From the NCBI GenBank assembly GCA_017410375.1, contig JAFQQW010000049.1:1-41163 (forward strand): 41,163 bases of DNA. The letters are read 5' to 3'. Below the pieces are notes generated by a model. It was not told the DNA's origin. It saw nothing but the letters and a program-made list of their open reading frames with translations, and made no database searches. Of the stretch, positions 1-41,163 are shown one piece after another. The first letter of the stretch is position 1, and every line of letters begins with the position of its first letter. The translations under genes were made by a program, and so were the position numbers. Origin of the DNA: Clostridia bacterium. Lineage in GTDB: Bacteria > Bacillota > Clostridia > RGIG6154.

Positions 1-2
1 TG

Positions 3-98
3 ATAACTGAAATAGAATATGCAGATATGTATGATAAATGCAGTAAAATTCGTAAACTTTTAATCGCATCAATAAATACTGCAAAGGGAAATCAGTAA
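3..98 (+). CDS. C-terminal fragment of a four-helix-bundle protein (23S rRNA intervening-sequence type)
   Basis: An open frame enters from the left edge and ends with TAA at 96-98, leaving 31 residues that start ITEIEYADMYDKCSKIRKLL. The pattern of a Tyr-Ile/Thr-Glu turn followed by a helix with KIRKLLIASINTAK resembles the last helix of the small four-helix-bundle proteins (TIGR02436 type), which are often near rRNA or in accessory regions. Their molecular function is not settled. The start lies outside the window. The call rests on a short fragment and could be wrong. Confidence 0.5.
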   Translation: MTEIEYADMYDKCSKIRKLLIASINTAKGNQ

Positions 99-137
99 TT
101 ATGACAAGGCTCGTATATCATTGAAAGAGGTGGAAAA

Positions 138-659
138 ATGATAATATTAATTACAGGTGCATCACATACAGGTAAAACTGCTTTGGCACAGAAATTACTT
201 GAAAAATATAAATATCCTTATCTGTCAATAGACCATTTGAAGATGGGCCTGATTCGCAGCAAACAAACTGACCTTACGCCTATGAGTGCGGATGAAAAGC
301 TTACAAAATATTTATGGCCTATTGTCCGTGAAATAATTAAAACGGCTATTGAAAATAATCAAAATTTGATTGTAGAGGGATGTTATATTCCTTTTGATTG
401 GAAAAAAGATTTTGAAAATGACTACCTTAAAAATATCAAATATTACTGTCTTGTAATGAGTCAAAACTATATCAAGAATCATTACAAAGATATAACAAAG
501 TATGCCGGTGTGATTGAAAATCGTTTGAAAGATGAAGATTACACAATGGAATGCGCGATTAAGGAAAACGGTTTGATTTTGGAACTGGCGAAAAAACATA
601 ATGTTCATTATCTGCTTATTGATGATGAATATAGTGTAAATGTTGATTTAGAATATTAA
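138..659 (+). CDS. Small P-loop kinase-like protein (adenylate kinase / 2-phosphoglycerate kinase-like)
   Basis: The 173-residue protein opens with a beta strand and a Walker A loop, GASHTGKT (residues 7-14), the hallmark of a nucleotide-binding kinase fold. The stretch LIVEGCYIP (around residue 77) looks like the acidic strand after the lid seen in small nucleoside and metabolite kinases. The likely reaction is phosphoryl transfer from ATP to a small molecule; the substrate cannot be read from the sequence. The start at 138 follows a good site (AAAGAGGTGG, 5 bases before ATG). It is AT-rich compared with the housekeeping genes further on, and with its neighbours looks like accessory DNA. It may be one of the many kinase-like proteins of unknown substrate in Clostridia. 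Confidence 0.65.
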   Translation: MIILITGASHTGKTALAQKLLEKYKYPYLSIDHLKMGLIRSKQTDLTPMSADEKLTKYLWPIVREIIKTAIENNQNLIVEGCYIPFDWKKDFENDYLKNIKYYCLVMSQNYIKNHYKDITKYAGVIENRLKDEDYTMECAIKENGLILELAKKHNVHYLLIDDEYSVNVDLEY

Positions 660-661
660 CA

Positions 662-712
662 CCTCATCAGTCACTTCGTGACAGCTTCCACTCAAGGGGA
701 AGCCTTTGAAAG
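662..712. repeat. Interspersed palindromic repeat element
   Basis: Right after the kinase gene lie two consecutive hairpins. The first has stem GTCAC/GTGAC (670-674 with 678-682) around a TTC loop. The second has stem GCTTCC/GGAAGC (684-689 with 698-703). A short CTTT/AAAG palindrome follows. This layout matches the dispersed palindromic elements often seen between genes in Clostridia. No T run follows, so it is not a typical terminator. Only one copy is in the window, so its repeat status comes from general knowledge. Confidence 0.5.
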
Positions 713-766
713 GGTGCATCTAAACCTTATGTGTTGCAATAAAGAATGTCGAAAGGAGAGTCATAT

Positions 767-940
767 ATGAAAAAATGGTTGTATTTAATTTTGGGGGCAG
801 TGGTTTTCTTTTTGCTGAATGTTTTGCTTGATTTTCTTATTTTTAATTCTGTCCACTTGGTCAAAACAATTATAAGTGCTGTCGGGTGGGTGCTGTTGTG
901 GATCGTTTTATATGCACTAAAAATAATAAAGTTTAAATAA
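767..940 (+). CDS. Small two-helix membrane protein of unknown function
   Basis: This 57-residue protein starts MKKWLYLILG and consists almost entirely of two hydrophobic segments (about residues 4-28 and 33-52) separated by a short NSVHLVK loop, ending in a basic tail KIIKFK. That predicts a two-pass membrane hairpin. The start at 767 is chosen over the in-frame ATG at 746 because AAAGGAGAG lies just upstream of 767, while the earlier ATG has no such site. It sits between two P-loop kinase-like genes. No recognised family; function unknown. Confidence 0.6.
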   Translation: MKKWLYLILGAVVFFLLNVLLDFLIFNSVHLVKTIISAVGWVLLWIVLYALKIIKFK

Positions 941-994
941 GTTTATAGGTCTTTTTGCGTTGAATATCAGCTTGTTGTCGAAAGGTGAGATAGG

Positions 995-1483
995 ATGGAA
1001 AAGGTAATTATCATTGGATGTCCGGGCAGTGGCAAAAGCACCTTTGGACGAAAGCTTAAAAGCATTACCGGCTTGCCGTTGTATCACTTAGACATGCTAT
1101 TCTGGAACGAGGACAAAACGACTGTTCCGCGTGAGGTTTTTATCGGACGGTTGCAGGCGGTTATGCAAAAGCCTGCATGGATTATTGACGGCAATTATGG
1201 CAGTAGTATGGAAATGCGTATCAAAGAAAGTGATACGGTTTTCTTCTTGGATTATCCAACCGAAGTTTGTGTAGAGGGAATCGAGGCAAGAAAAGGAAAA
1301 CCACGTTCGGATATGCCCTGGATGAATGATGACGGCACAGACAAAGACTTTATTGAATTTGTGAAAAAATACAATACAGAAAGCAGACCGGGCGTTTTAG
1401 AATTGCTGAAAAAGTATTCTGATAAGAATATCATAGTTTTCAAAAACAGAGCAGAGGCGGATAAATACTTATCCTTATTATAA
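995..1483 (+). CDS. FlaR-type P-loop NTPase (topology-modulation / adenylate-kinase-like)
   Basis: The 162-residue protein has an N-terminal Walker A motif GCPGSGKS (residues 8-15), then LPLYHLDMLFW and WIIDGNYG, and an F-L-D-Y-P segment near residue 84. This order is typical of the small ATPases annotated as DNA topology modulation protein FlaR-related or adenylate-kinase-like. Length fits the family (about 160-180). The lid normally carries R-x-x-x-R-G-K-x-R-x-D; here EARKGKPRSDMP matches it. The physiological substrate is not established. The start has a good site (AAAGGTGAG). A strong bidirectional terminator follows at 1507-1542. Confidence 0.75.
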   Translation: MEKVIIIGCPGSGKSTFGRKLKSITGLPLYHLDMLFWNEDKTTVPREVFIGRLQAVMQKPAWIIDGNYGSSMEMRIKESDTVFFLDYPTEVCVEGIEARKGKPRSDMPWMNDDGTDKDFIEFVKKYNTESRPGVLELLKKYSDKNIIVFKNRAEADKYLSLL

Positions 1484-1506
1484 AAAGTAGTGCCCATGTA
1501 ACAAAC

Positions 1507-1542
1507 AAACGGAGCGGAATTCTTATGAATTCCGCTCCGTTT
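1507..1542. terminator. Bidirectional rho-independent terminator
   Basis: A perfect 16-bp stem (1507-1522 with 1527-1542) encloses a TTAT loop. T-rich sequence follows on the plus strand (TTTGTGTTTTT), and A-rich sequence lies on the other side. It separates the plus-strand kinase gene from the converging minus-strand transporter gene and probably serves both. Confidence 0.85.
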
Positions 1543-1555
1543 TGTGTTTTTAAGA

Positions 1556-2950
1556 TTAGAATAAATTTATAATGCCGACTGCGAAGATGGCAAGGATGAT
1601 GATGGGAAGAACAAAGGTCATATAGGGACGCATCCAGGAAGCGACCTTTAAGCCTTTGCCTTCGTTGGCTTCTGCCATGAATTTTTTCCAGCCCCAGCCA
1701 TAGCGGACGGTACAGAATACAACAAATATAAGCGAGCCTAAGGGCAAAATTACGTTGCTGACTGCAAAGTCCTCTAAATCCATGATGTTTTTGCCACCGA
1801 TGTTTACATGGCTTAAAAGATTAAAGCCTAAGATGCAGGGAACGGACAAAAGAATCATTAAGGGAGCATTAATCAGGCAAGCCTTTTTACGGCTCCAGCC
1901 AAACTGATCCATACAACAAGCCAAAATGTTTTCAAACACCGCAAATACGGTCGAAAGAGCCGCAAAGGTTAAGAAAACAAAGAACAAGCTTCCCCAGAGT
2001 CTGCCTAAGGGCATGTTGTTAAAGATATTGGGCAGGGTGGTAAAGATTAAGCCGGGGCCTGATACTTTGCCTGCCTGCGCAGGATCTAACAGCATCTCTT
2101 CAACGCCCGGTACATAGGCAAACAGCGCCGGGATAATGATAAGACCCGATACAAACGCCACAAAGGTGTCTAAAACTGCAACATTTACGGCTTCGCCCAT
2201 GAGTGCACGGTCTTTTTTCAGATAGCTTCCGAAAATTGCCATACTGCCCATACCAAGGCTTAAGGTGAAGAATGCCTGGTTCATGGCATTTACAACAACC
2301 TGACCGATGCCGACTTTTCGCATATTTTCAAAGTTGGGGGTCAGATAGAAACGCAAGCCGTCCGAAGCACCGTCTAAGAAAATGCTGTTGATGGCTAAGA
2401 CAACCATAATGGCTAAAAGTGCTAACATCATGTATTTGGTGATGCGCTCTAAGCCCTTTTGCAGGCTGAACGAGCAAACGGTAAAGCCGATAATAACCAC
2501 AATAGCCATGTAAATGATCTGGGCAACCGGGTTGGCAACCGTCTGGTCAAAGGCAGCTGAAATGCCTTCAACGGTCATGCCCTCGAATACACCGCGGGCG
2601 GTATCCACAAAGAACTGGAGCATCCACGCGGAAACGGTGGTGTAAAACATCATTAAAAGATAGTTACCAATCATACACACATAGCCGTGGATGTGCCATT
2701 TAGAGCCTGCAGGCTCTAACCGCTGATACAGCTTAACAGGGCTTTTTTGTGCGGCTCTGCCCATGGCAAATTCCATGGTTAAAACCGGAACACCCATAAT
2801 CAACAGGAAAAACAGATAAATCAGTACAAACGCACCGCCACCGCTCTGACCTGCCATGTAAGGGAACTTCCACACGTTGCCGATGCCGATGGCACAGCCG
2901 GCGGAAAGCAGAATGAAGCCCAAACGGCTTCCTAAGGTTTCTCTTTGCAT
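1556..2950 (-). CDS. Sodium-dependent transporter, NSS (SNF) family
   Basis: A 464-residue integral membrane protein with about 11-12 hydrophobic helices. TM1 carries the unwound sodium/substrate-binding signature of the neurotransmitter:sodium symporter family, GIGNVWKFPY (residues 22-31), followed by GQSGGGAF. Such bacterial symporters (LeuT, MhsT, TnaT types) import amino acids or related small molecules using the sodium gradient; the substrate here is not readable. Length fits the family. It is monocistronic: its own promoter at 2982-3010, a GAGGAG ribosome binding site, and a terminator just past its stop. Confidence 0.92.
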   Translation of the reverse strand: MQRETLGSRLGFILLSAGCAIGIGNVWKFPYMAGQSGGGAFVLIYLFFLLIMGVPVLTMEFAMGRAAQKSPVKLYQRLEPAGSKWHIHGYVCMIGNYLLMMFYTTVSAWMLQFFVDTARGVFEGMTVEGISAAFDQTVANPVAQIIYMAIVVIIGFTVCSFSLQKGLERITKYMMLALLAIMVVLAINSIFLDGASDGLRFYLTPNFENMRKVGIGQVVVNAMNQAFFTLSLGMGSMAIFGSYLKKDRALMGEAVNVAVLDTFVAFVSGLIIIPALFAYVPGVEEMLLDPAQAGKVSGPGLIFTTLPNIFNNMPLGRLWGSLFFVFLTFAALSTVFAVFENILACCMDQFGWSRKKACLINAPLMILLSVPCILGFNLLSHVNIGGKNIMDLEDFAVSNVILPLGSLIFVVFCTVRYGWGWKKFMAEANEGKGLKVASWMRPYMTFVLPIIILAIFAVGIINLF

Positions 2951-2981
2951 AAAATCTTCTCCTCATAAAATTTATAGTTAT

Positions 2982-3010
2982 AGTATATCATCTATTACAG
3001 CAAAAATCAA
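2982..3010 (-). promoter_or_regulatory. Sigma-A promoter for the NSS transporter gene
   Basis: On the minus strand TTGATT (3010-3005) and TATACT (2987-2982) are separated by exactly 17 bases. The transporter start is 31 bases downstream of the -10 box. Confidence 0.75.
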
Positions 3011-3013
3011 GTG

Positions 3014-3044
3014 TAAAAAAAGCGCTGAGTGGAAACTCAACGCT
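3014..3044 (-). terminator. Terminator of the flavin reductase/AraC/EamA operon
   Basis: Stem 3035-3044 with 3021-3030 (one G-T pair) and a four-base loop, followed on the minus strand by a run of seven T residues. The first arm includes the stop codon of the EamA gene (3037-3039), so coding sequence and terminator overlap. Confidence 0.8.
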
Positions 3045-3918
3045 TTTTGGATTTTATGAAGGATAATTTGGTTTCGGAAAGAATAACCGAAAGGAATATC
3101 AGGATAAAGCCAAAGGTCATGGCAAGGGTTAAATTTTCTTCGCCGCAAAGCAGGGAAATCAAAACCCCGAACACCGCTTCTAAGCTTAAAAGAATGGAGG
3201 CGGAGGTTGCATCCGCATATTTTAAGCCGATGTTTTGCAAGAGCATTGCTGCTGCGGTGGGGAATGCACCCAGATACAAAATGCCCCATATTGCAGAGGC
3301 AGGTACTTCAGCAGGAAATTCTGCGGTAAAGAGCGCCACAATCCAGGATAAAACCGCCGAAACTGCAAACTGCAGAATGGTTAAAAGCACCGGGTCTTTT
3401 CCCTTGGAGAAAAAGGCGATGCCCACAATATGTATGGCGTAAAAGACGGCACCGATTAATGTGAACGAATCCCCAAAGCTGATGGAAAAACCTTCGGTTA
3501 AGGATACAAACCCGATACCTGCTATGCACAGGAGTGCTGCAATCATATTATATATATCGGGTCTTTTTTTAGAGAATATCCACATCATAAAGGGAACCAT
3601 CACGCAATATGCCGCAGTTAAAAAGGCGTTTTTGCCCGGCGTGGTGTCGGTAAGACCTAAGGTCTGGGTAAAATAGGCTAAAAACAACATAACCCCTAAT
3701 GTACCGCCCTTTATAAAGTAGTCTTTGTTCAATAGTTTTAGTTTCTTTACAAAAATCATGCACAAAATGAGTGTGCCGATGGTAAAGCGGATGCCCAAAA
3801 GCACAGACGGGTCAAAAACACCCACCGAGTCCTTCATAATTACGAAGGATGTGCCCCAGATAAGTGCCGCCACAAATAAGGCGAGCTTTGCCAAAAGTGA
3901 TATTTTTTTGTTTTGCAT
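3037..3918 (-). CDS. EamA/DMT-superfamily transporter
   Basis: A 293-residue protein with about ten hydrophobic helices arranged as two homologous five-helix halves, typical of the drug/metabolite transporter EamA family. The first half has the usual ALIWGTSFVIMK motif (residues 18-29); the second half has the usual GAVFYAIHIVGI-like region and a hydrophobic EAVFGVLIS segment. These proteins move small metabolites across the cytoplasmic membrane, often outward. The C-terminus is basic and cytoplasmic. It is the last gene of a three-gene minus-strand operon, 16 bases after the AraC gene. The AraC partner suggests inducible export or uptake of the effector, which is inference. Confidence 0.88.
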   Translation of the reverse strand: MQNKKISLLAKLALFVAALIWGTSFVIMKDSVGVFDPSVLLGIRFTIGTLILCMIFVKKLKLLNKDYFIKGGTLGVMLFLAYFTQTLGLTDTTPGKNAFLTAAYCVMVPFMMWIFSKKRPDIYNMIAALLCIAGIGFVSLTEGFSISFGDSFTLIGAVFYAIHIVGIAFFSKGKDPVLLTILQFAVSAVLSWIVALFTAEFPAEVPASAIWGILYLGAFPTAAAMLLQNIGLKYADATSASILLSLEAVFGVLISLLCGEENLTLAMTFGFILIFLSVILSETKLSFIKSKKR

Positions 3919-3934
3919 GCTGTTAAACTTCCTT

Positions 3935-4807
3935 TTATTGATTGTTCTGAACCGTTTCCCGACGGTATTGCCCCGGGGTCAGTTCCATTTTGGCTTTGAA
4001 CATTTTATAAAAATGCTTTTTGTCGCCATAGCCGACCGCGTGACAGATTTCTTCAATGGAAAGCTCTGTGTTTTCCAACAGTTTTACTGCTTCCATGATG
4101 CGCTTTTCAGCGATATATTCGGTTAAGGTCTTGCCGTAAAGCTCCTTGAAAATCCGGCTGAAGTAGGACGGATTGTAAAACGACTTTTCTGCCAGCTCTT
4201 CCAAGGATAAGGGCTTGCGGTAGTTTTCTTCTATGTACTGTAAGATTTCGGGCATGATTTTTTGCAGCTGTCTGTCAAACATATACATCTGCTTTTTGCG
4301 GATTTCACGCAAAAACTTTGTAATCAGCACGGTAAAATACCCTGTCAGTACTAAATTCTTGCCCGGGGTGTTTTGGTTGCATTCGTTTTGCATGGCGTTT
4401 AAAAGACTTTCGATTTCAATCAGGTCAGCCCCTTGAAAAGATACGCAGGGGGCGATGTTTGAAATCTCAGCAGAAAATTCCCGGCAAAGGGATAACGCCA
4501 GAAGGTCTGTGGGTTGGTCCGAGAGCAACTTGTTGTAAATCAACTCGGGACGCACATAAATGTCGTAGGCGGACACCTCTTCGTTGGAGGAAAAGGCATG
4601 GGTCTCGCCGGGACCGATGTAAATCAGGTCGCCTTTCTGTACTTCAAAAGGTACGCCGTCAACGTATTGGGTGTAGTTGCCTGACAAAATATACACAAAC
4701 TCCACAAAATCATGCTTATGCTCTTTAAAATGCACCTTGCGGACGGTTTGGCTTACCTGGATGTCACAATCGGCAGGCAACAAATCTTTGGATTTAAATT
4801 CAATCAT
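3935..4807 (-). CDS. AraC-family transcriptional regulator (cupin sensor)
   Basis: A 290-residue regulator. The N-terminal half (about residues 20-110) is a cupin-like ligand-binding barrel with a histidine-rich strand (HFKEHKHDFVEFVY) and a G-D-L-I-Y-I-x-P-G-E-x-H motif. The C-terminal about 100 residues (from ILQYIEENY) contain the two helix-turn-helix motifs of the AraC/XylS family: LEELAEKSFYNPSYFSRIFK and IEEICHAVGYGDKKHFYKMF. Its ATG overlaps the flavin-reductase stop (TCAT on the plus strand at 4804-4807), so the two are translationally coupled. It probably senses a small molecule and controls its own operon; the ligand is unknown. Confidence 0.9.
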   Translation of the reverse strand: MIEFKSKDLLPADCDIQVSQTVRKVHFKEHKHDFVEFVYILSGNYTQYVDGVPFEVQKGDLIYIGPGETHAFSSNEEVSAYDIYVRPELIYNKLLSDQPTDLLALSLCREFSAEISNIAPCVSFQGADLIEIESLLNAMQNECNQNTPGKNLVLTGYFTVLITKFLREIRKKQMYMFDRQLQKIMPEILQYIEENYRKPLSLEELAEKSFYNPSYFSRIFKELYGKTLTEYIAEKRIMEAVKLLENTELSIEEICHAVGYGDKKHFYKMFKAKMELTPGQYRRETVQNNQ

Positions 4808-5313
4808 TTCTGTAATACCTTTTCAATTTCTACAATATAAAGCTTGTGGTAGTTTTTATCCCCGTAGCACTTTTCGTCCATTTCAGGGTGTATAAAGCCC
4901 TCTGCGTTTAGCATTTGCGCATAATGCTTTTTGCAGAGCAGAACGGTATCGGCTTCGGCAAAGTAGGGGGCTGACTGTTCTTTGGATACGGTAAATCCGC
5001 ACTTTTCGATTTTATTTTCATCCCGACCCGAGACAGAACCGCAGTATTGTAAATCCTTGCGGTAGGCTTCGGGCAGGAAGTTTAGGCTTAAAGCTTCGCT
5101 TTGTTCTAAAAAGGAATAAGTGTGACGGGTGGGGCGCACAAAAATAAATGCCACCGGCTTGTTCCACATAATGCCTACACCGCCCCAGCTGGCGGTCATG
5201 GTGTTGATTTCATCGCCTTTTTGTGCCGTAATCAGCATCCAGGTTTTGCCAATCATGTGAAATGGATTTTGCGTTAAAGCCTCGGGAGAAATTTCTTTAA
5301 ATTTATTTTGCAT
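4804..5313 (-). CDS. Flavin reductase-like (split-barrel FMN-binding) protein
   Basis: A 169-residue protein of the flavin reductase / DIM6-NTAB family. Characteristic strands are visible: NTMTASWGGVGIMWNKPV (around residues 37-54) and FIFVRPTRHTYSFL, followed by SLNFLPEAYRKDLQYCGS. The family binds FMN or FAD in a split beta-barrel and uses NAD(P)H or accepts electrons; some members are FMN-binding redox proteins. It is the first gene of the operon with the AraC regulator and the EamA transporter. Start supported by GAAGGAG. A second, diverged member of this family is at 11152-11745. Confidence 0.85.
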   Translation of the reverse strand: MQNKFKEISPEALTQNPFHMIGKTWMLITAQKGDEINTMTASWGGVGIMWNKPVAFIFVRPTRHTYSFLEQSEALSLNFLPEAYRKDLQYCGSVSGRDENKIEKCGFTVSKEQSAPYFAEADTVLLCKKHYAQMLNAEGFIHPEMDEKCYGDKNYHKLYIVEIEKVLQK

Positions 5314-5350
5314 AAGGACACTCCTTCTGTTTGATTGTTATATCATTATT

Positions 5351-5379
5351 ATATTAACAGATTCGGCGGAAAGTGTCAA
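5351..5379 (-). promoter_or_regulatory. Promoter of the flavin reductase/AraC/EamA operon
   Basis: On the minus strand TTGACA (5379-5374) and TAATAT (5356-5351) are 17 bases apart. Two more TTGACA-like hexamers lie upstream in the same orientation, near 5415 and 5455. Confidence 0.7.
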
Positions 5380-5662
5380 ATGTTTTAAAACCATTTTTTT
5401 GCAAATTTTAAATTTGTCAACTTTATGTAACAAATTATGGTAAACCACTTTTTTGTCAAATCGTGGAAAAAACCACTAAACAAGCGGTAAAAAAATAAAA
5501 AAAATATTTAATTTTCGCGGATAACTCGGCAAGTTTTTTGCGGATAACGTGGATAACTCGCGGAAAACGCGGATATTTCAAGGTTTTTCAGGTGGATAAC
5601 TCAAACCACAACATTTACAAAATAATATATTATGTAAACCAACAGAAAAAACTCAAAAAAAT
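5380..5662. other. Non-coding AT-rich stretch with GGATAAC repeat cluster
   Basis: No supported gene lies between 5314 and 5720. The stretch is A/T-rich. Between 5517 and 5602 it holds four copies of GGATAAC (5519, 5542, 5551, 5594) plus two degenerate copies (GGAAAAC at 5562, GGATATT at 5571). Spacings are 23, 9, 11, 9 and 23 bases. On the minus strand they read TTATCC[AG]C, close to the DnaA box TTATCCACA. A 67-codon plus-strand frame crosses this region but lacks a ribosome binding site and runs through the terminator at 5663-5693. Confidence 0.55.
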
Positions 5663-5693
5663 AAAAACGCTGTATAAAAATAACAGCGTTTTT
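5663..5693 (-). terminator. Terminator of the Gfo/Gfo/epimerase operon
   Basis: A perfect 11-bp stem (5663-5673 with 5683-5693) with a nine-base A/T loop. On the minus strand it is followed by T-rich sequence (TATTTTTTTGAG). It lies 28 bases past the epimerase stop. Confidence 0.8.
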
Positions 5694-5720
5694 ATGGTAA
5701 AAAGGTCTTTAAAATTCAGA

Positions 5721-6554
5721 TTAACCACAGATTTCTCTTAAGCGTTTTAAGGCGTCTAAGAAGGCAACCTGCTTGTTTTCATATACATAGGGGTTGTCGT
5801 ATTTGCGGTTGGTTAAGTTTGCTAAGCCCTCAAAGGTCATCAAATGCGGTTCAAGGGATACAAAGGTCGGTTTTTTATGCATAGCAAGAATCTCTGCGAT
5901 TTTTGCTTCACCGCAGCCGGGCGGTACGATGGCACCGCTTGCGGTTGCATCCTTGATGTGGAAGTATTCGGTGTAAGGTCCGATTTCTTCATAAGCTTTT
6001 AAGGGGTCACAGCCACAAAGTACAAAGTTACCCATGTCAAAAACAGCCTTGAGTCTGCCGTTGAAGGTTTTGAGCAAATCTACGCAGTTTTCAATGTTTT
6101 CACCGTACACATCATGCTCATTTTCGTGGCAGAAGGTCATGTTGAAGCTATCTGCAATGTCTAACATTCTGCCCACGTTTTCGATAGACTCGTTTCTGCA
6201 TTCCTTTAATGTTTTGCCCTCGTGGGGGTAGAAGCTGAACACACGCACTTTGTCGGTGTCGAGGATGCCTGCGATTTCGCACACATGCTTTGTTTTTTCC
6301 ATGTGGGCATCTAAGTCGTCAGAAAGCTTTACCTTTCCCAAAGGCGAGCCAATGGCAGATACCTTTATGTTGTAGCTGTCCATCTTGCGCTTGATTTCTT
6401 TAGCTTGTTCTATGGTGCAGTCAGCAAGGTTTAAGCCCATTGCCACAGAACGAGGCTCGAAATACTCTAAGCCCTGCTCGTGCATCATGGCAAGCTGACC
6501 GTCTATATCTTTATCAAATTCGTCTGCAAAGCCGGATAAAATATATTTATTCAT
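5721..6554 (-). CDS. Sugar phosphate isomerase/epimerase (AP-endonuclease-2-like TIM barrel)
   Basis: A 277-residue TIM-barrel protein of the xylose-isomerase-like / AP endonuclease family 2 group. The metal ligands expected for this fold are visible: Glu in FCHENEHD (E144 or E146), Asp in FDMGN (D173), His in FHIKD (H199) and Glu in SLEPH (E235). Such enzymes isomerise or epimerise sugars, or act on keto-sugars and inosose-type compounds, in the cytoplasm with a divalent metal. It is the last gene of a tight operon: two bases separate it from the upstream oxidoreductase. Pairing with Gfo/Idh/MocA enzymes suggests action on an oxidised sugar; the substrate is unknown. Confidence 0.88.
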   Translation of the reverse strand: MNKYILSGFADEFDKDIDGQLAMMHEQGLEYFEPRSVAMGLNLADCTIEQAKEIKRKMDSYNIKVSAIGSPLGKVKLSDDLDAHMEKTKHVCEIAGILDTDKVRVFSFYPHEGKTLKECRNESIENVGRMLDIADSFNMTFCHENEHDVYGENIENCVDLLKTFNGRLKAVFDMGNFVLCGCDPLKAYEEIGPYTEYFHIKDATASGAIVPPGCGEAKIAEILAMHKKPTFVSLEPHLMTFEGLANLTNRKYDNPYVYENKQVAFLDALKRLREICG

Positions 6555-6556
6555 AA

Positions 6557-7417
6557 TTATAAGTCTCCTATACGATTTACAGTTTCCGTTTTACCGCTTT
6601 CCAAAGAACGAGCGATGGCATTCAGAATAAATACCGGAGCGAAGAAATCTTCGTAGCTCTGTCGGGATTGCTTGTTTTTAAGCAGGTCATAATATTCCTG
6701 ATATTCCTTTGTAAAGCAAGTATCCAGAGCAAAATGATTACCCACGTGATTGAACATACCGCCTACTGCTGCATAATATATCCAACTGTCTGTAGTAAGC
6801 TGGCAGTTGATGTCATACGCATCGTAATGCACCGTGCAGGTTACATGGTCGTTGGTCTTAAATGCGTGTACGCAGTTGGGGTAGTTGCCGAAAATTTCGG
6901 TCATAATCTGAACGGCATGCTGAGAATAGAAGAAAAAGCCACCGTAAGGATTGTTGGGATTTAAAGGCGCGCGTACGAAACCACCGATGGTTTTGCCGTA
7001 GGTTTCGTTTAAAACAGCCTGCTTCATTGCCTGTACGTGACCTTCCAGAGGTACGCAGGAACCGCCCGAGATAGGCACATTGTTTTCTTTCAGTTCTGCC
7101 ATAAAGTTTTTGGCATCCTGTTCGGAAACGGTAATGGGCTTGTCAATAAACATCGGAATACCGCTTTTAATATACGGTTTTGCATATTTATAATGGTTGT
7201 CACCGTGGCGCGCGGTAATGATAATGCCGTCCACCTTGCCTACAGCCTCGTCATAGTTTTCCATAACAGGAACATTAAACTGTTCGTTCAGTTTTTTAGC
7301 CGCTTCGAGGTCGTCACTATACACACCGATGCATTCCACATCGTCTTTATCTTTAAAGAAATTCAAAAACCCGTTGGCGTGAGAATTTTCACAGCCTAAA
7401 ATTGCAATTTTATACAT
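6557..7417 (-). CDS. Short Gfo/Idh/MocA-family oxidoreductase
   Basis: A 286-residue protein with an N-terminal Rossmann fold and the DKP variant (IDKPITV, residues 91-97) of the E/D-K-P motif of the Gfo/Idh/MocA family. The dinucleotide loop is atypical: ILGCENSHANG instead of the usual G-x-G-x-x-G. The protein is shorter than the usual 330-380 residues, so part of the C-terminal sheet domain may be reduced. Family members oxidise or reduce sugar or inositol hydroxyls with NAD(P). It is the middle gene of the operon, 13 bases after the first Gfo gene. The unusual loop raises the possibility of altered cofactor use. Start supported by AAGAGGTG. Confidence 0.85.
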   Translation of the reverse strand: MYKIAILGCENSHANGFLNFFKDKDDVECIGVYSDDLEAAKKLNEQFNVPVMENYDEAVGKVDGIIITARHGDNHYKYAKPYIKSGIPMFIDKPITVSEQDAKNFMAELKENNVPISGGSCVPLEGHVQAMKQAVLNETYGKTIGGFVRAPLNPNNPYGGFFFYSQHAVQIMTEIFGNYPNCVHAFKTNDHVTCTVHYDAYDINCQLTTDSWIYYAAVGGMFNHVGNHFALDTCFTKEYQEYYDLLKNKQSRQSYEDFFAPVFILNAIARSLESGKTETVNRIGDL

Positions 7418-7430
7418 AACAGATCACCTC

Positions 7431-8504
7431 TTAAAACTGTTTCGGCAACGGATTTTCTGCGTGTGCGGTTTCAATAACCTGAATAATCTTTGCTGCCATT
7501 TCGGGGGTTACGGTAAGGGGTGTGCCCTCTGTTAAATTCTTGTACATCATTTCATAGAATGCGCGTACAGCTTCATTGAATGCAGAGCCTGTAAAATCGC
7601 CTTCCTCTGTATGGGTTATCAGTTCTTCCTTACAGAATGTAGGCATACCCTCATCATCGCTGATTGCATCTGCAACGGGCTGACGTTCGGGATTTTCGCC
7701 GGGAACGATGTATTTCATTTCATATTTAGCAGTGTTTGCCTTGTATGTACCCAAAGTACCCTGCAGTTTAACATTGTAATCATTAAAAGCATCCATGGAA
7801 GAGATTTCCAAGTCTACAACGGGCTTGCCGGGCGCGGTTAAAATGAGCTTTGCATAGTCATCTGCGTCACCTGCAGTAAGACCGGTGGAGCAAAGCTTTG
7901 TATATTCAACGCGTGCGTCATCTGAAAGGTCTAAAAAGCCCAAAGCCATGCCAACGGGGTGCGGACCTGTGTTGTAAAGGGAGCCTGCAACTCTGTGCTG
8001 TAAGGTCTGCCAGTCCCAACGACGGGATAAGCCGTTGTAACGGATGGAAGCCTGCTTCACTTCACCGATGATACCGCTGTGAATCACTTCAACAGCTTTT
8101 AAGTAGTGGGGCGCAAAGAAAGTCTGCTGGAAAACCGCTAAGGTTACATTGTTTTCTTTTGCGATGTTAATCAGGTCATTACATTCGTAGTAGGTTCTTG
8201 CAAAGGGCTTTTCTACAACTACATTAAAGCCGTGCTGTAACAAATCCTTTGTTACACTGTAATGGTCATCCGAATAGGATGCGTTGGTAACTAAGTCGAT
8301 ATCGGTTCTGCCAAACAGTTCCTTGTAGTCGGAGAACACTTCACAACCGGGATACTCTCCTTTTGCGCGTTCACGACGTTCATCAATGGGGTCAACAACA
8401 GCAACCACATCAAACCAGATGTTGGCTTCGTCTTTCATGAATCTGCCGTGAATGTTTCTGCCGCTTCGGCCCTGACCGATAATGGCAAGTCTTAATTTTT
8501 TCAT
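7431..8504 (-). CDS. Gfo/Idh/MocA-family oxidoreductase
   Basis: A 357-residue NAD(P)-dependent sugar oxidoreductase. The N-terminal Rossmann fold has IIGQGRSGRNIHG (residues 8-20) and the catalytic-lysine motif VVEKPFA (96-102, EKP at 98-100). The C-terminal half is the alpha/beta sheet domain with an H-P dipeptide in NTGPHPVGM, the usual substrate region. The start at 8504 is preferred because TAAAGGAGTG lies just before it; a longer frame starting at 8582 would add a hydrophobic tail across the divergent promoter region. It is the first gene of the operon with a second oxidoreductase and an epimerase, opposite an AraC regulator. The substrate is not readable. Confidence 0.9.
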   Translation of the reverse strand: MKKLRLAIIGQGRSGRNIHGRFMKDEANIWFDVVAVVDPIDERRERAKGEYPGCEVFSDYKELFGRTDIDLVTNASYSDDHYSVTKDLLQHGFNVVVEKPFARTYYECNDLINIAKENNVTLAVFQQTFFAPHYLKAVEVIHSGIIGEVKQASIRYNGLSRRWDWQTLQHRVAGSLYNTGPHPVGMALGFLDLSDDARVEYTKLCSTGLTAGDADDYAKLILTAPGKPVVDLEISSMDAFNDYNVKLQGTLGTYKANTAKYEMKYIVPGENPERQPVADAISDDEGMPTFCKEELITHTEEGDFTGSAFNEAVRAFYEMMYKNLTEGTPLTVTPEMAAKIIQVIETAHAENPLPKQF

Positions 8505-8553
8505 ATTACTCACTCCTTTAGCTTTAGTGTACAACGAAAGATATAAAATGTAA

Positions 8554-8586
8554 ATTGCAAAAAACATTAAAAAACATTGCAAAAAA
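8554..8586. promoter_or_regulatory. Candidate AraC operator: two direct repeats 22 bases apart
   Basis: The sequence ATTGCAAAAAA occurs at 8554-8564 and again at 8576-8586, a phase of 22 bases (about two helical turns), in the gap between the divergent AraC gene and the Gfo operon. AraC-type regulators typically bind direct repeats with this spacing. The second copy overlaps the -35 box of the AraC gene promoter. The Gfo operon has no convincing -35 box here, which fits activator dependence. Inference. Confidence 0.45.
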
Positions 8587-8605
8587 TGTAATTTCGTGAT
8601 AAGAT
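8577..8605 (+). promoter_or_regulatory. Promoter of the AraC regulator gene
   Basis: TTGCAA (8577-8582) and TAAGAT (8600-8605) are separated by 17 bases, 21 bases before the start codon. Confidence 0.6.
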
Positions 8606-8626
8606 AGTAAAAAAGGGGATGGGAAA

Positions 8627-9460
8627 ATGGAAAAACATGCCTATTGCAAGTATGCGGACGAGCAAATTCTATTTAAATATGAAAAAACGGAAAACTGTGC
8701 AGGGGAGCAGTTTAATGCCCATTCCCATGCGGTTTTTGAGTTTTTGCTGATTTTGCAGGGGGATGTGCAGTATACGGTGCGGGGCAAGGAATACCGTTTA
8801 CAAAAAAACGATTTTGTGATTACAAGAGCCTCTGAAATGCATCGCATCAATCCCGTAAAGCATTCGACTTATGAGCGGTATAACGTATTGTTTGACGAAA
8901 AGAGATTGCCTTTTGATATTCTGGAAAAACTGCCTGCCGATACCGATGTGGTGCATCTGCATCATGCAGGTGCGGTTTTATCGGTGTTTGAGAAAATGCG
9001 GGACTGTGCAGAAAATGCCGACGAGGATTTGCAAAAGCTGATGCTTATGGGGCTGATGCAGGAATTGGTGGCAACCGTTTTGCTGGCAACCCGTCAGGAG
9101 CATAAAAAGGTCAGCCGAACGCCTGCAAATAACCCGGCATACGAGGCGGTGCGGTATATTGAAAACCATTTTGAAACGATAAAGGATATTGACGAGATTG
9201 CAAATGCCCTGTATATTACCAAAAGCCATTTGCATCATCTGTTTATCAGGCACATGGGCATCAGTCCAAAAAAATACATTGTGTCCCGCAGACTTTCTGT
9301 GGCAGAAAAGGAGATTTATGAGGGGGCAAAACCTACGGAAATTTACGAAAAATACGGTTTTTCGGATTATTCTGCTTTTTACCGTGCCTATAAAAAACAA
9401 TTCGGCAAAAGCCCTGCCGACAAAACCGCCCTCTATTTCGGGGCAGAAGAATTATATTAA
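8627..9460 (+). CDS. AraC-family transcriptional regulator
   Basis: A 277-residue regulator with an N-terminal cupin domain (AHSHAVFEFLLILQGDVQY, then a K-N-D-F-V-I-T-R-A-x-E-M-H strand) and a C-terminal AraC DNA-binding region. The first helix-turn-helix is IDEIANALYITKSHLHHLFI; the second is PTEIYEKYGFSDYSAFYRAY. It is transcribed divergently from the Gfo/Gfo/epimerase operon and is the natural candidate to control it in response to a sugar or its oxidised derivative. It ends at a shared terminator (9469-9493). AGGGG precedes the ATG at a workable distance. Confidence 0.9.
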   Translation: MEKHAYCKYADEQILFKYEKTENCAGEQFNAHSHAVFEFLLILQGDVQYTVRGKEYRLQKNDFVITRASEMHRINPVKHSTYERYNVLFDEKRLPFDILEKLPADTDVVHLHHAGAVLSVFEKMRDCAENADEDLQKLMLMGLMQELVATVLLATRQEHKKVSRTPANNPAYEAVRYIENHFETIKDIDEIANALYITKSHLHHLFIRHMGISPKKYIVSRRLSVAEKEIYEGAKPTEIYEKYGFSDYSAFYRAYKKQFGKSPADKTALYFGAEELY

Positions 9461-9468
9461 AAAACAAA

Positions 9469-9493
9469 AACACCAAGGTGTTTCCTTGGCGTT
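9469..9493. terminator. Bidirectional terminator between AraC and nuclease genes
   Basis: A 10-bp stem (9469-9478 with 9484-9493, one G-T pair) has a T run on the plus strand and an A run upstream that gives T on the minus strand. It serves two converging genes. Confidence 0.8.
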
Positions 9494-9499
9494 TTTTGC

Positions 9500-10759
9500 T
9501 TAGTATGCACATTTCTGACAGGGAGTGAGTCCTGCGTTTACAGCATCATCCAATGTGATTTCATAGCTGTTTGAACCGCCACAGTTTGCGTCTGTATGGT
9601 ATCGTTTTCCTGTGGGCGTTCTGTAAATTTTGTTTAAAATATCAGCATCGCTTGATGTCAGGTCTTCAACAAGGTTGTTTTCTCCTGTCTCATAATTGAT
9701 GAAAATGCCGGGTTGAACATTGTAACAGTACACGCAGAACGAAATGCCTGCTCCGCAGTCCTCGATGGAGTAAGCCTCTATTAAAACACCATCTGCGACC
9801 AAATTATTTTCACCGAATATTGGTGTAACACGATACATAACACGGTTATCGGTTTCCTCTACGTAGTCGTCGACCATATTTTCAAAGGGTAACATACCAT
9901 TTATATTTAAATATCGTGTACCTGTAATCAGATTCTGTGCATTTTCGTTTTCCCCGGATAACTGATAACCGATTAAGTGGCAACGATTGTATATATAACC
10001 GCCTTCTACAATATCATATTTTTTGTTGTTCCATCCTGTAGGGGTTACGGATGAGAGGGATTCCCTTTCAGTGGTTGGCATGATATCTTCGCTTATGGAA
10101 GCCATACTTACATTGCATCTGCCTAATGCATCTGGGGTATTGTAATATTCAAAAGGTGCGTTTATGATTTCGTAATCTTCGAAAAAAGGTATGTTATTGT
10201 TTATGGTTACATATGCTTGCCCGAAATAGGCAGGCAATGTCTTTCTTAACGCATCGCTCTCTTCTGTACTAAAAGAATTTCTCACAATATATACTTGTTG
10301 CTCCGTGTCGTTCCATGCTACACCAAGATTGAAACTTTCTGCAATAAATCGGATAGGTAACATGGTACGTCCGTTGATGATTTGCGGTGCAACATCCAAA
10401 GTGTATTCGCGATCATTTAGAAAAGCTTTTGTACGGTCGATTTGTAATTTTAAGGTGTTGTTTTCCATTTTTAAAGTGACAGTCTGAGTCAGTTCGTCCC
10501 AAAAAACTTGACCGTTAAATGCTTCTATGATTGCTCGTATGGGAACAAGAGTTCGCCCGTTGCTTATGATAGGTGTTGTGTTTTGTCCGTGGTCGATATC
10601 CGCTTCCTTACCATTTATTTCCATAATGGAATTGTTAATTTGCATGTTTAACACAATATCAGGCAAATAACTTTTCGCTAATATAAATGAGTTAAATGAC
10701 AAACATAAAATAACTGTAAGCCAAAATACATTTAGTTTAAAAATGAGCAATTTCTTCAT
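9500..10759 (-). CDS. Secreted stalk-domain / EndA-type DNA/RNA non-specific endonuclease fusion
   Basis: A 419-residue protein in four parts. Residues 1-29 are a signal peptide or anchor. Residues about 45-160 are two copper-amine-oxidase-N (stalk) repeats with R-T-L-V-P-I-R-A-I-I-E-A and R-T-M-L-P-I-R-F-I-A-E-S. Residues about 200-350 are a His-Asn nuclease domain of the DNA-entry nuclease (EndA) type, with YNRCHLIGY (catalytic His261) and NLITGTRYLN (276-285). Residues 385-419 carry H388, C393, C414 and C417, arranged like a small zinc site. The predicted role is cell-surface degradation of DNA or RNA. The usual R-G-H motif is R-C-H here. It is divergent from an XRE regulator. Confidence 0.85.
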   Translation of the reverse strand: MKKLLIFKLNVFWLTVILCLSFNSFILAKSYLPDIVLNMQINNSIMEINGKEADIDHGQNTTPIISNGRTLVPIRAIIEAFNGQVFWDELTQTVTLKMENNTLKLQIDRTKAFLNDREYTLDVAPQIINGRTMLPIRFIAESFNLGVAWNDTEQQVYIVRNSFSTEESDALRKTLPAYFGQAYVTINNNIPFFEDYEIINAPFEYYNTPDALGRCNVSMASISEDIMPTTERESLSSVTPTGWNNKKYDIVEGGYIYNRCHLIGYQLSGENENAQNLITGTRYLNINGMLPFENMVDDYVEETDNRVMYRVTPIFGENNLVADGVLIEAYSIEDCGAGISFCVYCYNVQPGIFINYETGENNLVEDLTSSDADILNKIYRTPTGKRYHTDANCGGSNSYEITLDDAVNAGLTPCQKCAY

Positions 10760-10794
10760 AGCATATCTCCTCTATTACACTTTATTCAACTCAA

Positions 10795-10823
10795 ATTCTA
10801 ACACATAAGTATTCAATTGTCAA
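10795..10823 (-). promoter_or_regulatory. Strong sigma-A promoter of the nuclease gene
   Basis: On the minus strand a perfect TTGACA (10823-10818) and TAGAAT (10800-10795) are separated by 17 bases. The palindrome at 10800-10833 covers the interval from the -10 edge to beyond the -35 box. Confidence 0.85.
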
Positions 10824-10833
10824 CATATGTGTT
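10800..10833. promoter_or_regulatory. 34-bp palindromic operator candidate
   Basis: The arms AACACATA (10800-10807) and TATGTGTT (10826-10833) are perfect inverted repeats. The centre CAATTG (10814-10819) shares the same axis, and 13 of 17 base pairs are symmetric overall. It covers the nuclease promoter and abuts the likely promoter of the XRE gene, so the XRE protein is the obvious candidate to bind it. Confidence 0.6.
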
Positions 10834-10861
10834 CAACACAGTGCGAAAAATGAAATATACT
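10832..10861 (+). promoter_or_regulatory. Weak promoter candidate for the XRE regulator gene
   Basis: TATACT (10856-10861) is a good -10 box. The -35 match, TTCAAC at 10832-10837 with an 18-base spacer, is poor. It begins at the right edge of the palindrome. Confidence 0.45.
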
Positions 10862-10878
10862 ATTCTTGAGGTGAGAAT

Positions 10879-11112
10879 ATGTATATAGCGACATTAAGTT
10901 CCGTCAAAGTAGGTGAAACGGTAGTGTTTTTCAGAAAGAAAAAAGGTGTTTCGCAAGAGGTGTTGAGCGGACTGGCAGATATAGGAAGAAGTCACTTAAG
11001 CGCAATCGAAAGAGGTGAACGGAAACCTACCTTGGAAACATTGTACAGAATTTGCAATGCTTTGGATATTAAAATGAGCACTTTCGTTTTAAAATTAGAA
11101 GAAATATTGTAA
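10879..11112 (+). CDS. XRE/Cro-C1-type helix-turn-helix regulator
   Basis: A 77-residue single-domain DNA-binding protein. The helix-turn-helix is clear: SQEVLSGLADIGRSHLSAIE followed by RGERKPTLETLYRICNALDI (residues 25-64), the standard XRE/SinR-like pattern. No sensor or dimerisation domain is attached. GAGGTGAG precedes the ATG. It is divergent from the secreted nuclease gene, and a 34-bp palindrome in the shared gap suggests it represses the nuclease gene and perhaps itself. Its leader is very short, so translation starts close to the RNA 5-prime end. Confidence 0.9.
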   Translation: MYIATLSSVKVGETVVFFRKKKGVSQEVLSGLADIGRSHLSAIERGERKPTLETLYRICNALDIKMSTFVLKLEEIL

Positions 11113-11114
11113 AA

Positions 11115-11143
11115 AAAGGTCACGGCAATCTGCCGTGACCTTT
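11115..11143. terminator. Bidirectional terminator
   Basis: A perfect 13-bp stem (11115-11127 with 11131-11143), a three-base loop and A/T runs on both sides, between the converging XRE and flavin-reductase genes. Confidence 0.85.
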
Positions 11144-11151
11144 AAATTATT

Positions 11152-11745
11152 TTATTTCTTTTTCGGACGTTTTTTAGGTGGTGTTTTCTTTTTGCGGACC
11201 GAAAAGCCGAAGTCACCGAGGCGTTTGCCGAGCTCAAAATAGTCGCCGTGGGCATAGGCAATGAGGTTTGCTTTTTCTAAAGCGAGTCTGCCGTTTGGGT
11301 CTAAGAGCTTTTCGTCTGCATTGACTGCCGTAATGTCTGCTAAAAACATGTGGTGGGTGCCAAGCTCGATGCAGTCAAACACCTTACATTCCAAAGAAAG
11401 CGGACTTTGTTCAAGCTGCGGTGCAGAGACGGTGCTGCAAGGCATTGCGGTAAGTCCCGTTACCTTGAATTTATCGGTATCCTTTCCGCTTTTTACACCG
11501 CAGAAGTCTACTGCTTTTACCAGTTCACGGGTGGGCAGATTGATGACAAATTCTCCCGAATTTTTGATTAAGTCATAGGAATATCGTTCGGGACGAACCG
11601 AAATATAGGTTTTGGGCGGTTGGGTATTGATGATGCCTGTCCAGGCGACGGTTAAAACATTTGGGTTTTCAACCGTTCCGCAACTGATTAGTGCAGGGGG
11701 GACAGGGGCTAAAAGCGCGCCGCCTTTCCATTGAACTTTTGCCAT
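11152..11745 (-). CDS. Flavin reductase family protein with basic tail
   Basis: A 197-residue split-barrel flavin reductase-like protein. Family strands are visible: PNVLTVAWTGIINTQPPKTYISVRP and FVINLPTRELVKAVDFCGV, with the C-G-V/x-S-G-K-D-x-D-K-F pattern that follows. The last 15 residues are nearly all Lys, Pro and Arg, an added basic tail. It lies 19 bases after murC on the same strand and is probably cotranscribed. Start supported by AAGGAGAG. It is a diverged relative of the protein at 4804-5313. Whether it is an enzyme or an FMN-binding redox protein cannot be told. Confidence 0.85.
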   Translation of the reverse strand: MAKVQWKGGALLAPVPPALISCGTVENPNVLTVAWTGIINTQPPKTYISVRPERYSYDLIKNSGEFVINLPTRELVKAVDFCGVKSGKDTDKFKVTGLTAMPCSTVSAPQLEQSPLSLECKVFDCIELGTHHMFLADITAVNADEKLLDPNGRLALEKANLIAYAHGDYFELGKRLGDFGFSVRKKKTPPKKRPKKK

Positions 11746-11764
11746 ATAACTCTCCTTAAAGGAT

Positions 11765-13141
11765 TTAGTCTTTCATTAAATCCAAAACTTTGAATACGTC
11801 ACCTGCACCGATGGTTACAAACAGCTTATCATCTGATGCGATGGATTTTAAATAATCCGCGATTTCGGGGAAGGTTTTGATGTACTTGGTGTTCTTGCCC
11901 CGTTTTTCAAGCAAAGCGGTAAGGTCGGTGGGCTTTACAAGTCCCGTGTCCTTTTCACGCGCTGCATAAATGTCGGTTACAATGATTTCGTCTGCCAAAT
12001 CAAAGCATTCGGAAAATTCCTTGAGCAATGCGTGGGTGCGTGTATAGGTGTGGGACTGGAAAATTGCCACGATTTTTCTGCCCTCAAAATTGTTTGCCGA
12101 TTCCATGGTGGCACGGATTTCGGTGGGGTGGTGGGCATAGTCGTCAATCAAAAGCGCACCGTTGTATTCGCCTTTTCTTTCAAAGCGTCTGCCCGTACCG
12201 CCAAAGCGGTTAAGGCTTTTGGCAAGGCTTTCAAAGGAAACACCGTTTTCCAGGGCGTAAAGGGCAACCGAAAGGCTGTTTAAAATGTTGTGCTTGCCGG
12301 GTACCGAAAGGGAAATTTCGCCCATCTCTTTGCCCTCTTTCACAAGGGTGTAGGAAGCGCAGTTTTCGCTGTTAAAGGTAATGTCCTTGGCATACACCGT
12401 GTTGGTTTTATCATAGCCGAAGGTTTTAACGGGTGCTTTGATGTTTTCAACGGCTTTTAAAGCCTCGGGATCTGTGCCGTTTACAATGACACAGCCGTTT
12501 TCGGGTACCAAATCACAGAACTTGTGAAATGCCGAAATGATGTGATCCATTCCCGTAAAATAATCTAAATGGTCTTCGTCCACATTTAAGATAATGGCGG
12601 TGGTGGGGTGGAATTCCAAAAAGCTTTCCACATATTCGCAGGCTTCAGCCACAAAGCAGTCGCTCTGTCCGATACGCAAATTTCCGCCCAATTCCTTTAC
12701 ATTACCGCCAACCATTACGGTGGGGTCAAGCCCTGCATCATGCATCACAATGCCTGCCATGGACGAGGTGGTGGTTTTGCCGTGGGTGCCTGCGATGCAG
12801 CAGACATTCTGATAGCTTAACATCAGTTCACCCAGAAAAGTGCTTCGCTCTGCCATGGGAATGTTTAAATTTTCCGCTTCTACGCGTTCGGGATTGTCTT
12901 TTGCGATTGCCGCGGTGTATACTACAAGGTCAGCACCATGTACGTTTTCGGGCTTATGGGCATAGGTCATGGTAACGCCTGCCGCTTCAAGCTTTTGGGT
13001 AAGGGGTGTACAATTTGCATCAGAGCCGGAAACCTCAAATCCTTTATTCCGCATCACAAGGGCAAGTGCGGACATGTTTACACCGCCTGCGCCAATGAAA
13101 TGAATATGTTTTTTATTTTCGTAAAGCAAAGGTTTTTGCAC
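11765..13141 (-). CDS. murC: UDP-N-acetylmuramate--L-alanine ligase
   Basis: MurC adds L-alanine to UDP-MurNAc, the first amino acid step of the peptidoglycan stem, in the cytoplasm with ATP. The N-terminal UDP-binding Rossmann domain has HFIGAGGVNMSALALVM. The central Mur ligase domain has the ATP loop GTHGKTTTSS, then the C-terminal domain with DDYAHHPTE. Length (about 460) is normal. The frame can start at ATG 13150, but AAAGG touches that codon; the GTG at 13141 lies 8-9 bases after the site and is preferred, a difference of three residues. Divergent from hom, with its own promoter. Confidence 0.95.
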   Translation of the reverse strand: MQKPLLYENKKHIHFIGAGGVNMSALALVMRNKGFEVSGSDANCTPLTQKLEAAGVTMTYAHKPENVHGADLVVYTAAIAKDNPERVEAENLNIPMAERSTFLGELMLSYQNVCCIAGTHGKTTTSSMAGIVMHDAGLDPTVMVGGNVKELGGNLRIGQSDCFVAEACEYVESFLEFHPTTAIILNVDEDHLDYFTGMDHIISAFHKFCDLVPENGCVIVNGTDPEALKAVENIKAPVKTFGYDKTNTVYAKDITFNSENCASYTLVKEGKEMGEISLSVPGKHNILNSLSVALYALENGVSFESLAKSLNRFGGTGRRFERKGEYNGALLIDDYAHHPTEIRATMESANNFEGRKIVAIFQSHTYTRTHALLKEFSECFDLADEIIVTDIYAAREKDTGLVKPTDLTALLEKRGKNTKYIKTFPEIADYLKSIASDDKLFVTIGAGDVFKVLDLMKD

Positions 13142-13185
13142 AATTTTCATCCTTTCCGATATGTAAAAATAACAACTCTTTATAT

Positions 13186-13214
13186 ACTATACCAAAAATT
13201 TTCATATTTTTCAA
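13186..13214 (-). promoter_or_regulatory. Promoter of murC
   Basis: On the minus strand TTGAAA (13214-13209) and TATAGT (13191-13186) have a 17-base spacer. Confidence 0.75.
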
Positions 13215-13243
13215 GAAAATATGCAATTTTTGTGAAAAAATTC

Positions 13244-13272
13244 TTGCTTTTTTCCGCGGTTAGTTATATAAT
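13244..13272 (+). promoter_or_regulatory. Promoter of hom-lysC
   Basis: TTGCTT (13244-13249), a 17-base spacer and a perfect TATAAT (13267-13272). It lies about 60 bases before the hom start and back to back with the murC promoter. Confidence 0.75.
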
Positions 13273-13331
13273 AATAGAATCAGAAATATATGCAATTAGA
13301 CAAACGGATGCAAGAAACGGAGGAGATTTGC

Positions 13332-14546
13332 ATGATTAACGTGGCAATCTTAGGCTTTGGCGTGGTTGGCTCCGGCGTAATGGAAATTATTTCCGAGCGG
13401 GCGGACGAGCTTGTGGGCAAAACCGGCGAAAAGCTGAATGTGAAATATATTCTGGATATCCGGGATTTCAGCGCCCATCCCATGGCTGAAAAATTCACCA
13501 AGAGCTTTGATGTGATTTTAGACGATCCGGAGGTTTCTGTGGTGGCTGAGGTCATTGGTGGCTTAGATCCTGCATATACTTATACGAAAAAGGCTCTGGA
13601 GGCAGGAAAAAATGTGGTAACCTCCAACAAAGAATTGGTGGCACGAAAAGGCGCAGAGCTTTTGCGTATCGCAAAGGAAAACGGTGTGAGCTATCTGTTT
13701 GAGGCAAGCGTTGGCGGCGGTATTCCGATTATCCGTCCCTTAAACCAGTGCTTAGCGGCAAACCGCATTACCGAAATGATGGGTATTTTAAACGGTACCA
13801 CCAACTATATCTTAACCTCGATGATCCGCAAAGGCAACAGCTTTGAAGAAGCACTTGCCAAGGCACAGGAGTTAGGGTATGCAGAGCGTAATCCCGAAGC
13901 GGATGTGGAGGGGATTGATGCCTGCCGTAAGGTGTCTATCTTAGCTTCCCTGGTAACAGGCAAAACGGTGGATTCGGAAAAAATACATACCGAGGGTATT
14001 ACCAAAATCACCTTGCAGGATGTAAAGTGTGCAGAAACCTTAGGCTTTGTGATTAAGCTGATTGGCTACATTCAGGTTTGCGGTGAACAGGTGTTTACCC
14101 GCGTGTCTCCGCTTTTGATTGAAAAGACCAGTCCTCTTGCAGGGATTGAAGATGTATTTAACGGCGTTCTGGTTGTGGGCGACTCCACCGGTGAAGTGAT
14201 GTTTTACGGTAAAGGCGCAGGTAAGCGTCCTACAGCAAGTGCTGTGGTTGCCGATATCATTGATATTGCCCAGAACAACCCCACAGGCAAGTTCATGTGG
14301 CAGGATACCGAGGACAAAAACTTTATGGTGCCTCTTTCGGAAAGCAATTCTCACTTCTTCCTGCGTGTGCAGAATGTAAAAGAAGAGCTTCTGGAAAAGG
14401 TATTCGGCAAAATTGTTGCCATTTCCAATACGGATGACAACGAAATTGCATTTATCACCTGCGAAATGAACGAAAAGGAATTTGAAGAGAAGAAAGATAT
14501 CCTGGGTTATGGAAACGTGATTTCCTGTATCCGGGTACACAGATAA
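13332..14546 (+). CDS. hom: Homoserine dehydrogenase
   Basis: A 404-residue enzyme that reduces aspartate semialdehyde to homoserine with NAD(P)H, leading to threonine and methionine. The N-terminal nucleotide fold has ILGFGVVGSGVM. The catalytic domain includes NGTTNYIL and AEADVEG-like motifs (GYAERNPEADVEGIDACRK), which carry the conserved substrate acid and lysine. The last about 80 residues form an ACT domain, so end-product control is expected. The start at 13332 follows GGAGGAG by seven bases; a longer frame from 13290 lacks a site. lysC follows after 17 bases. Confidence 0.95.
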   Translation: MINVAILGFGVVGSGVMEIISERADELVGKTGEKLNVKYILDIRDFSAHPMAEKFTKSFDVILDDPEVSVVAEVIGGLDPAYTYTKKALEAGKNVVTSNKELVARKGAELLRIAKENGVSYLFEASVGGGIPIIRPLNQCLAANRITEMMGILNGTTNYILTSMIRKGNSFEEALAKAQELGYAERNPEADVEGIDACRKVSILASLVTGKTVDSEKIHTEGITKITLQDVKCAETLGFVIKLIGYIQVCGEQVFTRVSPLLIEKTSPLAGIEDVFNGVLVVGDSTGEVMFYGKGAGKRPTASAVVADIIDIAQNNPTGKFMWQDTEDKNFMVPLSESNSHFFLRVQNVKEELLEKVFGKIVAISNTDDNEIAFITCEMNEKEFEEKKDILGYGNVISCIRVHR

Positions 14547-14563
14547 TTGTAGGAGGTCAGAAT

Positions 14564-15775
14564 ATGGCATTAATAGTTAAAAAATTTGGTGGCAGTTCTG
14601 TGGCAGATGCCGCAAAGGTAATGAATGTTGCCGGCAGAATTACAGATACCTATAAGGAAGGCAATTCCGTTGTGGTTGTTGTTTCTGCCCAGGGCGATAC
14701 CACAGACGAACTGATTGAAAAAGCAAACGAAATCAATCCCAAGCATTCCAAGCGCGAAATGGATATGCTTCTTTCTACAGGTGAACAGATTTCCATTGCA
14801 CTTCTTGCAATGGCGATTGAAAAGCTGGGCTTCCCGGTGGTATCTTTAACCGGCTGGCAGCTGGGCATGATTACCGACAGCCATTACGGTACAGCAAGAA
14901 TCAAGAAGATTCAGAGTGAAAGAATCCGCAAGGAGCTGGACAAAAACAACATTGTAATTGTGGCAGGCTTCCAGGGCATTAACCAGTTTGGGGACATCAC
15001 AACCTTGGGCCGTGGTGGCTCGGATACCTCTGCGGTGGCAATTGCGGCAGCACTGCATGCAGACCTTTGCGAAATCTACACAGATGTTGATGGCGTATAT
15101 ACGGCAGACCCGCGTATTGTGCCCGAAGCAAAGAAATTAAATGAAATCACCTACGACGAAATGTTGGAGCTTGCATCGCTCGGTGCAAATGTATTACATA
15201 ACCGTTCGGTGGAATTGGCGAAAAAATACAGAGTAAACTTAGAAGTAAAATCCAGTTTTGAAAAGGTACCCGGTACTGTGGTTAAGGAGGAAATTAAAAT
15301 GGAAAGAATGTTAGTCAGAGGCGTAGCAAGAGATAACGACGTTGCAAGAATTGCAATCATGGGTGTAAAAGACGAACCCGGTATTGCATTCCGCATTTTC
15401 TCTCTTTTGAGCAAGCATAAGATTAATGTAGATATTATTTTGCAGTCCATCGGCAGAGAAAACACAAAGGATATTTCCTTTACCGTTTCCGAAAGCATTG
15501 CAGATGAAACCATGAGAATTATCAATGAAAATATGGAAATGATCGGTGCAGAAAAGGTTACCTGCTCGGATGAATTCTCCAAAGTATCCATCGTAGGTGC
15601 CGGCATGGTAAACAACCCCGGTGTTGCGGCAACCATGTTTGAAGCTTTGTTTGATGTGGGTGTAAACATTCATATGATTTCCACCTCCGAAAGCAAGGTT
15701 TCTGTTCTTGTCAAGAAGGCAAATGCAGAAAAAGCGGTTCGTGCAATTCACAATAAGTTTGATTTTACCGAATAA
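14564..15775 (+). CDS. lysC: Aspartate kinase (monofunctional, two ACT domains)
   Basis: A 403-residue aspartokinase that phosphorylates aspartate, the entry step to lysine, threonine and methionine. The kinase domain begins VKKFGGSSVAD (residues 5-15) and contains GRGGSDTSAVAIAAAL and the EIYTDVDGVYTADPR segment. From about residue 246 two ACT domains follow (MERMLVRGVARDND..., then VSIVGAGMVNNPGVA...), giving feedback control by amino acids. A strong internal ribosome binding site and in-frame ATG at 15299 predict a separate 158-residue beta subunit identical to the C-terminus, as in Bacillus aspartokinase II. Cotranscribed with hom. Confidence 0.95.
   Translation: MALIVKKFGGSSVADAAKVMNVAGRITDTYKEGNSVVVVVSAQGDTTDELIEKANEINPKHSKREMDMLLSTGEQISIALLAMAIEKLGFPVVSLTGWQLGMITDSHYGTARIKKIQSERIRKELDKNNIVIVAGFQGINQFGDITTLGRGGSDTSAVAIAAALHADLCEIYTDVDGVYTADPRIVPEAKKLNEITYDEMLELASLGANVLHNRSVELAKKYRVNLEVKSSFEKVPGTVVKEEIKMERMLVRGVARDNDVARIAIMGVKDEPGIAFRIFSLLSKHKINVDIILQSIGRENTKDISFTVSESIADETMRIINENMEMIGAEKVTCSDEFSKVSIVGAGMVNNPGVAATMFEALFDVGVNIHMISTSESKVSVLVKKANAEKAVRAIHNKFDFTE
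15284..15301 (+). promoter_or_regulatory. Internal ribosome binding site and start for the lysC beta subunit
   Basis: AAGGAGG (15284-15290) lies eight bases before an in-frame ATG (15299-15301, codon 246 of lysC). This falls exactly between the kinase and ACT domains. Bacillus aspartokinase II is known to make a beta subunit this way. Confidence 0.75.
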
Positions 15776-15782
15776 TTGACTT

Positions 15783-15810
15783 GCCGCAGTTTCGAAAAGG
15801 AAACTGCGGC
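15783..15810 (+). terminator. Hairpin after lysC, probable weak terminator
   Basis: A perfect 11-bp stem (15783-15793 with 15800-15810) and a six-base loop, followed by GGTTTTCT. The T tract is short, so read-through to the next gene, 24 bases on, is possible. No separate promoter for the next gene is evident. Confidence 0.6.
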
Positions 15811-15834
15811 GGTTTTCTATTGTAGGAGGGACAG

Positions 15835-18204
15835 ATGTCCATGCATGAAAAAGAAGAAATCGTTCCGGGCACAGAAGCAGAGAATGAAGAAATGATAACA
15901 AACCCGGACGAGCAGATAACGGATGAAATGTCCGGTGCGGAAGAACCCGAAAACGTGACGGACGAAAATACAGAAGAAACCACGGATGAAGAACAATCCG
16001 AAGAAGAAGCTGAAGTCGAAGAAGCTGAAAGTGAGGAAGAATCCGAAGAGGAAGAAACTGAAGAAGCGTCGGAAGAAGCAGAGGAAGAAGCGGAGGAAGA
16101 GGCTGAAGAGGAGCCGGAGGAAGAACCGCTGCAACCGAAAAAGCCTCGCTCTTTCGGCAAAATCTGGCTGTTGCAGATGGCAGATGTGTTAAACATTCTT
16201 CTGATTCTGGGTGCTGTGGCACTTTTTGTGTTCGGCGGTATGACAGAAGGAGGCTTGCTTTGCTTTGTTTGGCTTTTGCGGACTGTTCTTGGCAGTATGC
16301 GCTTTAAAAAGCTTGAAAAGCAGTTGGCAAAAGAGGGGCTTGATGCCTCGTCACTGTACGAAAAAAACGAAGCGGACAAAAAGCTGTATAAGGGTGTGTA
16401 TATTGCAACCGCCTGCATTATTTTTGTTGTAGGTGCGTTGACAGGACTCTCTTTATATTTCCGCGGTCTGAATTATTCGGTTATTTCGGCATGTGTCGGC
16501 TTTCTGGTACTGGTGTGCCCGACAGAAATTTTGCTGTTCCAAAAGCTGGGACGGGCAGAAGGCAAGCGGATTCTTGCAGAGGGTGGCAGTATAAGCTGTC
16601 CCGGTGCAAGGGCAATCCGTGAAGCGGAATATGTGGTTGTACGGGAATCCGATGTGGTTTCGGACAAGCTTAAATTTGCAAAAATTGATACCTATTACAA
16701 AGCGTTCGGCACAAAGGATTCGTTTATCGGCAGAGACAAGCCTGTTTTCCGAACCATTCTGGAAATGATTGTGCTTGCTTCTGAAATCAAGACAGATGCA
16801 AACGGTTTATATAAAGGAAGCGGTGTGGAACTGGCACTTGTGAACATGGCGGCGGAGCAGGGCGTTTACAAAGAAGCTCTGGATGAAAAATTCAAGCGTT
16901 CCTTTGTGATGCGTTCGGATAATGCAGTTACATTCGGTGTGAAGCTTCCCGAAGGGGTGCGCATGGTTTCCAAAGGTCAGACTGCGACGATTCTTTCTAT
17001 GTGTGACCGTGTTCTGGGAGACGGGGAAGTGCATCCCATCTCGGAAGAAATTATAAAAGAAATCACAGACCGGGCAGAGGCTTACCGCAAAGAGGGGGCG
17101 CATGTTTGTGCCATTTCGTTCAGCGATTATCAGAAGAAACCTAAAAAAGATACAACCGATAAAATGTTCTTAGGTCTTCTGGTTTCCTATTATATGCCCA
17201 ATTCCGCAGGCATTGCCATGATTAAAAAGTATGAAAACGCGGGGCTGAAGCCTTTGCTTTTCAGCCATGCGGATAATGAAAAAACAGCGGCAATGCTTAA
17301 GCTTTATAAAAAAGATTCGGTTTGTATCATTAAAGAAGAAGCAACCGACGAAAATTTAGAGGATACAACGGCATACTGCGGTATGACACCCGAAAAAGAG
17401 CAGTCGGTGCTTGAAGTTTACCGTAAGGCGGGGAAAGCCGTTCTGGTGTTTGTGCAGAAAAAGGAAAACAAGCATCTTTGTCAGAGCACAGATGCGTCTG
17501 TGCTGGTGGGTAAGCGTAGTTGCATTGATGGTTGCGGCGGCACGCTTCGTTACAAGAGCGACATTTTTGATTTACGGAAAAATCTTTCAGCTTATCTTTA
17601 TGCGGAAAAGAAAACAGTAACATTTCTTTTGATTGTCAAGGCGTTTTTACTTGCGTTCGGGCTTTTGTGGAGCGGTATTTCCTTCGCCTGCCCCATGCAG
17701 TTTTACCAGATGCTTTTCTTATCTTTGTTTGTGCCTGTGTGTGCAACGCATATTTTGTATGCACCTTATCGGAAAGAAAAAGGAAAAGCGCCCCGTAAAA
17801 AAGGATTGGTGGTTACGCTTTATACAATTCTGGCATTTTTGGTGCTTGCCCTTTCGTATGCATTCGGTCGGTATACCGTGCCTGCTTTGTCAGCAGATTC
17901 GGCAAAAGTGTTTGCTTCTGCCATGAGCTTTTTGGTGGCAGGCGGTATCCTTTTACTGCTTGCAATACAGAGCATCAGCCATAAAATTCTGCTTAGCTTT
18001 TCGTTTATAACAAGCAAGCAGGCGTGGCTCTGCCTGATTATCGGTGCGGTGCTTACGGTTGCACTGTTTATGGTGCCTGCACTTCGCGCATTGGTTGCAA
18101 TTCCTGCTTTGCCTTACCTGAAGGGCATGTGGATTGGCATATTCTTACTGGTGTTTGCGGTAGCAAGTGATTTGATAAAGTACATTTTAAAAGAAAAGGA
18201 ATAA
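15835..18204 (+). CDS. Degenerate P-type ATPase-like membrane protein with acidic N-terminal extension
   Basis: A 789-residue protein. Residues 1-100 are extremely rich in Glu and Asp and likely disordered. Two helix pairs follow (about 115-150 and 187-234), then a large cytoplasmic region and about six C-terminal helices (590-785). The layout and remnants match a P2-type cation ATPase: LVCPTEILL (226-234) for the P-E-G-L helix, SKGQTATILSMCDRV (379-393) for the K-G-A nucleotide region, MIKKYENAGLKPLLF (462-476) for the P domain, and MTPEKEQSVLEVYRKAGKAVLVF (517-539). But D-K-T-G-T is replaced by SDVVSDK (272-278), M-x-T-G-D by LLFSHAD (474-480), T-G-D-G-x-N-D is absent, and no A domain with T-G-E-S fits between the first two helix pairs. 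Probably a pseudoenzyme. The ATG at 15841 is an alternative start. Confidence 0.7.
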   Translation: MSMHEKEEIVPGTEAENEEMITNPDEQITDEMSGAEEPENVTDENTEETTDEEQSEEEAEVEEAESEEESEEEETEEASEEAEEEAEEEAEEEPEEEPLQPKKPRSFGKIWLLQMADVLNILLILGAVALFVFGGMTEGGLLCFVWLLRTVLGSMRFKKLEKQLAKEGLDASSLYEKNEADKKLYKGVYIATACIIFVVGALTGLSLYFRGLNYSVISACVGFLVLVCPTEILLFQKLGRAEGKRILAEGGSISCPGARAIREAEYVVVRESDVVSDKLKFAKIDTYYKAFGTKDSFIGRDKPVFRTILEMIVLASEIKTDANGLYKGSGVELALVNMAAEQGVYKEALDEKFKRSFVMRSDNAVTFGVKLPEGVRMVSKGQTATILSMCDRVLGDGEVHPISEEIIKEITDRAEAYRKEGAHVCAISFSDYQKKPKKDTTDKMFLGLLVSYYMPNSAGIAMIKKYENAGLKPLLFSHADNEKTAAMLKLYKKDSVCIIKEEATDENLEDTTAYCGMTPEKEQSVLEVYRKAGKAVLVFVQKKENKHLCQSTDASVLVGKRSCIDGCGGTLRYKSDIFDLRKNLSAYLYAEKKTVTFLLIVKAFLLAFGLLWSGISFACPMQFYQMLFLSLFVPVCATHILYAPYRKEKGKAPRKKGLVVTLYTILAFLVLALSYAFGRYTVPALSADSAKVFASAMSFLVAGGILLLLAIQSISHKILLSFSFITSKQAWLCLIIGAVLTVALFMVPALRALVAIPALPYLKGMWIGIFLLVFAVASDLIKYILKEKE

Positions 18205-18207
18205 ATT

Positions 18208-18957
18208 ATGGAACAAAACTTTGCAGAGGGCCGTATTGAAGGCAGAAATCCTGTTCTGGAGGCTTTGAAAAGCGGTAAAACCATTGATAAAATTTATCTT
18301 TTGAAGGGAGAGGGACAAGGCTCTGTGGTCAAAATCCGCTCCCTCGCCAAGCAAAAGAAAATTCCCATTGTGGAACTTGACCGCAAAAAAATGGATGAGA
18401 TGAGTGTGAGCCACAGCCATCAGGGTGTGATTGCACTGGTTTCCCCGGTGGATTATGTGTCGGTGCAGGATATTTTAGACCGCGCCGCAGCAAAAGGGGA
18501 AAAGCCTTTTATAGTGGTGTTGGACGAAGTGGAAGACCCGCATAATCTGGGGTCGATTATAAGAACAGCCAACGGTGCAGGGGTGCACGGCATTTTGATT
18601 CCGAAGCACAGAAGCACAGGCATTACCGCAACGGTGGCAAAGGTTGCGGCAGGGGCTTGCTTTTATACTCCTGTGGCAAAGGTGACAAATTTAGTGCGCA
18701 CCATGGAAGAACTTAAAGAGCAAGGTATTTGGTTTTACGGCGCGGACATGGACGGTGAAAAGACGGTGTTTGAAACCGATTTTTCAGGCGGATGCGGGAT
18801 TGTTATCGGTAACGAGGGCAAGGGCATCAGCCGTCTGGTACGGGAAAAGTGCGATTTTATCGTAAGCATTCCCATGCATGGCGAAATTGAGTCCTTGAAT
18901 GCGTCGGTGTCGGCAGGTATTTTTATGTATCAGGCAGCATACAGCAGAAATAAGTAA
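18208..18957 (+). CDS. rlmB: 23S rRNA (guanosine-2'-O-)-methyltransferase RlmB-like (TrmH/SpoU family)
   Basis: A 249-residue SPOUT methyltransferase. The N-terminal substrate-binding part has EGRNPVLEALKSGKTIDKIYL. The C-terminal trefoil-knot domain shows the three SpoU motifs: DEVEDPHNLGSIIRTANGAGVHG, then VIGNEGKGISRLV, then IPMHGEIESLNASVSAGIFMYQ. It uses S-adenosylmethionine to 2'-O-methylate a ribose; G2251 of 23S rRNA is the family's usual site. It starts three bases after the P-type ATPase-like gene, with AAAGGA inside that gene's end, so the two are probably cotranscribed. Confidence 0.9.
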   Translation: MEQNFAEGRIEGRNPVLEALKSGKTIDKIYLLKGEGQGSVVKIRSLAKQKKIPIVELDRKKMDEMSVSHSHQGVIALVSPVDYVSVQDILDRAAAKGEKPFIVVLDEVEDPHNLGSIIRTANGAGVHGILIPKHRSTGITATVAKVAAGACFYTPVAKVTNLVRTMEELKEQGIWFYGADMDGEKTVFETDFSGGCGIVIGNEGKGISRLVREKCDFIVSIPMHGEIESLNASVSAGIFMYQAAYSRNK

Positions 18958-18970
18958 AGGAGAGATATAC

Positions 18971-19240
18971 ATGAAAGCAGTTATTACGGTTATCGGTGTG
19001 GATAAGGTGGGCATTATTGCCAGAATCAGCGGTCTTTTGGCTGAGCTGAACATCAATATTTTGGACATCAACCAGACCATCATGAACGATTTGTTCACCA
19101 TGATTATGTACACAGACATCAAGGACAGAAAAATTGAATTTTCTGAAATCTCGGATGCTTTGGAAAAACTGGGAGACGAGATGGGTCTGCAGGTTCGTAT
19201 CACGCATGAGGACATCTATAAGTCCATGCACAGAATTTAG
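18971..19240 (+). CDS. ACT domain-containing protein (UPF0237 type)
   Basis: An 89-residue single ACT domain: [20 protein letters not shown], then [24 protein letters not shown]. It matches the small ACT proteins that sit next to UPF0210 genes in many Gram-positive genomes. ACT domains bind small ligands, usually amino acids, and this one probably regulates its neighbour. The start at 18971 is chosen because AAAGGAGAG lies just upstream; a longer frame starting at 18899 would overlap rlmB. It is 13 bases after rlmB and 11 bases before the UPF0210 gene. Confidence 0.9.
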
Positions 19241-19251
19241 GAGGCAGCACG

Positions 19252-20610
19252 GTGATTAATTCATTTGAAATTTTAGAAACCATCAAAATGATTCAGGAAG
19301 AAAATTTGGATATCCGTACCATTACCATGGGTATTTCTCTTCTTGACTGCGTGCGGGATTCGGTGGACGAGACCGCAACGAAAATTTATGATAAAATTGC
19401 CAAAAAAGCGGAAAACTTAGTGGCAACCGGGGATGACATCGGTGTAAAATACGGTATTCCGATTATCAATAAGCGTGTTTCGGTTACACCCATTGCGCTT
19501 CTTGCCAACGGCAAAAGTCCTGAAGATTATGTAAAATATGCCATTGCTCTGGAAAAGGCGGCGCAAACGGTTGGTATAAACTTTATCGGCGGTTTTTCTG
19601 CGCTGGTGCAAAAAGGCTATACCGAGCATGACAAGCTTTTGATTGATGCGATTCCTGAGGCTTTAAAGCAGACACAGCATGTTTGCTCTTCGGTAAATGT
19701 AGGCTCCACAAAGGCAGGTATTAACATGGATGCCGTTTACAAAATGGGGCAAATTATTAAACAGACTGCAGAAATTACAAAGGAGCAGGGTGCAATCGGT
19801 TGTGCAAAGCTGGTGGTATTTTGCAATGCGGTGGAGGACAATCCCTTCATGGCAGGTGCATTTCACGGTGTTACCGAGCCTGAGTCGGTGATTAATGTGG
19901 GCGTTTCCGGACCCGGTGTTGTAAAATGTGCCTTGGAAAAGGTGAAAGACGGGGACTTTATGCAGGTTGCCGAAACCATTAAGAAAACAGCCTTTAAAAT
20001 TACCCGTGTGGGTCAGCTGGTGGCATCTGAAGCGGCAAAGCGGTTAAACACTCCCTTTGGTATTGTGGATTTATCGCTCGCACCGACCCCTGCAGTGGGT
20101 GACAGTGTGGCACATATCTTAGAAGAAATGGGCTTGGAGCGCTGCGGTACCCATGGTACAACGGCGGCACTGGCACTTTTAAACGATGCGGTAAAGAAGG
20201 GTGGCGTTATGGCTTCCTCTTCGGTTGGCGGTTTGTCGGGTGCATTCATTCCGGTATCTGAGGATGCAGGTATGATTCGTGCCACACAGGACGGTGCATT
20301 GTCTTTGGAAAAATTAGAGGCAATGACTTGCGTATGCTCTGTGGGACTTGACATGATTGCTATTCCCGGGGACACCTCTGCCGAAACCATTTCGGGCATC
20401 ATTGCAGACGAAGCGGCAATCGGTATGATTAACCAGAAGACCACCGCAGTACGTTTAATTCCTGCGCCCGGCACAAAAGAGGGCGATATGGTGGAATTCG
20501 GCGGATTGCTTGGTTCTGCACCGGTTATGCGTGTGAATCCTTTTGACAACACCAAATTTGTACGGCGCGGCGGCAGAATTCCTGCGCCTATTCACAGTCT
20601 TAAAAACTAA
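19252..20610 (+). CDS. PFL family protein (UPF0210 / DUF711)
   Basis: A 452-residue protein of the UPF0210 family, distantly related in fold to pyruvate-formate-lyase-like barrels. Typical stretches are [45 protein letters not shown] and the C-terminal end ending with [12 protein letters not shown]. Length (about 450) is normal. The catalytic activity is not established. It starts at a GTG codon (19252) with AGGAGG nine to ten bases before it. It is paired with the ACT-domain gene, a conserved two-gene arrangement, and cysK follows after 20 bases. Confidence 0.92.
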
Positions 20611-20630
20611 AAAGGAGTTTTGAAGAAACT

Positions 20631-21557
20631 ATGGCATTATTTCGGTCTGTGTCCGAAACGGTGGGGAATACCCCTTTGGTTCGGCTCGCAAATTTTGAAA
20701 AAGAATTACAATTGAATTGCAAGCTTTACGGAAAATTAGAGTGTTTTAATCCTGCAGGCAGTGCCAAGGACAGAGTTGCACTTTCCATGATTTGCGACGC
20801 AGAGGAAAAAGGCTTTTTAAAGCCGGGCGGCACAATTGTAGAGCCAACCTCGGGCAATACGGGCATCGGACTTGCTTCTTGCGGTGTGCCGAGAGGGTAT
20901 AAGGTGATTTTAACCATGCCCGACAGCATGAGCGTAGAGCGCATTGCCCTTTTAAAAGCCTATGGGGCTGAGGTTATTTTAACCCCCGGTGCTTTGGGTA
21001 TGCAAGGCGCGATTGACAAGGCAACCGAAATTGTAGCCAATACAGAGGGTGCATTTATGGCAGGGCAATTTACAAATCCTGCAAACGTAAAGGCGCATTA
21101 CGAGGGTACGGGCCCCGAGATTTACAGGGATTTGCCCGAAACAGATATTTTTATTGCCGGTGTGGGCACCGGTGGCACGTTAAGCGGTGTCGGTAAATTT
21201 TTAAAAGAACAGAACAAAAATATTAAGGTTTTGGCAGTAGAGCCTGCAGATTCGCCCCTTTTATCGGGCGGTAAGGCAGGTCCGCACAAAATTCAGGGTA
21301 TCGGCGCAAATTTTATTCCTGAGATTTTAGACAGAGATGTGTACGATGAAGTGATTGCAATACCCCATGAAAACGCGTATGAAATGGGAAATCTCCTGGC
21401 AAAAAAAGAGGGAATTTTAGTGGGTATTTCAGCAGGTGCGGCACTTTTTGCGGCATCTCTTGTTGCCAAACGGCCCGAAAACAAAGATAAAAGCATAGTG
21501 GTGCTGCTTCCGGACAGTGGTGAGCGTTATATGTCAACGCCCCTGTTTGGAAAATAG
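20631..21557 (+). CDS. cysK: Cysteine synthase (O-acetylserine sulfhydrylase)
   Basis: A 308-residue fold-type II PLP enzyme that makes cysteine from O-acetylserine and sulfide. The PLP lysine lies in NPAGSAKDRVA (K46). The substrate loop is PTSGNTGIGLA, the phosphate-binding loop is GVGTGGTLSG, and GISAGAALFAA follows. The A-S-C-G-V-P segment after the substrate loop differs from the usual A-F-V-A-A, a mild variation. AAAGGAG is 13 bases before the ATG, longer than optimal. The stop codon TAG (21555-21557) lies in the left arm of the inverted-repeat element at 21555-21830. It ends the operon that begins with the P-type ATPase-like gene. Confidence 0.93.
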   Translation: MALFRSVSETVGNTPLVRLANFEKELQLNCKLYGKLECFNPAGSAKDRVALSMICDAEEKGFLKPGGTIVEPTSGNTGIGLASCGVPRGYKVILTMPDSMSVERIALLKAYGAEVILTPGALGMQGAIDKATEIVANTEGAFMAGQFTNPANVKAHYEGTGPEIYRDLPETDIFIAGVGTGGTLSGVGKFLKEQNKNIKVLAVEPADSPLLSGGKAGPHKIQGIGANFIPEILDRDVYDEVIAIPHENAYEMGNLLAKKEGILVGISAGAALFAASLVAKRPENKDKSIVVLLPDSGERYMSTPLFGK

Positions 21558-21830
21558 GCGTAAGTGATCCGAACCTCATATGGTTTGAAAACGGAAAGAA
21601 CGCATAATTCGGCAGAAAATTCTGCAAATATACGTCAGTATTATTCTTGGATTTTCTTTGTCTTATGACAAATTTCTCGTTTTAAAACTCTTCGACTTTA
21701 AACGCAGGAAAATTTGACAGAATTTTTGTGCGGAGGACGAAGATAGGCTGACGCCTTTCAAGGACGACAAATAAAAAGAATTCAAATTTAACAAGTTTAA
21801 GGCATATGGGGTTCGAATCCCTTACGCCTA
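21555..21830. mobile_element. 276-bp element with 29-bp imperfect terminal inverted repeats (MITE-like or structured RNA)
   Basis: The left end (21555-21583) and the reverse complement of the right end (21802-21830) agree at 25 of 29 positions, starting TAGGCGTAAG. AAAA flanks both outer edges, like a short target duplication. The right arm contains GGGGTTCGAATCCC, which looks like a tRNA T arm plus acceptor. Inside are smaller hairpins: GCAGAA/TTCTGC (21612-21625) and TTTGTC/GACAAA (21657-21672). No open frame of note is present. It could be a non-autonomous mobile element or an RNA closed by a long stem. Confidence 0.5.
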
Positions 21831-21848
21831 AAAATTGGAGGTGACAGC

Positions 21849-24113
21849 ATGCTTTGTGTGAAGTGTAAGAAAAATATGGCTGTTGTATTCATAAAAAAAT
21901 TGGAGGCAGGAAAACAGACTACCGAGGGCTATTGTATTGCCTGTGCAGGGGAGTTGGGCTTTTCACCTTTAAACGATATGATGAAGCAGATGGGTATGAC
22001 CGAAGAGGATATGGAATCCATGCAGGATCAGATGTCATCCATGATGGAAATGCTGGAAAACGGTGAAGTTCCGCCCGAAATGGAGCCTTTTATGGGTTCA
22101 TTGGGCTTTGCGGACGGTATGCCGGGCAACAGCGATGCAGGTCAGCCCGAATCGGATAAAAAAACCGATAAAAAAGACAAAAAACAGGCAAAAAACGGCA
22201 GACAGCGTCCGAGAATGCTGGATACCTTTGGCACAAACTTAAATAAAAAGGCAAAAGAAGGTAAGGTGGACCGCATCATTGGCAGGGATAAGGAAATCGA
22301 GCGCGTAGTGCAGATTTTAAACCGCCGTGCCAAGAACAATCCGGCACTGATCGGTGAGCCGGGTGTAGGTAAAACCGCCATTGCAGAGGCGTTGGCGCTT
22401 AAAATTATTGAAGGAAAAGTCCCTGCAAAGTTGCAGGATAAGGTGATATACTTAGTGGACTTTGCGGCAATGGTTGCAGGAACCCAGTTCCGCGGTCAGT
22501 TTGAGCAAAGGGTTAAGGCACTTTTGGATGAAGCGAAAGCCGACGGTAATGTGGTGCTTGTGATTGACGAGCTGCACAACATCGTGGGTGGTGCAGGCTC
22601 TGACGGAGCACTTTCTGCCGCAAACATTCTAAAGCCTGCCTTAGCAAGAGGTGAAATTCAGATTGTGGGTGCCACAACCCTTGCAGAATACAGAAAATAC
22701 ATTGAAAAGGACGCTGCATTAGAGCGTCGTTTCCAACCCGTAATGGTGGAAGAACCCTCGGCAGAGGAGTCTATTGAAATCATAAAGGGTATCCGGGATT
22801 ATTATGAAAAGCATCATCATATTGTAATCACAGATGATGTAATCCGTCAGGCTGTTTTACTGTCTAAGCGGTTTATTCAGGGTCGTTTCTTACCTGATAA
22901 GGCAATTGACGTGATTGACGAGGCAGGGTCTAAGGCGAATTTAGACAATGAAATTTTAACCCAGTACACCATTTTGTCACGCAAAAAGGCAGAGGCGGAC
23001 AAAGAACTTGCCGAGCTGGAAAACAGCGGTGAGGAAAATGTGGATTATGAGAAAATTGCCAATTTAAAAAGCAAATGCTGTGCCCTTTCGGAGCAGCTTT
23101 CGGCATTAGAGCCACAGGTGAAAAGCACCGTGCTTACCGCAGAGGATGTGGCACAGGTTATTGAAATGTGGGCAAATGTGCCGGTGAGCAAAATCGGTTT
23201 GCACGAGGGTGAACAACTGATGGGCTTGGAAAGTGCCATTCAGAAAAGCATCATCGGGCAGGACGAGGCGGCATCTGCCGTTGCCAAGGCAATCCGTCGC
23301 AAGCGCGCAGGGGTTGAGGGCAGAAACAAGCCGGCTTCCTTTATATTTGTAGGTCCTACCGGTGTGGGCAAAACCGAGCTTGTAAAAGTGCTGACCAAAG
23401 AAATGTTCGGGTCCGAGGATGATTTGATTCGCTTGGATATGACCGAGTATTCCGAGGCACATGCGGTATCCAAGCTTATTGGTTCGCCTCCGGGTTATGT
23501 GGGCTATGAAGAAGCCGGACAGCTGACCGAAAAGGTGAGAAGAAAGCCTTATTCGGTGATTTTATTTGATGAAATCGAAAAGGCACACAGCAGTATTTAC
23601 AATATATTGCTACAGATGTTAGACGAAGGCAGACTCACCGATTCGCAGGGACGCGTGGTGAATTTTGAGAATACCGTGATTATTTTAACCTCTAACGCAG
23701 GTATTGGGTTTGGCAATGAGAATTTAGGCTTTGCTTCTGTGGTAGAGTCGGAAGAAAACATTGCAAACGATAAGTTGAAGCAGATTTTTAAGCCCGAGCT
23801 TTTAAACCGTGTGGATGAAATTGTGGTGTTTAAAAAGCTTAAGCTTGAAAGCTTTGTGAAAATTGCGGAGATTATTGTGCGTGAGGTGCAGGATGCGCTT
23901 TTGGAAAAGGGCATTACCTTAGAGGTGAGCGACGAGGCACTTCATATGCTTGCACAAAAAGGCTTTAGTGAAAAATACGGAGCAAGAGAACTAAGACGAA
24001 CGGTTCAGCGTACCATCGGCGACAAAATTGCAGACCGTATTGTGTCGGGCGAGATTGGCTTTGGCGATGTGGTGCGTGCCAAGGTAGCAGACGGAAATCT
24101 TATCATAGAATAA
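21849..24113 (+). CDS. clpE: ClpE-type ATP-dependent protease ATPase (Hsp100/ClpC-ClpE family)
   Basis: A 754-residue double-AAA+ unfoldase. An N-terminal zinc finger, C3-x-x-C6 and C29-x-x-C32, replaces the Clp-N repeat and is characteristic of ClpE. A Met- and acid-rich linker (about 42-90) and a Lys-rich stretch follow. The first AAA+ domain has Walker A GEPGVGKT (169-176) and Walker B VLVIDE. A short coiled-coil middle segment lies at about 375-425. The second AAA+ domain has Walker A GPTGVGKT (502-509), the pore loop GYVGYE and Walker B ILFDEIE. It should unfold proteins for ClpP. GGAGGTG precedes the ATG. No clear CtsR operator was found. Confidence 0.85.
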   Translation: MLCVKCKKNMAVVFIKKLEAGKQTTEGYCIACAGELGFSPLNDMMKQMGMTEEDMESMQDQMSSMMEMLENGEVPPEMEPFMGSLGFADGMPGNSDAGQPESDKKTDKKDKKQAKNGRQRPRMLDTFGTNLNKKAKEGKVDRIIGRDKEIERVVQILNRRAKNNPALIGEPGVGKTAIAEALALKIIEGKVPAKLQDKVIYLVDFAAMVAGTQFRGQFEQRVKALLDEAKADGNVVLVIDELHNIVGGAGSDGALSAANILKPALARGEIQIVGATTLAEYRKYIEKDAALERRFQPVMVEEPSAEESIEIIKGIRDYYEKHHHIVITDDVIRQAVLLSKRFIQGRFLPDKAIDVIDEAGSKANLDNEILTQYTILSRKKAEADKELAELENSGEENVDYEKIANLKSKCCALSEQLSALEPQVKSTVLTAEDVAQVIEMWANVPVSKIGLHEGEQLMGLESAIQKSIIGQDEAASAVAKAIRRKRAGVEGRNKPASFIFVGPTGVGKTELVKVLTKEMFGSEDDLIRLDMTEYSEAHAVSKLIGSPPGYVGYEEAGQLTEKVRRKPYSVILFDEIEKAHSSIYNILLQMLDEGRLTDSQGRVVNFENTVIILTSNAGIGFGNENLGFASVVESEENIANDKLKQIFKPELLNRVDEIVVFKKLKLESFVKIAEIIVREVQDALLEKGITLEVSDEALHMLAQKGFSEKYGARELRRTVQRTIGDKIADRIVSGEIGFGDVVRAKVADGNLIIE

Positions 24114-24119
24114 CTAAAA

Positions 24120-24151
24120 AAAGAGACAAAAATATTAATTTTTGTCTCTTT
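24120..24151 (+). terminator. Terminator of clpE
   Basis: A 14-bp stem (24120-24133 with 24138-24151), an ATTA loop and a following T run; strong, and A-rich on the other side. Confidence 0.9.
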
Positions 24152-24177
24152 TTTTTTAAGAAATATACAAATATTGC

Positions 24178-24206
24178 TTGATATATCCTTTGGTTGTTGA
24201 TATAAT
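24178..24206 (+). promoter_or_regulatory. Promoter P1 of the first large secreted-protein gene
   Basis: TTGATA (24178-24183), a 17-base spacer and a perfect TATAAT (24201-24206). It lies about 146 bases before the start codon, leaving a leader that contains a second candidate promoter. Confidence 0.7.
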
Positions 24207-24287
24207 AAAATCAGGTACATGTAAGGGACATAAATTATAATGTTTAGTTTGAAAAGAAAAATCTTTAAAACAGACATGGAAGTTTTT

Positions 24288-24305
24288 GCCCGGGCATGAT
24301 ATACT
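24288..24305 (+). promoter_or_regulatory. Extended -10 promoter candidate P2 with adjacent GCCCGGGC palindrome
   Basis: TGATATACT (24297-24305) is an extended -10 box without a good -35 box. A perfect eight-base palindrome, GCCCGGGC, lies one base upstream at 24288-24295, where a regulator could act. Confidence 0.4.
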
Positions 24306-24352
24306 ATTGTAAAATTGCGGTATAAACGCAAAGCAAAGAAAGGATGAGGAAA

Positions 24353-27300
24353 ATGAAAAAGCTTATTTCGTTGTTGCTTTGTGCTACTATGCTTTTAAGC
24401 ATGGTTGCGACCATAGCTGCGGCAGATTTGCCCGAAAGCTCTGAAAACACAACCGAAAAAGCAGATTGCGTGTATTACGTAATCGATCCGGAACAGTTTA
24501 CCCCCGGTGGCTGGCAATATGATACCAAACCGCTTGGCTCGTTCCGCGACAAATACTTATATGACCAGGGTGCAGGTTCTGATCCTGCAACTGCAAAGCT
24601 GGTTGTACCGAAGGACAATACATATATTGTTTGGGTACACGGCAGAGACTGGGCAAATGACAGACCCGGTATCCGTTATATCGAATTTGCGGTAGACGAT
24701 AAAGTTATCGGCAGAGGCGGTAACCACCAAAAAGAGGGCTGGGCATGGCAGGCTATGGAAGTAGATCTGACCGGCGGTGAGCATACCTTTGCGGCAATCG
24801 ACGGTGGCAGATGGTCCCGTTTTGACCTGGTTCTGATTACCGATGACCCGGATTATAAGCCTTCCAATACCGAAGAAGGTTTAAAGGCTTTAGATGCAAA
24901 GGTTTATGACCCCGACTCTGTAAAATGGGTTAAATCCAATCCGTTAGAAGGTAGACCCGCTGATGAAATTGCGGTTAAGTTCAATGGCGAATGGATGACA
25001 TTTGATGTTCCGCCCATGCTGATGAACGACCGTACTATGGTTCCGCTCCGTGCCATTTTTGAAGCACTCGGTGCAACCGTAACCTGGGACGATGCAACCC
25101 AGACCGCAACCGGTATCCGTAACGGCAAAGAGGTTTCGGTAACCATCGGCTCAAATCGTGCAATGGTTGGCGGCAGCATGGTTTCCATTGACCAGTCTGC
25201 GGCACTTGTAAATGACAGAACTTTAGTTCCGCTCCGTTTCGTATCCGAAAGCTACGGTGCAAATGTAGAATGGGATGACGCTTCCCAGACCGTTTTCATC
25301 AAGGCAAAAGAGGTGAAAAACGGTATCTATATTGGCGGTACTTCCTATAACGAATACGGTACATGGTCCGTTTCGGGTATCAACACCGACGGCTCTGTAT
25401 ACCTGATTGGTACAACGCCTGCTGCCCGTGAAGACGGTAAATCCGCTACGCTTGAGGATGCGGATGCATCCGGCAACAAGCCTGCAATTGCAAACTTCAA
25501 TCTGGAAAAAGACGGCACTTATAAGCTTTGGGTGTACGGCAGAGACTTTGCAACCAATCAGCAGGGTACCCGTTTCTTTAATGTAGCGGTAAATGGCAAG
25601 ATGGATGCAAAGACCTTCGGTCAGCACGGCGGTGAAGGCTTTAAATGGGAAGAAGCAGGCACTTATGAATTAAAAGCCGGCAAAAACACCGTCGAAGTGC
25701 ATGATACTTCCGGCTTCTATGCCCGTGTGGCAGGTATTCTGCTTGTTGAAGACTTAACCTTTACACCTCCTGCAGACCATGTGACACTTGCAAAGCAGTA
25801 TCCGGTTCTTGACTCCTCTGCACAGTTAAAGACCCAGGCTTTCCCGGCATGGGCAAATGCAGATGTGGCAGCGCAGGAAAATGCATCCATCGAATCTGAA
25901 ACCACAAAAGTTACATTCTTTACTGTAAATGACGGTGCCCACAGCTTCGTACAGAATGAAATTGCTGTAAAGGATGCAAGCGGTAACTGGGTTCCGGTTA
26001 AGAAAAAGACCGATGATTTCGGTTATATGGTTCTTAAAGCCAACGATGCTAAAATCAACGGTAATGCAAACGGTAATGCCAATGTCAATGCGTATGTAAC
26101 CATAGACGGTACCGAATATGCAATCGGTGCCACAAACGGTTATAAGATGGGTGTTGGCGAATGGTTTGTACCTGCAAGCTACACCGTACTTGCAGACAAT
26201 AAGGTACAGGTTAATTTCCCCGAACAGAACGGCGTAGCCTTAACTGCAATCTGGGAAATGGACGGCAGACCCGATCCTAAGGTAACGGTTTCTGCAACGT
26301 ATGCAAATGAAGGCTTCTATTCCATCATTGCTTCCAACGGCAGAGAATATACCGACACCGAATACACAGAAGGTACTGCACCTTTCAGAATTGTTGAACG
26401 CAGAATTCCCGAAGAACCGACTGTTATGATTGAACAGTACATGTCAACCCCCATGGCAACCGTTACGGTTGGCGACGGCGTTGCGGCACCGAATCAGGCA
26501 ACAATGGGTGTTGTGGTAGACGGTACTGAAATTGAGTCGGAATGGGTTTACAAAGAAAACTCCGAATTCGGCTTTATGATGCGCGGTGTAAGAAACGGCG
26601 TACAGGGTGCAATCATGGCTCCGCTTATGGGCTCTGATTACTCCAAGATGACAGCGGGCGGTTCTTACAGCTTTGCATACAGACCGGTTACAACCTTAAA
26701 CGGTTGGTTTGATACCTATACACATGTAGCAGAAAAAGTACTGGATGTACATGACTACAGAAGCAACTACTATAACAACTTAAACGATGCAATCTTTAAT
26801 ACCACCGACCTGATGATGGATGATGAGTACGGCGGATGGGATCCCATTGACATGGCACACTACAACATGGAAGGTCAGGATTTAACCTCCTCTGCAAACC
26901 CCATGATTGCAGTACAGCGTTATTTGCTCACAGAAGATCCTGAAATCTTAGATAAACGTGCAATTCCCACCATGGCATGGTCGCTGACCCGTAAGATGCG
27001 TAACTTTAAACGTATTGCATCTACAGGCGGTGCGTGGAGCTCTTATGTAAGTACACCACCTTCCAAGATTGGTACACCGCCCACAGAATTTACCGCAAGT
27101 ACCTACGGCGGTCTTTATGAAATGTCCAAAGGCGGCGTGCCGGTACTGGCAAATGTTGCGATGGAAAAACCGGTTGGTGACGGTTATAATGCAATTTACA
27201 ATAACTTAAGCTATTACAGATACACAGGTGACAAGAAATTCTTAGATGCTGCAATTGCGGCAGGTGACGCGTATATCGCATCCACCGTCGGCAGCGAAAA

Positions 27301-29554
27301 ATACATGAGCACTTTGCCGGGCTGGAGCTCGTTCATTAACATTTCCTACTTCCCGAACATCGGTGCATTTGTAGATTTGTATGAAGCAACCGGCGAACAG
27401 AGATTCTTAGATGCGGCAGAAGAAGCATCGAGAATTGCGGTAACCTCTTTCTGGACAACCGGTATTGACAACGGCAAGGGTGACACACCTTACACCGTAA
27501 CTGCAGACCACGTTTATAATGTGCGTGACTTCATGAAGGGTCACACCTTCTGGTGGCACGGTTCTGAGCAGTGGAGACTTGGCGGTAATGACGGTGAGGC
27601 AAGACCTTCTAAGGACGGCATGGTTAAGCTCCCCGAATCTGAAACGGTTCCCGGCTGGTTGCCGACCCGTGTAGGTCTTGGCTTGGAGCAGGCTTCTACT
27701 TTTGCAGAAGCATTAAATATTGTTATGGCATCCTGGGTGGGTGACGTAATGCGTGTTGGTTACTACACCGGCGACGATTATTTCATCAAAGCGGCAAGAA
27801 ACGGTGTGGTTGGCAGACATGCAAACTACACAGGTTATTATCAGAACCGCTACATGACCCATCAGATGAAAGCAAACTATCCTTACGAAGGACCTGACTA
27901 TACTTCTATTTACTGGCATCATATTCCGCCGTTCCTGGCGATGATTGAAGAATTCTTAATCACCGACTTCTGGTATCAGTCCGGTACACAGATTGACTTC
28001 CCCAGAATCCGTCAGGGCGGTTATGCATATTTCTTCTCTTCCCAGTACGGTTTTGATTCCGGTAAGATGTACGATGTGGACGGCTTGTGGCTGTGGAATG
28101 ACAGAGATATTGTAAATCCTGATTCTGTTCAGCTTGACTACCTGCCCGCTAAGAAAGACGGCGTACTCGCAGTTGCTTTCATGAACCGTGACAAGGTAGC
28201 TACCACCTCTGAAATTACTTTAGGCTCTAAAGTACCCGGTGGCGCAGAATACACAGGTACCGCAACCCTTTACGATGCAAAGGGTAACAAATCCACCGTT
28301 GAAGTTGTAAACGGTAAATTCACCATCACCGTTCCTGCAAAGGATATGGTAACCGTTATCATGAACATTGCAGGCGTTAAAGCACCCAGCTATGCAGGCG
28401 ATGCAAACAGAGACGGCGATGCGGAAATGGGTGCAACCATCTCCGAACACACCAGAGGCAGAGGCTATACCTTACAGCTTTCGGGTGATAACTACTATGC
28501 ATACATTTATGTAACCGATATGGACGGCAAGGATGAAGCAACTAAGAATGAAGCTTACCGTGCAAACTCCATGACCGTTAACTACACCGTAAACGGTGAA
28601 ACCAAGACGGTTAAACGTGATGTATATCCCTATGAAGTTTTAATTAAGGTTGACGATCCGAATGCGATTTTGACCTATGAGGTTGAAATTGAAAAGGCGA
28701 ACGGTTCCACCGAAAAAATGGGTGGCGGCGAGTTGATGACCGCGAAGAAGTCTGCTGAACTCGGTAAGAAATTTACCGGTACAGCCATTGCAAAAGAGGC
28801 AGGCGCATCTTCGGCACCCTCTGCAGGTGCGGTAAACACCAAGCCTGAAATGTCCGCTGAACTGAAGAAGCTTTACAAAGAACCCTTTGAAATTTCTTAT
28901 GTACAGCAGGGTGTAGGCTCGAGCATGTTCCGCTTTATCGTTCCGCCTGCAAAGATTCCGTTCACCTGTTCTGAAAACTTGCTTGCAGGTCTTACCGCAA
29001 CCATTGAACTGACTGAAAATGCAACCGGTAAGAAGCAGACCTTTGAAACCTATGTTGCAAAGAACGAAATGCGTGCAGATGGCAACATCACGGTGGTTAT
29101 TGCACCTGCGGCAGGTTTGCCCGCGGCAGACTACGACAATGACAAGGCAAAGACACACAAATTTAAGATTGTTTTGTCCGACAAGGCGGTAGATTTGTCT
29201 AAAGTGAACAGCAATGTCAATGCAGACGCAAAATTGCCTGACTTCAAGGAAATCACCATTTCTTCTTACAAGGCACAGGGCTCGGGTTCAAGCAAGCTCC
29301 GTTTTGTAATCGGCGCAGACCAGATTCCGTTCCCTTGCTCTGAAAATCTCTTAAAAGATTTGAAGTGCGTTATGGAAGCAACCGAGGTTGCCAGCGGTAA
29401 GGTAACAAAGGTAGAAACAACCCTTGCAGGCAACGAAATGCGTGCAGACGGTGGTATCACCTTACTGGTTAATCCGCCCGCAGAATTCCCGGCAGGCGAC
29501 TATGACAACGACAAGGCAAAGACACATAAGTTTAAGCTGTATATTTCAAAATAA
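24353..29554 (+). CDS. Large secreted multidomain protein with stalk, CBM-like and unclassified alpha-helical domain (paralog 1)
   Basis: Starting at ATG 24353 this is 1733 residues; the in-frame ATG at 24344 has AAAGG touching it, so 24353 is preferred. In 1736-numbering: a signal peptide (1-30); a carbohydrate-binding-like beta module (40-170); two copper-amine-oxidase-N stalk repeats (204-322); a second copy of the beta module (327-475); a beta-rich region (480-796); an alpha-helical domain with a toroid-like look (800-1256) and aromatic/His stretches WWHGSEQWRLGG, YYQNRYMTHQM and DYTSIYWHHIPP; a beta region (1259-1480); and two copies of a C-terminal module (1512-1620, 1634-1736). No known glycosidase or lyase signature was recognised in the helical domain. 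Polysaccharide lyases of (alpha/alpha) toroid type are a possible relation, inferred. No transpeptidase or SLH anchor is seen. Confidence 0.75.
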   Translation: MKKLISLLLCATMLLSMVATIAAADLPESSENTTEKADCVYYVIDPEQFTPGGWQYDTKPLGSFRDKYLYDQGAGSDPATAKLVVPKDNTYIVWVHGRDWANDRPGIRYIEFAVDDKVIGRGGNHQKEGWAWQAMEVDLTGGEHTFAAIDGGRWSRFDLVLITDDPDYKPSNTEEGLKALDAKVYDPDSVKWVKSNPLEGRPADEIAVKFNGEWMTFDVPPMLMNDRTMVPLRAIFEALGATVTWDDATQTATGIRNGKEVSVTIGSNRAMVGGSMVSIDQSAALVNDRTLVPLRFVSESYGANVEWDDASQTVFIKAKEVKNGIYIGGTSYNEYGTWSVSGINTDGSVYLIGTTPAAREDGKSATLEDADASGNKPAIANFNLEKDGTYKLWVYGRDFATNQQGTRFFNVAVNGKMDAKTFGQHGGEGFKWEEAGTYELKAGKNTVEVHDTSGFYARVAGILLVEDLTFTPPADHVTLAKQYPVLDSSAQLKTQAFPAWANADVAAQENASIESETTKVTFFTVNDGAHSFVQNEIAVKDASGNWVPVKKKTDDFGYMVLKANDAKINGNANGNANVNAYVTIDGTEYAIGATNGYKMGVGEWFVPASYTVLADNKVQVNFPEQNGVALTAIWEMDGRPDPKVTVSATYANEGFYSIIASNGREYTDTEYTEGTAPFRIVERRIPEEPTVMIEQYMSTPMATVTVGDGVAAPNQATMGVVVDGTEIESEWVYKENSEFGFMMRGVRNGVQGAIMAPLMGSDYSKMTAGGSYSFAYRPVTTLNGWFDTYTHVAEKVLDVHDYRSNYYNNLNDAIFNTTDLMMDDEYGGWDPIDMAHYNMEGQDLTSSANPMIAVQRYLLTEDPEILDKRAIPTMAWSLTRKMRNFKRIASTGGAWSSYVSTPPSKIGTPPTEFTASTYGGLYEMSKGGVPVLANVAMEKPVGDGYNAIYNNLSYYRYTGDKKFLDAAIAAGDAYIASTVGSEKYMSTLPGWSSFINISYFPNIGAFVDLYEATGEQRFLDAAEEASRIAVTSFWTTGIDNGKGDTPYTVTADHVYNVRDFMKGHTFWWHGSEQWRLGGNDGEARPSKDGMVKLPESETVPGWLPTRVGLGLEQASTFAEALNIVMASWVGDVMRVGYYTGDDYFIKAARNGVVGRHANYTGYYQNRYMTHQMKANYPYEGPDYTSIYWHHIPPFLAMIEEFLITDFWYQSGTQIDFPRIRQGGYAYFFSSQYGFDSGKMYDVDGLWLWNDRDIVNPDSVQLDYLPAKKDGVLAVAFMNRDKVATTSEITLGSKVPGGAEYTGTATLYDAKGNKSTVEVVNGKFTITVPAKDMVTVIMNIAGVKAPSYAGDANRDGDAEMGATISEHTRGRGYTLQLSGDNYYAYIYVTDMDGKDEATKNEAYRANSMTVNYTVNGETKTVKRDVYPYEVLIKVDDPNAILTYEVEIEKANGSTEKMGGGELMTAKKSAELGKKFTGTAIAKEAGASSAPSAGAVNTKPEMSAELKKLYKEPFEISYVQQGVGSSMFRFIVPPAKIPFTCSENLLAGLTATIELTENATGKKQTFETYVAKNEMRADGNITVVIAPAAGLPAADYDNDKAKTHKFKIVLSDKAVDLSKVNSNVNADAKLPDFKEITISSYKAQGSGSSKLRFVIGADQIPFPCSENLLKDLKCVMEATEVASGKVTKVETTLAGNEMRADGGITLLVNPPAEFPAGDYDNDKAKTHKFKLYISK
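28877..29554 (+). repeat. Tandem C-terminal protein module, two copies (paralog 1)
   Basis: Two about 100-residue segments share N-E-M-R-A-D-G-x-I-T and D-Y-D-N-D-K-A-K-T-H-K-F-K near their ends and I-P-F-x-C-S-E-N-L-L in the middle. The same pair occurs in paralog 2. I do not recognise the module. Confidence 0.75.
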
Positions 29555-29566
29555 TCTTTTCATTCA

Positions 29567-29599
29567 ATCCCGAAGCGCGAAAGCGCTTCGGGATTTTTT
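29567..29599 (+). terminator. Terminator between the two paralogs
   Basis: A perfect 12-bp stem (29567-29578 with 29583-29594), a GAAA loop and a T run. It stops transcription of paralog 1 before the promoter of paralog 2. Confidence 0.9.
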
Positions 29600-29635
29600 A
29601 TTGTAAAGATATTCAGTTGAAAATGTGCTATTTCT

Positions 29636-29679
29636 TGCACGTTTTGTGCATTGAAAGCAGGAGGTTTATGGTTTATAAT
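29636..29679 (+). promoter_or_regulatory. Promoter of paralog 2 with adjacent inverted repeat
   Basis: TTGAAA (29651-29656), a 17-base spacer and a perfect TATAAT (29674-29679). The inverted repeat TGCAC-GTTTT-GTGCA (29636-29650) ends right at the -35 box and could be an operator. Confidence 0.65.
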
Positions 29680-29767
29680 AAAGGTATAAAATGTAATGAT
29701 TTTTCTTAAAATTTGGCTTTAGTGCTTGTTTTAGAAGAATTTAACCCAAAAAGAAAGGATGAGAAAG

Positions 29768-32700
29768 ATGAAAAAAGGAATGGCGCTTTGTCTTGCACTT
29801 TTGATGCTTATTTCTGTGTTGCCGGTATCTGCAATGGCGGCAACACTTGCGGAAAGTGCATCGCAGACGACGGAGAAAGCAGATTGCGTGTATTATGTAA
29901 TCAAGCCTGAGGAATTTGAAAAGACAGGTGGCTGGAAATTGGATAACACCGCTTCGGCGGCAAGCTACCGGGACTTGTTTTTCTATGACCAGGGGGAGGG
30001 CAACGACCCGGCAAGCACAACCCTTACAGTTCCTCATGATGGAAAATATAACATCTGGGTACACGGCAAGGATGTGGCAAATGACAGACCCGGCACCCGT
30101 CCTACAACCGTTTGTGTGGACGGAAAAGAGCTGGGCAAGGTTGCTAACCACAAAAAAGAGGGTTGGGCTTGGCAACAGGTTTTAGCAGAGCTTACCGGTG
30201 GTTTGCATGAATTAAGCTTTCTGAACCTGAAATCCTGGAGTCGTTTTGATTTGGTACTTGTAACCGATGATTTGGATTACATTCCTGCCAACACCGAAGC
30301 AGAATTAAAGGCGTTGGAGGCATCCCATCCTTATGATCCCAAAAACGTAAAATGGACAACGGTTGATCCGCTTGCAGGCAGGCCCGATACCGAAATTGCG
30401 GTTAAATTCAATGACGAGTGGTTGCAGTTTGATGTGCCGCCGCAGCTTATGAATGACAGAACCATGGTGCCCATGCGTGCCATTTTTGAAAAGCTGGGCT
30501 GTGCGGTATCCTGGGAGGATGCAACCCAGACCGCAACGGGTGTGCGGAACGGCAAGGCGGTTTCGGTAACCATTGGCTCGAACATTGCCTTAGTTGGCGG
30601 AAGCATGGTTTCCATTGACCAGTCCGCGGCACTTGTAAATGACAGAACTTTGGTTCCGCTTCGCTTTGTGTCCGAGGCGTTCGGGGCGGAAGTGCGCTGG
30701 GATGACCCATCTCAGACCGTATTTATTACCGCGGATGCGGTAAAGGCAGGCTACTATATCGGTGGTGCGTCCTACAGCGATTACGGCACCTGGACCATGT
30801 CGGGTGTAAACAGCGACGGCTCTATTTATCTGGTGGGTACAACCCCCGATTCCCGTCCCGACGGCAAGCCGGTGACCATTGACGATGCCGACCCTGATGC
30901 CAACAAGCCTGCGATTGCAAAAATCAATGTAGACAAGCCCGGAAAATATAAGCTTTGGGTGCGCGGACGTGATTTTGCCACCAATCAGCAGGGTACACGC
31001 TTCTTTAATGTGGCGGTAAACGGCAAAATGGACGAAAAAACCTTTGGTCAGCACAAGGGTGAAGGCTTTAAATGGGAAGAAGCAGGTATTTATGATTTAA
31101 CGGCAGGAGAAAACACCGTTGCGGTGCATGATACCTCCGGCTTTTTCGCCAGAGTGGCAGGTATTTTGCTTTGCGAGGATTTGGAATTTGTGCCTTCCAA
31201 TAATCATGTGGAGCTTTCGGCAATCTATCCGCCTCTTGACCCCACCGAAGAGGTAAAAGCGGAATATTTCCCCACTTGGGCAACCGCGGATTTGCCTTCT
31301 GCTGAAAATACATATATTGAAACAGATACCACAAGAGTGGTATTCTATACCGTATCGGATGGTGTACACAATTTTGTGCAGACCGAAATTCAGACAAAAG
31401 ATGCCTCGGGCAACTGGGTAACCACCAAAGCCAAAACCGAGGAATACGGCTATATGGTTTTGCGTGCAGATAGTTCTACGGTGAGCGACACCATTGTAAA
31501 CGGCAATGCTACGGTAAGCTCGACCTTTACCCATAACGGAAAAACCTATACGGTAAATGCTTCTAACATGTTCAAAATGGGGCTTGCAGACTGGTTCGTG
31601 CCATCTGCCTGGACCAAGCTTTCGGATAACAAGGTAGAACTTTCTTTCCCGGAACAAAACGGGGTGACCTTAAAGGCGGTATGGGAAGCAGACGGAAAAT
31701 CCGACCCGAAAGTAACGGTTACGGCAAATTATGTCAATGCAGGCAACTACTCGGTTATTGCGTCCAACGGCAGAGAATATACCCCTACGGAATACAGCGA
31801 AATGACCGCACCGTTCAGAATCGTGTATAAGCGTGTGCCGGAAGAACCGTCGGTTTTGATTGAACAGTATATGTCTGCGCCCATGTCGGTGGTAACGGTG
31901 CCAAACGGCAATGGCTATATTTCCAAAGGCGTTGCGGTAGACGGCTCGGATTTAGAGGCAGAATGGGTTTACAGACAAAATTCTGAGTTTGGCTTTGCAG
32001 TGCGTGGCTTGAAAAACGGTATGCAGGGCGGTATTATGGCGCCTATCATGGGTTCGCCTTATTCTAAAATGAATGCAGGGGACAGCTACAGCTTTTCGTA
32101 CAGAACAGTAAACACCTTAGAGGGCTGGTACGAAACCTTTACCCATGTGACCAAAGATATTTATGATGTACATGACTACAGAAGCAACTACTACAACAAC
32201 TTAAATGATGCCATCTTTAATACCACCGACCTCATTATGGACGATGATTACGGCGGATGGGATCCGATAGATTTGGCGCAGTACAATATGGAGGGGCAGG
32301 ATTTAACCACTTCGGCAAATCCGCTTGTGATGGTACAGCGGTATTTGCTCACGGAGGATGCGGAAATTTTGGACAGACGTGCCATTCCCAACATGGCGTT
32401 TGCCCTTTCCAGAAAGTCCAACCGCTTTAAGCGCTTAAAGACTACAGGGGGAACCTGGGCTCCCTATGTGGCAAATCCACCCTCTGAAATCGGGGAGCCT
32501 CCGGTGCAGTTTACGGGCGGTACATATGGAGCACTTTACGAGATGTCCAAAGGCGGTACGCCTGTATTTGCAGGGGTTGCCATGGAAAAAGAAGTGGGAA
32601 GCGGTTTTGATGCCATTTACAACAATCTGACCTATTACAGATACACAAACGACCAAAAGTACTTAGATGCCGCAAAGGTTGCAGGGGATAAATACATCGA

Positions 32701-34969
32701 AAGCACCTTTGGCAATACCAATTACATGACAAAGCTTCGGGATTGGGGTTCGTTTATCAATCAGTCCTATTTCCCGAACATCGGTGCGCTGATTGATTTG
32801 TATGAAGCAACCGGTGCGCAGAAATATTTAGATGCTGCAGAAAAGGCAGGACAGATCTTAACCACCAGCCTCTGGGCAACCGGTATTGAGGACGGCAAGG
32901 GGGATACACCCTACACCGTAACGGCTGATTATGTGTACAATGTACGCGGATTTATGGAAGCACACAATTTCTGGTGGCACGGCTCAGAGCAATGGCGACT
33001 TGGCGGTGATGACGGGGAAGCAAGAGAATCCAAAGACGGTAAGGTGCGCCTGCCCGAATCCGAAACAGTACCCGGTTGGTTACCCACCCGTGTGGGTCTT
33101 GGCTTAGAGCAGGCTTCTACCTTTAGTGAAGCGCTTAATATTTACATGTCCTCCTGGGCAGGTGACCTGACAAGACTTGCATATTATACAGGAGACACCT
33201 ATTTCAGCGACTGTGCCAGAAATGCCATTGTGGGCAGATTCGGAAATTACGCAGGCTACTATCAGAACCGCTACATGGTGCATCAGATGAAAGAAAGATA
33301 CCCCTACGAGGGTCCTGACTACACCTCCATTTACTGGCATCATATTCCGCCCTTCTTAGCGATGATTGAAGAATTTTTAATCACCGATTTCTGGTATGAA
33401 TCGGGCACTAAAATTGAGTTCCCAAGAATCAGACAGTGCGGATATGCATATTTCTATTCTTCTCAGTACGGCTTTGATGCGGGCAGGATGTATGATGTAG
33501 ACGGCTTGTGGCTGTGGAATGACCGGGATGTGGTTGTCCCCGATTCGGTACAGATTGATTACTTAGCGGCAAGAAAGGACGGGGTGCTTGGCATTTCGCT
33601 TATGAACCGCGACAAAGCTGATTTAACCACCACCGTTTCATTAGGTGCTAAGGTGCCGGGCGGTGCGGAATACAACGGCACAGCAACCTTGTATGATGCT
33701 TCGGGCAACAAATCTACCGTAGAGGTTGTAAACGGCAAATTTACCGTAAATGTACCTGCCAAGGGCATTCAGACCGTAATGCTGAACATAGATGGCGTAA
33801 AAGCACCCAGCTATGCAGGCGGTGAAAACCGAAACGGCAAAGCAGAAATCGGTGCGACCGTTTCCGAGCATACCCGTGGCAGAGGCTATACCTTACAGCT
33901 TTCGGGCGACAACTACTACGCATACATTTATGTAACCGATATGGACGGTAAGAATCCCGATACGGAAGAGTTCCAGTACAGAGCAAACAGTATGACCGTC
34001 ACTTATACGGTTGGCGGTGAAACCAAGACGGTAAAGAGAGACGAATATCCCTTTGAAGTGCTGATTCAGGTGGATGACGTAAACGAAATTTTAACTTATG
34101 AGGTGCAGATTGAAAAGGCAGACGGAACGGTCGAAAACATGGGTGGCGGTGAGTTGATGACCATTGCAAAATCCAATGAGCTTGGCAAAAAGTTTGACGG
34201 TACCGCAATTCCCGGGGCAATCAAAAAGACCGAGGACGGCAAGCCTATGCTTTCGGCAGAAGCCAAAGCGGTTTACAAAGAGCCTTTTGTGATTTCCTAT
34301 TTACAGCAAGGCACAGGCTCGGGTGCGTTCCGTTTTGTAACGCAGAGTAAGAGTATTCCCTTTGCATGCAAAGAAAATCTGCTTGCAGGCTTTACCGCAA
34401 CGGTGGAAATGACCGAAAAGGCAACCGGCAAGGTTACGGTGCTTGAAAGCTATGTGGTGGGCAACGAAATGCGTGCAGACGGAGATGTAACGGTAAAAAT
34501 TGCACCGACCCCCGACTGGCCTTTGGGTGACTATGACAACGACAAGGCAAAAACCCATACCTTTAAGATTACGCTGGCAGACAAGTTTTTGGGTACAGCG
34601 ACCCCGTCTGTAAAGGAAGAAGCACCAAAAGCAACTGTAAGTGGCATGGAATTTGACACCTTTACGGTGGACAGCTATTATGGTCAGGGTTCAGGCAATC
34701 AGCTTTTGCGTTTTGTGATTAAGGCGGATAAAGTTCCCTTTGCCTGCACGGCAGACTGCTTAAAGGGTGCGGTTTGCGTATTGAAAGCAACCGAAAATGC
34801 GAGCGGTAAAGTGATTGAATCCAAAACAACTCTTGCAGGCAACGAAATGCGTGCAGACGGCGGAATTACCCTTTTGGTAAAGCCTACCGACGAATTCCCT
34901 GCAGGGGATTATGACAACGACAAGGCAAAGACACATAAGTTTGTGCTGGAGATTTCACCGGCAAAATGA
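29768..34969 (+). CDS. Large secreted multidomain protein, paralog 2 of the 24353 gene
   Basis: 1733 residues from ATG 29768 (or 1736 from 29759, where AAAGG touches the codon as in paralog 1). It has the same length and domain order as paralog 1: signal peptide (ALCLALLMLISVLPVSAMA), beta module, two stalk repeats with D-R-T-M-V-P-M-R-A and D-R-T-L-V-P-L-R-F, a second beta module, a beta-rich region, the alpha-helical domain (from about residue 803) with WWHGSEQWRLGG, YYQNRYMVHQM and DYTSIYWHHIPP, a beta region and two C-terminal modules. Many long stretches are identical, so the pair arose by duplication. The first stalk region and the C-terminal half are the more diverged parts. A rhamnosidase gene follows after 30 bases without a terminator, suggesting cotranscription. 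Function unknown; probably a polysaccharide-binding or -cleaving surface protein. Confidence 0.75.
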   Translation: MKKGMALCLALLMLISVLPVSAMAATLAESASQTTEKADCVYYVIKPEEFEKTGGWKLDNTASAASYRDLFFYDQGEGNDPASTTLTVPHDGKYNIWVHGKDVANDRPGTRPTTVCVDGKELGKVANHKKEGWAWQQVLAELTGGLHELSFLNLKSWSRFDLVLVTDDLDYIPANTEAELKALEASHPYDPKNVKWTTVDPLAGRPDTEIAVKFNDEWLQFDVPPQLMNDRTMVPMRAIFEKLGCAVSWEDATQTATGVRNGKAVSVTIGSNIALVGGSMVSIDQSAALVNDRTLVPLRFVSEAFGAEVRWDDPSQTVFITADAVKAGYYIGGASYSDYGTWTMSGVNSDGSIYLVGTTPDSRPDGKPVTIDDADPDANKPAIAKINVDKPGKYKLWVRGRDFATNQQGTRFFNVAVNGKMDEKTFGQHKGEGFKWEEAGIYDLTAGENTVAVHDTSGFFARVAGILLCEDLEFVPSNNHVELSAIYPPLDPTEEVKAEYFPTWATADLPSAENTYIETDTTRVVFYTVSDGVHNFVQTEIQTKDASGNWVTTKAKTEEYGYMVLRADSSTVSDTIVNGNATVSSTFTHNGKTYTVNASNMFKMGLADWFVPSAWTKLSDNKVELSFPEQNGVTLKAVWEADGKSDPKVTVTANYVNAGNYSVIASNGREYTPTEYSEMTAPFRIVYKRVPEEPSVLIEQYMSAPMSVVTVPNGNGYISKGVAVDGSDLEAEWVYRQNSEFGFAVRGLKNGMQGGIMAPIMGSPYSKMNAGDSYSFSYRTVNTLEGWYETFTHVTKDIYDVHDYRSNYYNNLNDAIFNTTDLIMDDDYGGWDPIDLAQYNMEGQDLTTSANPLVMVQRYLLTEDAEILDRRAIPNMAFALSRKSNRFKRLKTTGGTWAPYVANPPSEIGEPPVQFTGGTYGALYEMSKGGTPVFAGVAMEKEVGSGFDAIYNNLTYYRYTNDQKYLDAAKVAGDKYIESTFGNTNYMTKLRDWGSFINQSYFPNIGALIDLYEATGAQKYLDAAEKAGQILTTSLWATGIEDGKGDTPYTVTADYVYNVRGFMEAHNFWWHGSEQWRLGGDDGEARESKDGKVRLPESETVPGWLPTRVGLGLEQASTFSEALNIYMSSWAGDLTRLAYYTGDTYFSDCARNAIVGRFGNYAGYYQNRYMVHQMKERYPYEGPDYTSIYWHHIPPFLAMIEEFLITDFWYESGTKIEFPRIRQCGYAYFYSSQYGFDAGRMYDVDGLWLWNDRDVVVPDSVQIDYLAARKDGVLGISLMNRDKADLTTTVSLGAKVPGGAEYNGTATLYDASGNKSTVEVVNGKFTVNVPAKGIQTVMLNIDGVKAPSYAGGENRNGKAEIGATVSEHTRGRGYTLQLSGDNYYAYIYVTDMDGKNPDTEEFQYRANSMTVTYTVGGETKTVKRDEYPFEVLIQVDDVNEILTYEVQIEKADGTVENMGGGELMTIAKSNELGKKFDGTAIPGAIKKTEDGKPMLSAEAKAVYKEPFVISYLQQGTGSGAFRFVTQSKSIPFACKENLLAGFTATVEMTEKATGKVTVLESYVVGNEMRADGDVTVKIAPTPDWPLGDYDNDKAKTHTFKITLADKFLGTATPSVKEEAPKATVSGMEFDTFTVDSYYGQGSGNQLLRFVIKADKVPFACTADCLKGAVCVLKATENASGKVIESKTTLAGNEMRADGGITLLVKPTDEFPAGDYDNDKAKTHKFVLEISPAK
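34277..34966 (+). repeat. Tandem C-terminal protein module, two copies (paralog 2)
   Basis: Same two-copy module as at the end of paralog 1, each copy with N-E-M-R-A-D-G and D-Y-D-N-D-K-A-K-T-H. Coordinates approximate. Confidence 0.7.
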
Positions 34970-34999
34970 TTTTTGAAAAGGAAAAAGGCGGTTTGATTT

Positions 35000-37804
35000 A
35001 TGCAAAAATGGATGGAGCGGTTTTTAAATCCCGAAAATCGGGATAAGCCCAAAATCAGGTACTGGATTCCCCATGGTGTGATGAGCGAAGAGGGCATTGT
35101 AAAGGATGTGGCGGACATTGCTGAGCGCGGTTTTGGCAGTATTGAGGCGGTGTCTATGACCCGTGGGCTGCCCGATGCCTTTTACACCCGTGAAAACACC
35201 TGGGGCAGTAAAATGTGGCTGGAGAAAATCAACATTTTATTGCGTGAGGCGAAAAAGTACGGACTGAAAGTGGACATTTCCAACGGCCCCGGCTGGCCTA
35301 TTGTGGATATCACCGTAACCCATGCCGATGCCGAAACCACCCTTTACGAGCTGGCATACGGATTAAAAATTTTAGAGGCGGGAGAGCGGTATAAGGGCTT
35401 ACCGCCTCTGCCCGAAATTCTGCATGAAGAGGGGACACTTAAATGTCTTGCGGTGTCTATGTACCGTATCAATCCCGTTGGCGAAAAGACTTTGGATTTT
35501 GAGACGTATACGGCACTTCCTACTTCTTGCGAGATAGAGGTTACGGCAGGAGCGGATGGACAGTATGCATTGTTTGCCTTTTACGGCAGACCTGCTGTGC
35601 AAAAGTACGGGGAATTTTATGTAATGGATCATTTTTCGGAAAAGGCGACCGACTCGGTGATGGATTACTGGGAACAAAATATTGTGCCTGCTCTTTCGGA
35701 AAATATAGATGCTTTGGAAAACATTTTCTGTGATTCGTTGGAGTACAGAGTGGATTTAGAGTGGACACGCACCTTTGCAGAGGATTTTGAGGTGCGAAAG
35801 GGGTATAGCATTCTGCCGTATTTGCCCTGCCTTGGCTGTGAGACCAAAAGCATGCCCACAACCATTACATACTTTGCGCGGGAGGGGGTTGTGTATCAGC
35901 CGTCCCGAAACGAGAGCATGTACCCAAGATCCAATTTTTGCTGTTACACCTTTTCAGACAGCATACTTTCGCATAAAGTCAACACCGATTACTTTGAAAT
36001 GACCACCTATCTGTATGCGGAAAAGCATGTGAAGCACATGCAGGAACGTGCCGAAAAAATGGGGATAGGTGTGCGGTATCAGGTGGCGTACGGCAAGCCC
36101 TTAGAGGTGGAGTGCGCGGCACTTTATCCTGCAATTCCCGAAAACGAGGGGATGAATCCGCTGCTTGACCGCTTTCGTTTAATGGCAGGTACGGTGCATT
36201 TGGCAAGAAAACCGCTTTACTCCTTTGAATGTGCGGCAGAAGCCTTTAATTCTTACGGGCAGACCCATGAGGACATTTTGTGGTGGATGAAGCGTGCGTA
36301 TGCAGGAGGAATGAATGCCCAGGTGTTGCACGGTGGGCATTATTGCGGTTACTATGACGGTGATGGTAACCAAAACGGCTTAGGTCCCGGTATCAACTGG
36401 CCCGGCTTTGAGGGCTTTACCAGACGAACCTGGACAAATGCCTGGAACAGAACCTTAGACAAAAAGGGGCAGAGAGAAATATGGAATTATATGGGACGTG
36501 TGAATTTCCTGCTTCGGAATCCCCATAAAGTAGACCTTGCCTTTTACAAGCAGACATATCTGAACAACTGGGCAGGCAAAGGGGACGGCTCGACGCAGGT
36601 TTGTGATTCTAACTGGTTAAACCAATGCGGATTCACCTATGAATTTTTGTCTGCAAAGCTTTTAAAGCACGAAAACTGTAAGGTGAAAAACGGTGTTTTG
36701 GACGCAGACGGAGCAAGCTATAAGGCATTTATCGTGGATAACGAAACCTTTATGGATTATGATTCTGCGCTGGAAATCAAGGAATTGGCAGAAAAGGGGT
36801 TGCCGGTGATTTTTGTGGGTGTGTTGCCTTCAAGGCTTGCCATGCAAAGCGATGCGCATACCGATGCAGAGCTGAGTGCGCTTGTGCGTTCCATTCCCCA
36901 TATCTTTGTGACAAATCTTTGGGTAATTCCGCAAAAATTAAAAGAAATCGGTATTTTGCCCGATATGATGCCCGATACCCCTGCAACACTGTATCCTGTG
37001 CATGTAAAGGTGAATGCTTCTGATTTTTATTATGTATATAACGGCAACATTTTAATGCCACCAGATGAACGAACCAAATATCCCGACCTTGACAAAGAGC
37101 GGATGATGCTTCCCTTTGACGGCTTTCTTTCCCTTTCAGGCAAGGGAGATGTGTATGAGCTGGATGCATTTTCGGGCGCGGTGAAAAAGATACCTGCGGT
37201 GCAACGGGACGGTCATGTGAAATTTGAAACGCATTTTGTGCGGGATGAAGCCAAAGTTTTTGCGGTGCTGCCCAAAGAGGATGCAGAAAAGCTTGGCATT
37301 TCGGGCGAGGAAGAAAAAGCTTTAAAGCAGGTGGCAGAAATGGAGCTTTCCGACTTTACTCTGCACATTACCGAAATTTTACCGCCCGAAAACCGAATCG
37401 GGACATTTTATGAGTCGGTTTATCAAGAAAGAGCACCGATCGCTTTGAACGAATTGAAACCCTGGTGTGAGATAGGAGGCTTAGAGCGCACCTGCGGTAT
37501 CGGGAGGTACAAAACTGTATTTAAGACAGATGAGATTCCGCAAAAGGCAGTTTTGTGTCTGGAAAAGGTGACAGATACCTATAAGGTTTGCGTAAACGGT
37601 GTGGAAATGCCCTTTGCGGACCCGATAAAGAAGGAAACGGATATTTCTTCCGCTCTTAAAACGGGGGAAAACCAAATTGAAATTACCGTATATACTACAC
37701 TCCAGAATGTGGCAAGTTTAGATTTCCTGCTTGCGGAGGGCAAGAAAACAGAGTCGCAAAAAGTCGGACTTTGGGGAAAAGTGAAAGTGAAAATATATGA
37801 TTGA
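35000..37804 (+). CDS. GH106-type alpha-L-rhamnosidase
   Basis: A 934-residue protein without a signal peptide, so probably cytoplasmic. The N-terminal part resembles glycoside hydrolase family 106: KIRYWIPHGVMSEEGIVKDV, then IAERGFGSIEAVSM, then AKKYGLKVDISNGPGWPIV (about residues 85-102), matching the family's P-R-x-W-W-H...GIGGVQI...NGPGW pattern. A C-terminal galactose-binding-like beta domain (about 810-930: CGIGRYKTVFK, VNGVEMPFADP) fits the family's multidomain form. It would remove terminal alpha-L-rhamnose from oligosaccharides. The ribosome binding site is weak (AAAAGGCGG). It follows paralog 2 by 30 bases. Confident on family relation, less on substrate. Confidence 0.75.
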   Translation: MQKWMERFLNPENRDKPKIRYWIPHGVMSEEGIVKDVADIAERGFGSIEAVSMTRGLPDAFYTRENTWGSKMWLEKINILLREAKKYGLKVDISNGPGWPIVDITVTHADAETTLYELAYGLKILEAGERYKGLPPLPEILHEEGTLKCLAVSMYRINPVGEKTLDFETYTALPTSCEIEVTAGADGQYALFAFYGRPAVQKYGEFYVMDHFSEKATDSVMDYWEQNIVPALSENIDALENIFCDSLEYRVDLEWTRTFAEDFEVRKGYSILPYLPCLGCETKSMPTTITYFAREGVVYQPSRNESMYPRSNFCCYTFSDSILSHKVNTDYFEMTTYLYAEKHVKHMQERAEKMGIGVRYQVAYGKPLEVECAALYPAIPENEGMNPLLDRFRLMAGTVHLARKPLYSFECAAEAFNSYGQTHEDILWWMKRAYAGGMNAQVLHGGHYCGYYDGDGNQNGLGPGINWPGFEGFTRRTWTNAWNRTLDKKGQREIWNYMGRVNFLLRNPHKVDLAFYKQTYLNNWAGKGDGSTQVCDSNWLNQCGFTYEFLSAKLLKHENCKVKNGVLDADGASYKAFIVDNETFMDYDSALEIKELAEKGLPVIFVGVLPSRLAMQSDAHTDAELSALVRSIPHIFVTNLWVIPQKLKEIGILPDMMPDTPATLYPVHVKVNASDFYYVYNGNILMPPDERTKYPDLDKERMMLPFDGFLSLSGKGDVYELDAFSGAVKKIPAVQRDGHVKFETHFVRDEAKVFAVLPKEDAEKLGISGEEEKALKQVAEMELSDFTLHITEILPPENRIGTFYESVYQERAPIALNELKPWCEIGGLERTCGIGRYKTVFKTDEIPQKAVLCLEKVTDTYKVCVNGVEMPFADPIKKETDISSALKTGENQIEITVYTTLQNVASLDFLLAEGKKTESQKVGLWGKVKVKIYD

Positions 37805-37833
37805 AAACAGGTGGCGAAAGCCGCCTGTTTTTT
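37804..37833 (+). terminator. Terminator of the paralog 2 / rhamnosidase operon
   Basis: A 12-bp stem (37804-37815 with 37820-37831, one G-T pair), a GAAA loop and a T run of six. The first base of the stem is the last base of the rhamnosidase stop codon. Confidence 0.85.
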
Positions 37834-37839
37834 AAAAAT

Positions 37840-37875
37840 GCGAACGATTTGATAAAAAGTGCGAACGATTTGATA
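37840..37875 (+). promoter_or_regulatory. Activator-site candidate: 15-bp direct repeats 21 bases apart
   Basis: GCGAACGATTTGATA occurs exactly at 37840-37854 and 37861-37875. The phase is 21 bases, two helical turns, and the second copy ends at the base before the -35 box. This is the geometry of an AraC-type activator next to RNA polymerase. Confidence 0.6.
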
Positions 37876-37904
37876 TAGACTTTGGGGGATTCGGATGTTA
37901 TAAT
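37876..37904 (+). promoter_or_regulatory. Promoter of the GH16-SLH gene
   Basis: TAGACT (37876-37881), a 17-base spacer and TATAAT (37899-37904), with TG one base upstream as an extended -10. The -35 box is imperfect, which fits an activated promoter. Confidence 0.7.
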
Positions 37905-37935
37905 ATAGATACAATCTTTAAAGGAGGATGAAAGT

Positions 37936-40884
37936 ATGAAAAGAACAATTGCACTCTTGTTGGTTGCTTTGATGCTGTTTTCGGCGTTGCCTGTTTTTGC
38001 AAGCAAGACCGCAGAGCAGGAATTTTCAACCGACAAAATTAAAGGAGAGGTGATTATTCCCTTTACCGATGCGGAAACAGAAGGCGAATACAAGCCCTCT
38101 ACTGTAGTAAAGGGTTATGACGGTGGTGCTCATTACTGGGGCGGTAAAGCTGTAACGTATAACCTGACAGGCATCAAGAAAGGCAGATATGAGCTGTTTT
38201 TCTGGGTTTGCCCGCATCCGGTTTGTGTGGAAAAATTAGAATTTGAAATTCTGCATGCAGGCGAAACCGCAAAGGCTGTGGTATATCAGGCTACAGACGA
38301 GGGTGAAACCGTAGAACCCGGCTGGGTATCTTTGGGCGTGTATGAATTTTCGGGCGACGGCACGGAATATGCCAAAATGCTGGAGGCGAGCGGAACTACC
38401 CGTCAGTCGGCTGTTAAGTTTGCACCGACTAAGAAGGATGTAACCGTTTACACCGAACCTGTTGTAGAAGAAAAAGAAGAAAATGTAAATGATGAAGGCG
38501 TTCCGGTTATCGGCGACAAAAAGCCCGACTCCACTTCCAAACTCAAAGACATTGAAGTGTTGCCTGCAGGTAAATGCAGATGGGAAGGCGACTGGAAATT
38601 CAGCTCTGCTGTACTCGGACCTATGACGGAATATCCCAACAGCTTATGGATTGCAGGAGTAGGCGAAGAAGCCACTGTTACATACAACCCCCAAATCGAA
38701 GCGGTTGGCGACGTAAACGTTTTCGTATACCTTTTGTGGTGGCACGAAAATCAGAATCCTAACGTGAAATACGAGGTGCATCACAACGGCAAAGTAGATA
38801 CCGTGATGTTAGACCCCACAACCCTTACCGAAAGCTCCTGGGTATACCTCGGAACCTTTGACTTTGCAGGGGATATGGACAAAGAATTCGTAAAACTTAT
38901 TTGTCAGCAGGATGAAAATGTGAAGGGTAACACCAGAGCATCTACCGTTATGTTTGAAATTGTAAATACCGAGGGCGGTATCTGGCAGACTAAATATGTA
39001 ACACCTTATGAGAGCATTGAAACCTTGATCGACAAGGGTAAAATGGCTGCACTCAACAAGTTTGACGACATGAAAGACCACTGGGCATATTACGATGTGG
39101 AATACATGGCAAACGAAGGTCTTGTTTCGGGCGTTTCGGAAACCGAATTTGACCCCGAAGCACAAATTACAAGAGCAGAATATGTGACCATTTTGGACAG
39201 AGCTTTGGGCTATGAACTGGTGACCGGTGCGTCTTATGCCGATGTTCCGCAAGACCAATGGTATGCAACCTATGTGGCAACCGCAAAAGAAAACGGACTG
39301 CTTAACGGCTTGCCGACCGACGACGGTTTTAAGCCTGAACAGCCCATTACCCGTCAGGAAATGGCACTCTTTACCTACAATGCAATTCAGCAGATTGGCA
39401 GAAATGACGAATGGCTTGCGGATATGCCCGACGATTACGCAAAATTCACCGACACAGCAGAAGTTTCTGATTGGGCAGAAGAAGCGCTGAAATACTTAAT
39501 TAAAACAGGTATCATTAAAGGTACAACCGAAACCACCGTTTCGGCACTGGAAAATGCAACCAGAGCACAGGGTGCGGTAATCTTAAAGAGATTTATGTCT
39601 TACTTCGTATGGGCAGGCCCTCCGACAGACCAGGAATGGGTTATGACCTTTAATGATGAATTTAACGGCACCGAAATGGACTGGTCTGTATGGCGTTCCG
39701 ACTCCTCTTCTCCCGGACACATTCAGTCTTCCAGATGGCCTGAAAACGTTGAAGTGCACGATGGTGCGGTACATCTTGTAATCAGACACGAAGAAAAAGG
39801 CGGTAAGGAATGGACAGCAGGCTCTGTATGGGTTCGCCCCGAAGTGTTTGCGCAGAAATACGGCTACTGGGAAGCTCGTTATAAAATTGCGGCATCCTCC
39901 GGTATCAACAACTCCTTCTGGACTTATTCTTCACACACACATAACATCCACAGAGAAACGGGAACAGGCAGACATTTCGAATTAGATATTAACGAAGGAC
40001 ATTATCCGAACACTGTAAACATGACCTATCACAGTGATTTTGAAACAGGTAAGAACAAATCTTATTCCAGCACCTATGTTTCGCCCTACGATTTGTCGGT
40101 AGATTACCATACCTATGCATTGGAATGGACACCCGAAGAATTGAGATTCTATCATGATGGTGTATTGAGAAGTACACAGAAGAACTTAAATGCAAATCAG
40201 CTTCAGTACCCGTATCTGTCTTCTGCAGTATTAAACTGGGCAGGTAAGGCAACCGACAGAACAGACGGCACAGCACAGATTGTAGACTATGTCCGTATCT
40301 GGCAGAAGAAGGAAAATATGGATGATCCCACATTGAATTTCAAGGGTGAACCGATGGTTGGCGTTGGCCCTGCTGAGCAGAAGCCGGGAGCAGGCACTTC
40401 GGATTCCGGGGTTGCCGGCGGTGCAGGTGCTGCTTCGGAAACGGTAGAATTTAAAACCACCACACAAACCTTTGCCGGCGAAATCGTTGTCCCCTTTGAC
40501 AGCGAAAGCGTAGTTAAGGAAGGCGAATGGAAAGCTTCTACTGTCGTTAAAGGCTTTGATGGCGGTGCCCATTACTGGTCAGGTATGTCCGGTAGTATAA
40601 CCTATAAGGCCGAGGGCCTTAAAAAAGGCAAGTATGATGTGTATTACTGGCTTTGTCCCTATGGCTCCAGCACAGCAGAGCTTGTGAATCTTGAAATCAA
40701 CGCAAACGGCGAGAAAAAGGTAGTTGCAAGCCGCCAGATGTTGCATGATGGCGAAACTGTGGAAGCAGGCTGGGTGAAGCTCGGCACCTTCGACTTTAAG
40801 GCAGACGGCAGCGAATATGTGAAAGCATTCCCGGATACGGGTACATTCAGAACTTCGGCAGTCAAATTCGTTCCTGTTAAGTAA
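37936..40884 (+). CDS. Surface-anchored GH16 glycoside hydrolase with three SLH domains and golvesin-like modules
   Basis: A 982-residue protein with signal peptide MKRTIALLLVALMLFSALPVFA. Residues about 30-165 and 835-982 are clearly duplicate beta modules (both contain STVVKG[YF]DGGAHYW and GETVE[PA]GWV-LG); a third, more diverged copy is at about 203-345. These look like golvesin-type or carbohydrate-binding folds. Three SLH domains (376-557) should attach the protein to secondary cell-wall polymer. A GH16 catalytic domain spans about 567-793, with the active-site pattern E682-L-D684-I-N-E687 and WPENVEV and YGYWEARYKI upstream. Family members cleave beta-1,3/1,4-glucans, agars or galactans; the substrate is undetermined. 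AAAGGAGG precedes the start. Confidence 0.88.
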   Translation: MKRTIALLLVALMLFSALPVFASKTAEQEFSTDKIKGEVIIPFTDAETEGEYKPSTVVKGYDGGAHYWGGKAVTYNLTGIKKGRYELFFWVCPHPVCVEKLEFEILHAGETAKAVVYQATDEGETVEPGWVSLGVYEFSGDGTEYAKMLEASGTTRQSAVKFAPTKKDVTVYTEPVVEEKEENVNDEGVPVIGDKKPDSTSKLKDIEVLPAGKCRWEGDWKFSSAVLGPMTEYPNSLWIAGVGEEATVTYNPQIEAVGDVNVFVYLLWWHENQNPNVKYEVHHNGKVDTVMLDPTTLTESSWVYLGTFDFAGDMDKEFVKLICQQDENVKGNTRASTVMFEIVNTEGGIWQTKYVTPYESIETLIDKGKMAALNKFDDMKDHWAYYDVEYMANEGLVSGVSETEFDPEAQITRAEYVTILDRALGYELVTGASYADVPQDQWYATYVATAKENGLLNGLPTDDGFKPEQPITRQEMALFTYNAIQQIGRNDEWLADMPDDYAKFTDTAEVSDWAEEALKYLIKTGIIKGTTETTVSALENATRAQGAVILKRFMSYFVWAGPPTDQEWVMTFNDEFNGTEMDWSVWRSDSSSPGHIQSSRWPENVEVHDGAVHLVIRHEEKGGKEWTAGSVWVRPEVFAQKYGYWEARYKIAASSGINNSFWTYSSHTHNIHRETGTGRHFELDINEGHYPNTVNMTYHSDFETGKNKSYSSTYVSPYDLSVDYHTYALEWTPEELRFYHDGVLRSTQKNLNANQLQYPYLSSAVLNWAGKATDRTDGTAQIVDYVRIWQKKENMDDPTLNFKGEPMVGVGPAEQKPGAGTSDSGVAGGAGAASETVEFKTTTQTFAGEIVVPFDSESVVKEGEWKASTVVKGFDGGAHYWSGMSGSITYKAEGLKKGKYDVYYWLCPYGSSTAELVNLEINANGEKKVVASRQMLHDGETVEAGWVKLGTFDFKADGSEYVKAFPDTGTFRTSAVKFVPVK

Positions 40885-41163
40885 TCGGAATGTAAAGTTA
40901 TATATTGACCGTTTATCAAAGGGAATGTAAAAAAAGTCCGGATCGCAAAAACGCGAGTATAAAGGCGAACAAAGTTTGTGCAAACTCACAAGAAAGACAC
41001 GAAATGAAGAAAACACGCAAAATTTTGCGTGTTTTCTTTTGATAAATGCGTTTTTGCTATGCGCGAGCGGTTAAACAAAACAGTCCGGTGGACTGTTTTG
41101 TCAGCTCGGGGCGGAGTGGTCAAAACCGTTAGCGGTAGCGTTAAAACGGTTTTGGGTACCACA
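40885..41163. other. Non-coding tail with palindromes and hairpins
   Basis: No gene is supported after 40884. The stretch carries a terminator palindrome (41009-41036), an 11-bp hairpin (41076-41086 with 41090-41100, loop GGT) inside an outer CGAGC/GCTCG pair (41064-41068 with 41104-41108), and another 10-bp hairpin (41121-41130 with 41145-41154). The dense hairpins resemble a repeated intergenic element that runs past the window edge. Confidence 0.5.
41009..41036 (+). terminator. Terminator-like 28-bp perfect palindrome
   Basis: The arms 41009-41022 and 41023-41036 are perfectly complementary and TTTT follows. It lies about 125 bases after the GH16-SLH stop and is the first terminator-like signal for that gene. 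Confidence 0.7.

Follow-up and report, generated by a model that had tools for sequence, protein, structure and literature searches.

A putative pseudo-P2-type ATPase beside rlmB in uncultured gut Clostridia

Introduction

What remains of a cation pump once its catalytic residues are gone, and for what might the remainder be kept? The question is raised by a gene of a Clostridia bacterium (assembly GCA_017410375.1, contig JAFQQW010000049.1), which we studied in a window comprising the whole stretch of 41,163 nucleotides analysed. Among P-type ATPases, a textbook family, the catalytic aspartate defines membership, and CATP-1 of Caenorhabditis elegans, a relative of the animal Na,K-ATPase, is proposed to act without pumping. 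A search of openly accessible literature gave no description of inactive bacterial P-type ATPases. The nearest described case is human TMEM94 (ERMA), whose cryo-EM structure has a P-type architecture without TGES and for which no ATPase activity is detectable (PMC12134183). The window protein, predicted to be inactive, shares the architecture and the absence of TGES; unlike it, TMEM94 resides in the eukaryotic ER and has retained A-, P- and N-like domains.

Results

The gene and its neighbours

The features of the locus are collected in Table 1. The frame, described as intact over 789 codons by an earlier reading of the letters without database searches (the sequence-only reading), was confirmed. 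There are two candidate starts: ATG 15835, 4 nt past AGGAGGG, and the in-frame ATG 15841, 10 nt past it, which has the more usual spacing and would make the protein two residues shorter. The proposed tight operon holds toward rlmB, where stop and start are 3 nt apart, but not toward lysC, from which the gene is separated by a strong terminator-like hairpin (dG -24 kcal/mol, z -5.2). Because hairpins are likewise located ahead of the pseudo-pump gene in two genomes of the same genus (G001 and G002), lysC may be transcribed apart from the pseudo-pump/rlmB pair.

Table 1. Features of the pseudo-pump locus in window coordinates
Feature	Position	Strand	Basis or remark
Terminator-like hairpin, gap between lysC and pseudo-pump gene	15781..15812	+	13-pair stem and T-rich tail
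Ribosome-binding site AGGAGGG	15824..15830	+	Sequence
Pseudo-P2-type ATPase gene	15835..18204	+	789 aa; open frame, phmmer, alignment, predicted structure
Glu-rich N-terminal segment, residues 14-97	15874..16125	+	GAA/GAG-rich tandem units; window species only
M1-M2, residues 107-166	16153..16332	+	AlphaFold2 model; weak Cation_ATPase_N end
Linker replacing A domain, residues 167-178	16333..16368	+	Alignments
M4 kink CPTEILL, equivalent of PEGL/PEAL	16516..16536	+	Loss of cation-site Glu; Pro present in each of the 15 dead pumps compared
REAEYVVVRESDVVSD, equivalent of ...ICSDKTGTLTQ	16618..16665	+	Phosphorylation Asp lost; alignment
N domain, residues 278-459	16666..17211	+	VIA-align to 1q3i; domain identities
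Hairpin GVRMVSKGQTATILSMC inside N domain	16954-17004	+	
P-domain remnant without TGD and GDGxND	17212..17562	+	Alignment, model
AGLKPLLF in P-domain remnant	17239-17274	+	
TPEKEQSVLEVYRKAGKAVLV in P-domain remnant	17386-17448	+	
Six predicted C-terminal helices (M5-M10)	17563..18198	+	AlphaFold2, low model confidence; Cation_ATPase_C E 0.003
rlmB	18208..18957	+	3 nt downstream of pseudo-pump gene; constant neighbour of dead and intact pump versions

A P2 pump relative without its catalytic motifs

Searched with phmmer against PDB chains, the window protein (P0001) matched the Listeria Ca2+-ATPase LMCA1 (lmo0841; 6zhf, 9euq and 6zhh) over residues 280-774 with E-values of 5.6e-13 to 5e-12, in a collinear alignment that runs from the N domain through the P domain to the C-terminal helices. 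Similarity is thus significant across the N, P and membrane domains, which places the protein within the P-type superfamily by descent. Single Pfam and NCBIfam P-type models gave sub-threshold matches only, far under the cut-off; the curated thresholds are passed by the homologue in G003, a genome of another genus of the order, and by that in G001 for Cation_ATPase_C.

The remnants by which the sequence-only reading had recognised a P2 pump sit where it placed them: CPTEILL aligns with the M4 kink, SKGQ with the KGA segment, AGLKPLLF with AGIKPVMITGD, and TPEKEQSVLEVYRKAGKAVLV with VSPEHKIRIVNAWQSSGYIVSM. The losses that it listed were borne out as well by alignment. The phosphorylation motif DKTGT is replaced by RESDV (GENDI, REHQV, GKTGI and NDECL in relatives), PEGL/PEAL by PTEI, KGA by KGQ, the TGD motif by SHA and GDGVND by VQKKEN, so that the Mg2+/hinge motifs are gone; the cation-site Glu of M4 is lost within CPTEILL, and the Asp of M6 where NLxTD has become SLFV-. 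Between M2 and M3, about 12-30 residues are left of the A domain that carries TGES in pumps, and the ATP-contacting N-domain residues other than the KG lysine are mostly changed in the alignment.

For an AlphaFold2 model, the input alignment joined the window protein to three relatives and seven canonical pumps. Mean pLDDT was 69.7, mostly 74-92 in the N domain and low in M7-M10. The top Foldseek match was LMCA1 (6zhh, E 1.9e-22), and VIA-align gave Z 22.1 over 518 residues against LMCA1 and Z 21.1 over 173 aa against the isolated N domain of Na,K-ATPase (1q3i). To exclude a fold imposed by the canonical sequences, we built a control model from four dead sequences alone; mean confidence fell to 55, with most of the N/P region at about 65-88, and LMCA1 was again the top match (E 4.2e-21). 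The structure comparison called for by the sequence-only reading thus predicts a HAD-like P domain with an inserted N domain and a P-type helix layout, at low confidence for M7-M10. LMCA1, with the same fold and domain order, is the closest solved relative by both sequence and structure; compared with it, the window protein is without the A domain, DKTGT, TGES, TGD, GDGxND, the M4 Glu and the M6 Asp, and has an additional N-terminal Glu-rich segment. TMEM94 was found neither among the phmmer matches to PDB chains up to E 10 nor among the 50 fold matches listed, which is evidence neither way.

The sequence-only reading had also described an added Glu/Asp-rich tail of about 100 residues. The acidic stretch is N-terminal and almost all Glu (52% Glu, no Lys or Arg). 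Tandem GAA/GAG-rich units with periods of 9, 12, 15 and 24 encode this N-terminus at 15987-16125. Since the segment is absent from all four relatives (G001-G004), it is likely, judging from sequence, to be a recent low-complexity expansion, a species-specific add-on that would lie outside the core function. A role as cation buffer, for which the acidic tail had been put forward, was rejected as the core function, the stretch being confined to the window species.

Relatives in the order

Among six genomes of the window's order, five carry a homologue at the equivalent place (lysC/hom - X - rlmB); in the sixth, G005, with a completeness of 65%, no rlmB was detected. The homologues of G001 (828 aa) and G002 (interrupted at contig ends) come from the window's genus, those of G003 and G004 from other genera. 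The losses are graded: G003 retains the whole A domain, G001 and G002 half of it, and the window protein none. The G003 protein (LMCA1, E 1.2e-71; E1-E2_ATPase, E 7e-35) has TGIS, GKTGI and TYD in place of the motifs, and GDGxND is absent. G004 holds a remnant of about 600 aa from which part of the N domain, too, is missing; it was recognised by profile comparison (E 2.6e-7), a weak Cation_ATPase_C match and its place after hom and before rlmB. Stop and start of the pseudo-pump gene and rlmB abut or overlap. Common losses and the rlmB neighbourhood, which the sequence-only reading had proposed to look for in orthologs, are therefore present in the relatives of the order. A Cation_ATPase_C search of the order returned all of these genes and, beyond them, just two intact P2 pumps, one in the window's own genome (G000, C24) and one in G004 (C20); in G003, 98% complete, no intact P2 pump was detectable. 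A search for related loci with P0001 alone gave no match. An assembly or local frameshift artefact was rejected, as the losses are common to separate genomes with open frames.

Dead and intact pumps beside rlmB

Across 292 genomes of the class, the places of P-type matches and of rlmB were compared; in 40 of these genomes the DNA upstream of rlmB was read. A search of the order to which family f46 belongs then gave, directly upstream of rlmB, 13 dead pumps in f46, two of which run off a contig end, and the two intact pumps of G302 and G295 described below. In place of DKTGT, genus g60 has GKRGTLT and similar, while g92 and g152 have DKGGLLT or DKGKMLT, so that the Asp survives there together with the TGD motif. 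Wherever the regions concerned were assembled and could be aligned, every dead version has lost GDGxND, the Glu of TGES, the M4 Glu and the M6 Asp; in the window's genome and in G004 the A domain itself is missing.

Intact pumps linked to rlmB were found in five genomes of three families: f19 (G052, G076, G122), f46 (G302, genus g187) and f74 (G295). In G052, G076 and G295 the pump lies between lysC and rlmB, and in G122 and G302 directly upstream of rlmB. They are homologous to the window protein along the length and share its place, usually after lysC, but have all catalytic and cation-site motifs. The sequence-only reading would have taken orthologs with DKTGT as a sign of an assembly or local decay problem. 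Such pumps do occur at the rlmB place; as they belong to other genera and families, they date the loss and do not indicate an assembly problem.

In this non-exhaustive sample, only four families show the linkage of pump and rlmB: f1, which is the family of the window, f19, f46 and f74. In 40 further genomes, mostly of families not covered before, no pump was found within the 4-5 kb read at rlmB, and elsewhere lysC and rlmB often adjoin directly. Besides rlmB, no conserved partner gene was found.

Other membrane-protein genes occur at the same place. A gene named by eye as ComEC-like lies directly upstream of rlmB at L107 (7562-9640, between lysC and rlmB), L184 (2480-4531) and L180 (2525-4549), in Clostridia that include the pump-less genus g170 of f46; the place upstream of rlmB seems prone to membrane-protein genes. 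In G302, two genes at L235 2900-4986 that by eye resemble a Trk/Ktr-type K+ uptake pair stand between lysC and the intact pump. The genome G233, with a dead rlmB-linked pump, also has on C174 two tandem P-type ATPases with intact motifs (L229 1306-4131 and L231 1369-3978).

Selection and conservation

By simple Nei-Gojobori counts, in which many dS values exceed 1.5 and the larger distances are rough, dN/dS among the dead pumps of f46 is 0.06-0.36 in g60 and 0.15-0.16 in g92, whereas the intact P2 pumps of g92 give 0.08-0.13, and rlmB 0.04-0.16; single pairs give 0.06 at 85% identity and 0.19 at a dS of 0.94. The dead f46 relatives are thus under purifying selection despite their lost catalytic residues, as is expected of pseudoenzymes. 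Saturation of synonymous sites makes dN/dS unmeasurable in the window's genus; there the complete genes keep open frames at this divergence, and change is uneven over the three codon positions (0.60/0.44/0.69). On this combined evidence, the proposal that the gene is maintained and not decaying stood.

Constraint has moved in the dead pumps relative to intact ones. Intact pumps are most conserved in the P domain (P1 0.83, P2 0.67, against 0.41 for N), whereas in the window's genus N is highest at 0.37 and the other parts lie at 0.12-0.31 (M3-M4 0.16, M1-M2 0.22, M7-M10 0.20). In f46, conservation is about equal in N and P2 and highest in the N-terminal segment. Over 15 dead pumps, 13 of the 36 shared columns fall in N, several of them around the KG hairpin, where two Gly and one Cys are kept in all 15.

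Origin and number of losses

Ancestral Clostridia may have had a P2-type (Ca2+-ATPase-like) pump between lysC and rlmB, which would have lost catalysis and cation binding in place while the protein was retained. There were probably at least two deaths in place, since a single one needs a revival or an exact replacement in the intact f46 member G302. A third death, splitting f46, is suggested by the different residues lost in g60 and in g92/g152 and by the rlmB tree, which puts G302 beside g92 and g152 (support 81). In the pump tree the dead rows all join by long branches; taken singly, each dead f46 group can be placed with intact G302 without conflict (AU p 0.63; already joined, support 60). 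A recent origin by duplication of C24, the P2 pump elsewhere in the window's genome, is not supported: the intact same-locus pumps of other families fit better, although long branches prevent a firm placement.

Discussion

Our preferred reading, to which we give a probability of about 0.45, is that the gene is a pseudo-pump, a P2 pump of the lysC-rlmB interval that died in place and is kept as a membrane-anchored N-domain scaffold or sensor. The protein would no longer hydrolyse ATP or pump. A ten-helix membrane anchor would present the N domain with its KG hairpin to the cytoplasm, where it may serve some partner as a scaffold or as a ligand or nucleotide sensor. The KG hairpin of pumps holds nucleotide; nucleotide binding is doubtful in the window protein, because the ATP-contacting residues of its N domain are mostly lost. 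The partial loss of the N domain in G004 weakens a role centred on that domain there. For the rlmB-linked dead pumps of uncultured gut Clostridia as a whole, a new, non-pumping job is probable.

Other readings place the function elsewhere or deny it. The ten-helix bundle, with the M4 kink kept, could be an ATP-free passive conduit or lipid-interacting protein, as has been suggested for TMEM94, where lipid is found in a P-type-like bundle and ATPase activity is undetectable (PMC12134183). The M4 proline, present in 15/15 dead pumps, suits this idea, but in the window's genus conservation is low in the membrane parts (0.16-0.22, against 0.37 for N), and we regard it as unlikely. The gene could also be relaxed and decaying, its frame open only through translation coupled to rlmB, whose start abuts or overlaps the pseudo-pump's stop; in the window's genus the protein diverges very fast (27% identity between the window and G001, against 92% for lysC), and domains are lost stepwise, down to about 600 aa in G004. 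Decay with mere translational coupling is unlikely in f46, given a dN/dS of 0.06-0.36, near that of intact pumps. In the window's lineage the complete genes are open at saturated synonymous divergence and an N domain is predicted confidently even from four dead sequences, which leaves decay unlikely overall.

It is also unlikely that the protein serves an intact P2 pump of its own cell as regulatory subunit or dominant heterodimer partner. Intact P2 pumps do lie elsewhere in the genomes G000, G004, G116, G216 and G304, and the P-type pump MgtA is reported as a dimer (PMC10925321), but dead pumps occur with no detectable intact P2 pump in G003 and in genus g60 (four genomes, 93-97% complete). 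The subunit role raised by the sequence-only reading is thus not supported as a general one. That the protein still pumps with non-canonical catalytic residues is very improbable: the DKTGT Asp and TGD survive in g92/g152, yet the loss of GDGxND, the TGES Glu and both cation-site residues in every dead version in which these regions could be aligned, and the missing A domain in G000 and G004, speak against activity.

Beyond the preferred reading of a kept, non-pumping N-domain protein, we put forward tentatively, at somewhat less than even odds, that separate clostridial lineages turned a P2 pump locked to rlmB into a non-pumping protein, on two occasions or more and perhaps on three, with the N domain as the basis of a new function common to them, which would make these proteins the first described bacterial family of pseudo-P-type ATPases. 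Annotation pipelines would miss P0001, which falls under all cut-offs, or label its relatives cation pumps. Dead versions and, in sister genera, intact ones at a fixed gene position form a natural series from working pump to pseudo-pump, and this series would show which parts of a pump serve without pumping, an issue under debate for TMEM94 and for animal roles that are independent of pumping.
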